Below, piece by piece: positions 1 through 64,000 of a DNA stretch of 64,000 bases. Below the pieces are notes generated by a model. The model saw nothing but the letters and a program-made list of their open reading frames with translations, did no database searches and was not told the origin of the DNA. The stretch is from positions 1 to 64,000 of the forward strand of contig CALEFA010000063.1 in the NCBI GenBank assembly GCA_937876775.1. The letters run 5' to 3'. Made by a program: the position numbers and the translations under genes. The stretch's first letter is position 1. Every line of letters begins with the position of its first letter. Origin of the DNA: an uncultured Rhodobiaceae bacterium (GTDB taxonomy: Bacteria; Pseudomonadota; Alphaproteobacteria; RS24).

Positions 1-2
1 CG

Positions 3-3000
3 CAAGTCTTTCTGCATGATATTGACGTGGTTGGCGCGGCTCAGGGCCAGCTTGACAGCCAGCTTGATAGTCAGTCTGAGGGCCACGCCGTGCGAGCGCT
101 AAAATCTGCGCATATTGACCGTGCTGTCATTGATTTATCATGGCGCGGCATGGCTGACTTCAAAATTTCCATTGGCCGCTTAACCATACAAGACGCTAAA
201 ATTCATCTCGAAATTGATAATCATTCGGCTGGTTTCATTGGCCGTTTTGTCGATGCCGAACTGCCGCCGATTGATATTGTGCGCGGCCACTTAACATTAG
301 CTGGTTTGAGCAGCGTCAATCCGCCGCGGCATTGGGAGCTCAAGCGTTTTGATGCGCAATTGGGGCGTGAGGCACTCGGAATTGGGCGGCGTTTCAGCTT
401 GCAGCATCGCCCGCTTGACGGCCCGACGACGCGTCTGAGCGTGGTCCTGGGTAGCAGCCAGCCGCGCACAACGATTACTATTCGGGCGCAAAGCGACGAT
501 GGGGACGGCTTAGAGTTTAACGGTTTTATTCGAGGCGAAGAAAATTGGCAGGCCGTCGGTGAGGTCAATCTGAAATCAAGCGCCAATTTAGCCAATCTAT
601 TGGCCAACAGTCTGGGGCTGCAAATTGCGTCATCGGGGCGTAATACTGAACTATCCGGCCTGCTGCGGATGAATAACGTCAATATTGTTTCTGATGATTT
701 ACAAGTTCAGGCATTGGGCGCCGCTTTTCGTGCGCGCTTGTCTTTATTCTGGGCCAATGAAAATCAGCAAACCCCGCATATTGAAGCGCGCCTTTCAACT
801 GGGTTCATTGATTTAACGCAGGTCAGCGCGCTGGACACAGATGCACCACAGCAGGATGTTTTAGAATTCCTAGCCATCGGTTCAGATATCCTTGATGGCG
901 CGACCGGTCGCTTGCGTGTTGAAGCCAACCGGTTCGCTTTCGCTGATGAGAATGGTCGCGATTTACTGCTTTCTGTAAGCCACCTAAAAGACCGTTTGCG
1001 GTTTGAGCGTATCAGCGCCGATTTGCCTTTTAATAGCTCCCTATTGGGCGCTGGCGATGTGGTTTACGCCGAACAGGGGCCAGCTTTCAATGGGAGTTTT
1101 TCGGCCCGCAGTTCAGACACATTGGGCATGTTGATTTGGTTGGGCAAAATTACCAACCAAGATTTTTCATTGTTTATTGAGAACGTCGATGAGTCGCGCG
1201 TGCAACGCTTGAGTTTTGTCACCGATGTAGACTGGTCAAACGAGAAATTCGCCCTGTCAGGCCTCGCCGGACGTTTGGGCGATGATCGCATTGACCTTGA
1301 CTTAACCTTGCCAAATGACGCGGAAATGCCAAGCACAATCAATTTGCGCATGCGTCGGCTTGATCTTGCCGATTGGGGGCTGGCCTCAGCTGGCAATAAT
1401 GATTTGCGGGCAACTAGCCTGTTGCCCAACCTTGATATCGGCAAGGCGTTTGCGTTATCCGGCATGGATACGAAAAGCTCTAACTTTGATGTGTCCTTGC
1501 AGGTCGATCGGCTTTATGCCGATGTCCGCGATATGGGGCCGCTGACATTTCTCGGCTCGGCGAGAGAGGGGGCTCTGTACATCAAAAAAATACTATTGAG
1601 CGATTATGAAGGCGCGGAAATTAATATTGAGGGCAAACTAGAGCACGATGGGCAAACCCATGGCGATATTAAATTGTCGCTCGCAACTGACTTTGCTGAA
1701 CCGCTCTTTGCTCCCGTTATGACCCGACTGTCGCCATTTAATGTCAATGTCGAAGCCCCGCTCAAGCTTCAGGCAACATGGGGCTTGTCTTCGCGGGCGG
1801 CGGCGAATTGGCCAAATGTTCGTCTTATGGCTGGCGGCCGCTTGGGCGACGTCGATCTATCTCTGGATGTCACCAGCCCTGACCGTGGCTTGGATTTCAA
1901 TGTCGCGGGTAGCAAGGTGAAGCTGGCTCTAAGTGGACAGGCCAATGATTTGGCGGCGCGGTTAAATATGCCGCAACAGTTCAGCGATGACGCGCGTGGA
2001 ACGCTGCGCGTTAACACGGAAGCACAGCCCGGGGTTGTGATGTCACTAAACGGCAATTTGAACTTGCAAGATGATGAATTTGCCCTGACGGCCACCATTC
2101 GTCCCGACTCCACCGGCCGCCGTCTTGAGGGATTATTGCAGGCGCGTGGCGCCGATATATTGCCGTTTATTAGCGATTCGCGGCAAGGCACGACGGCGTT
2201 GGCGTTTGACGGCAAGACGCAAGTTAGCGTGACCAAGGATGCAATCGGTTTTTCCAGCCTCAATATGGCTTGGGATGATGGCACCATATCGGGGCAGGGG
2301 CTCTATTCGGTGGCCGATGGCAAAAAACTTTTACGCGCCAATTTACTGTTGGACGGTTTTGACGGCACCTCATTTCTTCCTCAATTTTCGGCAGAGAACG
2401 GCTGGTCACAAGAGCCTATGCAGTGGTTTTTGCTTGGCCAAAGTAATGCCGATTTGGATTTGAGGTTGCGCAATGCCAAATTTGGGCGTGTGCCAATCGA
2501 GACCGCAGAAGCACGTTTAAAGGTGCGCGACGGCGTATTGGAGGCACCGGAGATTGAAATCGCGGCATTGGGTGGTGAGGTATCGGGTAGCTTGCAGGCG
2601 GAAGGTGGCGATCTGACGCCTTTGTTTAATTTATCGGCGCGGTTTACTGACCTCGACCTTGCGGCGTTTTTCACCGCATTATACGGCCAGCCTTTTGTCG
2701 ATGCGGAAGCCCGTGGCACATTTGAAGCGCGCGGGCGTGGCCGCTCCGCTATGGAAATGATCGCCAGCCTGTCGGGCGCCGCCAATGTTGAGACCAATGA
2801 TGGCCAGCTGAGTTTTCTTGCTTTGCCAGCAATGGAGGATTTGACCAATCGGGGGACGCCCGCGCTGGCTCGTGATTTTGAGCGTAGCCTCGGCGTGTTC
2901 TCTCTGCGCGATGGGATATTTGAAACCGGCGCCGCAGAAATTGTTTTTGCCCCGCCGCAAGAAGAAGGCAAATTATCAACCCGTCTCGACCTCATGTCAC

Positions 3001-3164
3001 GGCAATTGGATTTTATGTTTGATTTTGCCAGCGAGCGGCGCAGCCAAATGCTGGAATTTTCTTTGCAAGGTGATGTCGCGACCCCAGAACTCTTAATCGA
3101 AAAACCGGAACCCTTCCCACCGCAAGAGGTTGGGCAATTGCCGGCGGTTAGCGCGACGAATTAA
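3..3164 (+). CDS. AsmA-like envelope protein, 3' part (5' end outside window)
   Basis: The frame is open to the left edge, so the first visible GTG at 27 is probably internal and the gene is cut by the window. The visible part is about 1,050 residues of alternating beta-rich sequence with many short hydrophobic/acidic strands. Its C-terminal third (roughly residues 780-1000) resembles the AsmA/YhdP C-terminal domain. AsmA-like and TamB-like proteins are anchored in the inner membrane, span the periplasm, and are implicated in phospholipid transport or outer-membrane assembly. The N-terminal anchor helix is not visible here. The last 17 bases overlap the end of a convergent small gene. The family call is fairly firm; the specific role is inference. 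Confidence 0.75.
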   Translation, partial: QVFLHDIDVVGAAQGQLDSQLDSQSEGHAVRALKSAHIDRAVIDLSWRGMADFKISIGRLTIQDAKIHLEIDNHSAGFIGRFVDAELPPIDIVRGHLTLAGLSSVNPPRHWELKRFDAQLGREALGIGRRFSLQHRPLDGPTTRLSVVLGSSQPRTTITIRAQSDDGDGLEFNGFIRGEENWQAVGEVNLKSSANLANLLANSLGLQIASSGRNTELSGLLRMNNVNIVSDDLQVQALGAAFRARLSLFWANENQQTPHIEARLSTGFIDLTQVSALDTDAPQQDVLEFLAIGSDILDGATGRLRVEANRFAFADENGRDLLLSVSHLKDRLRFERISADLPFNSSLLGAGDVVYAEQGPAFNGSFSARSSDTLGMLIWLGKITNQDFSLFIENVDESRVQRLSFVTDVDWSNEKFALSGLAGRLGDDRIDLDLTLPNDAEMPSTINLRMRRLDLADWGLASAGNNDLRATSLLPNLDIGKAFALSGMDTKSSNFDVSLQVDRLYADVRDMGPLTFLGSAREGALYIKKILLSDYEGAEINIEGKLEHDGQTHGDIKLSLATDFAEPLFAPVMTRLSPFNVNVEAPLKLQATWGLSSRAAANWPNVRLMAGGRLGDVDLSLDVTSPDRGLDFNVAGSKVKLALSGQANDLAARLNMPQQFSDDARGTLRVNTEAQPGVVMSLNGNLNLQDDEFALTATIRPDSTGRRLEGLLQARGADILPFISDSRQGTTALAFDGKTQVSVTKDAIGFSSLNMAWDDGTISGQGLYSVADGKKLLRANLLLDGFDGTSFLPQFSAENGWSQEPMQWFLLGQSNADLDLRLRNAKFGRVPIETAEARLKVRDGVLEAPEIEIAALGGEVSGSLQAEGGDLTPLFNLSARFTDLDLAAFFTALYGQPFVDAEARGTFEARGRGRSAMEMIASLSGAANVETNDGQLSFLALPAMEDLTNRGTPALARDFERSLGVFSLRDGIFETGAAEIVFAPPQEEGKLSTRLDLMSRQLDFMFDFASERRSQMLEFSLQGDVATPELLIEKPEPFPPQEVGQLPAVSATN

Positions 3165-3366
3165 GCAGCCAATGATGCGCCGCAACACGCAAAGCGCTGG
3201 ACAGGCTGGCGGGGCGTTGGCTGGCGTCAATGTCGGCAATCAGAACTGGCAGGGAAACAGATTTTTCTTCCGCCATTTGTCGCAATGTTTGCCAAAAGAT
3301 CGGCTCCAAGGACAAGCTGGTTGCGTGACCAGCGATGACAATTGAGCGTTTCTGGGGTTTTTCCAT
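3148..3366 (-). CDS. Ribbon-helix-helix domain protein (RHH_4-like), 72 aa
   Basis: Small protein with the pattern of the alphaproteobacterial RHH_4 family: a basic start (KPQKRSIVIAGH), then a short beta strand and SLEPIFWQTLRQMA helix, ending in SLSSALRVAAHHWL. RHH proteins normally bind DNA as dimers, but targets of this family are not known to me. The gene begins 6 bases after the fumC stop on the same strand, so the two are probably co-transcribed. Its 3' end overlaps the end of the convergent AsmA-like gene by 17 bases. Confidence 0.75.
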   Translation of the reverse strand: MEKPQKRSIVIAGHATSLSLEPIFWQTLRQMAEEKSVSLPVLIADIDASQRPASLSSALRVAAHHWLLNSSR

Positions 3367-3372
3367 TATTGG

Positions 3373-4764
3373 CTATTTCGGCGCAATCATGTCTTCGGGG
3401 CGGACAATGGCATCAAACTCTTCTTCCGTTACGAAACCGCCACCGACAGCTTCTTCACGCAAAGTGGTGCCGTTCTTGTGCGCTGTTTTGGCTACCGTCG
3501 TGGCGTTGTCATAGCCGATTTTCGGGGCCAAGGCTGTCACCAACATAAGCGAGCGTTCCATTAGGTTGCGGATGTTCGCCTCATTGGCCTCAATGCCGAC
3601 GACACAATTATCGGTGAAGCTGACCGCAGCATCGCCCAACAGGCGCATGGACTGAATAAGGTTATAAGCCATTACTGGCTTGAACACATTAAGCTCCATG
3701 TGCCCTTGCGTGCCAGCAATGGTGATGGTTGTGTGATTGCCCATTACTTGGGCGCAAACCATGGTCATGGCTTCGCATTGTGTTGGGTTGACTTTACCCG
3801 GCATAATCGATGAGCCTGGTTCATTTTCTGGCAGGCTCAGTTCGCCCAAACCCGAACGGGGGCCAGAGCCGAGCAAGCGAATATCATTGGCGATTTTATT
3901 CAATGAAGCGGCAATCGTGTTCAACATGCCTGACATTTCAACAAAGGCATCATGGGCCGCCAGAGCTTCGAATTTATTCTCAGCGGTAACAAACTCAAGA
4001 CCGGTGAACGATGCCACTTCGGCGGCAAAGGCTTCAGCAAAACCTGGCTTTGCATTCAGACCGGTGCCAACCGCCGTACCGCCTTGAGCCAGCGCCAAAA
4101 GCCGTGGCAGGGAGGTTTTGACGCGTTCAATGGCGTATTTCAACTGTGTCGCATAGCCAGAAAATTCCTGCCCCAACGTCAGCGGTGTGGCGTCTTGTAA
4201 ATGCGTGCGGCCAATTTTCACCACATCAACCCATTGCTCGGACTTGCTTTGCAGAGCGGCGTGCAAATGCTGTAGCGCTGGAATCAGGCGATTGGCGGCT
4301 TCTTCAGCGGCGCCAATATGCATAGCCGTAGGGAATGTATCATTGGATGACTGGCTGCAATTGCAATGGTCATTTGGGTGAACAGGCGTTTTCGACCCCA
4401 TTTCACCACCCATAAGCTCGATTGCCCGATTTGAAATCACTTCATTGGCGTTCATATTCGATTGCGTGCCGGAACCCGTTTGCCATACGACCAAAGGAAA
4501 ATGGTCGTTCAATTTACCTTCCGCCACTTCGGTTGCAGCTTGCACAATCGCTGCGCCAATGTCGCTTTGCAAATTATCCAGTTTCATATTGGCCTTGGCA
4601 GCGGCCATTTTTACAATGCCCAGCGCCCGCACCAAAGGTAGGGGCATGGTTTCGCCACCAATTTTAAAATTGCCCAGAGAACGCTGCGTTTGCGCGCCCC
4701 AATACCGATCGGCCTGCACATCTAAAGGGCCAAAGCTATCGGTTTCAATACGTGTATCAGCCAT
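3373..4764 (-). CDS. fumC: Fumarate hydratase, class II
   Basis: Converts fumarate and water to L-malate in the TCA cycle; iron-independent cytosolic tetramer. The 463-residue length matches FumC. The family signature [11 protein letters not shown] is present, together with the [10 protein letters not shown] substrate-binding segment and the [21 protein letters not shown] segment. I start at the ATG at 4764 ([12 protein letters not shown]), which has GGAG upstream, because the longer frame (24 extra residues) has no family counterpart. A small RHH gene follows within 6 bases. sspB ends 84 bases upstream in the same direction. Confidence 0.96.
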
Positions 4765-4847
4765 CGGGCATCTCCGCTCATAGATTAATCTGCAAGGGGA
4801 ATAGCATAGCTCGACGCTATCGCCAATATAGGCCACTCATTTAGCTG

Positions 4848-5348
4848 TTACTTGTCGCGGAAGCTGTCGAGGCTAATGACTTCACCGACCGGCTTTTCGT
4901 CGGTCTCTTGATCACTGCTGGCTTGGCTGACGAACAGGCTGCTTTCGTCATCGTCAAATGCGGTGTCATCCAAATCTTCGTCGGCGTCAAAGTCTTCATC
5001 TTCAAACATCAGGCCAAAAGCCACCGAGGGGTCGTAAAATTTACTAATCGCATCAAATGGCACAACCAGTGTTTCTGGCTGTTGGTTGAAGCTAAGACGC
5101 ACAGAAAAATGATCTTCTTCGACCGTTAAATCTTCAAACTGATTTTGTAAAACAATGGTGATTTCAAGGGGGTGGGCGGCGCGTAATTTGTCAGACATCA
5201 CCACGCCGTCATCTTGTGTGCGATAGGTAATGTAAAAATGATGCTGGCCAATCAAGCCCTTTTCAGCCGCTTCTGCAATGACGTCGCGCACCACGCTCAA
5301 TAACGCTTTTTGTGCTCGACTTGCATAATCTATTTTATCTTCAGACAT
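4848..5348 (-). CDS. sspB: SspB-like adaptor delivering ssrA-tagged proteins to ClpXP
   Basis: 166 residues with the alphaproteobacterial SspB (ClpXP stringent starvation protein B) fold pattern: N-terminal helix (YASRAQKALLSVVRDVIAEA), the conserved HHFYITYRT strand, a substrate-groove segment around FSVRLSFN...LVVPFDAI, then a long acidic linker and a C-terminal tail ISLDSFRDK. That tail matches the ClpX-binding peptide expected at the end of SspB. SspB binds the tmRNA-encoded tag and hands tagged proteins to ClpX. The gene starts only 24 bases beyond the last T of the ssrA terminator on the same strand, with AGGAAG as ribosome-binding site, so its target-maker and the adaptor are neighbours. 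Confidence 0.93.
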   Translation of the reverse strand: MSEDKIDYASRAQKALLSVVRDVIAEAAEKGLIGQHHFYITYRTQDDGVVMSDKLRAAHPLEITIVLQNQFEDLTVEEDHFSVRLSFNQQPETLVVPFDAISKFYDPSVAFGLMFEDEDFDADEDLDDTAFDDDESSLFVSQASSDQETDEKPVGEVISLDSFRDK

Positions 5349-5371
5349 TATTGAATTCTTCCTTGGCCATC

Positions 5372-5407
5372 AAAAAAGTGGAAGGCTTCTGTTGCCAGGT
5401 GCCTTCC
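5372..5407 (-). terminator. Rho-independent terminator of ssrA
   Basis: On the minus strand GGAAGGC (5407-5401) and GCCTTCC (5386-5380) form a perfect 7-bp stem with a 14-base loop. An AC dinucleotide follows, then six T (5377-5372). It closes the tmRNA coding piece. The sspB start codon lies 24 bases further on. Confidence 0.85.
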
Positions 5408-5686
5408 GAACCCCGCCATGCTCCTGCGACGGAGATGGACTTTAAGTGAAGTTTAGGCGCTGCTATGCAGCGACTGCTACTTCCGCGTAGTTGTCATTTG
5501 CAACTATCATAATGGCCCGATAACGATGGTACCATGCCGAGCGACGGATACATCCTTTACGCCCTCGTCGATCCTGGTTCGCCCCCATAAACTGGCAGAA
5601 AATGGTGGAGGCGCCGGGTACTGCCCCCGGGTCCGAATGGTTTATTACGAAGTCCGTGTATCGCCATAGTCGGTAAACCGACCCCA
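5378..5686 (-). ncRNA. ssrA: Circularly permuted (two-piece) tmRNA, alphaproteobacterial type
   Basis: Reading the minus strand, the acceptor piece comes first (about 5686 to 5603). It has a GTCGGT-TT-ACCGAC hairpin near its start, a T-arm-like CCGGG/CCCGG stem, and the 3' end CGCCTCCACCA with CCA at 5605-5603. A 16-base intervening segment follows. The coding piece begins at 5586 with GGGGGCG, which pairs over 7 bp (one G-U) with CGCCTCC of the acceptor piece, rebuilding the acceptor stem. The tag frame lies at 5501-5463 and a terminator ends the gene. tmRNA rescues stalled ribosomes. A TTATAG box at 5690-5695 is a plausible -10; the exact 5' end is estimated. thyA is divergent, 85 bases away. 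Confidence 0.95.
5463..5501 (-). other. tmRNA proteolysis-tag reading frame
   Basis: Twelve codons from the GCA resume codon to TAG encode ANDNYAEVAVAA. With the alanine carried on tmRNA the full tag is 13 residues. The ANDN start (SspB-binding side) and the AVAA-type end (ClpX-binding side) are the two parts conserved in proteobacterial tags. The five bases before the resume codon are TAGTT, close to the usual TAGTC. Confidence 0.95.
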
Positions 5687-5771
5687 AAGCTATAACATTC
5701 TTCACAGCAAAATAACAGGTCGAAGTGAAAACCGATTGCAGAGTAATTAAAGAATCGGCGACAATGCCTGC

Positions 5772-6566
5772 ATGCAACAGTATCTCGAACTCCTTGATCG
5801 TGTGCTTTACAAGGGCGTAAAGCGAGAAGATAGAACCGGCACCGGCACGCTCTCCGTGTTTGGCCATCAAATGCGTTTTGACTTGAGCCGAGGCTTTCCG
5901 GCTTTGACCACCAAAAAGCTGCATTTGAAATCCATCATTCATGAGCTTTTGTGGTTTCTTTCAGGCGACACGAATATTCGTTATTTGAAAGAAAATGGCG
6001 TGTCCATTTGGGATGATTGGGCCGATGAGAATGGTGATTTGGGCCCTGTTTATGGCCGCCAGTGGCGCAGTTGGCAAACCCCAACAGGGCAGCATATCGA
6101 CCAGATAACGCAATTAATTGGACAGTTGAAAAACAATCCAGACTCGCGCCGGCATATTGTGACCGCATGGAACCCGTCCGATGTTGACGATATGGCTTTG
6201 CCGCCGTGCCACTGCCTTTTTCAGTTCTACGTCGCCAATGGCAAATTATCCTGCCAGCTATATCAGCGCTCGGCTGATATTTTCCTCGGCGTGCCGTTCA
6301 ACATTGCGTCTTATGCGCTACTGACACAAATGTTGGCGCAAGTTTGCGATTTGCAAGTCGGTGATTTCGTCCACACGCTGGGCGATGCGCATTTATATCT
6401 CAACCACATTGACCAAGCGCGCCTGCAATTGCAACGGCGTCCGGGGGCGTTGCCGAGTTTGCAAATCAACCCAGATGTGAAAGATATTTTTGCCTTCACC
6501 TTTGATGATTTCGAATTACTGGACTATCAAGCACAAGCTCATATTGCTGCGCCGATAGCGGTTTAG
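5772..6566 (+). CDS. thyA: Thymidylate synthase
   Basis: Methylates dUMP to dTMP using methylene-tetrahydrofolate. The length of 264 residues equals E. coli ThyA. The catalytic cysteine is at residue 146 in [12 protein letters not shown]. The dUMP-binding [18 protein letters not shown] segment and the N-terminal REDRTGTGT phosphate-binding loop are intact. The first ATG in frame is used. folA follows after 3 bases, an operon that makes sense because ThyA turns the folate cofactor into dihydrofolate, which FolA reduces. Confidence 0.97.
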
Positions 6567-6569
6567 CGG

Positions 6570-7052
6570 ATGCGTATTGAAATGATTGTCGCCGTGGCGG
6601 AAAATGGTGTTATCGGACATCAGGGCGATATGCCTTGGCGGTTGCCGGCTGATTTGAAACATTTCAAACAGATCACAATGGGACTGCCGATTATTATGGG
6701 GCGTCTCACATGGCTGTCTTTGGGGAGTGCCTTGCCTGGCCGGTTGAATATTGTCATCAGCAGCCAAGACCTCGATTTACCCGATGGTGTGGTGCAGGCC
6801 AAGACGCCACAAGCGGCTCTGGACATGGCTGACAGTGACCGTGTGATGATTATCGGTGGCGGGCAAATCTACAAAGCGTTTGAGGCGCAGGCCGACATTA
6901 TTCATCTCACGCAAGTACATGCTTCGCCTGATGGCGACACGTTTTTTGCTTTGCAAAATGCCGACGCTTGGCGCGAAACCGAGCGTCAATCTTTTGCGGC
7001 TGACGAAAACAATAGCGCCGCCTATAGTTTTGTGACCTTGGTCAAAATTTAA
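6570..7052 (+). CDS. folA: Dihydrofolate reductase
   Basis: Reduces dihydrofolate to tetrahydrofolate with NADPH. 160 residues. The N-terminus IVAVAENGVIGHQGDMPWRLPADLKHFK is the canonical substrate/cofactor region (here in two stretches), with PGRLNIVIS and the VMIIGGGQIY cofactor loop downstream. The usual GRKTWESIG segment reads GRLTWLSLG, a local divergence next to the NADPH site. Follows thyA by 3 bases. An alternative start at the next ATG (6582) is possible. Confidence 0.95.
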   Translation: MRIEMIVAVAENGVIGHQGDMPWRLPADLKHFKQITMGLPIIMGRLTWLSLGSALPGRLNIVISSQDLDLPDGVVQAKTPQAALDMADSDRVMIIGGGQIYKAFEAQADIIHLTQVHASPDGDTFFALQNADAWRETERQSFAADENNSAAYSFVTLVKI

Positions 7053-7062
7053 GGAGCAGCGC

Positions 7063-7971
7063 GTGCAAACCATTGCGACAGATTTACAATTTCCTGAAGG
7101 CCCCATTGCGATGGATGATGGCTCGGTGATTTTGGTGGAGATTGCGCGTGGTACGTTGAGCCGTGTGTTGCCAGACGGGCGGATTGACGTGATTGCTGAT
7201 TTGGGCGGTGGCCCGAATGGCGCGGCTATCGGGCCTGATGGCGCGGTCTATGTTTGCAATAATGGCGGTTTTGACTGGCACAGATCAGGTGGGCGTATCT
7301 TCCCGGGCGACGCGCCAGATAATTATTCCGGCGGGCGCATTGAGCGGGTTGATTTGAGCACGGGCACTTTTGAGGTGCTTTATCAGGCCTGCGATGGCGT
7401 GCCCCTGCAAGGCCCGAATGATATTGTGTTCGATGCGCAGGGTGGGTTTTGGTTCACTGATTTGGGCAAGTCGACTGGGCGTTTGAAAGATCGGGGCGCG
7501 GTCTATTACGCCACCATCGACGGCAATCATATTGAGCAAATGTTATTTCCCATTGAAACCCCGAATGGCGTGTCTTTAAGCCCTGATGAAACCCGGCTGT
7601 ATGTCGCCGAGACCCAAGGCGCGCGTCTTTGGGGTTTCGATATTGCCAGCCCCGGCAAATTGGCACCACCCGCCGCCACCAGTTCAAAAACTTTTATCGC
7701 ATCGCCTGCCGGCCTTTGTTTTTTTGACAGTATGGCAGTGGAGGCCGATGGCACAGTGTGTGTGGCGACGATTGTTAATGGTGGTATCAGCCGTATCAAT
7801 CCCGACGATGGCAGTATCCGTCATGTCGCCACCGATGATCCGATGACCACAAATATTTGTTTTGGCGGCGAAGATTTGAAAACCGCCTATATGACTTTGT
7901 CATCGACCGGTCGTTTGGTGTCGATGCCTTGGGATACGGCCGGATTGGCGCTTAATTTTTTGAATAAGTAG
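7063..7971 (+). CDS. SMP-30/gluconolactonase family beta-propeller protein
   Basis: 302 residues. The start is the GTG at 7063, chosen because AAGGAG lies just upstream. The family hallmarks are LQFPEGPI near the N-terminus (metal-binding Glu), GPNDIVFDAQGGFWFTD in the middle (metal-binding Asn), and SPDETRLYVAET, typical of calcium-dependent lactonases with a six-bladed propeller. Members hydrolyse sugar lactones or similar esters; the substrate cannot be read from sequence. It is probably co-transcribed with thyA-folA but not obviously connected in function. Its end overlaps the convergent DUF1737 gene by 20 bases. Confidence 0.85.
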   Translation: MQTIATDLQFPEGPIAMDDGSVILVEIARGTLSRVLPDGRIDVIADLGGGPNGAAIGPDGAVYVCNNGGFDWHRSGGRIFPGDAPDNYSGGRIERVDLSTGTFEVLYQACDGVPLQGPNDIVFDAQGGFWFTDLGKSTGRLKDRGAVYYATIDGNHIEQMLFPIETPNGVSLSPDETRLYVAETQGARLWGFDIASPGKLAPPAATSSKTFIASPAGLCFFDSMAVEADGTVCVATIVNGGISRINPDDGSIRHVATDDPMTTNICFGGEDLKTAYMTLSSTGRLVSMPWDTAGLALNFLNK

Positions 7972-8152
7972 CGGCCATTTCAGCCAACACCACCGCTTGT
8001 CCACAATGTCGTTCGCCATTGGCGTCGACTTGCATAATTGGTGGGCCGTAAAGCACATATCCGTCGCGCAAAGCGTCGGACACTCGCTGGCAGAAAACCG
8101 CATCATCAGTACCAGTTAAAAACTTATAGGCTTTTGGTTGGTTATCACTCAT
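7952..8152 (-). CDS. DUF1737-type small protein, 66 aa
   Basis: Short protein with the DUF1737 pattern: AYKFLTGTDDAVFCQRVSDALRDGYVLYGPP. Function unknown. It overlaps the end of apbC by 4 bases (ATGA), so translation is probably coupled to apbC. Its own 3' end overlaps the convergent SMP-30 gene by 20 bases. Confidence 0.75.
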   Translation of the reverse strand: MSDNQPKAYKFLTGTDDAVFCQRVSDALRDGYVLYGPPIMQVDANGERHCGQAVVLAEMAATYSKN

Positions 8153-9237
8153 TGGGCGCTTCCTTTAGATGCTAATTGCGTCAACACCGCATCGGCAAGG
8201 GCGGCGAATGCATGGCCACTATAGCCGGCCATGTCGGCGACGGTTGCTGGCGTGCCAGTCTCGCTGGCCGCTTGTATGGCTGGGTCAAGCGCCAGACTGG
8301 CCAAACACGGCAAGCCGGTTTGCGCCGTCATTGCCTCGCCACCGGCCTCACCAAATGGGAATAATTTGCTACCGTCTGGGGCTTGCATATAGGCCATATT
8401 TTCGACCATGCCGAGCACCGGAATATTAACCTTTTCAAACATACCAATGGCGCGTTTAACGTCGGCCAAAGCAAGGCTGCTCGGGGTTGAAATAATCAAC
8501 GCACCGGCAACCGGAATTCGCTGCGCCATGGTCAATTGAATGTCACCCGTGCCCGGTGGCATATCCAACACCAGAATATCGAGCTCCGGCCATTCAACAT
8601 CGTTCAACATTTGTATGAGGGCGCCTTGCACCATTGGCCCGCGCCAAATCATCGCTTGTTCGGGGGGCACCATATAGCCAATCGACATGGTGGCGACCCC
8701 ATGGCGATCAATCGGAATTAGTTTTTTCTCATCGGTCACGTCTGGCCGTTCGGTGATGTTCAGCAATTGAGGTGCCGACGGGCCGTAAATATCTGCGTCT
8801 AGTAGCCCCACGCGCTTGCCAGCCTGCTGCAGGGCAAGAGCCAAATTGACGGCAATGGTCGATTTGCCAACCCCGCCTTTGCCCGAGGCGACAGCGATAA
8901 CGGCGCCAATACGGTCAAACACTTCCGGCACTTCGCGATTGGGTTCGCTGGCCGGTTTGTGAGCCGGTTTGCTAGCTTCAACCGCCGGTGCGGCTTTGTG
9001 GGCGGTCATGACGCAGGTCACGGACAAAACCCCTTTGATGGCCGCGACCGCTTCTTCCGCTTGTTTCTTCAAGGTCTCAAGTGTTTCTGTCGCCAGTCCG
9101 CCAACTTCCAGCGAAAAGCCTATGTTTCCTGACTTAATCACCACCCCTTGCACGCGCCCGGCGGTAACAATATCTTGGGCTTCTTGTGCACCGTGAATCT
9201 GGCTGAGGGCGTGTCGAATGTCGTCTTCTTCTAACAT
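8149..9237 (-). CDS. apbC: Mrp/NBP35-type P-loop ATPase, iron-sulfur cluster carrier
   Basis: 362 residues: an N-terminal MIP18/DUF59 domain (1-80), a proline/lysine-rich linker, then a ParA-like ATPase with Walker A GKGGVGKST (about 119-127), DADIYGPSAPQ, and LDMPPGTGD. The start MLEEDDIRHA at 9237 is chosen because a 163-residue upstream extension would run into the divergent hflK promoter region and resembles nothing. Oddity: the CPxC motif that normally follows the ENM(S/A)Y segment to bind the Fe-S cluster reads QAPDGS here, with no cysteines. Divergent to hflK. Confidence 0.9.
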   Translation of the reverse strand: MLEEDDIRHALSQIHGAQEAQDIVTAGRVQGVVIKSGNIGFSLEVGGLATETLETLKKQAEEAVAAIKGVLSVTCVMTAHKAAPAVEASKPAHKPASEPNREVPEVFDRIGAVIAVASGKGGVGKSTIAVNLALALQQAGKRVGLLDADIYGPSAPQLLNITERPDVTDEKKLIPIDRHGVATMSIGYMVPPEQAMIWRGPMVQGALIQMLNDVEWPELDILVLDMPPGTGDIQLTMAQRIPVAGALIISTPSSLALADVKRAIGMFEKVNIPVLGMVENMAYMQAPDGSKLFPFGEAGGEAMTAQTGLPCLASLALDPAIQAASETGTPATVADMAGYSGHAFAALADAVLTQLASKGSAQ

Positions 9238-9309
9238 TGGCAAAAAATTCCTTAAATAAACGTCCCAATTGGTGGGAATCACTTGAAACAGAGGCTCTGA
9301 CAACCCACA

Positions 9310-9337
9310 TTGGGTGAGAGAGAGTGTTGCATATATA
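9310..9337 (+). promoter_or_regulatory. Possible sigma-70 promoter for hflKC
   Basis: TTGGGT (9310-9315), a 16-base spacer and TATATA (9332-9337) stand 90 bases upstream of the hflK start. A CTTGAA box at 9282-9287, 17 bases before CCACAT, could be a heat-shock type promoter, but the match is loose. Neither is proved. Confidence 0.3.
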
Positions 9338-9426
9338 AGCTGCTTGCAAAACATCACAAGTCGGTGTGTGCAACTTTCGCATTGGAAGCATTGAAAGCGC
9401 ATGAGCGCGATACGGAGGATGCAGGC

Positions 9427-10521
9427 ATGGCCTGGGATAATGAACCTGGAAACAACCAAAACCCATGGGGCAATAATGGCGGTGGCCCGCGTCGTGGTCG
9501 CGGCCAAGGCGAAGCTGACCTCGATGAAGTTATCCGCAAAGCGCAAGAACGTCTGCGTCGCCTCATCCCGGGATCCGGTGGCGGGTCGAGTATTTTGTTC
9601 ATTCTCGCCGGTCTGGTGTTGATTTGGGGCCTCAGCGGTTTTTACCGTGTGCAGGCAGACGAGCAGGGCGTTGTGTTGCGCTTTGGCAAGTTCCAAGCGC
9701 AAACCAGCCCAGGTCTGAATTACCACATTCCATGGCCGGTTGAGACCGCTTTCACACCGAAGGTCACGATTGTTAATCGGGTCGATATTGGTATGCGTGC
9801 CAGTGCGGATGATCGTCGCGGCGCACCTGTTGCGTCACGCGATGTGCCTGAAGAAAGCCTGATGTTGACTGGTGACGAGAATATCGTCGACGTCGACTTT
9901 TCAGTGTTCTGGGTTATCAATGATGCGCCAGATTTTCTGTTCAATATTCAAAACCCAACCGGCACAGTAAAAGCTGTTGCTGAAAGCACCATGCGCGAAA
10001 TTATTGGGCAAAATGATATTCAACCGGTTCTGACCGAACAGCGTCAGAAAAACGAGGAAGAAGTCAAAGCGTTGATGCAAAAAACCCTCGACAGCTATGG
10101 TGCCGGCATTGGCATTACGCAGGTGAAGATGCAAAAAGTTGACCCACCTGCCGCTGTTATTGATGCCTTCCGTGACGTGCAAGCGGCGCGGGCTGACCAA
10201 GAACGAGCCCGCAATGAAGCCAATAGCTATGCCAATCGCGTGGTGCCAGAAGCGCAAGGTGAAGCGGTCAGTATTCGCCGCGAGTCGGAAGCCTATCGGG
10301 CCCAAACCGTGGCTGAGGCCGATGGTGAAGCCACGCGTTTTGCCTCAATTTACGACGAATATCGCAATGCTGAGGGCGTCACGCGCCAACGTATGTTCCT
10401 TGAAACTCTGGAGCGTGTGCTTGGCAAGGCAGACAAAATTATTATTGACCAAGAAGGTGGCTCCGGCGTGGTGCCGTATCTTCCATTGGATAATCTACAA
10501 CGCAAGCAGGAGACAAAATAA
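9427..10521 (+). CDS. hflK: HflK subunit of the HflKC membrane complex
   Basis: 364 residues: a glycine/asparagine-rich cytoplasmic start (GNNQNPWGNNGGGPRRG), one transmembrane helix (about 55-75), then a band-7/SPFH domain with DEQGVVLRFGKF and PGLNYHIPWP, and a charged coiled coil. HflK and HflC form a periplasm-facing cage around FtsH and modulate its proteolysis. The start is the ATG at 9427 with GGAGG 8 bases upstream; the longer frame is not supported. The stop and the hflC start overlap as TAATG. Confidence 0.95.
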   Translation: MAWDNEPGNNQNPWGNNGGGPRRGRGQGEADLDEVIRKAQERLRRLIPGSGGGSSILFILAGLVLIWGLSGFYRVQADEQGVVLRFGKFQAQTSPGLNYHIPWPVETAFTPKVTIVNRVDIGMRASADDRRGAPVASRDVPEESLMLTGDENIVDVDFSVFWVINDAPDFLFNIQNPTGTVKAVAESTMREIIGQNDIQPVLTEQRQKNEEEVKALMQKTLDSYGAGIGITQVKMQKVDPPAAVIDAFRDVQAARADQERARNEANSYANRVVPEAQGEAVSIRRESEAYRAQTVAEADGEATRFASIYDEYRNAEGVTRQRMFLETLERVLGKADKIIIDQEGGSGVVPYLPLDNLQRKQETK

Positions 10522-11525
10522 TGAACCGTTCACTAGGTATTATTAGCCTTATTCTGCTCGTCGCTATTGGTGTTATCACCTCAGCGTCGCTTTTCACCGT
10601 CCACCAGACACAGCAAGCCCTGGTGCTGCAATTTGGCGATCCGCGTCGGGTTATCACCGAGCCGGGTCTTAACTTCAAAGTGCCATTTGTACAAAATGTG
10701 ATTTTTATCGATAAGCGTATCCTCGATCTGGATACACCGGCTGAAGAGCTGATTGCTTCCGATCAAAAGCGTTTGGTGGTTGATGCTTTCACCCGCTATC
10801 GGATTGTTGATCCACTGCAGTTCTACAAATCTTTGCGCGATGAACGCCGTGCCCGTTCGCGTTTGGCCGCTACTGTCTCGTCTTCTATGCGCTCGGTTTT
10901 GGGTGAAGAAGAGTTTCAGGCCGTGGTTCGCGATAAGCGTGATGAGTTAATGCTGCGTATTCGCGATTTTGTGAACGAACAAGCCTCAGACTTTGGTATT
11001 GAGATTGTCGATGTGCGTATTCGTCGGGCCGATTTGCCAGCCGCCAACAGCCAAGCGATTTACCGGCGTATGCAAACCGAACGTGAGCAGGAGGCCTCAG
11101 AATTCCGTGCGCGTGGTCAGGAAGTCTCACGCGCTATCCGAGCACAAGCCGACAAGCAAGTAACCGTGCTATTGGCTGAAGCGACCCGCGATAGTGAGAT
11201 TATTCGCGGTCAGGGCGATGGCTGTCGTAACCGCGTGTTTGCCAAAGTATTCGGACAAGATCCTGACTTTTTCGCCTTCTATCGCTCCATGCAAGCCTAT
11301 GAGCGTGCCTTACAGGAAGCTGGCACGACCATGGTGTTGTCCCCCGATAATGCGTTCTTCAAATTTTTGAAAGATCCAAATAGCGTATTGGCGGCCAGTC
11401 AAACTGGTACGGTGAAGCGCGGTAAGCGGGTTGATGTGGCCAAGATTATCAAAGATGGTGGTAGTTTAAGCGGTGCCCTGTGCCCGGAAATTGTCGCGGA
11501 TGTGGTTGCGCCAGTCGTCGAGTAG
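10521..11525 (+). CDS. hflC: HflC subunit of the HflKC membrane complex
   Basis: 334 residues: an N-terminal transmembrane helix (about 5-25), a band-7 domain (QTQQALVLQFGDPRRV, PGLNFKVPFVQNV), a coiled coil, and the conserved FGQDPDFFAFYRSMQAYERAL segment with LSPDNAFFKFL near the end. Partner of HflK and FtsH. Translation is coupled to hflK by a one-base overlap. A DUF2065 gene follows after 9 bases and degP after that. Confidence 0.95.
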   Translation: MNRSLGIISLILLVAIGVITSASLFTVHQTQQALVLQFGDPRRVITEPGLNFKVPFVQNVIFIDKRILDLDTPAEELIASDQKRLVVDAFTRYRIVDPLQFYKSLRDERRARSRLAATVSSSMRSVLGEEEFQAVVRDKRDELMLRIRDFVNEQASDFGIEIVDVRIRRADLPAANSQAIYRRMQTEREQEASEFRARGQEVSRAIRAQADKQVTVLLAEATRDSEIIRGQGDGCRNRVFAKVFGQDPDFFAFYRSMQAYERALQEAGTTMVLSPDNAFFKFLKDPNSVLAASQTGTVKRGKRVDVAKIIKDGGSLSGALCPEIVADVVAPVVE

Positions 11526-11534
11526 GGGCGGGAA

Positions 11535-11720
11535 ATGTTGGCAAAGCTATGTCTGGCACTAGGTTTGGTGCTGGCATTTGAAGGGGCACTCTATGCCCTT
11601 TTTCCGACATTATTGCGATCTATGATGAAGCAGATTGAAACAGTGAGTGATTCTCAGCTAAGAATTGGCGGGTTGGCGGCACTGTCCCTCGGTGTGTTAT
11701 TAGTTTGGCTAATCAGTTAA
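11535..11720 (+). CDS. DUF2065 small membrane protein (YjeT-like)
   Basis: 61 residues with two predicted transmembrane segments (about 2-22 and 44-60) joined by a short loop containing QIETVSDSQLRIGG. This small family sits beside hflC in many proteobacteria (YjeT in E. coli), and the position here is the same. Function unknown; an association with the HflKC complex is inference from synteny. Confidence 0.8.
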   Translation: MLAKLCLALGLVLAFEGALYALFPTLLRSMMKQIETVSDSQLRIGGLAALSLGVLLVWLIS

Positions 11721-11729
11721 GGTGTGACA

Positions 11730-13193
11730 ATGACTTCTATTCTTCAAGACAAAGCGTTCGGCGCGATTTATGGCGCTTTTCTTAGCGTGGCAATTTTACT
11801 GACCAGTGTTGGTGATGTGTGGGCGCGGCCTGATAGTTTTGCCGATTTAGCAGAAAAATTAATGCCCGCTGTGGTCAATATTTCGACCACTCAAACGGTT
11901 GAAGCGCGCGGTGGCCAGCAGGGCATGCCGCCGTTTAATGACTTCTTTGAGGAGTTTTTCCGTCGTGGCCAACGCCAGCCCGGTGGTCCGCCACGCCCGC
12001 AACCCAAGCGCAAAGTATCGTCACTGGGTTCTGGCTTCATTATTGATCAAGACGGTGTGGTGATTACCAATAATCACGTTATTGAAGGCGCCGACGAAAT
12101 AGTCGTGACGCTGTCAGACGGCACGAAATTAGACGCCACTCTGGTTGGCCGCGACCCAAAAACGGATTTGGCGGTTCTGACCGTTAAAACCAAACGCAAA
12201 TTACCCTTCGTGCCGCTTGGCGATAGTTCGAAATCGCGGGTTGGTGATTGGGTGATTGCCATTGGTAACCCGTTTGGTCTTGGCGGCTCATTGTCGGCGG
12301 GCGTTATTTCCGCCATTAAGCGTGACATTCATGCCGGCCCTTATGACAGCTTCATTCAAACCGATGCGGCGATTAACAAGGGCAATTCCGGTGGCCCGCT
12401 GTTCAATCTGGATGGTGAAGTCATTGGTGTGAACTCGGCGATTATCTCGCCATCTGGCGGCTCGGTTGGCATTGGTTTTTCCATTCCGTCTAATCTAGTT
12501 GAAAATGTTGTCGGCCAATTGCGGGCCTTCGGCGAAACTCGTCGCGGCTGGTTGGGTGTGCGCATTCAAGCGGTGACCGATGAATTGGCTGAAAGCCTTG
12601 GGCTAGATGAAACCGCTGGCGCATTGGTGTCTGAAGTGACGCCAGATGGCCCTGCCGATAAAGGCGGGCTGCAAGTTGGCGATGTGATTTTGAGCTTTGA
12701 TGGCCGTAAAATTCCTGAAATGCGCGACTTGCCGCGTATTGTCGCTGAAACCAAAATCGACAAGTCTGTAAAAGTCGAAGTGATGCGGCGCGGCAGCAAG
12801 AAAACCCTGAAAGTGGTTACCGGTCGCCTGGATGAGCAGCAGGCCGATGCGGCGGGAGCTGTGTCACCCAACAAGGGTGCGGGCAGGGGTGGTGATGTTG
12901 AAATTGCTGGTCTGACCTTGCAAAATATTAGTGATGAGAAGCGCCAGAAATATGACCTATCAGAAGAGGTTGAAGGTGCGCTCGTGGTCGATATTGACGC
13001 TGAAAGTGACGCTTATGAGAGCGGCTTGCGGGTCGGTGACGTTATCGTAGAACTTAATCAAGACAAGGTGAAAGCCGCTGCGGACGTCGTCAAAGGCGTC
13101 GAGGCAGCGCGCAAAGCCGATAAGAAAACCGTCTTGATTTTCGTCGAGAGCGGCGAAGCACGTCGCTTTATCGCTCTGCCGGTTGGCAAATAA
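11730..13193 (+). CDS. degP: DegP/HtrA family periplasmic serine protease
   Basis: 487 residues. A signal-like hydrophobic segment (about 10-30) is followed by a trypsin-like domain with triad His about 115 (TNNHVIEGAD), Asp about 146 (KTDLAVL) and Ser about 220 (GNSGGPL), and by two PDZ domains (about 270-360 and 395-480). It degrades or refolds damaged envelope proteins. I use the ATG at 11730 with AAGG upstream; a GTG two codons earlier is possible. It is the last gene of the hflKC group, which gathers inner-membrane and periplasmic quality control. The stop is 3 bases from the convergent serB stop. Confidence 0.93.
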   Translation: MTSILQDKAFGAIYGAFLSVAILLTSVGDVWARPDSFADLAEKLMPAVVNISTTQTVEARGGQQGMPPFNDFFEEFFRRGQRQPGGPPRPQPKRKVSSLGSGFIIDQDGVVITNNHVIEGADEIVVTLSDGTKLDATLVGRDPKTDLAVLTVKTKRKLPFVPLGDSSKSRVGDWVIAIGNPFGLGGSLSAGVISAIKRDIHAGPYDSFIQTDAAINKGNSGGPLFNLDGEVIGVNSAIISPSGGSVGIGFSIPSNLVENVVGQLRAFGETRRGWLGVRIQAVTDELAESLGLDETAGALVSEVTPDGPADKGGLQVGDVILSFDGRKIPEMRDLPRIVAETKIDKSVKVEVMRRGSKKTLKVVTGRLDEQQADAAGAVSPNKGAGRGGDVEIAGLTLQNISDEKRQKYDLSEEVEGALVVDIDAESDAYESGLRVGDVIVELNQDKVKAAADVVKGVEAARKADKKTVLIFVESGEARRFIALPVGK

Positions 13194-13196
13194 GCG

Positions 13197-14084
13197 TTAG
13201 GCCGTAACGAAGTCGTCGGCGCCATAGCCTTGCAGATATAATAATGCCGTGAGGTCGCCATGATCGATTGTGATTGTGGCGGCCGCGGCTACTGCTGGTT
13301 TGGCCCGAAATGCAACCCCCATGCCGGCTGCTGCCAACATTGCCAAGTCATTTGACCCATCGCCGACGGTCAGCGCTTGGCTGGCATCAAAGTCCAATTC
13401 AGCACACCATTCGTGCATGATGTCGGCTTTCGCCGCACGACCCAAAATTGGTTCGACCACTGTGCCATCCAATATGCCATTGGTGATGACCAGATCATTG
13501 CACCGAAACCGGTGAAAGCCGATGCGCTGACTAATGCGCGAGGCAAAAAACGAAAAGCCGCCCGATACCATGCCGCAAATGGCGCCATGCGCCCGCATGG
13601 TGGCTAGCAATGTCGCTGCCCCTGGCATGAGCGTGATTTTCTCGTCATAAAGCTTTTGCAAATCGCTTTCTGGCATGCCTTTCAGCATGGCCACGCGGGC
13701 CCGCAGAGCCGGTTCAAAATCTAGCTCGCCGCGCATCGCCCGTGTGGTGATGTCGACAATTTCATTTTCCTTGCCAATATAGATGGCTAATTCGTCGAGG
13801 CATTCTTGCTCGATTATCGTCGACTCCAAATCGGCTACCAGCAATTGCTTGCGGCGCCCTTCAGCGGCCAACAGGTTAACGTCAAACGGCAAATCTTGCG
13901 CATAGGCGCGCATGTCAGCGACAAGGTCAGGCGCATCCGTATCCAGCGCATACTCCACCGCATCGGCGCTCAAAATCTGGGCCTGCGGTAAGCGCGGCAG
14001 TGCTTGCGCTAATGCGGTGAGAGCCGTTTGTGAGAAATAAGCCGCTCCCGGTTTACCGGTTAGCACCAGAATATGTTTTGTCAT
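13197..14084 (-). CDS. serB: Phosphoserine phosphatase
   Basis: 295 residues of the HAD superfamily, with an N-terminal ACT-like region. It releases phosphate from phosphoserine in the last step of serine synthesis. Motif II (SGG in GMVSGGFSFF) and motif III (GDGSNDLAML) are intact, and QECLDELA is the substrate-binding helix. Motif I reads DLEST (residues 85-89) instead of DxDxT, so the second aspartate, the general acid/base of HAD phosphatases, is a glutamate. Divergent from miaA with 27 bases between the starts. Confidence 0.9.
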   Translation of the reverse strand: MTKHILVLTGKPGAAYFSQTALTALAQALPRLPQAQILSADAVEYALDTDAPDLVADMRAYAQDLPFDVNLLAAEGRRKQLLVADLESTIIEQECLDELAIYIGKENEIVDITTRAMRGELDFEPALRARVAMLKGMPESDLQKLYDEKITLMPGAATLLATMRAHGAICGMVSGGFSFFASRISQRIGFHRFRCNDLVITNGILDGTVVEPILGRAAKADIMHEWCAELDFDASQALTVGDGSNDLAMLAAAGMGVAFRAKPAVAAAATITIDHGDLTALLYLQGYGADDFVTA

Positions 14085-14111
14085 TCGCTCGAACCCTATA
14101 AGAATGAATAT

Positions 14112-15065
14112 ATGATACAGAAAACCTCGTTTCCGCGCGCCCTGTTTATCGCAGGCCCAACCGCCAGCGGCAAGTCAGCAATTGCGCTGGCCATTGCTGA
14201 AGCTGTGGGCGGATGTATTATCAACGCCGATAGTATGCAGGTTTATGACCAATTGCAGGTGCTGACGGCGCGCCCCAGTGCTGCCGATATGGCCCGCGTG
14301 CCGCATCATCTCTATGGCCATATTGACCCCAGCGCTGCCTTTAGCGTTGGGCAATGGCAAAGCGCGGCCTTGGCGGCCATTGCGCAGGCTCATGCCAAAC
14401 AGCAAGTGCCAATTGTCATTGGCGGCACGGGTCTATATTTCAAAGCACTGAGCGATGGCTTGGCTGATGTTCCTGAAACCCCAGCGCCAATTAGGGCTGG
14501 TTTGCGACAAAGGCTAAAACAGCAGGGGGCAAAGGCTTTGTATGCTGAATTGCAACAATGCGACGCCGCTCTGGCAGCCCGCTTGCAGCCGCAAGATGGC
14601 CAACGGATTATTCGCGGCTTAGAAGTCTTCGAGGCGACGGGGCTGCCGCTGTCGCACTGGCAGCAGCAGCCGACTCGATCGCCGTTGGATTTTCCAGTGG
14701 TTGAAATATTGTTGATGCCAGAGCGCAGTTGGCTCTATGAGCGCTGCAATCGACGGTTTGTCACGATGATAGAACAGGGCGCGCTGGATGAGGTTGCGGC
14801 GCTTGCGGCGCGCAAGCTAAGCCCAGACTTGCCGGCAATGAAAGCTCTCGGCGTGGCCGAGTTAATGGCTTATCAGGCTGGCGACATGACGCTTGAGCAA
14901 GCGACCACGCAGGCGCAACAGCAGACAAGACGCTATGCCAAACGGCAAATGACATGGTTTCGCAATCAAATGATTTCGTGGAATAGCTTTTCTGAGCAAG
15001 ATTATGAACATAAAATGGACAAAATCTTTTCATTTATTTCAAAAATAGGGTTGACCTCTGGTTAA
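14112..15065 (+). CDS. miaA: tRNA dimethylallyltransferase
   Basis: Adds the dimethylallyl group to A37 of tRNAs that read codons beginning with U. 317 residues. P-loop GPTASGKS near the N-terminus, INADSMQVYDQLQVLTARP (the DSxQxY/R motif), VIGGTGLYFKAL, and C-terminal TRRYAKRQMTWFRNQ are all family hallmarks. The start at 14112 is preferred over an upstream in-frame codon because the family begins just before the P-loop. A promoter for the following ilvB lies inside its last codons. Confidence 0.95.
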   Translation: MIQKTSFPRALFIAGPTASGKSAIALAIAEAVGGCIINADSMQVYDQLQVLTARPSAADMARVPHHLYGHIDPSAAFSVGQWQSAALAAIAQAHAKQQVPIVIGGTGLYFKALSDGLADVPETPAPIRAGLRQRLKQQGAKALYAELQQCDAALAARLQPQDGQRIIRGLEVFEATGLPLSHWQQQPTRSPLDFPVVEILLMPERSWLYERCNRRFVTMIEQGALDEVAALAARKLSPDLPAMKALGVAELMAYQAGDMTLEQATTQAQQQTRRYAKRQMTWFRNQMISWNSFSEQDYEHKMDKIFSFISKIGLTSG

Positions 15066-15078
15066 ACCATGCTAGTTT
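15051..15078 (+). promoter_or_regulatory. Predicted sigma-70 promoter of ilvB
   Basis: TTGACC (15051-15056), a 16-base spacer and TAGTTT (15073-15078). It overlaps the miaA stop and leaves a leader of about 90 bases before ilvB. A hairpin with 8-bp arms (two G-U pairs) follows at 15090-15110. Confidence 0.5.
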
Positions 15079-15174
15079 CGGCAGGTGAAAGGGGTCCGCA
15101 ACGGGCCTCTCTTGCATTTTGACAGGTTTAACGATGTCGGCTGGGTCGGCACGCGAAGCAATGAGAGAGAGACC

Positions 15175-16932
15175 ATGAGTGAAAAACTGACAGGCGCGCA
15201 AATTGTTTTAAAAGCGCTGAAAGATCAGGGCGTTGGGCATATTTTTGGCTATCCTGGTGGCGCTGTTTTGCCAATTTATGACGAGATTTTCCAGCAGGAA
15301 GATGTCGAACATATTCTGGTGCGCCACGAACAGGGCGCAACCCATGCCGCCGAAGGCTATGCGCGCTCAACCGGCAAATGCGGCGTTGTTCTGGTGACAT
15401 CTGGCCCCGGCGCGACCAATGCCGTGACCGGTTTGACAGATGCGCTGATGGACTCGATTCCAATGGTTTGCATCACCGGCCAAGTGGCGACACATTTAAT
15501 TGGTAATGACGCCTTTCAAGAAGCTGATACCGTCGGCATTACGCGGCCATGTACCAAACATAATTATTTGGTCAAATCGGTTGATGATTTGGCGCGCATT
15601 ATTCATGAGGCTTTTCATGTGGCGACCTCTGGGCGCCCGGGGCCTGTGGTTATCGATATTCCAAAAGACATACAATTCGCGCTTGGCAAATATGTGAAGC
15701 CCGAAACGGTGCGCCATAAAACCTATCAGCCACAAATCAAAGGCGATATGGAGGCGATTAAACAAGCGGTTGACTTGATCGCCGGCGCTAAGAAGCCTCT
15801 GTTTTATACTGGTGGCGGGGTGATTAACTCTGGCCCGAAAGCCAGCCAGTTGTTGCGCGAGTTTGTCAAACTCACCGGTTTTCCGATTACCTCGACCTTA
15901 ATGGGCTTGGGCAGTTATCCGTCGGCTGACGCGCAGTGGTTGGGCATGTTGGGCATGCACGGCACCTATGAGGCTAATTTGGCGATGCATGATTGCGACG
16001 TGATGATCAATATTGGTGCCCGCTTTGACGATCGGATTACCGGTTTATTAGAAAAATTCGCGCCAAATTCGAAGAAAATTCATATCGATATTGATCCCTC
16101 GTCGATCAATAAAAACGTCATGGTCGATGTCGGCATTGTTGGTGATGTTGCGCATGTTCTCGAGGATATGTTGCGGGTTTATAAATCACGCTCCAGCGAG
16201 CCAGATAAGGCTGCGATGAAAAAATGGTGGGCCGAAATTGAAGGTTGGCGGGCGCGCAAATGCCTAGCCTATACGCCAGACAAAAAATCCATCAAGCCGC
16301 AATATGCCGTCGAACGGCTATATGAGCTGACCAAGGGTAAGGACACCTATATCACCACCGAAGTTGGCCAGCACCAAATGTGGGCGGCGCAATATTATCG
16401 CTTTGAAGACCCCAATCGGTGGATGACATCGGGTGGTCTGGGCACCATGGGCTATGGCATTCCGGCAGCGGTTGGCGTGCAAGTGGCGCATCCGAAATCA
16501 TTGGTTATTGATATTGCTGGCGAAGCCTCGGTTCAAATGACCATGCAGGAACTGTCGACGGCGGTTCAATATCGTTTGCCGATTAAAATCTTCATTTTGA
16601 ACAATGAATATATGGGCATGGTGCGTCAGTGGCAGGAATTGCTACATGGTGGGCGCTATTCCAGCTCTTACTCAGAAGCCTTGCCTGATTTTGTAAAACT
16701 GGCTGAGGCCTATGGTGCTACGGGTATTCGCGCTGAATCGCCGGATGAGTTGGATGATGCCATTAAGAAAATGATAGCCACGGACGGCCCGGTTATTTTT
16801 GACTGCATTGTGACCAAAGATGAAAACTGCTTCCCAATGATTCCGTCAGGGGCGGCACATAATGAAATGTTGTTGGCCGATGATCAGGGGCTCGACGTTG
16901 AAGTCTCTGATGCTGGCAAGGCAATGGTTTAG
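15175..16932 (+). CDS. ilvB: Acetolactate synthase large (catalytic) subunit
   Basis: 585 residues. Thiamine-diphosphate enzyme that joins pyruvate with pyruvate or 2-ketobutyrate, the first common step to valine, leucine and isoleucine. Seen: FGYPGGAVLPIYD and the catalytic Glu in RHEQGATHAAEGYAR, the FAD-related RPGPVVIDIPKD region, and the ThDP motif running from GEASVQM to NNEYMGMVRQWQ. The start is the ATG at 15175 after GAGAGAGA; 30 extra upstream codons are not conserved in the family. ilvH and ilvC follow on the same strand. Confidence 0.96.
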   Translation: MSEKLTGAQIVLKALKDQGVGHIFGYPGGAVLPIYDEIFQQEDVEHILVRHEQGATHAAEGYARSTGKCGVVLVTSGPGATNAVTGLTDALMDSIPMVCITGQVATHLIGNDAFQEADTVGITRPCTKHNYLVKSVDDLARIIHEAFHVATSGRPGPVVIDIPKDIQFALGKYVKPETVRHKTYQPQIKGDMEAIKQAVDLIAGAKKPLFYTGGGVINSGPKASQLLREFVKLTGFPITSTLMGLGSYPSADAQWLGMLGMHGTYEANLAMHDCDVMINIGARFDDRITGLLEKFAPNSKKIHIDIDPSSINKNVMVDVGIVGDVAHVLEDMLRVYKSRSSEPDKAAMKKWWAEIEGWRARKCLAYTPDKKSIKPQYAVERLYELTKGKDTYITTEVGQHQMWAAQYYRFEDPNRWMTSGGLGTMGYGIPAAVGVQVAHPKSLVIDIAGEASVQMTMQELSTAVQYRLPIKIFILNNEYMGMVRQWQELLHGGRYSSSYSEALPDFVKLAEAYGATGIRAESPDELDDAIKKMIATDGPVIFDCIVTKDENCFPMIPSGAAHNEMLLADDQGLDVEVSDAGKAMV

Positions 16933-17039
16933 CAATCAGCAAACAGGGCTTTCAACGGCTTGGTTGATGCGCTATAGAAGCACGCAAGCGAGATGGTAGC
17001 CGTCGGGTTTCAAAACGTGACATTCGGGATGTTAAAATT

Positions 17040-17552
17040 ATGAGCGAAGAACAGCCAATTAACACACATACAATCGCCGTATTGGTTGACAATGAGGCGG
17101 GCGTTTTGGCGCGCGTCATCGGGCTATTTTCTGGTCGCGGTTATAATATCGACAGTCTGACCGTGGCCGAAGTCAACGAAGACGAGCATATGTCGCGGAT
17201 TACCATTGTGACAACTGCGACACCACAGGTGATTAACCAAATCAAAGCGCAATTGCAGCGCCTTGTTCCGGTGCACCGTGTGGTTGATTTGACCGTTGAA
17301 ACCGATAGTGTCGAGCGCGAGCTGGCCTTGGTTAAAGTAGCGGGAAAAGGCAATGATCGGGTCGAAGCTTTGCGTATGTCGGAAGCTTTTCGGGCCCGCG
17401 TAATTGACGCCACGCCGGAAAGTTTCGTTTTCGAGATCACCGGCAATACGGCAAAAATTGACGCCTTTATTGGCCTCATGGTTCCGTTGGGATTGCAAGA
17501 AGTGTCGCGCACTGGCGTGGCAGCGATTGCCCGCGGCCCAGAGCGAATGTAG
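17040..17552 (+). CDS. ilvH: Acetolactate synthase small (regulatory) subunit
   Basis: 170 residues: an N-terminal ACT domain (HTIAVLVDNEAGVLARVIGLFSGRGYNIDSLTV), which binds valine for feedback inhibition, and a C-terminal ALS_ss domain (ELALVKV, FVFEITGN). It follows ilvB after 107 bases in which I see no clear promoter or terminator, and precedes ilvC by 45 bases. Confidence 0.95.
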   Translation: MSEEQPINTHTIAVLVDNEAGVLARVIGLFSGRGYNIDSLTVAEVNEDEHMSRITIVTTATPQVINQIKAQLQRLVPVHRVVDLTVETDSVERELALVKVAGKGNDRVEALRMSEAFRARVIDATPESFVFEITGNTAKIDAFIGLMVPLGLQEVSRTGVAAIARGPERM

Positions 17553-17597
17553 GCACACGAATTTTATTAGAGTTTGAGATTACTTAAGGAGCAAAAA

Positions 17598-18608
17598 ATG
17601 GAAATGCTATATGACCGCGATGCGGATGGTGAACTGATTAAAGGTAAAAAAGTGGCGGTAATTGGCTATGGTAGCCAAGGACATGCACATTTGCTGAACC
17701 TGCGCGACAGCGGCGTGACCGATATTTGTGTCGGCTTGCGTGACGGCTCAAGCTCTATTGCAAAAGCAGAAGCCGAGGGCGTGCCGGTCAAGTCAATTGC
17801 CGATGCGGCTGCTTGGGCTGATGTGGTGATGATTTTGACACCTGACGAATTGCAAAAAGATATTTATGCCGAAAGCATTGCCAATAATATCCGTGAGGGT
17901 GGCACGTTGATGTTTGCCCATGGCTTGGCCATTCATTTTGGACTGATTAAAGCGCGCCCCGATTTGGACGTATCAATGTGCGCCCCGAAAGGCCCTGGCC
18001 ACACAGTACGTGGTGAGTATCTCAAAGGCGGCGGCGTGCCATGTTTGGTTGCGGTTGCGCAAGATGCATCAGGCACAGCGCGTGAACTGGCTCTGTCATA
18101 TGCTTGCGGCGTTGGCGGCGGTCGTTCAGGGATCATCGAAACAACTTTCCGTGACGAATGTGAAACTGACTTGTTCGGTGAGCAGGCTGTATTGTGCGGC
18201 GGCGTGGTTGAGCTGATTAAAGCCGGCTATGAAACACTGACAGAAGCAGGATATCCGCCGGAGATGGCCTATTTTGAATGCTTGCACGAAGTCAAATTGA
18301 TTGTTGATCTGATTTATGAAGGCGGCATTGCCAATATGAATTACTCAATTTCAAACACCGCCGAATTTGGTGAGTATGTGTCCGGCCCACGGGTTGTGAC
18401 CAGCGACACCAAAGCAGAGATGAAGAAAATTCTCGAAGATATTCAGACCGGTAAGTTTACCGATCGCTGGATGCAAGGTGGTCAGGAAGAAATTAAAGAA
18501 TTCCGTGCGCAGTCAGCGGCTCATCCGATTGAAAAAGTTGGCGCTGAGCTGCGTTCAAAGATGCCATGGATCTCGGCCAATAAATTGGTTGACCAAGCAA
18601 AAAACTAA
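17598..18608 (+). CDS. ilvC: Ketol-acid reductoisomerase (class I, NADP)
   Basis: 336 residues, the class I length. Isomerises and reduces acetolactate in the second shared step of branched-chain synthesis. Rossmann motif [17 protein letters not shown], the [10 protein letters not shown] segment, and the metal-binding Glu/Asp region in [16 protein letters not shown] are all present. The start is the ATG at 17598, 8 codons inside the open frame, with AAGGAG upstream. A strong terminator follows directly. Confidence 0.96.
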
Positions 18609-18632
18609 TTGGCGAATTGTGCCATTGATAAA

Positions 18633-18660
18633 AGGGCTGCCATTTGGCGGCCCTTTTTGT
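18633..18660 (+). terminator. Rho-independent terminator after ilvC
   Basis: A nine-base-pair stem AGGGCTGCC / GGCGGCCCT (one G-T pair) with the loop ATTT is followed by TTTTTGTTTTTTT. It separates ilvBHC from the bufferin operon. Confidence 0.9.
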
Positions 18661-18734
18661 TTTTTTGCTTGCGATTTCTGCAGTTTCAAGGGCATAGTTA
18701 ATGCGTGATCAATAAAAAAAAGAAAGTCACAAAA

Positions 18735-19043
18735 ATGAAAAACTCTCTAACTCTAGTTGCCTTATCAAGTGCTATCGCTGTGACATTGGGCACAATGTCT
18801 GTCTCCTCCCCCGCCGAGGCCGCTAAAGCGAAAGAAAAATGCTATGGCGTTGCCAAGGCGGGAAAAAACTTGTGCGCCGCTGGGCCGGGAACGGTTTGCG
18901 CGGGCACGTCTAAGGTTGACTATCAGGGCAATGCTTGGATTTTAAAGCCGCGTGGAAAATGCGAAAAAATTTCCTTGCCCGATCAAGCCAATGGGCAGCG
19001 TCGGCATGGTTCGCTTGAGCCATTGATGCGTGATCCAGGCTAA
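18735..19043 (+). CDS. DUF2282 bufferin-type RiPP precursor (BufA1-like)
   Basis: 102 residues: a Sec signal peptide (about 1-29, ending SPAEA) and a short mature domain with four cysteines at 36, 47, 55 and 76, in the contexts [33 protein letters not shown] and RGKCEKI. This is the DUF2282 pattern now known as bufferin. Characterised members are exported copper-binding peptides whose cysteines are modified by a DUF692 oxygenase. The tail rich in Arg, Gln and Pro after residue 80 is the variable part. The ATG at 18735 is chosen because it starts the signal peptide; a GTG at 18705 is in frame. It heads an operon with the modifying enzyme 30 bases downstream. Confidence 0.88.
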
Positions 19044-19073
19044 ACGCTTGCAGATCGCCCGATTGGGGGTTGA

Positions 19074-19934
19074 ATGACGCAAGTTACACAAAGTTTAAGA
19101 GGTGTCGGGGTTGGGTTCAAACCCTGGCACTTTTCTGAATTGATGGAATGTCCGTCGGAACTTTCTTGGCTTGAGGTGCACGCCGAGAATTACATGACGG
19201 TTCATGGTGGAACGCGGGCTCAATTAGAGGCTCTGGCGGCACATTATCCAATAAGCGTGCATGGCGTCGGCCTGTCATTGGCTGGCGAGACGCCGCCTGA
19301 TGGCCGGCATATTGAAGCTTTTAAGCAGCTGATAGCGTGGCTACAGCCAGTGCAAATTTCCGAACATCTTGCCTGGTCGTCGCACCAAGGTGTGTATTTC
19401 AACGACCTATTGCCAATCAGCTATGATGATCTCAATTTCGAGCGTATTTGCGCTCACATTGACATGGTGCAGCAGGCCTTGGGGCGGTCGATATTGGTTG
19501 AGAATCCATCCGCCTATCTAACAATAGACAGCAGTGTTTGGCGCGAAGTTGATTTTCTGTCGGCTCTTGCTGCCAGAACTGGCTGTGGTTTGTTATTGGA
19601 TTTGAATAATGTCTATGTCTCGGCGCAAAATCAGCAATGGGACACGGCCTCTTATTTGCACAATTTTAATTATGATGTGGTCGGTGAAATCCATTTAGCA
19701 GGGTTTTACCGCGACACCGATGCGCTGGGTCATGAGGTGCTGATTGACAATCATGGCGCGCCGATTGACGAAGATGTGTGGCGACTGTTCGAGCAGCTAT
19801 GCCATGACATTGGCCCTTTTCCAACGCTGATTGAGCGCGACAATAATGTCCCGCCATGGTCTGACATGCGGCTAGAAGTGCAGCGTGCAAATCGTGTTCT
19901 GGCGTCCGCCGTAAATGCCAAGGTGCCAGCATGA
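19074..19934 (+). CDS. DUF692 multinuclear non-haem iron oxygenase (BufB/MbnB-like)
   Basis: 286 residues, TIM-barrel family of MbnB. The expected metal ligands are visible: His63 (SVHGVG), Glu97 (QISEH), Glu143 (LVENPS), Asp176/Asn178 (LLDLNNVY), His207 (EIHLAG), Asp225/His227 (IDNHGA) and Glu254 (LIERD). Enzymes of this family oxidise cysteine side chains of precursor peptides to oxazolone/thioamide or thiooxazole groups. GGGGG 5 bases before the ATG is the ribosome-binding site. The next gene overlaps by 4 bases (ATGA). Confidence 0.92.
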   Translation: MTQVTQSLRGVGVGFKPWHFSELMECPSELSWLEVHAENYMTVHGGTRAQLEALAAHYPISVHGVGLSLAGETPPDGRHIEAFKQLIAWLQPVQISEHLAWSSHQGVYFNDLLPISYDDLNFERICAHIDMVQQALGRSILVENPSAYLTIDSSVWREVDFLSALAARTGCGLLLDLNNVYVSAQNQQWDTASYLHNFNYDVVGEIHLAGFYRDTDALGHEVLIDNHGAPIDEDVWRLFEQLCHDIGPFPTLIERDNNVPPWSDMRLEVQRANRVLASAVNAKVPA

Positions 19935-20707
19935 GCCAAAGTATGAAGCGCACCGGTGAGAATTTTTATAGCGAATTTGCCGCCGCTTTGGTTGATCCAA
20001 ACGCTTCTTTACCGGCAAGTTTGCGCCATTCCGTTACCGGCCGGCACGAAGATGCGGCCGCGCGTTTCGCTGTTTACCGCAATAATGTGGCCTTTGGCTT
20101 GCGGCAGGTTCTGCGCGATAAATTCCCGCTCTTACGGCAGCTTTTGGGCGAGGAAACCTTTGAAAGCCTGATGGGCTATTATCTCGATGCAGAGATGCCC
20201 TCATCACCACTATTGTCTGAATTTGGCGCCACTCTGGCGCATTTTCTGGACACTTCTTCAGCCTTTGAAAGCCTTGCCTTTATTGGCGATGTGGCGCGTC
20301 TTGAGTGGGCCATGCAGCAAGCCTTTTATGCACCAGAGCATGAGCCGATGGCGACGGATCGACTGACCGCTTTGGCGCCGGATGATTTGGTTAATCTGCG
20401 TCTGCGCTTTGCCCCATGCGTGCATATTCTGACGTCCCCTTGGTCAATTTTTGAACTTTGGAAATTTTTGAGTGAAGAGGCCGCTGCGCCAGATTTCGAC
20501 AGTGTGGGCGGCCAGACTGTCATGATTTATCGCCATGATTACACAGCTCAAGTCGCGCTTTTGACGCCCGAGCAGCACCGTTTTTTGACCTTTCTCGCTG
20601 ACCAACGCTCGATTGGTGACGCGATGATTGAAGCCCATTTATCGCTTTCTGATTTTGACACCATTTTTATTCACCTACTGGAACATAAGCTGATTGTTTC
20701 ACAATAA
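19931..20707 (+). CDS. DUF2063 partner protein of the DUF692 oxygenase (BufC-like)
   Basis: 258 residues. The N-terminal part matches DUF2063 (often mislabelled a DNA-binding domain): a helical domain containing RFAVYRNNVAFGLRQVLRDKFPLLRQLLGEETFESL and a C-terminal beta-rich half with MIYRHD. In MNIO clusters such proteins are thought to hold the precursor peptide for the oxygenase. Start overlaps the end of the oxygenase gene (ATGA), implying coupled translation at similar levels. Confidence 0.88.
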   Translation: MSQSMKRTGENFYSEFAAALVDPNASLPASLRHSVTGRHEDAAARFAVYRNNVAFGLRQVLRDKFPLLRQLLGEETFESLMGYYLDAEMPSSPLLSEFGATLAHFLDTSSAFESLAFIGDVARLEWAMQQAFYAPEHEPMATDRLTALAPDDLVNLRLRFAPCVHILTSPWSIFELWKFLSEEAAAPDFDSVGGQTVMIYRHDYTAQVALLTPEQHRFLTFLADQRSIGDAMIEAHLSLSDFDTIFIHLLEHKLIVSQ

Positions 20708-20718
20708 GAGGAGCCTCC

Positions 20719-21273
20719 ATGACTTTTATCATTCGACTTAACCAAACTATAGCGCGGCAAATACATGCCATATTTGAACCTTGGCTGTTGCCGCTTGTCG
20801 CGCGGTTTGCTTTTGCCGCGGTCTTAATGAATTATTACTGGGCCTCGGCGATGACCAAAATCGGCGAAAGCTTATGGCAGCCGAGCATTGGCGCTTATTA
20901 CCAAATTTTTCCAGTGGCGACGGAAGCTGTTTCCTATGATGCAACGCAATTGAGCGGCTTTTATACATTTATTGTGTTGTTGGGCACTTATGCAGAATTC
21001 GTTCTGCCGGCTCTGATTGTTGTCGGCTTGTTTACTCGACTGGCGGCATTCGGGATGATTGGCTTTATTGTGGTTCAAACGCTGACCGATATTTACGGAC
21101 ACGGGGTGGATGCGGCCACCACTGGCGCTTTGTTCGACGCCGCCTCAGACGGGTTAATTTTTGATCAAAGATTACTCTGGGTAACTGTTCTTTTTGTTAT
21201 CTTCACACGTGGCCCCGGCACCTTGTCGCTCGACAAATTATTAGGCAGCGAAATGCACACCAATGAAATTTAG
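20719..21273 (+). CDS. DoxX-family membrane protein of the bufferin operon
   Basis: 184 residues with about four transmembrane segments (around 25-45, 78-100, 103-122 and 150-168) and the DoxX-like motifs RFAFAAVLMNYYWASAMTKIG and TYAEFVLPALIVVGLFTRLAA. DoxX-like proteins are frequent members of bufferin operons; the reaction is unknown and a redox role in the membrane is inference. It follows the DUF2063 gene by 11 bases with GAGGAGCC as ribosome-binding site. Confidence 0.82.
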   Translation: MTFIIRLNQTIARQIHAIFEPWLLPLVARFAFAAVLMNYYWASAMTKIGESLWQPSIGAYYQIFPVATEAVSYDATQLSGFYTFIVLLGTYAEFVLPALIVVGLFTRLAAFGMIGFIVVQTLTDIYGHGVDAATTGALFDAASDGLIFDQRLLWVTVLFVIFTRGPGTLSLDKLLGSEMHTNEI

Positions 21274-21303
21274 CAAATCTGGTTGTGCGTAATTGCAGTA
21301 ATG

Positions 21304-21333
21304 CATATTTGCAGTTATATAATTGCAAATATG
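21304..21333. promoter_or_regulatory. Perfect 10-bp inverted repeat at the LysR gene start
   Basis: CATATTTGCA (21304-21313) and TGCAAATATG (21324-21333) are exact inverted copies around a 10-base centre, GTTATATAAT, that itself contains TATAAT. A third related ATTGCA stands at 21292. The dyad ends on an in-frame ATG 7 bases before the preferred LysR start. This fits an autoregulatory operator covering the promoter. Confidence 0.6.
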
Positions 21334-21339
21334 AGACAA

Positions 21340-22254
21340 ATGGACTGGGATGATTTGCGGTTTTTCTTGGCGGTTGCCAGCGCTGGTAGCTTGTCGGCTG
21401 CGGCGCGCGCGTTGAACGTCAACACCACAACGGTGTTGCGCCGTATCGCTAATCTTGAAGAAGCGCTGGATGCGCGGCTGTTTGAGCGTCTGCGTTCGGG
21501 CTATGAGTTGACCCCGGACGGCACAAGATTGCTCGAGACATTGGGGCCGGTCGACCAACGGCTGACTTCTTTGAGCCGCGACTTTAAGGCCGGTTCGGAA
21601 AACTATCGCGGCGTGGTGCGGGTGAGCACTAGTGAGATGATTGGCGGCAGTCTTTTAGGCCCAGCCATTGCCAGATTTACCGCTCAAATGCCTGACGTCG
21701 CCCTAGATATTGTCACTGAAGCGCGGGTCACGAGTGCCAGTTCAGCGCCACGGGTGATGAATGGTTTGCGCGATGTTGATATTGCTCTGCGCCTCGAACG
21801 TCCCACTCAGGGGGATATGTTGGTGCGCAAACTGGCTGATATTGGCTATGGCCTGTATGCGCATGATGATTATGTCAAAAACCACGCCCCAGTGCCGGCA
21901 AGCGGCGATCTGGCAGGCCATGATATTATTGGATTTTCGGAAGAAGACCGGCCATTTGGGCCGATTTGGTGGTTGTCGCGGGCCGAACGCGCCGGCAATG
22001 TGGTGATGCGTTCGGGTAGTCCGATGACACGTGCCGGCGCTGTTCAGGCCGGTTCAGGCATTGGCGCTTTGCCATGTTTTTACGCCCAAAATCTGCCTAA
22101 TGTGCAATGTTTAGCCGGCCCCGAATTGCTCGGTGCCTTAGAGTTGTGGTTGCTAACGCGGTCAGATTTGGCGCGTCTTGGTCATGTGCGCGCGGTAATG
22201 GATTTCCTGATTGCCGAAGTGCAGGCAAATGCCCGATTGTTGGCGGGCGTTTAA
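21340..22254 (+). CDS. LysR-family transcription regulator
   Basis: 304 residues: an N-terminal winged helix-turn-helix (MDWDDLRFFLAVASAGSLSAAARALNVNTTTVLRRI, in two stretches), a linker helix, and a periplasmic-binding-like effector domain (from about residue 90). The start at 21340 matches the usual MDWDDLR beginning of this subgroup; 21331 is also possible. No good ribosome-binding site is seen, so translation may be leaderless if the TATAAT in the upstream dyad is the -10. It lies 66 bases after the DoxX gene in the same direction; a link with the bufferin operon is possible but not shown. Confidence 0.88.
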   Translation: MDWDDLRFFLAVASAGSLSAAARALNVNTTTVLRRIANLEEALDARLFERLRSGYELTPDGTRLLETLGPVDQRLTSLSRDFKAGSENYRGVVRVSTSEMIGGSLLGPAIARFTAQMPDVALDIVTEARVTSASSAPRVMNGLRDVDIALRLERPTQGDMLVRKLADIGYGLYAHDDYVKNHAPVPASGDLAGHDIIGFSEEDRPFGPIWWLSRAERAGNVVMRSGSPMTRAGAVQAGSGIGALPCFYAQNLPNVQCLAGPELLGALELWLLTRSDLARLGHVRAVMDFLIAEVQANARLLAGV

Positions 22255-22286
22255 GGCAAGGTAAAATTGCTTGCCAACGCTTTTTT
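22255..22286 (+). terminator. Terminator-like hairpin after the LysR gene
   Basis: GGCAAG (22255-22260) and CTTGCC (22270-22275) form a 6-bp stem starting directly after the stop codon. A TTTTTT run lies 5 bases further on. The gap before the T-run makes it weak. Confidence 0.45.
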
Positions 22287-22288
22287 CC

Positions 22289-22316
22289 TTGGATAAACAG
22301 AGATATGGGCTATGCT
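22289..22316 (+). promoter_or_regulatory. Predicted promoter of the leuA leader
   Basis: TTGGAT (22289-22294), a 16-base spacer and TATGCT (22311-22316). Transcription would begin near 22323, just upstream of the leader peptide gene. Confidence 0.45.
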
Positions 22317-22339
22317 CATTTATTAAGAGAGTGATTTCT

Positions 22340-22456
22340 ATGGTGGTTTGTGAGCGCACATTCAAAACTCAAAGCTCGGCACATTCAGCTGCTGAAGCTA
22401 TTGGTGCACGCCCTTTAACCCTTCGTCTACCTATCCTTCTTCTTATCTGCCCCTGA
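22340..22456 (+). CDS. leuA leader peptide (leucine attenuator), 38 aa
   Basis: ATG at 22340 with AAGAGAG 8 bases upstream opens a 38-codon frame. Its last 13 codons contain six leucines (TTA, CTT, CTA, CTT, CTT, CTT) and two isoleucines, ending RPLTLRLPILLLICP. The TGA stop lies inside the left arm of a long-range hairpin before leuA. Ribosome stalling at the leucine run when charged tRNA-Leu is scarce would prevent that hairpin or an alternative from forming. Leader peptides of this kind control leuA in other alphaproteobacteria. No coding role beyond regulation is expected. Confidence 0.75.
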   Translation: MVVCERTFKTQSSAHSAAEAIGARPLTLRLPILLLICP

Positions 22457-22494
22457 GTTCGGACAGGTCTCGACGACGCGTTCTCAGGGGGTTT
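22450..22494 (+). promoter_or_regulatory. Attenuator-like hairpin before leuA
   Basis: CCCCTGAG (22450-22457) pairs perfectly with CTCAGGGG (22483-22490); the 25-base loop carries the remaining leader. Only TTT follows (22492-22494), so the T-tract is short for a classical terminator. The left arm includes the stop codon of the leucine-rich leader peptide, so ribosome position decides whether it folds. leuA starts 53 bases downstream. Confidence 0.6.
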
Positions 22495-22542
22495 AAGGAA
22501 AAGCAAAAGACCGTTTGAAAAACACCTCGAGAAGGATGAAAA

Positions 22543-25171
<2,629 letters not shown>

Positions 25172-25195
25172 GGCATTGGATTTGAAGAGGCTAAA

Positions 25196-26047
25196 TTGGC
25201 AGGTTTTGGGCCCCGAAAAGGCGAGAAGCGACTTTTAACGGGGACTGGTATCGCCTTTATTTGCGCTCTTTTGGCTCTTCTTCTACTTTTTGTTTTGCCG
25301 AAAAACGACCCGCTTATTGTTGATTTGCGGCAGAAGAGTTTCGACGTATTAATGCCGGTCTTTCGGATGGTCGCATGGCCATTTGATCAGATGCGTGCGG
25401 CTGGCAAAAATATGAACGAGTTGATGGATTTGCGCCAGCAAAATGCGGATCTACTGGCAGAAAATCAATCGCTGCGCGAGAATATTGAAACCCTGACCCG
25501 CGATAGTGCTTTGCTATCGCAATATCGTCAGTTGCTGTCGATGCCAATTGAAACCGAGGCCAAAGTGATCGGCGCCCGTGTGGTTGCCGATTTACGCAGT
25601 CCTTTTGTTAAGACCTTGGTTGTTAATCGCGGCCAAGAAGACGGGGTGGCCATTGGCCAAGCGGTGATGGGTGGGCGCGGTCTGGTCGGGCGCGTCATTT
25701 CTGTTGGTTCGCGTTCGAGCCGGGTTCTGTTGGCCACTGATTTGAATAGTCATATTCCTGTGGTGACCTTATCCGGCAATGTGCGAGCGATTTTATCGGG
25801 GCGCAATGAAAGCCAACCGGTTTTAACTTTCTTGCCGCGCAAAGCTGATTTGCAAAATGCCGATACCATCATCACCTCTGGCGATGGCGGCGAAATGCCG
25901 ATTGGTCTGCCTGTTGGCAAGTTGGCGCTTGATGAGCATGGCAAACCATTTGTGCAATTGCACGATGACTTAGATCAGCTTGTGCATGTGCGCTTGGTTT
26001 TGTCTGAGGCCGTCCCTGATGTCGCGACTCCAGTGCGGGGCCGCTAA
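25196..26047 (+). CDS. mreC: Rod-shape protein MreC
   Basis: 283 residues: an N-terminal transmembrane helix (about 15-36), a coiled coil (NELMDLRQQNADLLAENQSL, about 75-105), and a periplasmic beta domain with VVADLRSPFVKTLVVNRG and GLVGRVISVGSRSSRVLLATD. It links MreB to the periplasmic wall enzymes. It appears to begin with TTG at 25196, with AGAGG 6 bases upstream and no closer ATG, which may lower its expression. Its end touches the mreD start (one-base overlap). Confidence 0.92.
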   Translation: MAGFGPRKGEKRLLTGTGIAFICALLALLLLFVLPKNDPLIVDLRQKSFDVLMPVFRMVAWPFDQMRAAGKNMNELMDLRQQNADLLAENQSLRENIETLTRDSALLSQYRQLLSMPIETEAKVIGARVVADLRSPFVKTLVVNRGQEDGVAIGQAVMGGRGLVGRVISVGSRSSRVLLATDLNSHIPVVTLSGNVRAILSGRNESQPVLTFLPRKADLQNADTIITSGDGGEMPIGLPVGKLALDEHGKPFVQLHDDLDQLVHVRLVLSEAVPDVATPVRGR

Positions 26048-26568
26048 TGGTTGCCGCGACAACAACACCGGCGCGTCGCTTTTTGCAAACATGGGTGCCC
26101 TTGCTGGCTATTTTTTTACTGATTGTTGCCGAACATGTGCCGCTAGGGCGCGATTGGTTAACCAATATGGATATTGGCTTTGTCTTCGTGCCGATGCTTT
26201 TTTTGGCCCGTTATAGTGAGGGGTTTTTCGCGCCGATTGCTATTTTGCTGCTTGGTGTTCTCAAAGATGTGACGAGCGACACACCGATTGGCTTTTGGAG
26301 CTTCTTGTTTTGCGTGTTTTTTATTTTAGTTTTAGGGCAGCGCCAACTTTTATATAATGCCGCATATAATACGGTCTGGGCGACATTCGGATTTCTATGT
26401 TTCCTGATTTATACAGTGTTTTATGTGCTGGCGGTTTTGAGCTTGTCTGTAGTGCCGAGTTTCGCGGCTACCATGCTTGGCGCGCTCTTAACCGTTCTGG
26501 CTTTTCCTCTGTTTAATTTGGCGTTTGACTGGCTAAGCCAGGATGACGACCCGCTTGGGGCTTATTAA
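26047..26568 (+). CDS. mreD: Rod-shape protein MreD
   Basis: 173 residues, almost wholly hydrophobic, with about five transmembrane segments, and the family pattern FLARYSEGFFAPIAILLLGVLKDVTSDTPIG in two stretches. Integral partner of MreC and PBP2. It overlaps mreC and mrdA by one base each, so the whole group is translationally coupled. Confidence 0.9.
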   Translation: MVAATTTPARRFLQTWVPLLAIFLLIVAEHVPLGRDWLTNMDIGFVFVPMLFLARYSEGFFAPIAILLLGVLKDVTSDTPIGFWSFLFCVFFILVLGQRQLLYNAAYNTVWATFGFLCFLIYTVFYVLAVLSLSVVPSFAATMLGALLTVLAFPLFNLAFDWLSQDDDPLGAY

Positions 26569-28406
26569 TGTCGGAAGAATTTGAAGAAGAACTTTCCTTT
26601 TCTCGACGCAGCCTGATTATTGGCGCGGCTCAACTCGGTTTGTTCGGCGTGTTGATTGGACGCTTGCAATATTTGCAAATTGCCCAAAGCGAGACCTACG
26701 CGACATTGGCTGATGCCAATCGGGTCAATATTTCTTCCGTCATTGCTTCACGTGGCCTCATCAGCGACCGCTATGGTATTTCACTGGCGGAGAATGATCG
26801 CAATTTGAGTGTCGTCATTGTGCCCGAACGTGCGGTTGACCTTGCGGCGACGCTGGGTGAACTGCAGCGCATATTGGACTTATCAGATGGCCATGTCAGG
26901 AGAGTCAAAAACCGTGTTCGCCGCCTACCAAAATTTAAGGCAATCACTGTTGCCGATAATTTGCGCTGGGAGCAATTCGCGAAACTGAATAGTCAGTTAC
27001 CATTTTTGCCGGGTGTGGAGCCTGTCGTCGGCGAAAAGCGGGTCTATACTTATGGCGCGGCGGCGGCCCATCTGATCGGTTATGTCGGCGCTAAAACTGC
27101 CAAAGACATTGATCAGTTTGGCGATATTGCCAATGATATGGTTGGGCAGACCGGTATTGAGCGCAGCCATGAGGAGGCGTTACGTGGCTTGGCCGGTCTT
27201 CGTCAAGTCGAGGTCAATGCCTTGGGTCGTCCGGTGCGCGAATTATCGCAAAGTCCTGCTGAGAGCGGGCAAAATTTGCAATTGACCATTGATGTTGAAT
27301 TGCAAAAATTCGCCTCGGAGCGGCTTGGCAAGCAAAGCGGTTCTGTGGTGGTGATGGACGTTAACAATGGCGACATTTTGTGCATGGTGTCGACACCTTC
27401 TTATGACCCCAATCAATTATCCAGCGGCATAGATTCCAAAAGTTGGGAAGCCATGCTGGTGCATGAGCGCAAGCCCTTATTGAACAAACCTTTGCGCGGG
27501 CTTTATGCGCCGGGCTCAACCTTCAAAATGATTGTCGCCTTGGCGGCACTAGAGGCTGGCGTCATCACACCGAATGAGAGGATAAAATGTTCGGGCATTC
27601 ACAATTATGCCAATGAGCAATATCACTGCTGGTTAGATGAAGGGCATGGCGACATTACCTTAGAGGCGGCATTGGCGCAGTCTTGCGATGTCTATTTCTA
27701 TGATATCGCTGTGCGCACTGGCATAGACAATATCGAAAAAATGGCCCGCCGTTTTGGCCTTGGTCAGGCGACTGGCATTGATTTGAGTGGCGAAAAAACC
27801 GGCATTGTCCCGGGGCGTGACTGGAAGCGCGCTAATTTCGATGCTGGCTGGCGCGGCGGTGAAACCGTGATTACCGGCATTGGCCAAGGGTTTTTGCTGG
27901 CCACGCCTTTACAATTGGTGGTGATGACAGCTGCTTTGGCCAACAAGGGGGTCTATGTGCGGCCGCGCGTGTCGGTGCCAGCGGCGGGAGACGCGGCAAA
28001 CAGCGATGAGGCCAGCAAGGTCGATTTGCAACTGCCGTCTCGGCATTTAGCGCTCGTGCAATCGGGCATGTATCAGGCGGTCAATACTGCCGATGGTACG
28101 GCCTATGGCTCCAGCCTTTTGATCAATGGCCAGCGCATGGTTGGAAAAACCGGTACATCGCAAGTGCGTCGCATCACCTTGGCTGAACGCGAAACGGGTG
28201 TGGTGGCGAATAAAGACTTGGAATGGTATTTGCGCGATCACGCTTTATTCGTTGGCTATGCTCCCTTTAAAAACCCGCGCTATGCGATTTCTGTGGTTGT
28301 TGAACATGGCGGCGGCGGGGCGGCTGTGGCAGCACCGATTGCCCGCGATATTATGGCTCAGTTGCTCAGCATGCCGGCGCGAAAAGCCAAACAGGTGACC
28401 GCATGA
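26568..28406 (+). CDS. mrdA: Penicillin-binding protein 2 (elongation transpeptidase)
   Basis: 612 residues: a short cytoplasmic start, a transmembrane helix (about 15-35), a dimerisation domain, and a transpeptidase domain with the active-site serine at about 317 (APGSTFKM), the SCD motif (SQSCDVYF) and KTGTSQV. A cysteine/histidine-containing insert around CSGIHNYANEQYHCWL resembles the metal site seen in E. coli PBP2. It crosslinks peptidoglycan during elongation with RodA, whose gene overlaps by 4 bases. Confidence 0.96.
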   Translation: MSEEFEEELSFSRRSLIIGAAQLGLFGVLIGRLQYLQIAQSETYATLADANRVNISSVIASRGLISDRYGISLAENDRNLSVVIVPERAVDLAATLGELQRILDLSDGHVRRVKNRVRRLPKFKAITVADNLRWEQFAKLNSQLPFLPGVEPVVGEKRVYTYGAAAAHLIGYVGAKTAKDIDQFGDIANDMVGQTGIERSHEEALRGLAGLRQVEVNALGRPVRELSQSPAESGQNLQLTIDVELQKFASERLGKQSGSVVVMDVNNGDILCMVSTPSYDPNQLSSGIDSKSWEAMLVHERKPLLNKPLRGLYAPGSTFKMIVALAALEAGVITPNERIKCSGIHNYANEQYHCWLDEGHGDITLEAALAQSCDVYFYDIAVRTGIDNIEKMARRFGLGQATGIDLSGEKTGIVPGRDWKRANFDAGWRGGETVITGIGQGFLLATPLQLVVMTAALANKGVYVRPRVSVPAAGDAANSDEASKVDLQLPSRHLALVQSGMYQAVNTADGTAYGSSLLINGQRMVGKTGTSQVRRITLAERETGVVANKDLEWYLRDHALFVGYAPFKNPRYAISVVVEHGGGGAAVAAPIARDIMAQLLSMPARKAKQVTA

Positions 28407-29533
28407 GCGTGTTCAATAGTGGCGGCAGACGCGAAGCAACGGGGCCAATTTCGTTCGACGTGCATTGGCCCTTAGTTATAAGTGTTCTCTTGCTCGGTAT
28501 GGCGGGTGTCTTGCTGCAATATTCAGTGGCAGGAGGCGATTTTTCGCCGTGGGCTTGGCGCCACGCGGGGCGTTTGATGCTCGGACTGTTGGTTATGTTG
28601 GTGATTGCCGCGCTCAGTGTGCGCACCATTTTCTCATTGTCCTATGCGGTTTATGCAATTGTGCTGCTGATGCTTTTGGGGGTCGAGTTCTTTGGCGTCA
28701 AGTCTATGGGGGCACAGCGTTGGCTAGATTTTGGCGTGGCTCGTGTACAGCCGTCGGAGTTTATCCGACTGGGGCTTATTCTGGCTTTGGCGCGGTTTTA
28801 TCAATCGGTTTACCACAGCGATGTGTCACGGCCTATGAACCTGCTGATACCACTGGTGATGATTGGCCTGCCTTGTTTGCTGATTTTTCGCCAACCTGAT
28901 TTGGGGACGATGATTATGTTGGCGGTTACTGGCCTCAGCGTGGTTTTTCTGGCTGGCGTACGGCGGCGCTATTTTATCGGCGGCGGGCTTGCGGTTTTGG
29001 CCGCTATTCCTTTGGTTTGGCAAAATATGCTGACCTATCAAAAAGAGCGCGTGCTGGTGTTTCTTGACCCCAACCGTGATCCATTGGGCGCCGGCTATCA
29101 TATTATTCAATCGAAAATTGGTATTGGCTCTGGCGGGCTTTGGGGTAAGGGCTTGGTAGAAGGCACGCAAAGCCGGTTGAACTTCTTGCCGGAAAAACAC
29201 ACAGATTTCATTTTCACGATTTTCGCTGAAGAGCTTGGGTTTTTCGTGAGCTTGGGTTTGCTACTGCTGTTCATGCTTATGCTATTTTTCATTTTCCAAT
29301 GCGCGCGGCAAATGAGAAGCCAATATGCGCGTCTGGTGAGTGCCAGCATTGGAGTTTCGATTTCATTTTATATTGTCGTCAATTTGGCTATGGTTATGGG
29401 GCTGGCGCCGGTCGTTGGCGTGCCGTTACCGCTGGTGTCATATGGCGGAACGTCCTTATTAACCTTTATGGTTAGTATAGGTGTGGTATTATCGTTGGAG
29501 AGACACGCGCTGACAGAAATATCGCGTGGATAG
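28403..29533 (+). CDS. rodA: SEDS glycosyltransferase RodA
   Basis: 376 residues with about ten transmembrane segments. SEDS features: WLDFGVARVQPSEFIRLG (with the Gln-Pro-Ser-Glu), RQPDLGTMIM, and GVPLPLVSYGGTSLL near the end. It polymerises lipid II for the elongasome with PBP2. Last gene of mreBCD-mrdA-rodA; the M20 peptidase gene follows after 9 bases and may be co-transcribed. Confidence 0.96.
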   Translation: MSVFNSGGRREATGPISFDVHWPLVISVLLLGMAGVLLQYSVAGGDFSPWAWRHAGRLMLGLLVMLVIAALSVRTIFSLSYAVYAIVLLMLLGVEFFGVKSMGAQRWLDFGVARVQPSEFIRLGLILALARFYQSVYHSDVSRPMNLLIPLVMIGLPCLLIFRQPDLGTMIMLAVTGLSVVFLAGVRRRYFIGGGLAVLAAIPLVWQNMLTYQKERVLVFLDPNRDPLGAGYHIIQSKIGIGSGGLWGKGLVEGTQSRLNFLPEKHTDFIFTIFAEELGFFVSLGLLLLFMLMLFFIFQCARQMRSQYARLVSASIGVSISFYIVVNLAMVMGLAPVVGVPLPLVSYGGTSLLTFMVSIGVVLSLERHALTEISRG

Positions 29534-29542
29534 GGGGAGACA

Positions 29543-31009
29543 ATGAAAAGTAAATGGGTAAAAGGCCTACTGGCTATTCTGGCGGTTCTCGTCGCCATCA
29601 TCTTAATCCGGACATTTTCGCCGACAACCAGCGAGGCAACAGGCACTGGCTTTGATTTTGCCCCTGATGAGGCGCGGGTCACGAGCCTGATGAGCGACGC
29701 GGTGAAATATAAGACCATTTCCTTTGGTCGTGATAAGCCGACTTCCAGCAAAGAATTAATCGCCTTCCACCATTTCTTGGCGGATAAATTCCCCTTGGTA
29801 CACCGCTCATTGAAACGCGAAGTGGTCAATAAATATTCATTGCTCTACACATGGCAGGGCAGCACGCCGCAAGAAAAGCCAGTTTTACTTCTGGGCCATC
29901 TTGATGTCGTGCCAGTCATTCCCGGCACAGAGGGGGATTGGAAACAACCACCTTATGCCGGTGTAGTCGCCGATGGCTACATTTGGGGACGCGGCACGCT
30001 TGATAACAAGGTTAATATTATTGGTATTCTGGAGGCGGCTGAAAATATGTTGCGCGCCGGTGTGCAGCCGCAGCGCACGATTTATTTCGCCTTTGGCCAT
30101 GACGAAGAGCAGGGCGGCATTGATGGAGCACTGGAGATGTCCAAATTGCTCGAAAGCCGTGGTGTTGAGGCCGAGTTTTTGATTGATGAAGGTGGCTTGG
30201 TCACTAGCGGCGTTGTGCCCGGTGTCGACGTCCCTTTGGCAATTATTGCGCCAGCCGAAAAAGGCATTGTAACGCTGGAATTGAAAGCGCGCGGCGCCGG
30301 TGGTCACTCATCTGTGCCTCCGAAACAATCGTCGATTGGTATTCTGGCCGCAGCCATTGCCAACCTTGAGGCCAATCAATTCCCGCGTGATTTTTCACAT
30401 ACGCAACAATTCCTTGAATCGGTGGCTGATGAAATGGGCTTGGTCAACCGCATGGTTATGAAGAATTTGTGGCTGTTCAAACCTGTTGTGATGGCCAGCT
30501 TGGCCAATGACGCGCAGGCGCAGGCCGGTATGCGCACCACAACAGCGGCAACGGTTATCTCCGGTGGCATCAAGGCCAATGTTTTACCGATTGATGCGAC
30601 GGCCAAGGTGAACTTCCGTATTTTGCCCGGTGAAACACCCGATACGGTGCGCCAGCGTGTTATCGACGTGATTGATGACGCGCGCGTTAGCGTCGATTTC
30701 GACACCTCAGGTCAGCGTGGCATGGGGCCATCGCCGGTATCGCCGACTGAAGGTTATGGTTGGGATCAAATCACCAGCGCTATTCGTGACACGGCAGCAC
30801 CTGAACGTATTGTTATCACACCGCGTTTATTGGTGGCGGCTACCGATACCCGTCATTATCGCAATCTGACGTCCAATCACTACCGCTTCACCTACATGGC
30901 TTTGCCGGTTGGTGATTTGGGCACGATTCACGGCACTAATGAGCGTATTGGTGTGAAAACTCTGAACGACACGGTTCGGTTTTTCCATCGCTTGATGTCA
31001 GGGCTTTAA
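29543..31009 (+). CDS. M20 family metallopeptidase, PM20D1/carboxypeptidase S-like
   Basis: 488 residues with an N-terminal signal anchor (about 6-24). Zinc ligands are visible in LLLGHLDVVPV (His and Asp), GRGTLDNK (Asp), GHDEEQGG (catalytic Glu pair), LIDEGG and the C-terminal IHGTNERIG (His). A lid/dimer domain occupies the middle. Relatives include yeast carboxypeptidase S and mammalian PM20D1, which cleave or form N-acyl amino acids or dipeptides. The substrate is unknown; the anchor predicts a periplasmic location. Strong ribosome-binding site AGGGGGAG. Its stop faces that of grxC 3 bases away. Confidence 0.87.
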   Translation: MKSKWVKGLLAILAVLVAIILIRTFSPTTSEATGTGFDFAPDEARVTSLMSDAVKYKTISFGRDKPTSSKELIAFHHFLADKFPLVHRSLKREVVNKYSLLYTWQGSTPQEKPVLLLGHLDVVPVIPGTEGDWKQPPYAGVVADGYIWGRGTLDNKVNIIGILEAAENMLRAGVQPQRTIYFAFGHDEEQGGIDGALEMSKLLESRGVEAEFLIDEGGLVTSGVVPGVDVPLAIIAPAEKGIVTLELKARGAGGHSSVPPKQSSIGILAAAIANLEANQFPRDFSHTQQFLESVADEMGLVNRMVMKNLWLFKPVVMASLANDAQAQAGMRTTTAATVISGGIKANVLPIDATAKVNFRILPGETPDTVRQRVIDVIDDARVSVDFDTSGQRGMGPSPVSPTEGYGWDQITSAIRDTAAPERIVITPRLLVAATDTRHYRNLTSNHYRFTYMALPVGDLGTIHGTNERIGVKTLNDTVRFFHRLMSGL

Positions 31010-31012
31010 AAG

Positions 31013-31270
31013 CTAAGAAATCAGCAGGTCGTCGAGCTTATTTTGCGCATCAAGCGCATATAAGTCGTCACAACCGCCAATATGCCTATCGTTAATGAAG
31101 ATCTGAGGCACCGTATGCTTACCATTGGCGCGCGCCATCATGGCGTCGCGCAGAGCACGATCGGTTCCGACGTTAATTTCGCTAAAGGCGGCGTTTTTTT
31201 CGCGTAGCAAGGTCTTCGCCGCAGTGCAAAATGGGCACGTCTGGGTGGTGTAAATCTCAATTTTAGCCAT
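31013..31270 (-). CDS. grxC: Glutaredoxin 3
   Basis: 85 residues with active site C-P-F-C at 12-15, TVPQIFIND (cis-proline, glutathione binding) and HIGGCDDL. Dithiol glutaredoxin that reduces disulfides with glutathione. A further cysteine sits in the GGCDD motif, as is usual for GrxC. It is followed on the other strand by the convergent M20 peptidase gene. Confidence 0.95.
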   Translation of the reverse strand: MAKIEIYTTQTCPFCTAAKTLLREKNAAFSEINVGTDRALRDAMMARANGKHTVPQIFINDRHIGGCDDLYALDAQNKLDDLLIS

Positions 31271-31328
31271 AGTGTCCTCTACGACGGATTATTCGCTCAA
31301 ATCGAGCTAAAAGGCAAGTCTAATAGAC

Positions 31329-31562
31329 TTATTCCGCTGCTTGGCTCATATCATTTGGCAAGACGCTCAAATCGCAAGCGACCAAACGGCCATTGCGTCC
31401 TTCTTGCATGTCATATTGCACCCGTTGGCCTTCAACCAATTGCTTCAACCCGCACGCTTGCAAGGCCGTAACATGCACAAAGCAGTCGTCAGAGCCATCG
31501 TCCGGCGTAATAAAGCCATAACCATTGGCGGCATTAAACCATTTTACTGTTCCAATCATCAA
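31329..31562 (-). CDS. Cold-shock domain protein (CspA family)
   Basis: 77 residues: one cold-shock domain with RNP1 (NGYGFITPDD) and RNP2 (CFVHVTAL). Single-strand nucleic-acid binding protein. Begins with two consecutive ATG codons (31562 or 31559); AGGGG is 6-10 bases upstream. The 70-base upstream gap on the minus strand has a possible promoter TTGGCC-N17-TATTTC near 31590-31625. It lies 58 bases upstream of grxC; no terminator is evident between them. Confidence 0.93.
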   Translation of the reverse strand: MMIGTVKWFNAANGYGFITPDDGSDDCFVHVTALQACGLKQLVEGQRVQYDMQEGRNGRLVACDLSVLPNDMSQAAE

Positions 31563-31634
31563 AACACCCCTGTGTTGCGTATTATGTGATGATTAGGAAA
31601 TAGGTCTTTGCAGGCCAAAGGCCAATTTTTCGTG

Positions 31635-32444
31635 TTATTTTGTTTCTGCGGCTGTGAAAAACTTATCCGCAACCAACGTAAAACGGCCATAACGTGTGCT
31701 GGTCACGGCTTTCACTGGCGCTGCATAATCGGTTCCAGCAATACGGGCGAAATAAATGCTAAATGTGTCAAATTCACTGGCGTTTTGCATGCTTTCTTCC
31801 GAATAGCCAGCCACTGGCAACCATTTCGTTTCGCATTTCACCACCGGGCCGGCGACAGCAAGCCCATGGTCATCAGCCGCAATGAGTTGCATTTTTTGCG
31901 GCCTAAGATTAGCCAGTCGGCGCCCGTCGAACAGACGTTTGGGAAGACGGCAGACGCTGCTCAAATCATTGTCGTTAATCTGTCCGAGCATGGCTAGAAA
32001 CGGGTCATTGGTGCCTCGTCCGACCGTTTCAAGTGCCACAGGCGTTTTAGGCTGGCGCTCAGGCGGCAGCACATAGTCTGAATAAAACTGAGATGGCGCG
32101 CCATCGGTGTAGCCGATTTCAGATTTTTTAGTCTCATCACTTTGCTTCCACGCAATGCTGACGCCCACGGGCTCAAGTTGACCATTTGTAATCTGGCCAA
32201 AACTATGGCTTTCGGCAGAAGAAGAAGAAAACAACCGGCCAACACCGGCCGCTTGAGCGTTGGCCGACAAATGGTAGCCGCCGGTCGGTAACTTAAATTC
32301 TACGTCAATATTGGCAATCTTAAGACCGCTGACATAAGCCTTATATTGCGCCTGATAATGTTTCTTGACCGTGGCCGAAGCGGTGCTAAACGGCAGGGCC
32401 AGAACCGCCATAGAAATCAGCAATTTGCGTTTCAATTTGAGCAT
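31635..32444 (-). CDS. DUF3108 secreted protein
   Basis: 269 residues with a signal peptide (cleavage near STASATV, about residue 25), followed by the DUF3108 pattern: HYQAQYKAYVSGLKIANIDVEF, GAPSQFYSDYVLPPER, and the ending RYGRFTLVADKFF. Function unknown; predicted periplasmic. Its ATG follows the TGA of the MFS gene with no gap, so the two are probably translated together. Confidence 0.8.
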   Translation of the reverse strand: MLKLKRKLLISMAVLALPFSTASATVKKHYQAQYKAYVSGLKIANIDVEFKLPTGGYHLSANAQAAGVGRLFSSSSAESHSFGQITNGQLEPVGVSIAWKQSDETKKSEIGYTDGAPSQFYSDYVLPPERQPKTPVALETVGRGTNDPFLAMLGQINDNDLSSVCRLPKRLFDGRRLANLRPQKMQLIAADDHGLAVAGPVVKCETKWLPVAGYSEESMQNASEFDTFSIYFARIAGTDYAAPVKAVTSTRYGRFTLVADKFFTAAETK

Positions 32445-33740
32445 TCACTCAGCACTCATGGCCTTTTGCGAGTCGGCAATATCTTGCGTCAAACTGCGCG
32501 CGGCAAACCAGAAATGGACAAAGGCCCAAAGGGTAATCAACGCCATCAATGACATGGCATAGGGCAGGGCTTTGTCGCCATAGGTCGGTGTCAACCCATC
32601 GCTGATCAGGCCGATGGCCAGCGGCCCAATACCAAGGCCGATAATATTATTGATGAAAAGGGTGATAGCCGAGGCACTGGAACGCATATCTGGGCGCACC
32701 AATGTATGCAGCATGGCCAGCGACGGGCCGAAGTATAGTGCCCCGACGCTTACTGGCGGAATCATCAAAATGATCGCCCAAAATGCCGAGTCGGATAAAT
32801 AGGCGGCGATTGAAAACGGCATGGTGCAGATGGCGGTGATCATGATAATCCAGACATTCCAACGTACGTCTTTTTTGCCAAGCCGGTCGGCCACTGCGCC
32901 CCCAATAGCGGTGCCAAGCCCACCGCCAATGCCGATAATAAAGGCCAGAGTATAGCCAATTTCGGCGCTGCTCATGCCGTGAATGCGGTGTAAGTAAGAC
33001 GGTATCCATGCGATGCCGCCATAGCCAATGGTGATAATTAATGTCGTGGCGATGGTCAGTTGGCGAATTGATTTGGTGCGCCACATATGTAGCGACACAT
33101 CTTTCAGGCTTGGCGCTTTGGCACTGGCCACTGCGTCCGATGTTTTATCACTCATGCCACGCGGTGGGTCGCGCAAGGTGAAAATAGCCAAGACGGCAAT
33201 CGCTAAGCCGGGCAGGGCGACCAGCTGGAAAGCTGCGCGCCAGCCATAATGTTGGGCGATATAGCCACCGCCGAGAAAGGCGATAAACAGGCCAATATTA
33301 ATACCAAGGGCAAAAATCGCCAACGGTCCGGCGCGCTCGCTTGGCTCATACATATCTGAAATCATCGCGTGTGAGGGGGGGCTAGTGCCGGCTTCTCCAA
33401 CGCCCACACCGATACGCGCCAATAATAATTGCGTGTAATTTTGCGCCAAACCACAGACGTAGGTCATGATGGAGAATAATGTCAGCGCTGAAATGATAAT
33501 TTTCTTGCGCGAATAGCGGTCAGCCATATAGGCGATGGGAATGCCCAAAGTGGCGTAAAAAATAGCAAAAGCCAGTCCGCTCAAAAGGCCAAGCTGGGTG
33601 TCTGACAGCAGCATTTCCTCTTTGATGGGTTGCAATAAGATCGCCACAATCTGCCGATCGACGTAATTGGCTGTGTAAATGAGGGTAAGCAGGCCAACGG
33701 TATAGGCGCGCAGGGAGCGTGAAAACATAGCTTGAGGCAT
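32445..33740 (-). CDS. MFS transporter, spinster-like
   Basis: 431 residues, twelve predicted transmembrane segments. N-terminal YTANYVDRQIVAILLQPIKEE and the loop motif MADRYSRKKII are typical of MFS, especially the spinster-like group; a second half begins after RDPPRGM. The substrate is unknown. It is upstream of the DUF3108 gene and downstream of a small membrane protein (5 bases), so three genes of unknown function form a minus-strand unit. Confidence 0.87.
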   Translation of the reverse strand: MPQAMFSRSLRAYTVGLLTLIYTANYVDRQIVAILLQPIKEEMLLSDTQLGLLSGLAFAIFYATLGIPIAYMADRYSRKKIIISALTLFSIMTYVCGLAQNYTQLLLARIGVGVGEAGTSPPSHAMISDMYEPSERAGPLAIFALGINIGLFIAFLGGGYIAQHYGWRAAFQLVALPGLAIAVLAIFTLRDPPRGMSDKTSDAVASAKAPSLKDVSLHMWRTKSIRQLTIATTLIITIGYGGIAWIPSYLHRIHGMSSAEIGYTLAFIIGIGGGLGTAIGGAVADRLGKKDVRWNVWIIMITAICTMPFSIAAYLSDSAFWAIILMIPPVSVGALYFGPSLAMLHTLVRPDMRSSASAITLFINNIIGLGIGPLAIGLISDGLTPTYGDKALPYAMSLMALITLWAFVHFWFAARSLTQDIADSQKAMSAE

Positions 33741-33745
33741 AGATT

Positions 33746-34081
33746 TTACTTCTTAGAAAATAGCCGTCTTTGGCCGATTTGGTTGAAAATAATGCGCCAA
33801 ATACTAATAGCAAGCGCAGATAAAAGACTGAATAGAATGATCCGACCCAAACGAATAGAAGCGACGGATTCAATCATCGTCTCGACGTCTAACGCATTAC
33901 CCTTCATATAGGCTTGAACAATTGCCGCGCCAATTATGGCAAATAGGCCAATGAAGCTTGAGAGCAAGACCAATCGACCACGACGCCGCGAACGCCAAAC
34001 AGTTAGGAATGACGCAATAGCAATAGCGGTGCCGTCTATCAACGACAAAGGCCCGCCGACAAGTGAAACCCAATCGAACAT
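33746..34081 (-). CDS. Small integral membrane protein, unknown family
   Basis: 111 residues with about three hydrophobic segments (about 5-27, 38-60 and 78-100) and a basic end (RRLFSKK). I do not recognise the family. The ATG at 34081 is followed by a coding-like frame to 33746, and the MFS gene begins 5 bases later, which supports a shared transcript. Could be an accessory of the transporter. Confidence 0.6.
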   Translation of the reverse strand: MFDWVSLVGGPLSLIDGTAIAIASFLTVWRSRRRGRLVLLSSFIGLFAIIGAAIVQAYMKGNALDVETMIESVASIRLGRIILFSLLSALAISIWRIIFNQIGQRRLFSKK

Positions 34082-34162
34082 GATCTTACCTTACGCAGTT
34101 AGCCTGCCCGAAACCGATGCAAGCGTCAATGAACTTGCGTCCTATCGGTGGTGTATTATTGA

Positions 34163-35176
34163 TTAGTTAATCCAACCTGACAGGTCTTTGCGGGCCAACA
34201 GGGCCAGTAATTCAATGCTGTCTTGGGTGTCATTCAAACACGGCACGGTGGTGAAATGTGTGCCACCAGCTTCCAGAAAATCTTTTTGCAACTCAATGCC
34301 GATTTCTTCCAATGTTTCAACGCAATCGGAAATAAACCCAGGGGTGACAACGGCAACTTTCTTCGTGCCATTCTCTGCCAGCTCAACAACTGTTTTATCG
34401 GTGTAAGGTTGCAGCCATTGGGTCGGTCCGAAGCGCGATTGGAACGTCAGCTTCAACTGGTTTTCATCCATGCCTAGTTTTTCACGCAATAGGCGAGCAG
34501 TTTTGGCGCAATGACAATGATAGGGGTCACCCTTCTCAAAATAGCTTTGCGGCAGGCCATGGAATGAGGCAACGACGACATCGGGTGTCCAATTGAGTTG
34601 GTCGATATGCGCCTGCACAGATGTTGCTAAAGCATCGATATAGGCAGCGTGGTCGTGCCATGGCGCTGCTGTTCGCAGGGCTGGCTGCCAGCGCATTTTC
34701 AACAGGCTACGGAACACCTCATCATAAACGCTGGCGCTGGTTGTGGCACTATATTGCGGGTAAAGAGCCATGACGCTAATGCGCTCGCATCCAGCGGCTT
34801 TCAGGGCTGCCAATTTTTCATCGATAGACGGCCTGCCATAGCGCATGGCGTACTCAACGACCACTGTTTCGCCAAGCTCGTCTTGTAGTTTTTCAGCCTG
34901 TAGGCGCGTGTAATAGCGCAATGGGCTTTCATTGCTTTCCTGACGCCATATTTTGGCATAGGCCCTGGCAGACTTGCGTGGTCGCGTGTTTAAAATAATC
35001 CCGCGCAACAGCGGCTGCCAAATCAGCGGTGACGCTTCAATCACCCGACGATCGCTGAGAAACTGCTTCAAATAGGGTCGCAGTCCTTTAGCGTCCGGTG
35101 TCACGGGCGTGCCGAGGTTAACCAGCAAAAGACCCGTTTTACCAAAAGCAACTTGTGGGTGAGAATTAGGTAACAT
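34163..35176 (-). CDS. hemH: Ferrochelatase
   Basis: 337 residues. Inserts Fe2+ into protoporphyrin IX, the last step of haem synthesis. Seen: GLLLVNLGTP, YPQYSATTSASVYDE, the catalytic histidine in SFHGLPQSY, the LTFQSRFGPTQWLQPYT segment and the CVETLEEIGIE acidic helix. I start at the ATG at 35176 because the 26 codons upstream overlap hemA and are not family-like. It is 14 bases downstream of hemA, forming a two-gene haem unit. Confidence 0.96.
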   Translation of the reverse strand: MLPNSHPQVAFGKTGLLLVNLGTPVTPDAKGLRPYLKQFLSDRRVIEASPLIWQPLLRGIILNTRPRKSARAYAKIWRQESNESPLRYYTRLQAEKLQDELGETVVVEYAMRYGRPSIDEKLAALKAAGCERISVMALYPQYSATTSASVYDEVFRSLLKMRWQPALRTAAPWHDHAAYIDALATSVQAHIDQLNWTPDVVVASFHGLPQSYFEKGDPYHCHCAKTARLLREKLGMDENQLKLTFQSRFGPTQWLQPYTDKTVVELAENGTKKVAVVTPGFISDCVETLEEIGIELQKDFLEAGGTHFTTVPCLNDTQDSIELLALLARKDLSGWIN

Positions 35177-35190
35177 CAAGTCAACACAGC

Positions 35191-36438
35191 TTACTGCGCG
35201 GCTGACAATGACATAGGCATTGGCACGTCGCGTGAAATACCAAGATGCTCCCATACCTCTTTCACTGCGCTGACCAATTCCTCCAACATGACATCGTCAT
35301 GCAAGGGTGTTGGGGTGATGCGCAAGCGTTCGGTGCCGCGCGGCACAGTCGGGTAGTTAATGGGTTGGATGTAAATATTATGCTCATTGAGCAGACGATC
35401 AGAAGCGGCTTTACACAATATTGGATCGCCAACCATAATCGGCACAATATGGGTTTCGCTCAATAAAACCGGCAGGTCTTCTTGGGTAAGCATTTCTTTC
35501 AGACGCGCGGCGCGGTCTTGATGGCGGGCCCGCACGTCATTGGCTTGTTTCAAAATACGCACACTTTCAATGGCACCAGCGGCAATGGCGGGTGGCAGAG
35601 AGGTGGTGAAAATAAACCCTGGTGCAAATGACCGAATGGCGTCAATCAGGCTTGAATTGCCGGTGATATAGCCGCCCATGACGCCAAAGGCTTTGGCTAA
35701 TGTGCCTTCGATAATATCAACCCGATGCATCAGATTTTCGCGATCGGCAATGCCGCCACCGCGTTGACCATACATGCCAACAGCGTGCACCTCATCGAGA
35801 TAGGTCAGAGCATTATATTTTTCCGCCAAAGCGCAAATCTCTGCAATCGGCGCAACGTCGCCATCCATCGAGTAAACGCTTTCAAAGGCAATCAGCTTGG
35901 CCCGATCGGGGTCAGCCTCACGCAACATAGATTCCAAATGCGCGATATCATTATGCCGCCAAATGCGCTTGCTACAGCCGCTTTGACGCACACCCTCAAT
36001 CATTGATGCATGATTGAGTTCGTCTGAGAAAATAATGCAATCCGGCAGCAATTTGGCCAATGTCGACAAAGTCGCTTCATTGGAAATATAGCCTGACGTA
36101 AACACCAAGGCGGCTTCTTTATTGTGGAGGTCGCATAATTCTTTTTCGAGCGTCACAATTGTGTGGTGATTGCCAGAAATATTACGCGTTCCGCCAGCAC
36201 CTGTCCCCATTGTGTCGATGGCGTTTTTCATTGCCGTCATAACCTGATCATTCTGCCCCATGCCAAGATAGTCATTGGAACACCAAACGGTCACTTCGCG
36301 CGGCGGCTCGGTTGAATGGTTCATCGCGCGCGGGAAATCGCCAGCTCTGCGCGCCAGATCAGTGAACACACGATAGCGGCCTTCTTCATGCAAAGAAGCT
36401 AGCGCTTTTTCTAGGTGTTTCTCGTAATCAACAGCCAT
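35191..36438 (-). CDS. hemA: 5-aminolevulinate synthase
   Basis: 415 residues. PLP enzyme that condenses succinyl-CoA and glycine (C4 pathway), typical of alphaproteobacteria. Seen: [45 protein letters not shown] and the PLP lysine in [13 protein letters not shown]. The start at 36438 has GGGAGAG upstream. An imperfect inverted repeat at 36480-36509 stands in the short region upstream and may be a control site. Confidence 0.97.
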
Positions 36439-36479
36439 TATCTCTCCCGTCGAGGTGACCATTTTTAGCGCAATTATCT

Positions 36480-36509
36480 GCCAAAAACCATTGTTTCATT
36501 GGTTTTGGC
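36480..36509. promoter_or_regulatory. Imperfect inverted repeat upstream of hemA
   Basis: GCCAAAAACCA (36480-36490) and TGGTTTTGGC (36500-36509) are inverted copies except for one extra A. No T-run follows on the minus strand, so it is not a typical terminator; it lies 42 bases before the hemA start and could be an operator or leader hairpin. Confidence 0.35.
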
Positions 36510-36538
36510 TGTTTTGCCGCAGTTTGCTCAACTAATCG

Positions 36539-36772
36539 TTACGAAGCGTCCGCATCTTTGCGCACGAAAGTAACGGCATAATACTCTTGTCCGTCGAACA
36601 AATCGGCTGGTTCGCCGGGACCATCAATCATCATATAGCGGCGCGAGGTAATCTGGCCTTCCATACGATAGCCCCGTGCACTCATATTGCGCCGATGAAA
36701 TTCCATGGCGGCTGGCGTAAATTCTTTCGCTAAAACGGTAATGCGTTCTGGTTGTTTTGCATCGTCGGCCAT
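36539..36772 (-). CDS. Small hypothetical protein, 77 aa
   Basis: Soluble, charged protein with no signal or membrane segment; contains the stretches ITVLAKEFTPAAMEFHRR and YYAVTFVRKDADAS. I do not recognise the family. AGAGGA lies 8 bases before the ATG and the frame ends 100 bases before hemA, so both could share a transcript. The strand order and ribosome-binding site support a real gene. Confidence 0.55.
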   Translation of the reverse strand: MADDAKQPERITVLAKEFTPAAMEFHRRNMSARGYRMEGQITSRRYMMIDGPGEPADLFDGQEYYAVTFVRKDADAS

Positions 36773-36853
36773 TTAAAATCCTCTTAAAGGGGTCTCAGGA
36801 AATATATCTATAACGCAAAAAAGCGCCAGATAATATCAGGCAATTAAAAAAAA

Positions 36854-37993
36854 TTAATAGCCGCCCAATTCGGCATAACGCGAGCGATGGAAGTTGGTGT
36901 CACCAAGCAATTGCGACTGCACACGGGCCCGTTTCAAATATAGCCCCATATCAACCGCATCTGTCATGCCAATGCCGCCGTGCATTTGCACGCCTTCATT
37001 GGAAATCAATCGGGCGGCATCGCCAAGCCGTGCTTTCGCCAAGCTGACAGCGCGAGGCACGTCATTGCGGCGTTCATCAAGGGCTGATAACGCATCCAGC
37101 ACCACTGATTGACATAACTCAACTTCGCAAAACATTTCTGCCGCGCGGTGTTTCAGCGCTTGGAAAGTGCCAATAATCACACCAAATTGCTTGCGCTCTT
37201 TAAGATAGGCAAGGGTGGTGTCAAACACGGCCTCAATGCCGCCAAGCATTTCAGCCGCAATACAGGCGCGTCCAAGGTCTAACACGCTTTCCAATTCAGC
37301 CATGGCGGCGCCCAAAGGCCCCAAAGCATCATGCGCCGGAATGCTGACTTTGTCGAAACTGACCATGGCGGCATTGCGGCTATCGACCATATGCGTGCGG
37401 GTGACGGTGACGCCTTTGGCTTTGGCATCGACCAAGAACATTGACAGGCCATTGGCATCACCAGCGGCGCCACTGGTGCGGGCGACAACGATTAACTTAT
37501 CGGCAATATGGCCATCAATAACGAAATTCTTTTGGCCAGACAAAATAATCTGATCACCATCTTGCGCGGCTGTCATGGCCACTTGTTTAGGATTGTGATG
37601 GGCGGTTTCTTCCAAAGCCAGAGCTGTCAATAATTCGCCGCCGGCAATTTGCGGCAGAAGCTCGGCTTTTTGTCCGTCGGAACCCGCTGCCAGAATTAGA
37701 CCGGCACCCAAAATGGCCGTCGAATACAGCGGCGTAGCGGCCAATGTGCGGCCAGCTTCTTGCATGACAATACCAAGGCCGATAGGGCCAAAGCCAGTGC
37801 CGCCTTGCTCTTCGGGAATTAAAATTCCAGCAAAGCCAAGCTCGACAATCTGTTGCCAGACCGCTTTATCATAGCCATCAGCACTCTCTTCATCGCGCAG
37901 TTTACGCAGATTGGTGACCGGCACTTGTTCGGTAAAAAATTGCTTCGCCATATCGCGCAGCATGGTTTGTTCTTCGGTTAGCACGAGAGCCAT
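36854..37993 (-). CDS. Acyl-CoA dehydrogenase, first of a pair
   Basis: 379 residues: ACAD N-terminal helical domain (MALVLTEEQTMLRDMAKQFF), a middle beta domain (ALEETAHHNPKQ), and a C-terminal domain with LKERKQFGVIIGTFQALKHR and QMHGGIGMTDAVDMGLYLKR. FAD-dependent alpha,beta-dehydrogenation of an acyl-CoA. The middle-domain substrate/FAD loop deviates from the classical LTEPxxGSD form. It follows a larger ACAD gene by 29 bases; such side-by-side pairs often make mixed tetramers. The substrate is unknown. Confidence 0.85.
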   Translation of the reverse strand: MALVLTEEQTMLRDMAKQFFTEQVPVTNLRKLRDEESADGYDKAVWQQIVELGFAGILIPEEQGGTGFGPIGLGIVMQEAGRTLAATPLYSTAILGAGLILAAGSDGQKAELLPQIAGGELLTALALEETAHHNPKQVAMTAAQDGDQIILSGQKNFVIDGHIADKLIVVARTSGAAGDANGLSMFLVDAKAKGVTVTRTHMVDSRNAAMVSFDKVSIPAHDALGPLGAAMAELESVLDLGRACIAAEMLGGIEAVFDTTLAYLKERKQFGVIIGTFQALKHRAAEMFCEVELCQSVVLDALSALDERRNDVPRAVSLAKARLGDAARLISNEGVQMHGGIGMTDAVDMGLYLKRARVQSQLLGDTNFHRSRYAELGGY

Positions 37994-38022
37994 GGTTGTC
38001 TCCTAATGTTCGGGATAATGGT

Positions 38023-39216
38023 TTAGGCGTCGGGCAGACCGAGCACGCGTTTTGCAATCACATTCAACTGCACTTCCGATGTTCCGCCTTCGATTGAGTT
38101 ACCTTTTGAGCGCAACCATGAACGAGTGATGGAAAGTTCACGGGCATCAAAGCCTTCGCCTTCCCAGCCCAAGGCTTGCGTGCCCATAACATCAAGCAAT
38201 AGCTCAAACCGGCGTTTGTTCAGCTCTGTGCCGTAATATTTGAACATTGAGGCTGCTGCCCCCATGCCTTGGCCGGCTTTGGCTTCGTCAGCTGCGCGTT
38301 TTAAGGTCAACGCAAAAGCTTGGTGGTCCATCTTATGATTGGTCACCGCTTCCCGAATGGCTGGATTGGCAATTTTATCGCCATCTTCGCCAAAGTTTTC
38401 TTTCGCCATAGCTTCCATGCCGCCCATTGAGGCAGCACCGCCACCGCCCATGCCCATGGCGGAAATCATTGTCCGCTCATGTTCCAACAGGCGTTTGGCA
38501 ATTGTCCAACCTTTGTTCAGTTCACCAACTAGATTTTCTTTTGGCACAACCACATCGGTCAAGAATGTTTCACAAAACGGTGAGGCGCCGGAAATCAGTT
38601 TAATCGGCCGCGCTTCAACGCCTGGTGTGTTCATATCAATCAAGAGGAAAGAAATGCCGTCATGCTTGACGCTCGAGTCGGTGCGCACGAGGCAGAAAAT
38701 CCAATCGCACTGGTCGGCGTAAGAGGTCCAAACTTTTTGGCCATTGACCAAATAATGGTCGCCTTTGTCTTCGGCTTTGGTTTGCAGGCCAGCCAGATCA
38801 GAACCCGCGCCGGGCTCGGAATAGCCTTGGCACCAACGGATTTCACCGCGCACAATCTCGCCGAGATATTTCTTCTTTTGCTCCTCGCTGGCAAATTCCA
38901 GCAGGGCTGGGCCAAGCATCCAAAGGCCAAAGCTGGCCAATGGTGTGCGGGCATTAATGCGAGACATTTCTTGCTGCAGAATGCGTGCTTCATCTTTCGA
39001 CAAGCCGCCGCCGCCATATTCGGCCGGCCATTCAGGGGCTGTCCAGCCGCGTGATGCCATGCGGTCGAGCCATATTTTTGTGTCTGGATTTGGGAAGTCA
39101 GCGTTGCGACCGCCCCACGGTGTTTCGCGCTCCGGCATAGGCGTGCGCATTGATTCTGGGCAGTTTTCTTCCAACCAAGCGCGGGTTTCCGCGCGGAATG
39201 TGTCGAGATCAGTCAT
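38023..39216 (-). CDS. Acyl-CoA dehydrogenase, second of a pair
   Basis: 397 residues. Begins MTDLDTFRAETRAWLEENCPE and contains GWTAPEWPAEYGGGGLSKDE, the FAD/substrate loop YSEPGAGSDLAGLQT, and the C-terminal KGNSIEGGTSEVQLNVIAKR. This is the longer partner type in heterotetrameric ACADs of sterol and other polycyclic side-chain catabolism; that use here is inference. A 140-base gap separates it from the 2-hydroxyacid dehydrogenase gene upstream and may carry a promoter. Confidence 0.88.
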   Translation of the reverse strand: MTDLDTFRAETRAWLEENCPESMRTPMPERETPWGGRNADFPNPDTKIWLDRMASRGWTAPEWPAEYGGGGLSKDEARILQQEMSRINARTPLASFGLWMLGPALLEFASEEQKKKYLGEIVRGEIRWCQGYSEPGAGSDLAGLQTKAEDKGDHYLVNGQKVWTSYADQCDWIFCLVRTDSSVKHDGISFLLIDMNTPGVEARPIKLISGASPFCETFLTDVVVPKENLVGELNKGWTIAKRLLEHERTMISAMGMGGGGAASMGGMEAMAKENFGEDGDKIANPAIREAVTNHKMDHQAFALTLKRAADEAKAGQGMGAAASMFKYYGTELNKRRFELLLDVMGTQALGWEGEGFDARELSITRSWLRSKGNSIEGGTSEVQLNVIAKRVLGLPDA

Positions 39217-39357
39217 TATCTACTCCTGTAAAACTAGCATCAGTTTATCATGGCAAACGTCGCGGGCAAGCTAAACAGCACAAGGCAAAGTAATTTCGCT
39301 TGTGGCATCTGGCCGCATATTTTTTGCGTTTTGGTAGTCGTTTGACAGGTCATGCCA

Positions 39358-40437
39358 TTAAGGCATTTGAAATCCGTCGAGATTAGTGCCCAAACCAGTT
39401 ACCACATATCGCTTCATGTCGGCGCCAGATTGATAGGCTTCAATGGTCTCGGCAATCGACACATAACGTCCCAAATCAGCACCATTTGTGTGCGCCGCGC
39501 TGTGCGGAGTCAGCAGTACATTATCGAGCGACAAGAAATCATGTGCTGACCCCTGATAGGGCCCGCCGCGATCTGGGTCTTCTTCCGGTGTGACCACATT
39601 TTGTGGGTAACGGTACCAAGTGTCGAGCGCCGCGCCGCCGATTTTACGGTTTTTCAGTGCGCCGAATAGAGCGTCTTCGTCAACCACTTCGCCACGTGCG
39701 ACATTAATCAAATAAGCGGTTGGCTTCATCATATCAAAAGCCGCTTGGTCTATCATGCCGCGCGTTTCGTCGGTCAGATCACAGGTGACGGCAATAAAAT
39801 CGCTGGTTTGCAATAGTTTATCAAAATCTGGACGCGTACCAATCCAGTCAAGCGGTTCCGGCACCTGCGCGCGTTCAGAGCGGGCAACAGCGCAAATATG
39901 CATGCCGAAAACCTTTGCCCGTTCGGCCACCGCTTGGGCAATTTCGCCATAGCCTAAAATACCCAAGGTTTTGCCAGATAAATCGCCATGACGGGCGTCG
40001 GGCGCTGAATTGCGACCGGCGCGACGCCACTGGCCATTATGCATGTCCGTGTGTTGGGCGCGTAGTTCGAGAACATGTTCCAGCATGGCCCCCATCACAT
40101 GTTCGGCCATTGGCACGGCATGACCACCGGCGTTACAAACCAGAAGACCTTCCGGCAAAAACCCTGGGTCAATCCAATCCGTCCCGACCCAAGGTTGAAT
40201 CATCAACTTCAGATTGGGGGCGGCCATTAAGGCGCCAAAATTTCCTGCTGTTAGAATAAAATCGGCGCTGATAACGGCGATTTCACACGCGGCAATAATT
40301 GCATCGCGGGCCTTTAGATCATCATTGCAAGGCCAAACATCAAGCCGCCAGTCGCCTTCAAAACCAGCGACCCTTTGTTCGATAATGGGGGCATATTTTG
40401 CCCCCATTTCACCAAATACGGCAATTGAGCGTGTCAT
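39358..40437 (-). CDS. D-isomer 2-hydroxyacid dehydrogenase-like protein
   Basis: 359 residues: NAD-binding Rossmann domain with GILGYGEIAQAVAERA (about 159-174) inside the catalytic domain. The catalytic arginine (INVARGEVV, 248) and histidine (TPHSAAH, 312) are in place. The usual catalytic Glu region reads DTWYRYP (272-278), with Tyr275 where Glu is expected. So the chemistry may differ from lactate or glycerate dehydrogenases. Its start overlaps the CoA ligase stop as TAATG, coupling it to acyl-CoA metabolism. Confidence 0.82.
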   Translation of the reverse strand: MTRSIAVFGEMGAKYAPIIEQRVAGFEGDWRLDVWPCNDDLKARDAIIAACEIAVISADFILTAGNFGALMAAPNLKLMIQPWVGTDWIDPGFLPEGLLVCNAGGHAVPMAEHVMGAMLEHVLELRAQHTDMHNGQWRRAGRNSAPDARHGDLSGKTLGILGYGEIAQAVAERAKVFGMHICAVARSERAQVPEPLDWIGTRPDFDKLLQTSDFIAVTCDLTDETRGMIDQAAFDMMKPTAYLINVARGEVVDEDALFGALKNRKIGGAALDTWYRYPQNVVTPEEDPDRGGPYQGSAHDFLSLDNVLLTPHSAAHTNGADLGRYVSIAETIEAYQSGADMKRYVVTGLGTNLDGFQMP

Positions 40438-42047
40438 TAAAGTTTCTCCACTTCGCCGACCGCATATTGGGTAACGCTTTTATAATCCGCCTTGCCATTG
40501 GGCGCGCGGAATGGCGGGCCATTGGTGAAAATATGCTTCGGCGTTTTATAGCCAGCCAGTTTTTGGCGCACAAAGGCTTTCAGCCCGTCTGCATCAAAGG
40601 CGGCATAGTCTTCCATTTTCACAACTGCGGTTACCGCTTGCCCCCATTTTTCATCGGGCACCCCAACAACCAAAGCGTCTTCAACGCTATCGTGCAATTT
40701 CAAGGCTTCTTCAACTTCTTCAGGGTAAATCTTTTCACCGGCTGAGTTAATGCACACTGATCCGCGCCCCAAAAGCGTCAGCTCGCCGTCTTCTGAGACC
40801 AAGCAATAATCGCCGGGAATAGAGAACCGTTGGCCATTGATGGTTTTGAAAGTTTTGGCGGTTTTTTCTTCGTCTTTATAGTAGCCCAAGGGAATGGGGC
40901 CACCGAAGGCGATGAAGCCCGGCGTTTCGCTACCACGCGGGATTTCTTGATCATTCTCGTCAAATACTTTGCAAAAATCATTGGTGGTGAATTTAGCGGT
41001 TTTCACCGGCATGTCTTTGGCGGTGATGGAGCTACCAAAACCAACCGCCTCTGATGAGCCAAAACTATCGGTCAACAGGGCTTGTGGTATATGGTCGAGC
41101 ATCGCTTGCTTGACTTCCATCGACCACATTACACCCGATGAAATAATCGACACCACGCTCGACACATCGTATTTGCCGGGATTTTCTTCCAGCGCCGCCA
41201 GCATAGGTTTGGCAAAGGCGTCACCAACAATCGCCATGCTTGATACGCGGCGACGTTCGACGGTTTCCCACAATTCATGGGAATCCAGTGAAGCCGCTTT
41301 TAGCGTTACAATAGTGCCACCATTCATCATCGCCGCCATTGCCGTGAACAGGCCAGTGCCATGCATCAGCGGGCAGGCGGGGATATAGACATCGCCGCCA
41401 CCTTCTTCGGCAATTTTCTCAGCCAACGCATCCAGTGTTTCGGGCACTTCGCCAAGCGCTCGCAGGGCCATGGTTTGGGTTTCGCGCAGCGCATTATGCT
41501 CCCACATCACACCCTTTGGCATGCCAGTGGTGCCGCCAGTGTAGAGGAACAACAAATCCGAACCACTGCGCGTGACATCTAAATTGCTCCCGTCGCCTTT
41601 GGTCGCCAGATCTTCATAGGCGATAATGCCATCTTGCAAATCAGATTCTTCGCCAACTTCGACCCACTGTTTGACTTTCGGCAAGCGCGGGCGCAATTGC
41701 TCAATATTGTCACGAAACTCGCTACCATAAACCACTATTGTGGCGTCAGAATTGTCAAAAATATAGTGAACTTCGTCGGCTACATAGCGGTAGTTCACAT
41801 TTACATGCGTTAGTTGAGCGCGGAAACAGGCGGCCAGCAGTTCTATATACTCAGGGCGGTTGCGCATATAAAAGCCAACTTTGTCGCCAGCTTTGGCTCC
41901 ACCGGCTAGCAGATTGCGGCCCAAATTATTGCTGCGCTCGCCCATTTCTTGCCATGTAATTTCGCGGTCACCGTGCACAAGCGCCAAATGCCCCTGCGGC
42001 ATAACAGGTATAATTCTGTCGAGTATATCACCAAAGTTCCAAGCCAT
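40437..42047 (-). CDS. Acyl-CoA synthetase (AMP-forming), FadD-like
   Basis: 536 residues of the ANL superfamily. Motifs: P-loop LYTGGTTGMPKGV, the adenine region SFGSSEAVGFGS, PGDYCL and the hinge GRGSVCINSAGEKIYPEEVE, and the C-terminal lysine in NGKADYKS. Activates a carboxylic acid to its CoA thioester. Sequence style is close to FadD-type ligases used for sterol side chains or unusual acids; the substrate is unknown. The start at 42047 follows GGGAG; 33 upstream codons are not conserved. First gene of the catabolic cluster. Confidence 0.87.
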   Translation of the reverse strand: MAWNFGDILDRIIPVMPQGHLALVHGDREITWQEMGERSNNLGRNLLAGGAKAGDKVGFYMRNRPEYIELLAACFRAQLTHVNVNYRYVADEVHYIFDNSDATIVVYGSEFRDNIEQLRPRLPKVKQWVEVGEESDLQDGIIAYEDLATKGDGSNLDVTRSGSDLLFLYTGGTTGMPKGVMWEHNALRETQTMALRALGEVPETLDALAEKIAEEGGGDVYIPACPLMHGTGLFTAMAAMMNGGTIVTLKAASLDSHELWETVERRRVSSMAIVGDAFAKPMLAALEENPGKYDVSSVVSIISSGVMWSMEVKQAMLDHIPQALLTDSFGSSEAVGFGSSITAKDMPVKTAKFTTNDFCKVFDENDQEIPRGSETPGFIAFGGPIPLGYYKDEEKTAKTFKTINGQRFSIPGDYCLVSEDGELTLLGRGSVCINSAGEKIYPEEVEEALKLHDSVEDALVVGVPDEKWGQAVTAVVKMEDYAAFDADGLKAFVRQKLAGYKTPKHIFTNGPPFRAPNGKADYKSVTQYAVGEVEKL

Positions 42048-42136
42048 TTTGTCTCCCTCACTCAAAATGATTGTGAATAGTGAAACTAGGCTAGAGCATA
42101 AAAATTTTCTGTGAAAGTGGATTTTTCCTAAAATAA

Positions 42137-42156
42137 AATTTACCAAATTTTACCAC
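42137..42156. repeat. Direct repeat TTTACCA with 10-bp period
   Basis: TTTACCA occurs at 42139-42145 and 42149-42155, exactly one helical turn apart, in the AT-rich divergent region between the CoA ligase and the antiporter. It could be a regulator site, but no regulator gene is nearby. Confidence 0.3.
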
Positions 42157-42187
42157 TCGGTTTTGAAAGCTGTGCTAAGACACGTCT

Positions 42188-43138
42188 ATGGAATCATCTG
42201 TCGCTTTACTCCTTAGTGGACTTGTTTTGTTGGCTTTGTCGGGCGAGGCTTTGATCCGAGGCGCCGTCACAACCGCCCTAGCTTTCCGTCTTCCTCCTTT
42301 GATTATCGGCCTTACGATTATTGCGCTGGGCACGTCGGCGCCTGAGTTTACCGTATCTGTTCAAGCCGCTCTGGTCGGTCAGGCTGATATTGCCATTGGC
42401 AATGTCATCGGCAGTAACATAGCCAACATCCTATTGGTGCTGGGGGTTATGGCGCTGCTCAACCCGTTTCAAGTTTCAGGTGAAACGCTGAAGCGCGATG
42501 GTCGGGTTATGCTTATGGTGTCGGCTCTGCTGGTTGCTATGGCCTATTGGGGCATGATTAGCGCGCTGATGGGGGCAGGGCTATTACTGGCGTTGCTGGT
42601 CTATATGATCGCTCTTTATCGCGGTGCGCAAAGCGAAAGCCAAGGCAATAAAGAAGCCAGCGAAAATCTGACAGAGAATGTTCTGCCCGGTGGTTTATGG
42701 CTGGCTGTGCCGGTGCTGATTGCCGGCCTTATTGGTATTATCTGGGGAGCCGATTTAATGGTCACCGGTGCCATTCAATTGGCCCGCGGGTTTGGTGTTT
42801 CGGAAGCTGTTATTGCCCTGAGCATTGTCGCCATTGGCACCTCATTGCCAGAATTGGCTGTGTCGATTGTTGCCAGCCTGCGCGGGCAAGCCGGACTGGC
42901 TGTCGGCAATATCATCGGCAGTAATATTTCTAATATTTTGCTAATTCTCGGCGGCACTTCATTGCTGGCGCCTTTGGCGATTTCCGATGTATTGGCCAAT
43001 CGTGATGTCTGGGTTATGCTGGGCGTCGCTATTTTAGGGGTCTATTTTATGTCAACGGGCCGCACCATGAGCCGTCTCGAGGGTGGCATTTGCGTGGCTC
43101 TTTATATTAGCTATATCGGCTTTATCTATGGTGCCTGA
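42188..43138 (+). CDS. Calcium/sodium antiporter (CaCA family, YrbG-like)
   Basis: 316 residues, ten predicted transmembrane segments in two inverted halves. Each half has the alpha repeat: IIALGTSAPEFTVSVQAAL with GNVIGSNIANILLVLG, and IVAIGTSLPELAVSIVASL with GNIIGSNISNILLILGG. The conserved Glu of each repeat binds the cation. Exchanges Ca2+ for Na+ (or H+). Divergent from the acyl-CoA ligase; a 205-base region after the stop has no recognisable gene. Confidence 0.93.
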   Translation: MESSVALLLSGLVLLALSGEALIRGAVTTALAFRLPPLIIGLTIIALGTSAPEFTVSVQAALVGQADIAIGNVIGSNIANILLVLGVMALLNPFQVSGETLKRDGRVMLMVSALLVAMAYWGMISALMGAGLLLALLVYMIALYRGAQSESQGNKEASENLTENVLPGGLWLAVPVLIAGLIGIIWGADLMVTGAIQLARGFGVSEAVIALSIVAIGTSLPELAVSIVASLRGQAGLAVGNIIGSNISNILLILGGTSLLAPLAISDVLANRDVWVMLGVAILGVYFMSTGRTMSRLEGGICVALYISYIGFIYGA

Positions 43139-43343
43139 TTGGGCAGCGATAACAAAGCGCTAGACAAAAAGCCTCAGGCAATGTTAGCTCATGGCACTTC
43201 AGTATAAGGAAATGATGACGTGATAGATTTTTTGCGACGACGATAGGCTTCGAACTGGCTTTTGCCGGTTTGCTTTCGCACGCATTCAATCGTTCCCTAC
43301 TCGATCAGCAAAATGATATGGGGCCCATCGCAGGACGTTCATC

Positions 43344-43838
43344 ATGACCCAAATAATTTCAACACAAGCGCAGCATCAAGCTGGTATTGAGCAACTTCTC
43401 GACCAATGTTTTGGCCCCGGGCGACTGACCCGCACGGCTGAACGTTTGCGCGAAACCAACCAGCAAATTGATGCTTATGGATTTGTCTGCCTCAACGAAC
43501 AGGGGCGGGTGCAAGCCAGTATCAGCTATTGGCCAGTTCGCATTGGCGCGCAGCCAGCTTTACTGCTTGGCCCGCTGGCGGTTAATCCTGAGCTGCAAAG
43601 TAAGGGCGTTGGCTTTGCATTGATGCAACATAGTCTGGCGCTGATTGATAGCGCGCGCTTTCCGGTGGTTATTTTGGTTGGCGATTTGCCCTATTACCAG
43701 CGCGTCGGCTTTGCCATTGCCAATGCCGATATTGCGATGCCGGGGCCGGTTGATGCCAATCGGCTTTTGGTGCGCGGCGATGAGCACTTATTGACGCAAC
43801 TGACCGGCATGGTTCGCCCTGCACCAGATTTGTGCTAG
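43344..43838 (+). CDS. GNAT family N-acetyltransferase
   Basis: 164 residues of the YhbS-like group: acetyl-CoA motif NPELQSKGVGFALMQHSL, and PYYQRVGFAIA near the end. The acceptor is unknown. A 25-base spacing to the DUF1285 gene suggests that it leads the following unit of five genes. Confidence 0.85.
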   Translation: MTQIISTQAQHQAGIEQLLDQCFGPGRLTRTAERLRETNQQIDAYGFVCLNEQGRVQASISYWPVRIGAQPALLLGPLAVNPELQSKGVGFALMQHSLALIDSARFPVVILVGDLPYYQRVGFAIANADIAMPGPVDANRLLVRGDEHLLTQLTGMVRPAPDLC

Positions 43839-43863
43839 TTTACCGCTAAAGCGGGAGTGCTCA

Positions 43864-44454
43864 ATGTCTGACAACACACCATCAAATCCTCTGCAAAGCG
43901 TCATTGTGCAGGCCAAAAAAGCCGAAAATGGTGAAAAAGGCCTGCCGCCTGTGCATTTGTGGGAGCCTGATTATTGCGGCGATATTGGCATGCGCATCGC
44001 GCGTGACGGGCAGTGGTACTACGATAATTCGCCGATTGGGCGGAAAAAACTGGTTCGTCTCTTCTCCACTATTTTGCGCCATGACAAAGACGGCGAGCAT
44101 TATTTAGTAACACCGGCTGAGAAAATCCGCGTTGAGATTGAAGACGCCCCTTTCGTCGCCACTTTGCTGCATGTGACCGGCACCGGTCGACAGCAGGTTT
44201 TGCGTTTTGAAACCAATGTTGGCGATTTCACCGAAGCTGGTCCCGACCATGGTTTGCGCTTTGAGATTGACCCGCAAACTGACGAGCCGTCACCCTATGT
44301 TCATGTGCGCGCGCGCCTTGAAGCTTTGATCAGCCGATCGGTTTTTTATCAATTGGTTGAAGTGGCTGAAATTGAAGGCGACGCCTTTGGCGTTTGGAGC
44401 CATGGCGTGTTTTTCCCGATTGGTGCCGCCGATGTCGTGCGAGACGCTGAATGA
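43864..44454 (+). CDS. DUF1285 family protein
   Basis: 196 residues with the family pattern LPPVHLWEPDYCGDIGMRIARDG (in two stretches), WYYDNSPIGRKKLVRLFSTIL and EDAPFVATLL. No signal peptide or membrane segment. Function unknown. The stop overlaps the Nudix gene start (ATGA). Confidence 0.85.
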   Translation: MSDNTPSNPLQSVIVQAKKAENGEKGLPPVHLWEPDYCGDIGMRIARDGQWYYDNSPIGRKKLVRLFSTILRHDKDGEHYLVTPAEKIRVEIEDAPFVATLLHVTGTGRQQVLRFETNVGDFTEAGPDHGLRFEIDPQTDEPSPYVHVRARLEALISRSVFYQLVEVAEIEGDAFGVWSHGVFFPIGAADVVRDAE

Positions 44455-45095
44455 GCCGGACGCAGAATTTGCCATTGATCGATCGAATTTTGGCGGGAGT
44501 CGATAAACAGCTGCCACCGGTTCATATTTTGCATCACGAGCGCGGCCAAATTGGCGATATGAATCTTAATGGTGACACCCGCGATGCGGTTGATAAACCG
44601 TTGAAGCTTGCTGCTGTGCTGATTGCAATTTTGCAAGACGATGATGATGAGCCGCATATTATTTTGACGCGACGGGCTGACCATCTCGACAAACATTCGG
44701 GGCAGGTGGCGTTTCCCGGTGGCAAGGTCGAAGATGGCGACGAAACACCAGTGGCGGCGGCTTTGCGCGAGGCGCATGAAGAAATTGGTCTGCACCCGGA
44801 TTACGTTGATGTTGTCGGTTTTCTCGACACATATGAAACCGGAACAGGGTTTCGCATTCTGCCGGTGGTGGCAACCGTGCGTCAGGGCTATGTTTTGCAA
44901 GCCGATAAAAATGAAGTGGCAGATATTTTTCAAGCGCCGGCTCATTTGTTATTGAATGCTGGTAATTATCAGGCCCATGAAATTGAGTGGGAAGGCCAGC
45001 AAAGGCACTATTATGCCCTGCAATATGAAGGCTATAATATTTGGGGCGCAACAGCTGGCATGTTGTTGCACATGAGCCGGAGGTTACAGCCATGA
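44451..45095 (+). CDS. Nudix hydrolase, CoA pyrophosphatase-like
   Basis: 214 residues. The Nudix box is complete: GGKVEDGDETPVAAALREAH followed by EEIGL. The LTRRADHLDKHSGQVAFPGG lead-in is typical of the CoA-pyrophosphatase subgroup (UPF0035). It probably cleaves CoA or a related nucleotide. Overlaps both neighbours by 4 bases (ATGA). Confidence 0.88.
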   Translation: MSRTQNLPLIDRILAGVDKQLPPVHILHHERGQIGDMNLNGDTRDAVDKPLKLAAVLIAILQDDDDEPHIILTRRADHLDKHSGQVAFPGGKVEDGDETPVAAALREAHEEIGLHPDYVDVVGFLDTYETGTGFRILPVVATVRQGYVLQADKNEVADIFQAPAHLLLNAGNYQAHEIEWEGQQRHYYALQYEGYNIWGATAGMLLHMSRRLQP

Positions 45096-45349
45096 TACGG
45101 ATTATTCTTTGGAACCTGTTTCTGTTTTCTATGCCATTTATACTGGCATGGCTTTGGTCTTTGTGGTTGGAACGGGCACGGCCTGAGGTTGAAACCCAGC
45201 GTCGTTGGGCCTTATGCGCCGTGCTTGGCGCGATTCTGGTTTTGCTCAGCCTGTTTTACATTCGCCTGACATCGGGTGATGCGCCGGAGTCGCAATATGT
45301 GCCACCACAGCTTGAAAATGGTCGGGTTGTGCCCGGGCGGTTTGAATAA
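45092..45349 (+). CDS. DUF6111-like small membrane protein, 85 aa
   Basis: Two predicted transmembrane segments (about 3-24 and 43-62), then a short tail with VPPQLENGRVVPGRF. Small alphaproteobacterial family of unknown function found between Nudix and CCA-transferase genes. The ATG at 45092 overlaps the Nudix stop and starts the first membrane segment, which makes it preferable to the earlier in-frame start. Confidence 0.72.
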   Translation: MIRIILWNLFLFSMPFILAWLWSLWLERARPEVETQRRWALCAVLGAILVLLSLFYIRLTSGDAPESQYVPPQLENGRVVPGRFE

Positions 45350-45354
45350 GCGAG

Positions 45355-46596
45355 ATGGCCGACGCGCATCACAAATTGTCAGCGCCAGCTTGGTTGACGC
45401 GGCCAGATACACAACAAATTCTTGGCCTACTTAATGTAGACGGCGGCACGGCACGCGCTGTTGGGGGCTGTGTGCGCGATAGTCTATTGGGGGTCGCCAG
45501 TGCCGATACAGAAGTCGATATCGCAACCAACCTGACCCCCGATGAGGTGATGAGCCGTCTCGAAAAGTCCGGTATCAAAGCCCTGCCAACCGGTTTAGCC
45601 CATGGCACCATTACAGCGGTGATGCACGGCCCAAGCGCGGCTCGTTTATTTGAAATCACCACTTTGCGGGCTGATATCCGTACAGATGGGCGCCATGCTG
45701 AAGTGGCTTTTTCACAAGATTGGCAGGCCGATGCGGCGCGCCGCGATTTGACAATCAACGCGCTTTATTGTGATGCCGACGGCACGATATACGACCCAAC
45801 TGATTTGGGGCTCGCCGATATTCAAAGCCAGAAAATTGGTTTTATTGGCGAGGCGTCGGAGCGAATTGCCGAGGATTATTTGCGGGTTTTGAGATTCTTC
45901 CGCTTTCATTTTCAGCTTGCAGCTGAGCGCCAAATCAATGCCGAGGCTTTAGCGGCGGTGCAGGCGGCGGGGGCGCATATGGCGCAGCTTTCCGGCGAAC
46001 GTCTTCAAAGCGAAATGCTGAAAATTCTTGCGCTGCCAGCGGCCAGCGCGGCGCTTGAAAGCATGGCGCAATGCCAGCTTTTGGCGCCAATTTTTGGCCT
46101 AGAAGCAGCCTATGATTTGCCGCGTCTGCAGGCCATGAACAAGCGCAGTGATGACCCATTGCTGCGGCTGATGGCGGTGCTGCCAGATTGGCCTTCGGCT
46201 CAGATTGTGGGTCAAAACTTACGCCTATCGGGCAAGCTTATGGCGCGCATGAAAGCGGCGATGACGCCGAGCCGTTATATCGCCGAGGACATGGAAGACA
46301 TAACGGCAGCACTGTATTTCGACGGCGTCGCTTGCGTGCGCGATCAGGCGCATTTGGCGCTGTGCGATCGGCATCAACAACAGGCGGGTGTGTGGCAGCA
46401 GGCGTTGCTGGCGGCGCAGAGCTTCGACAGGCCGGCGTTTCCACTCAATGGCGCGATGATGCAGGCCGCTGGCATGCAAGCGGGGCCAGAAATGGGCGCC
46501 ATGTCTAAGGCGGTTGAGGCGTGGTGGGTGGCGCAGGGCTTTCCATCGGCCGATGAGGTCGAGGCTGAATTGAAGGCGCGGCTGGCGCAGGGCTGA
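45355..46596 (+). CDS. cca: CCA tRNA nucleotidyltransferase / poly(A) polymerase family
   Basis: 413 residues, class II. GGCVRDSLLG (about 37-46) is the nucleotide-binding turn; GLAHGTITAV, RRDLTINALY, and DYLRVLRFFRFH follow. It adds or repairs the CCA end of tRNAs. The metal-binding DxD reads EVD (residues 53-55, DTEVDIAT), so the first catalytic carboxylate is Glu. A pure poly(A) polymerase function is not excluded. The stop abuts the hemF stop. Confidence 0.88.
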   Translation: MADAHHKLSAPAWLTRPDTQQILGLLNVDGGTARAVGGCVRDSLLGVASADTEVDIATNLTPDEVMSRLEKSGIKALPTGLAHGTITAVMHGPSAARLFEITTLRADIRTDGRHAEVAFSQDWQADAARRDLTINALYCDADGTIYDPTDLGLADIQSQKIGFIGEASERIAEDYLRVLRFFRFHFQLAAERQINAEALAAVQAAGAHMAQLSGERLQSEMLKILALPAASAALESMAQCQLLAPIFGLEAAYDLPRLQAMNKRSDDPLLRLMAVLPDWPSAQIVGQNLRLSGKLMARMKAAMTPSRYIAEDMEDITAALYFDGVACVRDQAHLALCDRHQQQAGVWQQALLAAQSFDRPAFPLNGAMMQAAGMQAGPEMGAMSKAVEAWWVAQGFPSADEVEAELKARLAQG

Positions 46597-47466
46597 CTAA
46601 GGCCAGATCACCATTGGCGGCATGGATGACAGAATGCTCTCCACATTGCCGCCGGTTTTAAGCCCGAACATGGTGCCGCGATCATACAGCAGGTTAAATT
46701 CAACATAGCGGCCACGGCGTTTTAGTTGCGCCGCGCGGTCAGCCTCGTCAAATGACATATCAATGCGCCGGGCGGCAATTTGCGGATAGACATCAACAAA
46801 CGCCCTGCCGACATCCTGAGTGAAGGCAAAATCAGCATCCCAATCGCCGCTGTTTAGGTGATCGTAAAAAATCCCACCTGTACCGCGCGTTTCTTGGCGG
46901 TGCGGCAGGTAAAAATAGTTATCGCATTCTTCTTTGAAGCGCGGGTAGTAGCTCGCATCATGCTGGTCGCAGGCTGACTTAAAGGCGGCATGAAAATCTT
47001 GTGTGTCGATATGATCTGCCGCGCGTGCCGCGTCAATCATTGGCGTTAAATCGCCGCCGCCGCCGAACCACCCTTTGGTGGTCACCACCATACGTGTGTT
47101 CATATGCGCCGTCGGGGCGTGCGGATTACTGGGGTGAATAATCACTGAAATGCCGGCCGCCCAGAATCTTGGGTCGTCTTGCGCACCATCGACTTGTGAT
47201 TTGAAATCTTCAGAAAATTCGCCATGTACAACAGAAATGTGAACACCAGCTTTTTCAAAGGCGGTGCCGTGTAACATCGACATTTCGCCGCCACCGAGGT
47301 CTTGCGAACCGTCGCCGCGACGCCATGGTTTACGCACGAATTTCGCCCCTTCTGGCTCGAGTGATTCGAGTTTGGTGCATAGTTCGTCGCGTAAGCTGGC
47401 AAACCAATTGGCTGCAGAGTTTTTGCGCGCGTCCCAGAGATTCGCATCGGGTTTTATGTCCGTCAT
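46597..47466 (-). CDS. hemF: Aerobic coproporphyrinogen III oxidase
   Basis: 289 residues. Oxygen-dependent decarboxylation of coproporphyrinogen III. Seen: [49 protein letters not shown] and [20 protein letters not shown], all conserved in HemF. The presence of an oxygen-dependent enzyme suggests aerobic life. Convergent with cca and divergent from petABC. Confidence 0.96.
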
Positions 47467-47594
47467 TGAGCCACTTGCCTTACCCTAAAAATAATCTAGC
47501 CTTACCAATGGCTTAAACAGTTCCACCGGCGATTGCCAGTGGTTAATATATGCGTCATGGTGACACATTCAGAGATTGCCCTGTAGCAGTTAGT

Positions 47595-47622
47595 TTGCGG
47601 ACTCTCATAGCTTGTTTATAAA
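47595..47622 (+). promoter_or_regulatory. Predicted promoter of petABC
   Basis: TTGCGG (47595-47600), a 16-base spacer and TATAAA (47617-47622), 34 bases before the petA start codon. Confidence 0.5.
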
Positions 47623-47656
47623 GAGCAGGTCTATTAGGGGCAATAAGGAGATAAAG

Positions 47657-48184
47657 ATGACTGACGCACACACTCCAGTCACAGAAGAACCAACACGGCG
47701 CGACTTTCTATACTTGGCCACCGGTGCTTTCGCAGCTATCGGCGCGGCCAATATTGTATGGCCATTGATTGATCAGATGAACCCAGATGCTTCAGTAAAA
47801 GCATTGTCATCTATTGAAGTTGATCTTTCTGCCATTGAGAGCGGCCAGAGCATCACTGTTACTTGGCGCGGCAAGCCGGTGTTTATCCGCCGTCGTACGC
47901 AAGACGAAGTAGGTGTTGCCCGCGAGGTTTCGGTTGTTGATTTGCCCGATCCCGAAAATGACGCCGACCGTGTTGTCAAAGATGAGTGGTTGGTTATGGT
48001 TGGTATTTGTACCCATTTGGGTTGCGTGCCGCTTGGTCAAGCAGGCGACTTTAATGGCTGGTTCTGCCCATGCCATGGTTCACATTATGACACTTCAGGG
48101 CGTATCCGTAAGGGCCCAGCTCCGAAGAACCTTGAAATTCCGCCATACGATTTCGTAGGCGATACACGCATTAAAATTGGTTAG
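47657..48184 (+). CDS. petA: Rieske iron-sulfur subunit of cytochrome bc1
   Basis: 175 residues: a twin-arginine-like start (TRRDFLYL, Arg14-Arg15), one transmembrane helix (about 19-38), hinge, and a Rieske domain with C118-T-H120-L-G-C123 and C137-P-C139-H140 that hold the 2Fe-2S cluster. It accepts electrons from quinol and passes them to cytochrome c1. The start at 47657 has AAGGAG upstream. Confidence 0.96.
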
Positions 48185-48192
48185 GAAAAATC

Positions 48193-49431
48193 ATGAGCGG
48201 TGAAAGCACATATAATCCCAGCAATGGCGTTTCTAAATGGCTCGACTCACGTCTGCCCATTTTGCGATTGGCCCATGATAGTTTCGTCGACTATCCAACG
48301 CCGAAGAACCTGAACTATTGGTGGACGTTTGGTGGCATTTTGAGCTTCTGCTTGGTCACGCAAATCATCACCGGCATTATTTTGGCCATGCATTATACGC
48401 CGCATGTCGATTTCGCCTTTAATTCAGTTGAGCACATTATGCGCGATGTGAATTATGGCTGGATGTTGCGTTATATCCACGCCAATGGTGCTTCCATGTT
48501 CTTTATTGCGGTTTATATCCATATGTTCCGCGGCATGTATTACGGCTCTTACAAAGCGCCGCGTGAAGTGCTGTGGATTTTGGGTGTGATCATTTACATT
48601 CTGATGATGGCTGCCGCCTTTATGGGCTATGTATTGCCATGGGGACAAATGAGCCTCTGGGGCGCCACTGTGATCACCAATTTATTTGGTGCCATTCCAT
48701 TGGTTGGTGAAAACATTGCCATTTGGTTGTGGGGCGGCTTCTCAGTCGACAACCCAACACTGAACCGCTTCTTCTCCTTGCACTACCTCATTCCGTTCCT
48801 GATTGCTGGTGTCGTTGTTCTGCACATTTGGGCGCTGCACGTGCCCGGCAATAATAATCCGGTCGGTATTTCAGTGAAAGGCAAGCAAGATACAGTGCCA
48901 TTCCACCCGTATTACACGGTGAAAGATGGTTTCGCGCTGACCTTGTTCCTCATCCTGTTCTCCTATTTCATCTTCTTCGCACCAAATGTTTTGGGTCATG
49001 CCGATAACTATATTCCGGCCAACCCATTGGTGACACCTGCGCATATTGTGCCGGAATGGTATCTGCTGCCGTTCTACGCGATTTTGCGCGCTGTGCCAGA
49101 TAAGCTCGGCGGTGTGGTGCTGATGTTCGGCGCAATTTTTGTTATGTTCCTGCTACCTTGGCTTGATACATCAAAAGTGCGTTCAGCGCGTTATCGTCCC
49201 TTATTCCGTCAGTTCTACGTATTGTTCATCCTCGACTGCCTGCTTTTGGGTTACCTTGGTGCGCAGCCGGCTGAAGGTGTTTACATTGTGTTGGCGCGTG
49301 TTGGCACCGTCTATTACTTCGCTCATTTCTTGCTCATCCTGCCTATTCTTGGTCTGGTGGAGAAACCCAAAGAAGTGCCGGAAAGTATTTCCGAAGCTGT
49401 GCTACCTGCAGCACCGCAAGCGGCCGAATAG
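48193..49431 (+). CDS. petB: Cytochrome b subunit of cytochrome bc1
   Basis: 412 residues with eight predicted transmembrane helices. The haem-binding histidines lie in the second and fourth helices ([12 protein letters not shown] and [20 protein letters not shown]), and the quinol-site motif PEWY is present ([10 protein letters not shown]). Catalyses the Q-cycle with petA and petC. It follows petA by 8 bases. Confidence 0.97.
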
Positions 49432-49453
49432 TGGTTTTGAGAGGAAAATCGTT

Positions 49454-50233
49454 ATGAAGAACTTAACTTTGAAAACTCTAGCCGCCAGTGCCTTTTTGGT
49501 TGCCGGACTTTTGTCACCTGCCCATGCGGCGGGCGACGCCAAACATCCAGAAGTGATGGATTGGAGCTTTAACGGCCCAACGGGCACATTTGATCGCAAT
49601 GCGCTGCGTCGCGGTTTCCAAGTCTATAAAGAGGTTTGCGCCTCTTGCCATGGGCTGTCGCAAGTCAGTTTCCGCAATCTGTCACAAGACGGCGGGCCTG
49701 AGTTCAGTGAAGCCGAAGTCAAAGCCATTGCCGCCGAATACACAGTGGAAGATGGCCCTGACAGTTACGGCGATATGTTCGAACGTCCGGCTTTGCCAAA
49801 AGATCGGTTTGTTGAACCTTATCCAAATGAGAACGCTGGCCGCGCCGCTAATGGTGGCGCCTATCCGCCAGACCTGTCTTTGATTACCAAAGCCCGTTCA
49901 GGTGGTGCCGATTACCTTCACGCGCTGCTGACGGGTTATAGCGAGGCGCCTGACGGTGTCGAAATGCGTCCAGGCCTGTATTACAACCCCTATATGGCCG
50001 GTGGCAAAATTGCTATGCCATCGCCGTTGCTGGAAGACATTATTGAGTATGGCGATGGCACACCAGCGACGGTTGAGCAAATGTCGAGCGATGTTGTGCA
50101 GTTCCTGACATGGGCGGCAGAGCCTGAGTTAGAAGCGCGCAAGCGTACTGGCATTATGGTGATCATTTATCTGACCATTTTCGCTGGCTTAATGTATTTC
50201 TCAATGCGTAAGATTTGGGCAGACCAGCACTAA
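49454..50233 (+). CDS. petC: Cytochrome c1 subunit of cytochrome bc1
   Basis: 259 residues: signal peptide (about 1-26, ending AHA), the covalent haem site C62-A-S-C65-H66, the axial methionine region KIAMPSP, and a C-terminal anchor helix (TGIMVIIYLTIFAGLMYF). Periplasmic c-type cytochrome that receives electrons from the Rieske protein. The start at 49454 follows GAGGAAAA; the longer frame upstream overlaps petB and is not family-like. Confidence 0.96.
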   Translation: MKNLTLKTLAASAFLVAGLLSPAHAAGDAKHPEVMDWSFNGPTGTFDRNALRRGFQVYKEVCASCHGLSQVSFRNLSQDGGPEFSEAEVKAIAAEYTVEDGPDSYGDMFERPALPKDRFVEPYPNENAGRAANGGAYPPDLSLITKARSGGADYLHALLTGYSEAPDGVEMRPGLYYNPYMAGGKIAMPSPLLEDIIEYGDGTPATVEQMSSDVVQFLTWAAEPELEARKRTGIMVIIYLTIFAGLMYFSMRKIWADQH

Positions 50234-50253
50234 GGTCTAAATCGACAAAAAAT

Positions 50254-50286
50254 AACCCCGCTTTGGTAACAAGGCGGGGTTTTTTG
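50254..50286. terminator. Bidirectional terminator between petC and ychF
   Basis: AACCCCGCTTTG (50254-50265) and CAAGGCGGGGTT (50270-50281) form a 12-bp stem (one G-T pair) with loop GTAA, followed on the plus strand by TTTTTTG. On the left are AAAAAATAA, which read as a T-rich run on the minus strand. It can stop both petABC and the convergent ychF transcript. Confidence 0.9.
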
Positions 50287-50288
50287 TT

Positions 50289-51386
50289 TTAGACGTTAAA
50301 GCGGAATAATAAGACGTCGCCGTCCTTAACCAAATATTCTTTGCCCTCTTGGCGCAAGCGTCCGGCTTCGCGGGCACCGGCCTCGCCATTATGGGCTGTG
50401 TAGTCGTCAAAGGCGATGGTTTCGGCTTTAATGAAACCGCGCTCAAAATCAGTATGAATGACGCCGGCCGCTTGCGGTGCTGACATGCCTTTGCGAATGG
50501 TCCAGGCGCGTGCTTCTTTGGGGCCGGCGGTGAAATAAGTGATCAGGCCCAAAAGTTCATAACCCTGCCGGATTAGGCGATTGAGGCCGGGTTCTTCAAG
50601 CCCCAGACTGTTTAAATACTCCAACCGTTCATCATCATCCAGCTGCGCCAATTCTTCTTCAATACGGGCCGAGATGATCACAGCTTCGGCGCCTTCGGCA
50701 GCGGCTTTTTCCTGCATTTTGGCGGAAAGACTGTTGCCGCTATCGGCGGCGGATTCCTCAACATTGCAGACATAAATCACCGGCTTTGAGGTGATCAGCT
50801 GAAGGTTCTTGAAGGCTAGTTTTTGGTCGTCCGGCACAATCGCTTTGCGGGCAGGGCGGCCTTCACGCAACTCCGCTAGAGCCAATTCAACGAGCTCTAA
50901 TTCAGCCGACGCGGCCTTATCTTTCGCTGCAACTTTCTTGCGCAAATTGACCTCGCGTTTTTCAAGGCTTTCCAAATCGGCCAGCATTAATTCGGTTTCC
51001 ACTGTGTCCGAGTCCGCTAGCGGATCAATAACCCCTTCGACATGGGTGATGTCGCCATCCTCAAAACACCGCACGACATGGGCAATGGCGTCGACTTCGC
51101 GAATATTGGCGAGAAACTGATTGCCAAGCCCTTCGCCCTTAGAAGCGCCGCGTACCAGACCGGCAATATCCACAAAGCTCAAACGCGCGGGTATCGACTG
51201 CGCTGATTTCGCAATTTGCGCCAATTGGTCGAGCCGCGCGTCGGGCACGGCGACATCGCCAATATTTGGCTCAATGGTACAAAACGGAAAATTCGCCGCT
51301 TGGGCACTGGCGGTTTTGGTCAATGCGTTAAACAGCGTCGATTTACCGACATTAGGAAGGCCAACAATGCCACAACGAAAACCCAT
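50289..51386 (-). CDS. ychF: Ribosome-binding ATPase YchF
   Basis: 365 residues, Obg-like: P-loop [15 protein letters not shown], the [20 protein letters not shown] stretch (in two parts), and a C-terminal TGS-like domain with [19 protein letters not shown] and [17 protein letters not shown]. Binds ATP and ribosomes. Its start overlaps the stop of pth by one base (TAATG). Confidence 0.95.
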
Positions 51387-52006
51387 TATTCTGTGTCCTT
51401 ATTTGTTTCAGTTTTATCCGCTTCAAGCTCTGGCAGAGCGGCTTTCATATCTTCGATGACCCGTGTTTGATAGGTCGCGTCTTCACCTTTGACGAGGTAA
51501 TCCAAATGGCGTGTTAAAGCGCTAAGTAGCGGTTCTAACCATTGCTGGTCTTGTTTGGAAAAATCGCCCAAAACATGACCGCTCACTTTCGCTTTATCGC
51601 CTGGGTGACCAATGCCGAGGCGGGCGCGACGGAAATCGGCGCCCATATGCGCATTGATTGAGCGCAAACCATTATGACCAGCAAGGCCACCACCGTTACG
51701 CATGCGCAATTTACCGCTTGGCAAATCCAGCTCATCATAGAAAACGACGATTTGCTGGCTGGTTAATTTGTAAAAATTGACGGCGTCGGCAACGCTGATA
51801 CCGCTTTTATTCATATAGGTTGTGGGTTTAAGCAAAAGTGTTTTTTCGCCATTAATCTGGCCCTCTGCGACCAACCCATGGTGTTTGCTTTTGAAGTTGC
51901 TAAAAGAATAGGCCTCAGCAATCGCATCAATCGCCATAAAACCAATATTGTGTCGGTTTTTTGCGTATTTCTGCTCTGGATTGCCAAGGCCTATCAATAA
52001 AAGCAT
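51386..52006 (-). CDS. pth: Peptidyl-tRNA hydrolase
   Basis: 206 residues, standard length. Frees tRNA from prematurely released peptides. Conserved [20 protein letters not shown] with the catalytic His, [30 protein letters not shown] (Asp) and GHNGLRSI. Acidic tail. In the rplY-pth-ychF translation gene group. Confidence 0.96.
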
Positions 52007-52052
52007 GTCAGTTCCCTAAGTGGGAGATGCATTAGATGTCAGAAAGGCAGGC

Positions 52053-52715
52053 TTATTCTTCGCCGCCGTCTTCATCTTCTGCAGCTGCATCTTCAGATGT
52101 TGCTTTATCACCTTCTTCGCCGTCGGTTTCGCTATCGTCGCCGGCGCCACCAGCCGGTACGGCGATGGTTGCAATGGTGAAGTCACGATCAGAGATCACT
52201 GGCACCACGCCGTCTGGCAGCGTGATGTCGGAAATATGCACACTGTCGCCCATGTTCACGCTAGCCAAATCAACTTCGATTGAATCTGGAATTGAGTCGG
52301 CAGGGCAGTTGAGTTCGACGGTATAACGCACAACGTTCAACACGCCGCCGGTTTTCAGACCAGGGCATGTATCTTCGTTTAAGAAGATAACCTGAACTTC
52401 AACGGCAATTTTCGTGCCTTTGCTGAGGCGCAGAAAGTCGGCATGCATAATATCGTCGCGCACAGGGTGCAGTTGCAAGTCACGTGTCAAAACCCGTGTT
52501 TTCTTGCCGTCGACTTCGATATCGAGCAATGTGCTCATCAAGCGGCCCGTATTGTATAATTTGGTAAAGTCTTTACGCGACAATGAAACCCCTTCAGGTT
52601 CTTTATTGTCTCCGTAAATCACGGCCGGCACTAAGCCCTCACGGCGCAATGCACGAGCGACCCCCTTACCGGCCCGTTCCCGCTTTTCTGCGGTAAATGA
52701 AATAATGTCTGACAT
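52053..52715 (-). CDS. rplY: Ribosomal protein bL25 (Ctc/TL5 form)
   Basis: 220 residues: 5S-rRNA-binding L25 domain (ALRREGLVPAVIYGDN), then a TL5 C-terminal beta domain (GVLNVVRYTVELNCPADSIP), and an acidic tail rich in Glu, Asp and Gly from about 190. It is followed by pth after 46 bases. Confidence 0.95.
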   Translation of the reverse strand: MSDIISFTAEKRERAGKGVARALRREGLVPAVIYGDNKEPEGVSLSRKDFTKLYNTGRLMSTLLDIEVDGKKTRVLTRDLQLHPVRDDIMHADFLRLSKGTKIAVEVQVIFLNEDTCPGLKTGGVLNVVRYTVELNCPADSIPDSIEVDLASVNMGDSVHISDITLPDGVVPVISDRDFTIATIAVPAGGAGDDSETDGEEGDKATSEDAAAEDEDGGEE

Positions 52716-52854
52716 AATGTGTCTCCATTGATGTTAAAATTCCCACCATGACCCATGCCATAATGGTCAAACCGACTTTCCTCCAGGGGTGCAAAATCGG
52801 ACTGTGCGCGGGTTATAGCAAGCACACGAATTTATTCAATCGAAAAGGCTGGTT

Positions 52855-53787
52855 TTAGTCGAAAAGGCTGGAAACAGAGTTTTCATCCGATGTGCGCCGC
52901 ATCGCTTCGCCAATCAGCTCGGCGATTTCAATGACACCAAATTTATCGGACTGCAAAATTGCCTCGGTCGGTTGGATTGTGTCGGTGATCAATAATTTTT
53001 CAAGCTTTGACTTATTGACCCGCTCGACCGCTTGGCCAGATAGGACGCCATGGGTAACATAGGCTGACACCGAGGTGGCGCCGGCTTCAATCAAGGCATC
53101 GGCGGCATTGCACAATGTGCCGGCACTGTCGACAATGTCATCGACCATCAGGCAATGGCGGCCAGCCACATCGCCGATGATATTCATCACTTCGCTCACC
53201 CCCGCTTTTTCGCGCCGCTTATCAACAATCGCCAAATCGGCGCCAATGCGGTTGCCAAGCGCGCGGGTACGCACCACGCCACCAACGTCAGGTGAAACGA
53301 CCATGATTTCATTTTTGCCGAAACGCATTTTAATATCTTCTACAAAGACGGGAGCTGCGAAAAGATTATCGGTTGGGATGTCGAAAAAGCCTTGAATTTG
53401 GCCGGCGTGCAAGTCGAGCGTCAGCACTCGGTCGGCGCCCGCTGACTCAATCAAATTAGCCACCAGCTTAGCTGAAATAGGGGTGCGAGGCCCTGGTTTG
53501 CGGTCTTGGCGGGCATAGCCGAAATAGGGAACAACCGCCGTAATACGTCTCGCGGAGGCGCGTCGCAAAGCATCAATAATAATCAACAATTCCATCAAAT
53601 GGTCATTTGACGGAAACGAAGTCGACTGAATGATGAAAGCGTCTTCGCCGCGCATATTCTCGTGTATTTCAACGAACACTTCATTATCGGCAAAGCGGCG
53701 CACTTCGCATTTGGCCAAAGGCACATCGAGATATTTGCTGATGGCATTGGCCAGAGGTAAATTACTATTGCCTGATAAGATTTTCAT
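52855..53787 (-). CDS. prs: Ribose-phosphate pyrophosphokinase
   Basis: 310 residues. Makes PRPP from ribose-5-phosphate and ATP. Seen: [27 protein letters not shown], the ATP/Mg region [18 protein letters not shown], and the PRPP-binding motif [11 protein letters not shown]. The start at 53787 is the family start (MKILSG); 13 upstream codons are not conserved. rplY lies downstream after about 140 bases with no gene. Confidence 0.97.
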
Positions 53788-53891
53788 CAAAATGTCTCCA
53801 GAATCGCTATGCATCTTGCATAACAAAGCTGCGAGAGAGTCGCAATTTTTGATTTACTTTTATCCCCGTTGGCGTGTGTCTTGCCCGTCGC

Positions 53892-54674
53892 TTAGCGGCA
53901 TGATTGCAAACATATGGCCGACATCTGGCGGCCATAATCGGCCTCGCTGCGGTGTGTGGTGCGGCGGTAAGAGAAAAAATCAGCTTCATTCTGATAGGTG
54001 CATATATCCAATAAACTTCCGCTGACCCTGGCTCTAGCGACTTGCCGCATGACAAAACCGGTCAAATCAAACATGGCGTGATCTGGTTTTTGCGAAGCGA
54101 TGAATAAATCTTGATCATCAGGGTAGGTGGTGGCGAATTGGCTTTTGAATTCCGGCCCTACTTCATAGGCGGCTTGTGAAATCGCTGGCCCAACGACGGC
54201 GGTGATATTCTCTCGGTGCGCACCATGTGTGCACATGAGGGCGACCACATTTTCAATTACGCCGTCATGGGCCCCGCGCCAACCGGCATGGGCGGCGCCA
54301 ATCACGCCCGCCGTTTGATCGGCAAAAAGCACCGGCACGCAATCAGCGCTCAGCACCCCAAGGGCAAGGCCGATTTGATCGGTGACCAACGCGTCGGCTT
54401 CGGGGGCTTGCGTGTCATTAGCGCCCATATAGACGGCGCGAGGGCTGTGTATTTGATAGGCCGTGCATAAGCGCTCTGCTCGCAAATGGGCGCAAATCAG
54501 GGCGCGATTTTCGGTGACATTTTCCGGCCTATCATCTGAACCTTGGCCGACGTTCAGTGATTGGTATAGGCCTTGCGAAACCCCGCCCTGACGGGTGAAA
54601 AATCCATGCGCTATCGGCTGGCCGTGGTCGACTGTTTCAAACGCCGCTGCGACGAGGGGGGACAGGCGGCTCAT
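53892..54674 (-). CDS. pgeF: Peptidoglycan editing factor PgeF-like (YfiH/DUF152)
   Basis: 260 residues. Metal-site residues in TAYQIHS, SADCVPVLF and AHAGWRG are intact. The usual GPCI motif reads GPAISQAAYEVG, with Ala in place of Cys. PgeF removes wrongly incorporated amino acids from peptidoglycan precursors; the family was long labelled polyphenol oxidase. Overlaps the NDUFAF7-like gene by 4 bases. Confidence 0.9.
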   Translation of the reverse strand: MSRLSPLVAAAFETVDHGQPIAHGFFTRQGGVSQGLYQSLNVGQGSDDRPENVTENRALICAHLRAERLCTAYQIHSPRAVYMGANDTQAPEADALVTDQIGLALGVLSADCVPVLFADQTAGVIGAAHAGWRGAHDGVIENVVALMCTHGAHRENITAVVGPAISQAAYEVGPEFKSQFATTYPDDQDLFIASQKPDHAMFDLTGFVMRQVARARVSGSLLDICTYQNEADFFSYRRTTHRSEADYGRQMSAICLQSCR

Positions 54675-55750
54675 GGGGCAAATCCCGCCAAAGGGGGGCA
54701 GTCCTGATTGGCCACGGCGAGGACTTTAAACAAATGTCCCATTTGATCGGGGGCCGCCAAGCGGTCACGTTCGGCGGCAATTTGACCGGCTTTTTCGGGT
54801 GCCGATTGAATCAACGATTGCGCTCTTATGTCTAGCCCCAGCGCCGTTAAAAACGCGCCTTGCTGGCAGATAGGTGGGCTGGTTAAACCGCATTGTGTGG
54901 CGAGTTTTTGTAACTGAGCAAAATTCACATGGGCGGTTAAATCCGCCATGCCCGGTGCCGCCAAGGGGTCAACAAACCGATGTTTTTGCAGCGCTTGAAA
55001 ACTGTCGCCAGCCGCCGCTTCAGCATAGCCATAATCAATAATCAGCGCGGCGCCGCCGTGTGTCGCCAACTGCTTACTCAGACGCATCATCACATGATTG
55101 GCGGCAGCGCAAGTTTCGACAATATCGCCAATTTGCGCCGATGGCAGAGCCTGCGTCGGCAGCTCGGCCTCGGTCAGCGGCGCGCCGTCGATGAAACACA
55201 AAGCCCCCTCACGCTGGTCGACCATAATCGGCAACCAGCCATTCTTGTCCTTGCGGTATTGCTGAATTGGCAAGGCGTCGAAAAACTCATTGGCAAGAAC
55301 AATCATCGGCAGTTCGGGCAATGTGCTGATATCATCATGCCAATGGGCGTTGGGCAGTTTTTCTTTTTGTAATTGGCGCAACGTCGGGCTGATTTCGACG
55401 AAATGCACCTGCGTGGTTTTTGTAAAGCCTGGTATGACACTTGCGGCTCGCATTACATCTGCCATTAATGTGCCGCGTCCGGGGCCCAGCTCGGCCAAAC
55501 AAAAGGCCTCGGGCTGGCCCATACGGTGCCATAAATCAGCGCACCAAGCGCCAATCAGTTCGCCAAACATTTGGCTTATTTCGGGGGCGGTAGTGAAATC
55601 GCCACCATTGGGCGCGGCGCGGCCAAATGGTTGGCGTTGAACATAATATCCATGCGTCGCATCCGTTAGCGCGCGCGCCATAAAAGCTTCCAGCGTCATC
55701 GGGCCAGACTGGGCAAGCTCGTCAATTAATTGATCACGCAGCGCTGACAT
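54671..55750 (-). CDS. NDUFAF7/MidA-like SAM-dependent methyltransferase
   Basis: 359 residues. SAM-binding site ELGPGRGTLMADVMRA, VLANEFFDALPIQQY, and LIIDYGYAEAAAGDSFQAL are hallmarks of the family. Its mitochondrial member methylates an arginine of a complex I subunit and is needed for assembly; the bacterial target is unverified. Between lgt (6 bases) and pgeF (4-base overlap). Confidence 0.88.
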   Translation of the reverse strand: MSALRDQLIDELAQSGPMTLEAFMARALTDATHGYYVQRQPFGRAAPNGGDFTTAPEISQMFGELIGAWCADLWHRMGQPEAFCLAELGPGRGTLMADVMRAASVIPGFTKTTQVHFVEISPTLRQLQKEKLPNAHWHDDISTLPELPMIVLANEFFDALPIQQYRKDKNGWLPIMVDQREGALCFIDGAPLTEAELPTQALPSAQIGDIVETCAAANHVMMRLSKQLATHGGAALIIDYGYAEAAAGDSFQALQKHRFVDPLAAPGMADLTAHVNFAQLQKLATQCGLTSPPICQQGAFLTALGLDIRAQSLIQSAPEKAGQIAAERDRLAAPDQMGHLFKVLAVANQDCPPLAGFAP

Positions 55751-55756
55751 ACAACG

Positions 55757-56551
55757 TTACCGTGGCCGCGCCGTAAGAATAAAGCCGAGACCGACAAGCA
55801 AAAATGGAATGCACAATAACTGCCCCATGGTCAGCCATTGCCAGATAAAGCCGATATGAGCATCAGGCTGGCGGAAAAATTCGACAAAGAAGCGCGAGGC
55901 GCCATAGATTATACAAAACAGGCCGGTCAAAAGCCCGGGGCGCGACAGCCCCTTATAGCGCCACGAAACCACAGCTAAGACAGTGAAGAGCAGCGCTCCC
56001 TCAAGAGCCGCTTCATATAGCTGGCTGGGGTGGCGCGGCAGAGGTCCGCCATTGGGAAAAACAAAGGCCCATGGCACATCTGTCGTGCGGCCCCATAATT
56101 CGCTATTGATGAAATTCGCCAAACGCCCGAAGAACAATCCAATCGGCGCGGTGGCTGAGGTCATATCGGCGAGCGCGCGCCAATCAAGCTGGCGTTTATA
56201 GGCAAAGCCGACAACCGCGATAAATACGCCGCCGGCGCCACCATGAAATGACATGCCGCCTTGCCAAACGGCCAGAATATCCTGTGGGTTAGCGAGGTAA
56301 TAGGTCGGATTGTAGAACAGCACATAGCCCAGCCGTCCGCCCAACATAACGCCAAGCACGACCCATAGCAGCAAATCGCCGACATCATCTTGGCTGATCA
56401 ATGGTCGGCCCGGCCAAAGCGCCGGACGCGCGCTCATCATCATCATATAGCGCATGCCAATCACTAGGCCGGCGATATAGGCCAGCGCATACCAGCGCAA
56501 GGCAAAGGGGCCAATTTGGAAAATAATTGGATCAATATCGGGAAAGCTCAT
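55757..56551 (-). CDS. lgt: Prolipoprotein diacylglyceryl transferase
   Basis: 264 residues, about seven transmembrane segments. Transfers diacylglycerol to the lipobox cysteine of pre-lipoproteins. Seen: RWYALAYIAGL, GGMSFHGGAGG, FFGRLANFINSELWGR with the catalytic arginine, and PRHPSQLYEA. First of three minus-strand genes; divergent from the UbiK-like gene 65 bases away. Confidence 0.96.
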   Translation of the reverse strand: MSFPDIDPIIFQIGPFALRWYALAYIAGLVIGMRYMMMMSARPALWPGRPLISQDDVGDLLLWVVLGVMLGGRLGYVLFYNPTYYLANPQDILAVWQGGMSFHGGAGGVFIAVVGFAYKRQLDWRALADMTSATAPIGLFFGRLANFINSELWGRTTDVPWAFVFPNGGPLPRHPSQLYEAALEGALLFTVLAVVSWRYKGLSRPGLLTGLFCIIYGASRFFVEFFRQPDAHIGFIWQWLTMGQLLCIPFLLVGLGFILTARPR

Positions 56552-56616
56552 AACGACGTCCTAATTACCGGCAATTTTCTCTTGCAATATAACACGAGCT
56601 GGAGGAACTTGCTTCT

Positions 56617-56862
56617 ATGAATGACACACGCGCCAAAATTGTCGATGATTTGACCAGTGTTTTTAACGGTCTGGGTATTGCTGCCCAAGGCGTGCGTGAG
56701 GAAATTGATCAAGCCATTGGCGCGCGTATCGACCGGATGATCAGCCAAGGCAGCTTTGTAACTCGCGAAGAATTTGAGCTGGTCCGCGATATGGCCATTA
56801 AAGCACGCGAAGAAAACCTTGCTTTGCGTGAGGCTCTCGACACTTTGACAAAGAAAAAATAA
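56617..56862 (+). CDS. UbiK/BMFP-like accessory protein
   Basis: 81 residues: an amphipathic N-terminal helix (AKIVDDLTSVFNGLGIAAQGV), then a C-terminal coiled coil (FVTREEFELVRDMAIKAREE). This is the membrane fusogenic protein/UbiK family, whose E. coli member helps ubiquinone synthesis. A hairpin follows directly. Confidence 0.85.
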   Translation: MNDTRAKIVDDLTSVFNGLGIAAQGVREEIDQAIGARIDRMISQGSFVTREEFELVRDMAIKAREENLALREALDTLTKKK

Positions 56863-56864
56863 AA

Positions 56865-56884
56865 ATCGCTGAAAAATCAGCGAT
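56865..56884. terminator. Hairpin after the UbiK-like gene
   Basis: ATCGCTGA and TCAGCGAT form a perfect 8-bp stem with loop AAAA. No T-run follows on the plus strand, but A-rich DNA to the left would give T's on the minus strand. Terminator in either direction is uncertain. Confidence 0.35.
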
Positions 56885-57021
56885 GGCACATTTGCCCGTG
56901 GATTACTTCATCTCTCTCGAATTTGCTCTTTTATCGACTCGGTGAATCAGACACTGTTATGTCGTAGGTCGGGGTTTTTCGGCCACCACATGTAGTATTT
57001 TGATAGGATGGACTGGCAAAT

Positions 57022-57519
57022 ATGTCGACAGCTTTGATGACGGAAACCCACGCTGAGCACCCGATTGATTTGATCGAGACACTTGCCGCGAGCCGCGAAT
57101 GGCCATTTGAGCGCGGCACAGAAGACGATATGAATGTGTGTGTTGGCGGATATCATTGCGACTATCATTTGGCGATAAGCTGGCGACCCGATTTGGGTGG
57201 CTTGCATTTGGCCTGCGTGCTCGACACCCGCGCGCCACAGGGTAAACGTATCGAAATACATGAATTATTGGCGCTGATTAATGAGCAATTATGGCTTGGC
57301 CATTTTGATATTTGGTCAGCCGATGGTGCGATTTTATTCCGCAATACGATGTTTGTGAGTGGTGATGGTCTGTCCGAAGGCCAATGCGAAGAATTGATCA
57401 ACCACGCAATCGATACCTGCGAGCGGTTTTTTCCAGCTTTTCAATTCTTGATTTGGGCGGGTCATTCGCCGCGTGCGGCGCTCGAAAGCAGCATGTTTGA
57501 AACCCGCGGCGATGCCTAA
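57022..57519 (+). CDS. YbjN-domain protein
   Basis: 165 residues, soluble. Contains the alpha/beta YbjN-like pattern (HLAISWRPDLGGLHLACVLD, LLALINEQLWLGHFDIW, FQFLIWAGHSPRAALES). Family linked to bacterial sensory-transduction regulators and resembling secretion chaperones; no defined role. It sits just upstream of proC, an arrangement common in alphaproteobacteria, overlapping it by 8 bases. Confidence 0.8.
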   Translation: MSTALMTETHAEHPIDLIETLAASREWPFERGTEDDMNVCVGGYHCDYHLAISWRPDLGGLHLACVLDTRAPQGKRIEIHELLALINEQLWLGHFDIWSADGAILFRNTMFVSGDGLSEGQCEELINHAIDTCERFFPAFQFLIWAGHSPRAALESSMFETRGDA

Positions 57520-58363
57520 AATGATACCAGACAGTTTATTAAAACAGCGCATCCTCTTAGTGGGTGGCGGCAAAATGGGGTCGGCTTTGTTGCAGGGCTG
57601 GTTAGCGGCTGGCTTTGGGGTCGCGCAATTTATGGTGAATGAACCAGCCCCGTCTGATGATTTGGCGGCGTCTGTTGCTGTCGTTAATCCAACGGCTGAG
57701 CAACTCGAACAATCAATGCCTGATATTATTGTTTTGGCCATTAAGCCACAAATGGCGGACAGCGTGTTACCCGATCTAATACCGGCTGTGCGGCGCTCAA
57801 CCGTGGTTATTTCCCTTTTAGCGGGTCAATCAATTGAGCATTTAAGTGCCTTATTGGGCGGCCATGATGTGATTGTTCGCACCATGCCCAATACACCAGC
57901 GGCGATTGGCTTGGGTATGACGGCCCTGATTGCCAGTGATGGCGTGAGCGTAGCGCAAAAGCAAGATGCTGGCCATCTGATGCAGGCGGTTGGTGAAACC
58001 GTTTGGTTGGACAGCCAAAAACAAATGGATGCCGTGACTGCTATCAGCGGCTCTGGCCCTGCTTATGTATTCTATTTGGCCGAAACCATGATGTCGGCTG
58101 GCGTATCGCTTGGCTTGAGTGAGGAAATGGCGTTGCAATTAGCCCGTCAAACCATCGTCGGCGCAGCCACCATGATGGTGCAATCGGACACATCACCTTC
58201 GCAATTGCGCCGCAACGTCACCTCGCCCAATGGCACGACAGAAGCTGCCCTTGATGTGCTCATGGCTGAAACCGGTGGGCTTGGAACCTTGATGCGCCAA
58301 GCCACGCAAGCAGCCGCCCTGCGCAATCGCCAATTGGCCGATCTTGACAAAGATGATGATTAA
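57512..58363 (+). CDS. proC: Pyrroline-5-carboxylate reductase
   Basis: 283 residues. Last step of proline synthesis. Rossmann start RILLVGGGKMGSALLQGWL, VLAIKPQM, RTMPNTPAAIGLGMT, and AISGSGPAYVFYLAETM are conserved. Starts at 57512 (overlapping the YbjN-like gene) or at 57521; neither has a clear ribosome-binding site, suggesting translational coupling. Its end overlaps the convergent kinase by 4 bases. Confidence 0.95.
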   Translation: MPKMIPDSLLKQRILLVGGGKMGSALLQGWLAAGFGVAQFMVNEPAPSDDLAASVAVVNPTAEQLEQSMPDIIVLAIKPQMADSVLPDLIPAVRRSTVVISLLAGQSIEHLSALLGGHDVIVRTMPNTPAAIGLGMTALIASDGVSVAQKQDAGHLMQAVGETVWLDSQKQMDAVTAISGSGPAYVFYLAETMMSAGVSLGLSEEMALQLARQTIVGAATMMVQSDTSPSQLRRNVTSPNGTTEAALDVLMAETGGLGTLMRQATQAAALRNRQLADLDKDDD

Positions 58364-59697
58364 GACGGTATAGAAACCCGCGCCTGAAGACCGCCTAAGC
58401 CGCTTCGTTGCAGAACAATATCGCCGCCATGGCTGCGCGCCACATCGCGGGCGATAGCCAAGCCAAGCCCCGTGCCGCCCATTTGCGTATTGCGCGCGTC
58501 ATCCAAGCGATAAAACGGGCGAAACACATCTTCCAAACGGTCTTCTGGAATGCCAACGCCATTGTCATCAATGGTGATATGCAGCATTTGTGTTTGGCCG
58601 TCGAGTTTGGCGGCAACATGCACCAATTTAGCGTGGCCGCAGGCATTATTGATCAAATTGGTGATACAGCGGCGCAGAGCATTTTGCTTCATCGACACAT
58701 TGGCCTGCAGTGTATCGGTGAGACGGATTTGTACATCCGGCCAACGGCGTTCTGCATCGCGGTGGATTTGGCTCAAAAATGGGTCCAAAGCAGCGATGCT
58801 GGTGCTTTCGCCCTGATAGCCACGGGCGAAGGCAAGATAGTCATCAAGCATGTCTTCCATTTCACTGATATCGCTGTTTAATTCTTCAACATCAGGGATT
58901 TGCGGCATCATTGCCATTTGCAATTTAAGCCGCGTCAAGGGCGTGCGAAGGTCATGGCTGACCCCGGCCAGCATGGTGGTGCGCTGCTCGATTTGCCGCT
59001 GAATACGGTCACGCATTTCAATAAAAGAGGCGGCGGCGCGGCGCACTTCCGAGGCACCGGCTGGGCGGAACTCAGGTGTATCGCGACCCTTGCCAAATTC
59101 TTCGGCGGCTTCAGCCAAGCGTTGGATTGGACGAATTTGATTGCGTAAGAACACGCCCGAGACCATTAGCAAAATCACCGATGTGCCAACCATCCAGATC
59201 ATGAAAATATGCGAATTGGTGGCATAAACGCGTTTGCGCTGGGTCAGTACGCGCATCACTTCGCCAGGCAGCAACACGCGAATATCGACGTAATTGTCAT
59301 AGGTCACTGTATCGAGCCAGAATGGGCGGCCGATTTGTTCGGTTAATTCGCGCGATAATGATTGATGCAAGAGGGCGACAATCGGCGCAGTTTCGGTTTC
59401 AGGCAGGCTTTCGCCAGGCAAAAAAGCCACCGACATAGAGAAAGTGTCGCCAGCTATTTGGCTGAGCAATTCGCTGTCACTGCCTTGTTCGCGCATCCGC
59501 AATTCAACCAGAATAGCAATATCACTGACGGCAGCACTGGAAAGCCTTTGGGTCACGGTATTCCAATGCCGTTCCATAAATACAAAAGCGACAACAATTT
59601 GTGTTAGCACAACCGGCATCACAATAATCAACAGCGACCGCGGGAACAGGCCGGTTGGCATATATGTTTTCAAAAAAGCCGCAGGAGAGAACCACAT
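58360..59697 (-). CDS. EnvZ-like sensor histidine kinase
   Basis: 445 residues: two transmembrane helices (about 20-40 and 165-185) enclosing a periplasmic sensor, then HAMP, HisKA with the phosphorylated His in GVSHDLRTPLTR, and an ATPase domain with NLINNA, DNGVGIPEDR and GGTGLGLAIARD. Partner of the response regulator 3 bases upstream. The signal is unknown. Confidence 0.92.
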   Translation of the reverse strand: MWFSPAAFLKTYMPTGLFPRSLLIIVMPVVLTQIVVAFVFMERHWNTVTQRLSSAAVSDIAILVELRMREQGSDSELLSQIAGDTFSMSVAFLPGESLPETETAPIVALLHQSLSRELTEQIGRPFWLDTVTYDNYVDIRVLLPGEVMRVLTQRKRVYATNSHIFMIWMVGTSVILLMVSGVFLRNQIRPIQRLAEAAEEFGKGRDTPEFRPAGASEVRRAAASFIEMRDRIQRQIEQRTTMLAGVSHDLRTPLTRLKLQMAMMPQIPDVEELNSDISEMEDMLDDYLAFARGYQGESTSIAALDPFLSQIHRDAERRWPDVQIRLTDTLQANVSMKQNALRRCITNLINNACGHAKLVHVAAKLDGQTQMLHITIDDNGVGIPEDRLEDVFRPFYRLDDARNTQMGGTGLGLAIARDVARSHGGDIVLQRSGLGGLQARVSIPS

Positions 59698-59700
59698 AAT

Positions 59701-60408
59701 CTAATCAGTCCTCAACACATAGCCGCTGCCACGCACGGTTTGTAAATATAGCGGGTCGCGCGGGTCGGCCTCAATTTTGCGACGCAATCGGTTGACCTGC
59801 ACGTCAATGGCGCGCTCAGAAATATCTTCGCCATCGGCCAATTCCATGCGCGAGACAATCCGCCCAGGCTCAGAGGTCAGGCAACGCAGCACTTCTATTT
59901 CGCGCGTGGTTAGCGTCACTCGCGTGCCATCGCGCAGTAATTCGCCACGGTCATAACGAAAGGTGAAGGCGCCAAAACGCACTTCTTCTGGCGGCTCAAT
60001 GACGGCTTCGTCGCTGGCGCTGCGCCGCAAAATATTTTGAATGCGCAATAATAATTCCTTCGGGTCAAAGGGTTTGGGCAGATAATCATCAGCCCCCACA
60101 GCCAGCCCCTCAATGCGATGCTCAACATCGGCCCGCGCCGTGAGCAATAAAATCGGCACGGTATTTTGTTCCTTGCGCAATTTCTCAGTGAATTCAACGC
60201 CGGTAAGCCCCGGCATCATAACGTCGAGAACCAGGAGGTCAAAACTCAGCATGACCATTTTTTCATAGGCTTCGCGGGCGTCGGCGGCGGTGGTGGCACG
60301 ATAGCCATTATCGGCTAAATATTTGCGCAATAGTTTCCGAATGCGCGTGTCATCATCAACGATGAGCACATGCGGCGTGGTTTCATTGAGCTGGTCTATC
60401 GTAGCCAT
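59701..60408 (-). CDS. OmpR-family response regulator, PetR-like
   Basis: 235 residues: receiver domain with the acidic pair VDDD, the phosphoryl Asp in LVLDVMMPG, and Lys in LPKPFDP; the C-terminal winged helix ends RRKIEADPRDPLYLQTVRGSGYVL. It resembles PetR, first described in Rhodobacter near petABC. ATG directly follows the MarR gene stop (TAAATG), so the three signalling genes form a coupled unit. Confidence 0.92.
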   Translation of the reverse strand: MATIDQLNETTPHVLIVDDDTRIRKLLRKYLADNGYRATTAADAREAYEKMVMLSFDLLVLDVMMPGLTGVEFTEKLRKEQNTVPILLLTARADVEHRIEGLAVGADDYLPKPFDPKELLLRIQNILRRSASDEAVIEPPEEVRFGAFTFRYDRGELLRDGTRVTLTTREIEVLRCLTSEPGRIVSRMELADGEDISERAIDVQVNRLRRKIEADPRDPLYLQTVRGSGYVLRTD

Positions 60409-60927
60409 TTACTCACTCTTATCTCTGGCAGGGCGGGCCTTTATTTCGCGCCGCGAGCGGGCAATCAGATTGTCAATGGCCTCGCGATTTTCAGCATTTA
60501 TAATAAGTCGGGTGGTCTTTTTCCATTGCTCAAAGGCCGGCGCGCCAATTTTGTCGAGCACCTCATCAAACCGGCTGATTTGCGGGGCAATCAATTGCCC
60601 GTGTAAGTCGCGGCCTTTGGGGGTCAGATGCAAGAGCCGTTTGCGGCGGTCATTTTGGCCAATCGCTTGCTCAATATAGCCATTATCAATCAGCTCGCGC
60701 AAAACCCGCGCCAAGCTTTGTTTGGTGATGCGCAAAATATCTAATAAATCAGCAATGGAAATGCCCGGATTGGAAGCAACAAAATGCAAAACCCGGTGAT
60801 GGGCGCGGCCAAAATCATGCGCTGCCAGCAAAGCATCAGGGTCAGCGATAAAGTCACGATAGGCAAAGAACATCAGCTCAATGGCATCGTTGAAATCATT
60901 GTCTTGGGTGTTCTTTTGACGCGTCAT
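60409..60927 (-). CDS. MarR-family regulator, PetP-like
   Basis: 172 residues with a winged helix-turn-helix (ISIADLLDILRITKQSLARVLRELIDNGYIEQ, in two parts) and the wing QNDRRKRLLHLTPKG. The start at 60927 is preferred over a 29-codon extension. The order MarR-OmpR-EnvZ with ilvE divergent recurs in alphaproteobacteria (petP-petR). The 133-base divergent region has a 10-bp inverted repeat, a likely operator. Confidence 0.9.
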   Translation of the reverse strand: MTRQKNTQDNDFNDAIELMFFAYRDFIADPDALLAAHDFGRAHHRVLHFVASNPGISIADLLDILRITKQSLARVLRELIDNGYIEQAIGQNDRRKRLLHLTPKGRDLHGQLIAPQISRFDEVLDKIGAPAFEQWKKTTRLIINAENREAIDNLIARSRREIKARPARDKSE

Positions 60928-60933
60928 TATGAC

Positions 60934-60977
60934 CCTTATAAGGCTGAACAGAAGCGAGTGAAATATGTCAGCCTTAT
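60934..60977. promoter_or_regulatory. Inverted repeat and palindrome between petP-like gene and ilvE
   Basis: ATAAGGCTGA (60938-60947) is repeated inverted and exact as TCAGCCTTAT (60968-60977), with arm centres 30 bp apart (three helical turns). The left arm overlaps the palindrome CCTTATAAGG (60934-60943). The right arm runs into the -35 box of the ilvE promoter. This fits a paired operator for the neighbouring MarR protein. Confidence 0.6.
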
Positions 60978-61005
60978 TGACATAAATCACTTTCACTGAT
61001 AATAC
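60977..61005 (+). promoter_or_regulatory. Predicted strong promoter of ilvE
   Basis: TTGACA (60977-60982), a 17-base spacer and TAATAC (61000-61005), nearly consensus, with the start codon 55 bases downstream. Confidence 0.65.
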
Positions 61006-61060
61006 TAGCATCATTCATGGCCTTGGTTTCAAAATAAAATTGGCCTGCGGGGATTTAAAT

Positions 61061-61930
61061 ATGAGTGTGAGCTTCGATCAGCGTGACGGCTTCATTTGGA
61101 TGAATGGCGAAATGTCGCCATGGGCGGAAACAAAAATCCACGTGCTGACCCATGGTTTGCATTATGGATCATGCGTTTTTGAGGGAGAGCGCGCCTATGG
61201 CGGGTCGATTTTCAAACTGCGCGAACACACAGAACGCTTGTTTTATTCGGCTGGTGAGCTGGGCTTCAAAATTCCATACACAATCGACGAAATTGACCGC
61301 GCCTGCCAAGAGACCCTCGAGGCCAATGGGCTGCGCGATGGTTATTTGCGTCCCGTTGCGTGGCGCGGATCAGAAATGATGGGTGTTTCGGCGCAGAATA
61401 ATCGCATTAATGTTGCCATTGCGGCTTGGGAATGGCCATCTTATTTCAATCCTGAAGAGCGCCTCAAAGGCATTCGCCTAGATATGGCTAAATATCGCCG
61501 TCCATCACCTGAAACCGCGCCTTGCCATGCCAAAGCCGCTGGCCTTTATATGATTTGCACCCTGTCAAAACACGAAGCCGAAAGCAAAGGCTATGCCGAT
61601 GCGATGATGTTGGATTGGCGCGGCCATGTAGCGGAGGCAACCGGTGCCAATATGTTTTTTGTCGACGGCAATGCGCTACATACGCCAACCCCGGATTGCT
61701 TCCTTGATGGCATTACCCGCCGCACAGTCATTGACTTGGCGCGGGCGCGTGGTCTCGCTATTGTCGAGCGGACGATTTTACCGGAAGAATTGGAAGGCTT
61801 TAGCGAGTGTTTTATTACCGGCACGGCGGCTGAGGTGACACCAGTTTCTGAAATTGGCCCCTATCGCTTTACCCCCGGTGACATCAGTAAAAACCTCATG
61901 GATGATTACGCCGCCTTAGTCGCCGGATAA
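61061..61930 (+). CDS. ilvE: Branched-chain amino acid aminotransferase
   Basis: 289 residues, class IV PLP enzyme. Seen: THGLHYGSCVFEGERAY, the PLP lysine in APCHAKAAGLY, EATGANMFFVDG, and LDGITRRTVIDLAR. Transaminates the final keto acids to Leu, Ile and Val. The start at 61061 has GGGGA upstream; 7 more codons in the open frame are not used. Divergent from the MarR gene. Confidence 0.95.
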   Translation: MSVSFDQRDGFIWMNGEMSPWAETKIHVLTHGLHYGSCVFEGERAYGGSIFKLREHTERLFYSAGELGFKIPYTIDEIDRACQETLEANGLRDGYLRPVAWRGSEMMGVSAQNNRINVAIAAWEWPSYFNPEERLKGIRLDMAKYRRPSPETAPCHAKAAGLYMICTLSKHEAESKGYADAMMLDWRGHVAEATGANMFFVDGNALHTPTPDCFLDGITRRTVIDLARARGLAIVERTILPEELEGFSECFITGTAAEVTPVSEIGPYRFTPGDISKNLMDDYAALVAG

Positions 61931-61999
61931 ACTTTTGCATCTTGACCTATGTTTTTATCATGTCATTCTTCTTCAGTGAGTTTTGAGAAGGGGTGACCA

Positions 62000-62620
62000 A
62001 TGGGCTTGTATGACAAATATGTATTGCCACGATTTCTGAACACCGCTTGCGGCACCAAGCCAGTGCGTAAGCAACGCGAAAAAGTTGTGCCGCATTGCGA
62101 AGGCCGCGTGCTGGAAATTGGCATGGGAACAGGCCTCAATCTGGAATTTTACGACCCTTCAAAAGTAGACATGGTATTTGGTCTTGAACCAGCTGCTGAA
62201 ATGGTTGCGCGGGCCAAACCTTTGGCCGATGCGGCACCGTTTCCGGTTGAATTCATTGATCTGCCGGGCGAAGAAATTCCGCTCGAAGATAATAGTGTCG
62301 ACACAGTTTTGTTGACTTATACACTGTGCACAATCCCCGGCACATTGGCCGCCATGCAAGGCATGCGCCGTGTTTTGAAGCCTGGTGGTAAATTGATTTT
62401 TTCTGAGCATGGGCGCGCGCCAGATGCGGCCATTAACAAATGGCAAGACCGTCTTAATGGTGTCTGGGGACACATTGCCGGCGGCTGCAATATCAATCGT
62501 GATATTCCGCATTTGATTGAACAGGGTGGTTTCAAAATCACCGATATGGATCAAATGTATGTGCCATCGACACCGCGCGTGTTGGGCTACACCTATTGGG
62601 GAGCGGCGGAAATCCGCTAA
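62000..62620 (+). CDS. Class I SAM-dependent methyltransferase
   Basis: 206 residues. Motif I VLEIGMGTGLNLEFYD, then GLEPAAEMVARAKPLA, and LKPGGKLIFSEHG; ends GYTYWGAAEIR. Resembles the phospholipid/thiol methyltransferase-like group (Methyltransf_11). The substrate is unknown. It lies 69 bases after ilvE and upstream of the SOS box. Confidence 0.82.
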   Translation: MGLYDKYVLPRFLNTACGTKPVRKQREKVVPHCEGRVLEIGMGTGLNLEFYDPSKVDMVFGLEPAAEMVARAKPLADAAPFPVEFIDLPGEEIPLEDNSVDTVLLTYTLCTIPGTLAAMQGMRRVLKPGGKLIFSEHGRAPDAAINKWQDRLNGVWGHIAGGCNINRDIPHLIEQGGFKITDMDQMYVPSTPRVLGYTYWGAAEIR

Positions 62621-62654
62621 TCAGGTAAAAGTTTTGTAAATTCTGTCGGGAGGC

Positions 62655-62694
62655 TTGACTCTAGCGCGTCATTAAAATAGAACAAAAAAAGAAC
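62655..62694 (+). promoter_or_regulatory. SOS promoter with LexA box for imuA-imuB
   Basis: TTGACT (62655-62660), a 17-base spacer and TAGAAC (62678-62683) as -10. Overlapping it, GAAC (62680-62683), seven A's and GAAC (62691-62694) make a perfect alphaproteobacterial LexA box GAAC-N7-GAAC. imuA starts 29 bases later. LexA bound here would cover the -10 box. Confidence 0.85.
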
Positions 62695-62722
62695 AAAAAA
62701 GCAAATATAGCAGGCACGCCAG

Positions 62723-63490
62723 ATGGATGACGCGGAAAAAAGACCACAGATTAATGCGCTGAATCGCCAAAAAATTGTACGACTACGCAAAAAAATAGAG
62801 CGTTTTGAACCGCTTAGCCAATCTGCCGCACATATCACCACGGGCTTTGACGCGATTGATACTTATCTTACTGCCCATGTGAGCGGCGGCGGGCTGGCTT
62901 TAGGGGGCGTGCATGAAATTATCGCCGCACGCACGGGTGATATGGCAGCGGCGCTGGGTTTTGCGCATCATCTTGCGTCGCGGTTTCGTGGTGCGCAAAC
63001 TGCTTTGCTCTATGGGCAGACCCATGCCGGCGTGCGCGATACCGGCCAGCCCTATGCACCGGCTTTAATGTCCCGCGATGATTTGATTTATCTGGATGGT
63101 GTCAGCCTGCCGGAGTTGATGTGGGCAGGCGAGGAAGCGCTGAGCTGTGATGCCATTGGTTGTATTATTCTGGCCAGCACCGAAGAAGCGCCAAATTTTA
63201 CCTTTAGCCGTCGTTTGTCGATGACCGCGCGCAGTGTCGACCGGCCCTTGATTATGGCTCTGGGTGCCAGTGCAGCGGGTACCGCTTCGGCGGCGGCCAG
63301 TCGTTGGCAAGTGCAAGCCATCGCTAATAATGGTTGGCAGCTAACGCTTACCCGTCTGCGTAGCAGCTATCGTCAGACGCCGCCGACACAGGGGTGGCAA
63401 GTGTTCGCAGCGGCGCCACAAAGCGACGCGGATGGCGGCGCCAAGACACCAGAAATTGTCGCTGAACCGCGCCAGTTAGCGACAAATTAA
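62723..63490 (+). CDS. imuA: ImuA, SOS mutagenesis protein
   Basis: 255 residues. RecA/SulA-like fold without an obvious Walker A: GGGLALGGVHEIIAAR, ALGFAHHLASRF, and the C-terminal RWQVQAIANNGWQLTLTRLR are typical of ImuA. Part of the ImuABC translesion synthesis cassette. LexA-controlled. imuB follows after 11 bases. Confidence 0.9.
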   Translation: MDDAEKRPQINALNRQKIVRLRKKIERFEPLSQSAAHITTGFDAIDTYLTAHVSGGGLALGGVHEIIAARTGDMAAALGFAHHLASRFRGAQTALLYGQTHAGVRDTGQPYAPALMSRDDLIYLDGVSLPELMWAGEEALSCDAIGCIILASTEEAPNFTFSRRLSMTARSVDRPLIMALGASAAGTASAAASRWQVQAIANNGWQLTLTRLRSSYRQTPPTQGWQVFAAAPQSDADGGAKTPEIVAEPRQLATN

Positions 63491-63501
63491 GGCGGTGAGT
63501 G

Positions 63502-64000
63502 ATGACAGATTTGACGCCACAAGAGCCTCCAAAGACACCAATTGGTGATTTTACTTTCAAGCCGCAAGCGACCGGAAGGCGCATTGTGTCTTTATGGTTT
63601 CCCTATTGGCTGGTGCAAAGCTATGGCGCCGGATTTGATGCCACGCGGCCATTTGTTCTGGTTGATAAGCAGAAAAACACCCAGCGCGTTGTGGCGGTGA
63701 CACCATTGGCAGAAGCTGTTGGTTTGCACGCTCATATGTCGCTTGCCGATGCCCGCGCTTTAGTGCCCGATTTGCAAACCGCCCCTGTATTATGGCCAGC
63801 GGCGCAGGAAAAATTAGAAAAAACCGCCAAATGGTTGCAGCGCTATACGCCTTGGGTCGGCTATGACGCTCCCGGCGACAGTCCGGCGGATGGGTTCGGC
63901 TTGTTATTAGATATCAGCGGTTGCGCGCATTTATTTGCCGGTGAACGCGCCATGCTGGCTGACATACAGGCGCGTTTTCAGGCCCGGGGCATAACCGTGC
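63502..64000 (+). CDS. imuB: ImuB, Y-family polymerase-like protein (3' end outside window)
   Basis: The open frame from the ATG at 63502 reads to the window edge (166 codons) with RRIVSLWFPYWLVQSYG, RPFVLVDKQKNTQRVVAVTP, GLHAHMSLADARALVPDL and GFGLLLDISGCAHLF. These are the ImuB counterparts of the Y-family palm and finger regions; the metal-binding residues are lost in typical ImuB. Probably followed by dnaE2 (imuC) outside the window. Confidence 0.9.
   Translation, partial: MTDLTPQEPPKTPIGDFTFKPQATGRRIVSLWFPYWLVQSYGAGFDATRPFVLVDKQKNTQRVVAVTPLAEAVGLHAHMSLADARALVPDLQTAPVLWPAAQEKLEKTAKWLQRYTPWVGYDAPGDSPADGFGLLLDISGCAHLFAGERAMLADIQARFQARGITV

Follow-up and report, generated by a model that had tools for sequence, protein, structure and literature searches.

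A four-gene operon in an uncultured Rhodobiaceae bacterium is in all likelihood a Buf1-type bufferin operon that works as its characterized relatives do. We place the probability of this reading at roughly 90%, a figure that, like the weights given to the alternatives below, is a judgement. The operon occupies positions 18735-21273 of the window, the whole stretch of 64,000 nucleotides that we analysed, and consists of bufA, bufB, bufC and bufD on one strand, with all open reading frames intact:

18735-19043, + strand: bufA, Buf1 (DUF2282) bufferin precursor, 102 aa (PF10048, 79.6 bits, cut-off 22.4, E=1.7e-22)
19074-19934, + strand: bufB, MNIO (DUF692) maturase, 286 aa (PF05114, E=6.5e-94, profile positions 1-262 of 263)
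19931-20707, + strand: bufC, DUF2063 partner, 258 aa (PF09836, E=8.8e-20, residues 13-106)
20719-21273, + strand: bufD, DoxX-like inner-membrane protein, 184 aa (PF07681, 26.0 bits, cut-off 23.6)

An earlier note on this DNA had proposed a four-gene bufferin-type operon here, and its genes, their order, the coordinates and the cysteine numbers all proved correct. The DUF692 enzyme that it called complete covers the Pfam profile almost end to end, and the partner that it assigned to DUF2063 matches that family and begins inside the preceding gene, the bufC start at 19931 overlapping the bufB stop, which ends at 19934, by ATGA. The last gene was likewise rightly read as encoding a DoxX-like membrane protein, with a score just above the Pfam cut-off; a bufD homologue was the fourth gene in many of the loci that we fetched (tblastn), the matches being strongest in alphaproteobacteria.

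This four-gene core is that of the published Buf1 cluster (bufA1-B-C-D) of Caulobacter vibrioides, in which the same genes stand in the same order (PMC12452194), so that what we describe belongs to a known kind. In Cupriavidus and Legionella the cluster also goes by the name of GIG operon, and operons of this type are widely catalogued, with DUF2282 precursors in 4072 fully assembled genomes; as a bufferin operon, the one described here adds one further genome to a large known set. It resembles Buf1 in its four-cysteine DUF2282 precursor, a BufB that scores above the bufferin cut-off, the DUF2063 partner and the DoxX protein, and differs in that leucine and valine precede its central cysteines, no sigma factor gene adjoins it, NrsF is absent from the genome, and the cassette is inserted between ilvC and a lysR housekeeping gene. 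The oxazolin and EGKCG captophorin systems (hvfABCX, fonABC) share with it an MNIO, a DUF2063 partner, a DoxX protein and thiooxazole chemistry on cysteines of a Sec-exported precursor (PMC13419390, PMC13097082), but the 102-aa precursor of the window has no EGKCG repeats, and its BufB and BufD fall well short of the oxazolin families (207.5 bits against a cut-off of 360 for HvfB, NF003818, and 26 against 80 for HvfX). Methanobactin clusters (MbnABC) have in common with it the MNIO fold, the metal residues and a copper-binding product, whereas the operon in the window has a putative Sec signal rather than a leader peptide, a DUF2063-type partner and a BufB that reaches 60.7 bits against the MbnB cut-off of 325 (TIGR04159).

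BufA can be divided into a putative Sec-type signal (residues 1 to approximately 30), a core (33-81) and a tail (82-102). The core motif is that of Buf1, and the four cysteines of the 102-residue DUF2282 precursor that the earlier note had described lie at C36, C47, C55 and C76, where they align with those of the homologues (approximately 97 sequences). Read by eye, the N terminus begins with basic residues, continues into a hydrophobic segment and closes with the Ala-rich AEAAKA, features that are aligned in the homologues. The precursor had been called secreted; the putative Sec-type signal would agree with export, but the periplasm is the expected destination and we saw no sign of release from the cell. 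The tail, which falls outside the Pfam model, had been thought peculiar. Comparison across DUF2282 homologues did not bear this out and ruled out the tail as unique or as the mark of a new class: 30 of 98 homologues, most of them from alphaproteobacteria, end in GSLxxLxRD, and an SPTGxGQ tail is common to 43 others, mostly from Pseudomonas and Burkholderiales. A search of PDB sequences with BufA returned nothing useful. Shimia sagamensis has two tandem DUF2282 precursor genes before a single maturase (L077:4288-4500 and 4729-4932).

The maturase was placed by its match to NCBIfam NF050167 (MNIO_BufB equivalog, ‘MNIO family bufferin maturase’), at 340.7 bits (cut-off 310); all 30 aligned BufB homologues also matched this model, and the window BufB was below the NCBIfam cut-offs for HvfB, ApyH, MbnB and ChrH. 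Its putative metal and catalytic residues (H63, H98, E143, D176, N178/N179, H207, D225, H227, E254 and D256) are near-invariant across 99 homologues. Three residues of HvfB, N175, D242 and H244, are essential by mutagenesis (PMC13419390), and we paired them with their counterparts in BufB by reading motifs. An AlphaFold model of BufB (mean pLDDT 90.3, pTM 0.89) was closest in the PDB to 3bww (E=3e-20, the best match), TglH and MbnB. The earlier note had named a structural model lacking iron-binding residues as what would speak against its reading. No such loss is seen, because the putative ligand and base residues are conserved and the model matches these three structures. BufC is 258 aa long, against 250-260 aa for a PME-type 1 partner, with its DUF2063 match confined to the N-terminal half and a score of 48 bits to the NCBIfam HvfC RRE family, below the cut-off of 142. 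Searching PDB sequences turned up no relative of its C-terminal, putative RRE half, nor anything of use for BufC or BufD. The alignment was made without the loci whose chosen stretch contained stop codons. An internal stop codon was noted in the aligned bufB stretch of Pseudomonas lactucae (L048:5001-5843), which may be a pseudogene or a sequencing error.

Modification in Buf1 falls on the two central cysteines, which become thiooxazoles; the first and last cysteines are linked by a disulphide, and copper is bound by the product (PMC12452194). A related enzyme builds the 5-thiooxazole with the carbonyl oxygen of the residue that precedes the cysteine (PMC13097082). By analogy with these systems, we infer the following chemistry, order of steps, export and copper binding for the operon in the window. 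BufA would be made with a Sec signal, and the signal and the BufC partner would present it to BufB, a predicted cytoplasmic multinuclear iron oxidase. At C47 and C55, BufB would create thiooxazole rings, each of which incorporates the carbonyl of the residue that precedes the cysteine. The modified BufA would then be exported via Sec, a C36-C76 disulphide would form, and the product would be expected to bind copper in the periplasm, with BufD, the DoxX membrane protein, in a presumably accessory role. The metal, the modified residues and the DoxX role had all been left open in the earlier note; the first two have been answered in print for the family (copper and the central cysteines; PMC12452194), and the third is described as open for such clusters as well (PMC13097082, PMC12452194).

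All four buf genes share 80-88% amino-acid identity with their counterparts in a same-genus genome. Measured against the same-genus sister G002, dN/dS is 0.116 for bufA, 0.130 for bufB, 0.140 for bufC and 0.084 for bufD, and 0.006-0.04 for the neighbouring genes ilvB, ilvN, ilvC, lysR, leuA and mreB (dS 0.22-0.59). The operon is thus under purifying selection, yet evolves faster than its housekeeping neighbours. Chance is excluded by the 80-88% conservation of four genes together with dN/dS values of 0.08-0.14, and these values also rule out a pseudogene for the operon as a whole.

An intrinsic terminator sets the operon off from the gene before it:

18630-18657, + strand: ilvC intrinsic terminator, 12-pair stem (7 G-C), loop of 4, then a T tract

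As the earlier note had it, this terminator stands in front of the operon and separates ilvC from bufA; a comparable stem with a T tract can be made out downstream of ilvC in the aligned sister genomes G002 and G001. A scan of positions 18500-22600 gave four sigma-70-like sites against 3.8 expected, none of them before bufA, and an alignment of the upstream regions showed no clear motif. The order ilvB-ilvN-ilvC-lysR-leuA-mreB is a backbone in the family, and the bufferin cassette lies between ilvC and lysR in the window genome (G000), G002, G006 and G013, preceded in G013 and G006 by approximately 1.7-3.6 kb of other DNA. Bufferin genes are found at another site in G004 and G014, and the ilvC-lysR interval holds no cassette in G004, G005, G008, G010, G011, G012 and G015. 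Altogether, 6 of 28 family genomes gave an intact bufferin match. In G001, of the same genus, a deletion scar lies between intact ilvC and lysR (L122:2976-3231): bufB and bufC are gone, codons 1-45 of bufA are fused directly to bufD at approximately codon 132, and the bufA frame meets a stop shortly beyond the junction. The adjacent LysR gene (21337-22254) was considered as a bufferin regulator and set aside; it is probably not the regulator of the operon, because ilvC-lysR-leuA-mreB stays together in seven family genomes that have nothing between ilvC and lysR. In G013 (genus g5; L126:3708-5440), the gap of approximately 1.7 kb between ilvC and bufA contains small lipoprotein-like open reading frames on the opposite strand, for example one of 178 aa with a Gly-rich ‘GAVVGGLLGAAIGN’ stretch; they are absent from the window genome.

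The copper P-type ATPase model TIGR01511 had no match in the window genome, which is rated 100% complete, and was matched in 14 of 14 control genomes. Within the family, a CopA-type ATPase was found only in G004, G006 and G014, all of which have bufferin genes (Fisher p=0.006), with absences uncertain in the many other family genomes that are incomplete. The idea that the operon substitutes for copper export, in a trade-off between the two, is not supported, because ATPase and bufferin go together and family ATPases occur only beside bufferin loci. A sigma factor with an NrsF anti-sigma gene is present in part of the Buf1 clusters only. NrsF is missing from the whole window genome and a sigma gene from the genes adjoining the operon; the feature being optional, this does not exclude membership in Buf1, but copper induction is for the same reason not supported here.

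The sole point of the operon that appears unusual, as judged from the sequence comparisons, is a greasy residue before both of the expected target cysteines:

18870-18872, + strand: codon 46, Leu (TTG), precedes the central cysteine C47
18894-18896, + strand: codon 54, Val (GTT), precedes the central cysteine C55

We fetched 97 precursors, counting that of the window. The residue at position 46 is Asp in 92 of them, Asn in 2, Ala in 1 and Gly in 1, and that at position 54 is Thr in 69 and Ser in 27; Leu and Val occur in the window only. We also scanned 385 alphaproteobacterial genomes with a DNA pattern and obtained 62 matches that carry the bufferin core motif, again including the window (nine matches without the core Ala-Gly were set aside by a simple rule). 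The first site was Asp in 57 of these, Gln in 2, and Gly, Asn and Leu (the window) in 1 each; the second was Thr in 33, Ser in 28 and Val in the window alone. The sister G002 has Asp at the first site (GAT, against TTG in the window) and Ser at the second (TCT, against GTT). The two cores differ by five amino-acid changes over 49 residues, and the probability that five randomly placed changes include both pre-cysteine sites is 0.0085, a post hoc value, as the sites were noticed first. Because Leu46 and Val54 are unprecedented in the sequences compared, turnover at C47 and C55 is not assured. Modification of these cysteines is still plausible, since the related enzyme FonB once acted on a substrate in which Val precedes Cys (NVCGG motif; PMC13097082).

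How these residues are read bears on how well this member performs, not on its family membership, and the alternatives that follow therefore overlap with the main reading. An error of assembly or base calling as the source of Leu46 and Val54, the true precursor being canonical, seems very unlikely to us: the two residues are seen in a single genome, a metagenome-type assembly in 80 contigs, and a run of four bases differs around codon 46, but two separate multi-base differences that leave the reading frame intact are atypical of errors, and most of the nearby differences from the sister are silent. Real changes could instead mean that a precursor of the bufferin kind has drifted, with Leu46 and Val54 impairing modification and the operon heading for loss as in G001. 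Multi-nucleotide differences from the sister at both sites (GAT to TTG, TCT to GTT), the joining of bufA codon 45 to bufD codon 132 in the G001 scar, an intact locus in only 6 of 28 family genomes and a dN/dS (0.08-0.14) several-fold above that of neighbouring ilv, leu and mreB (0.006-0.04) are consistent with such decay. It is nevertheless unlikely, given four intact frames, a dN/dS well below 1, the retention of the four cysteines and the BufB active-site residues, and the single instance of a Val-Cys substrate (NVCGG) modified by FonB (PMC13097082).

A third account, possible though doubtful, is that BufA, BufB and BufC have co-evolved for hydrophobic pre-cysteine residues, which would give thiooxazoles in less polar surroundings, with altered copper affinity or redox properties. 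The changes to Leu46 and Val54 arose together in an operon still under purifying selection, and BufB itself has two residues that might compensate for them: Trp18, unique among 99 homologues and Arg in the sister, which by approximate mapping lies near the substrate-contact region of FonB (Arg15/Arg16), and Ala147, present in 2 of 99 and Thr in the sister. Site 18 is variable, however, and 40 residues differ between the window and sister BufB proteins. We accordingly offer only tentatively the fuller picture of a bufferin in which branched hydrophobic residues precede both thiooxazole-forming cysteines (Leu-Cys and Val-Cys in place of Asp-Cys and Ser/Thr-Cys), with a co-adapted BufB and a copper site whose polarity is changed, in a host without a recognizable copper-exporting P-type ATPase.

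Returning to the reading of a working Buf1-type operon, its variations (Leu46/Val54, the missing copper P-type ATPase and the scar in G001) are modest in weight and testable. In a host without a copper P-type ATPase, periplasmic sequestration, rather than that export route, may carry copper defence. The window and its sister form a natural experiment, as they differ exactly at the residue before each expected target cysteine; because this residue would contribute the ring carbonyl, the pair could test the tolerance of BufB and the tuning of copper binding.
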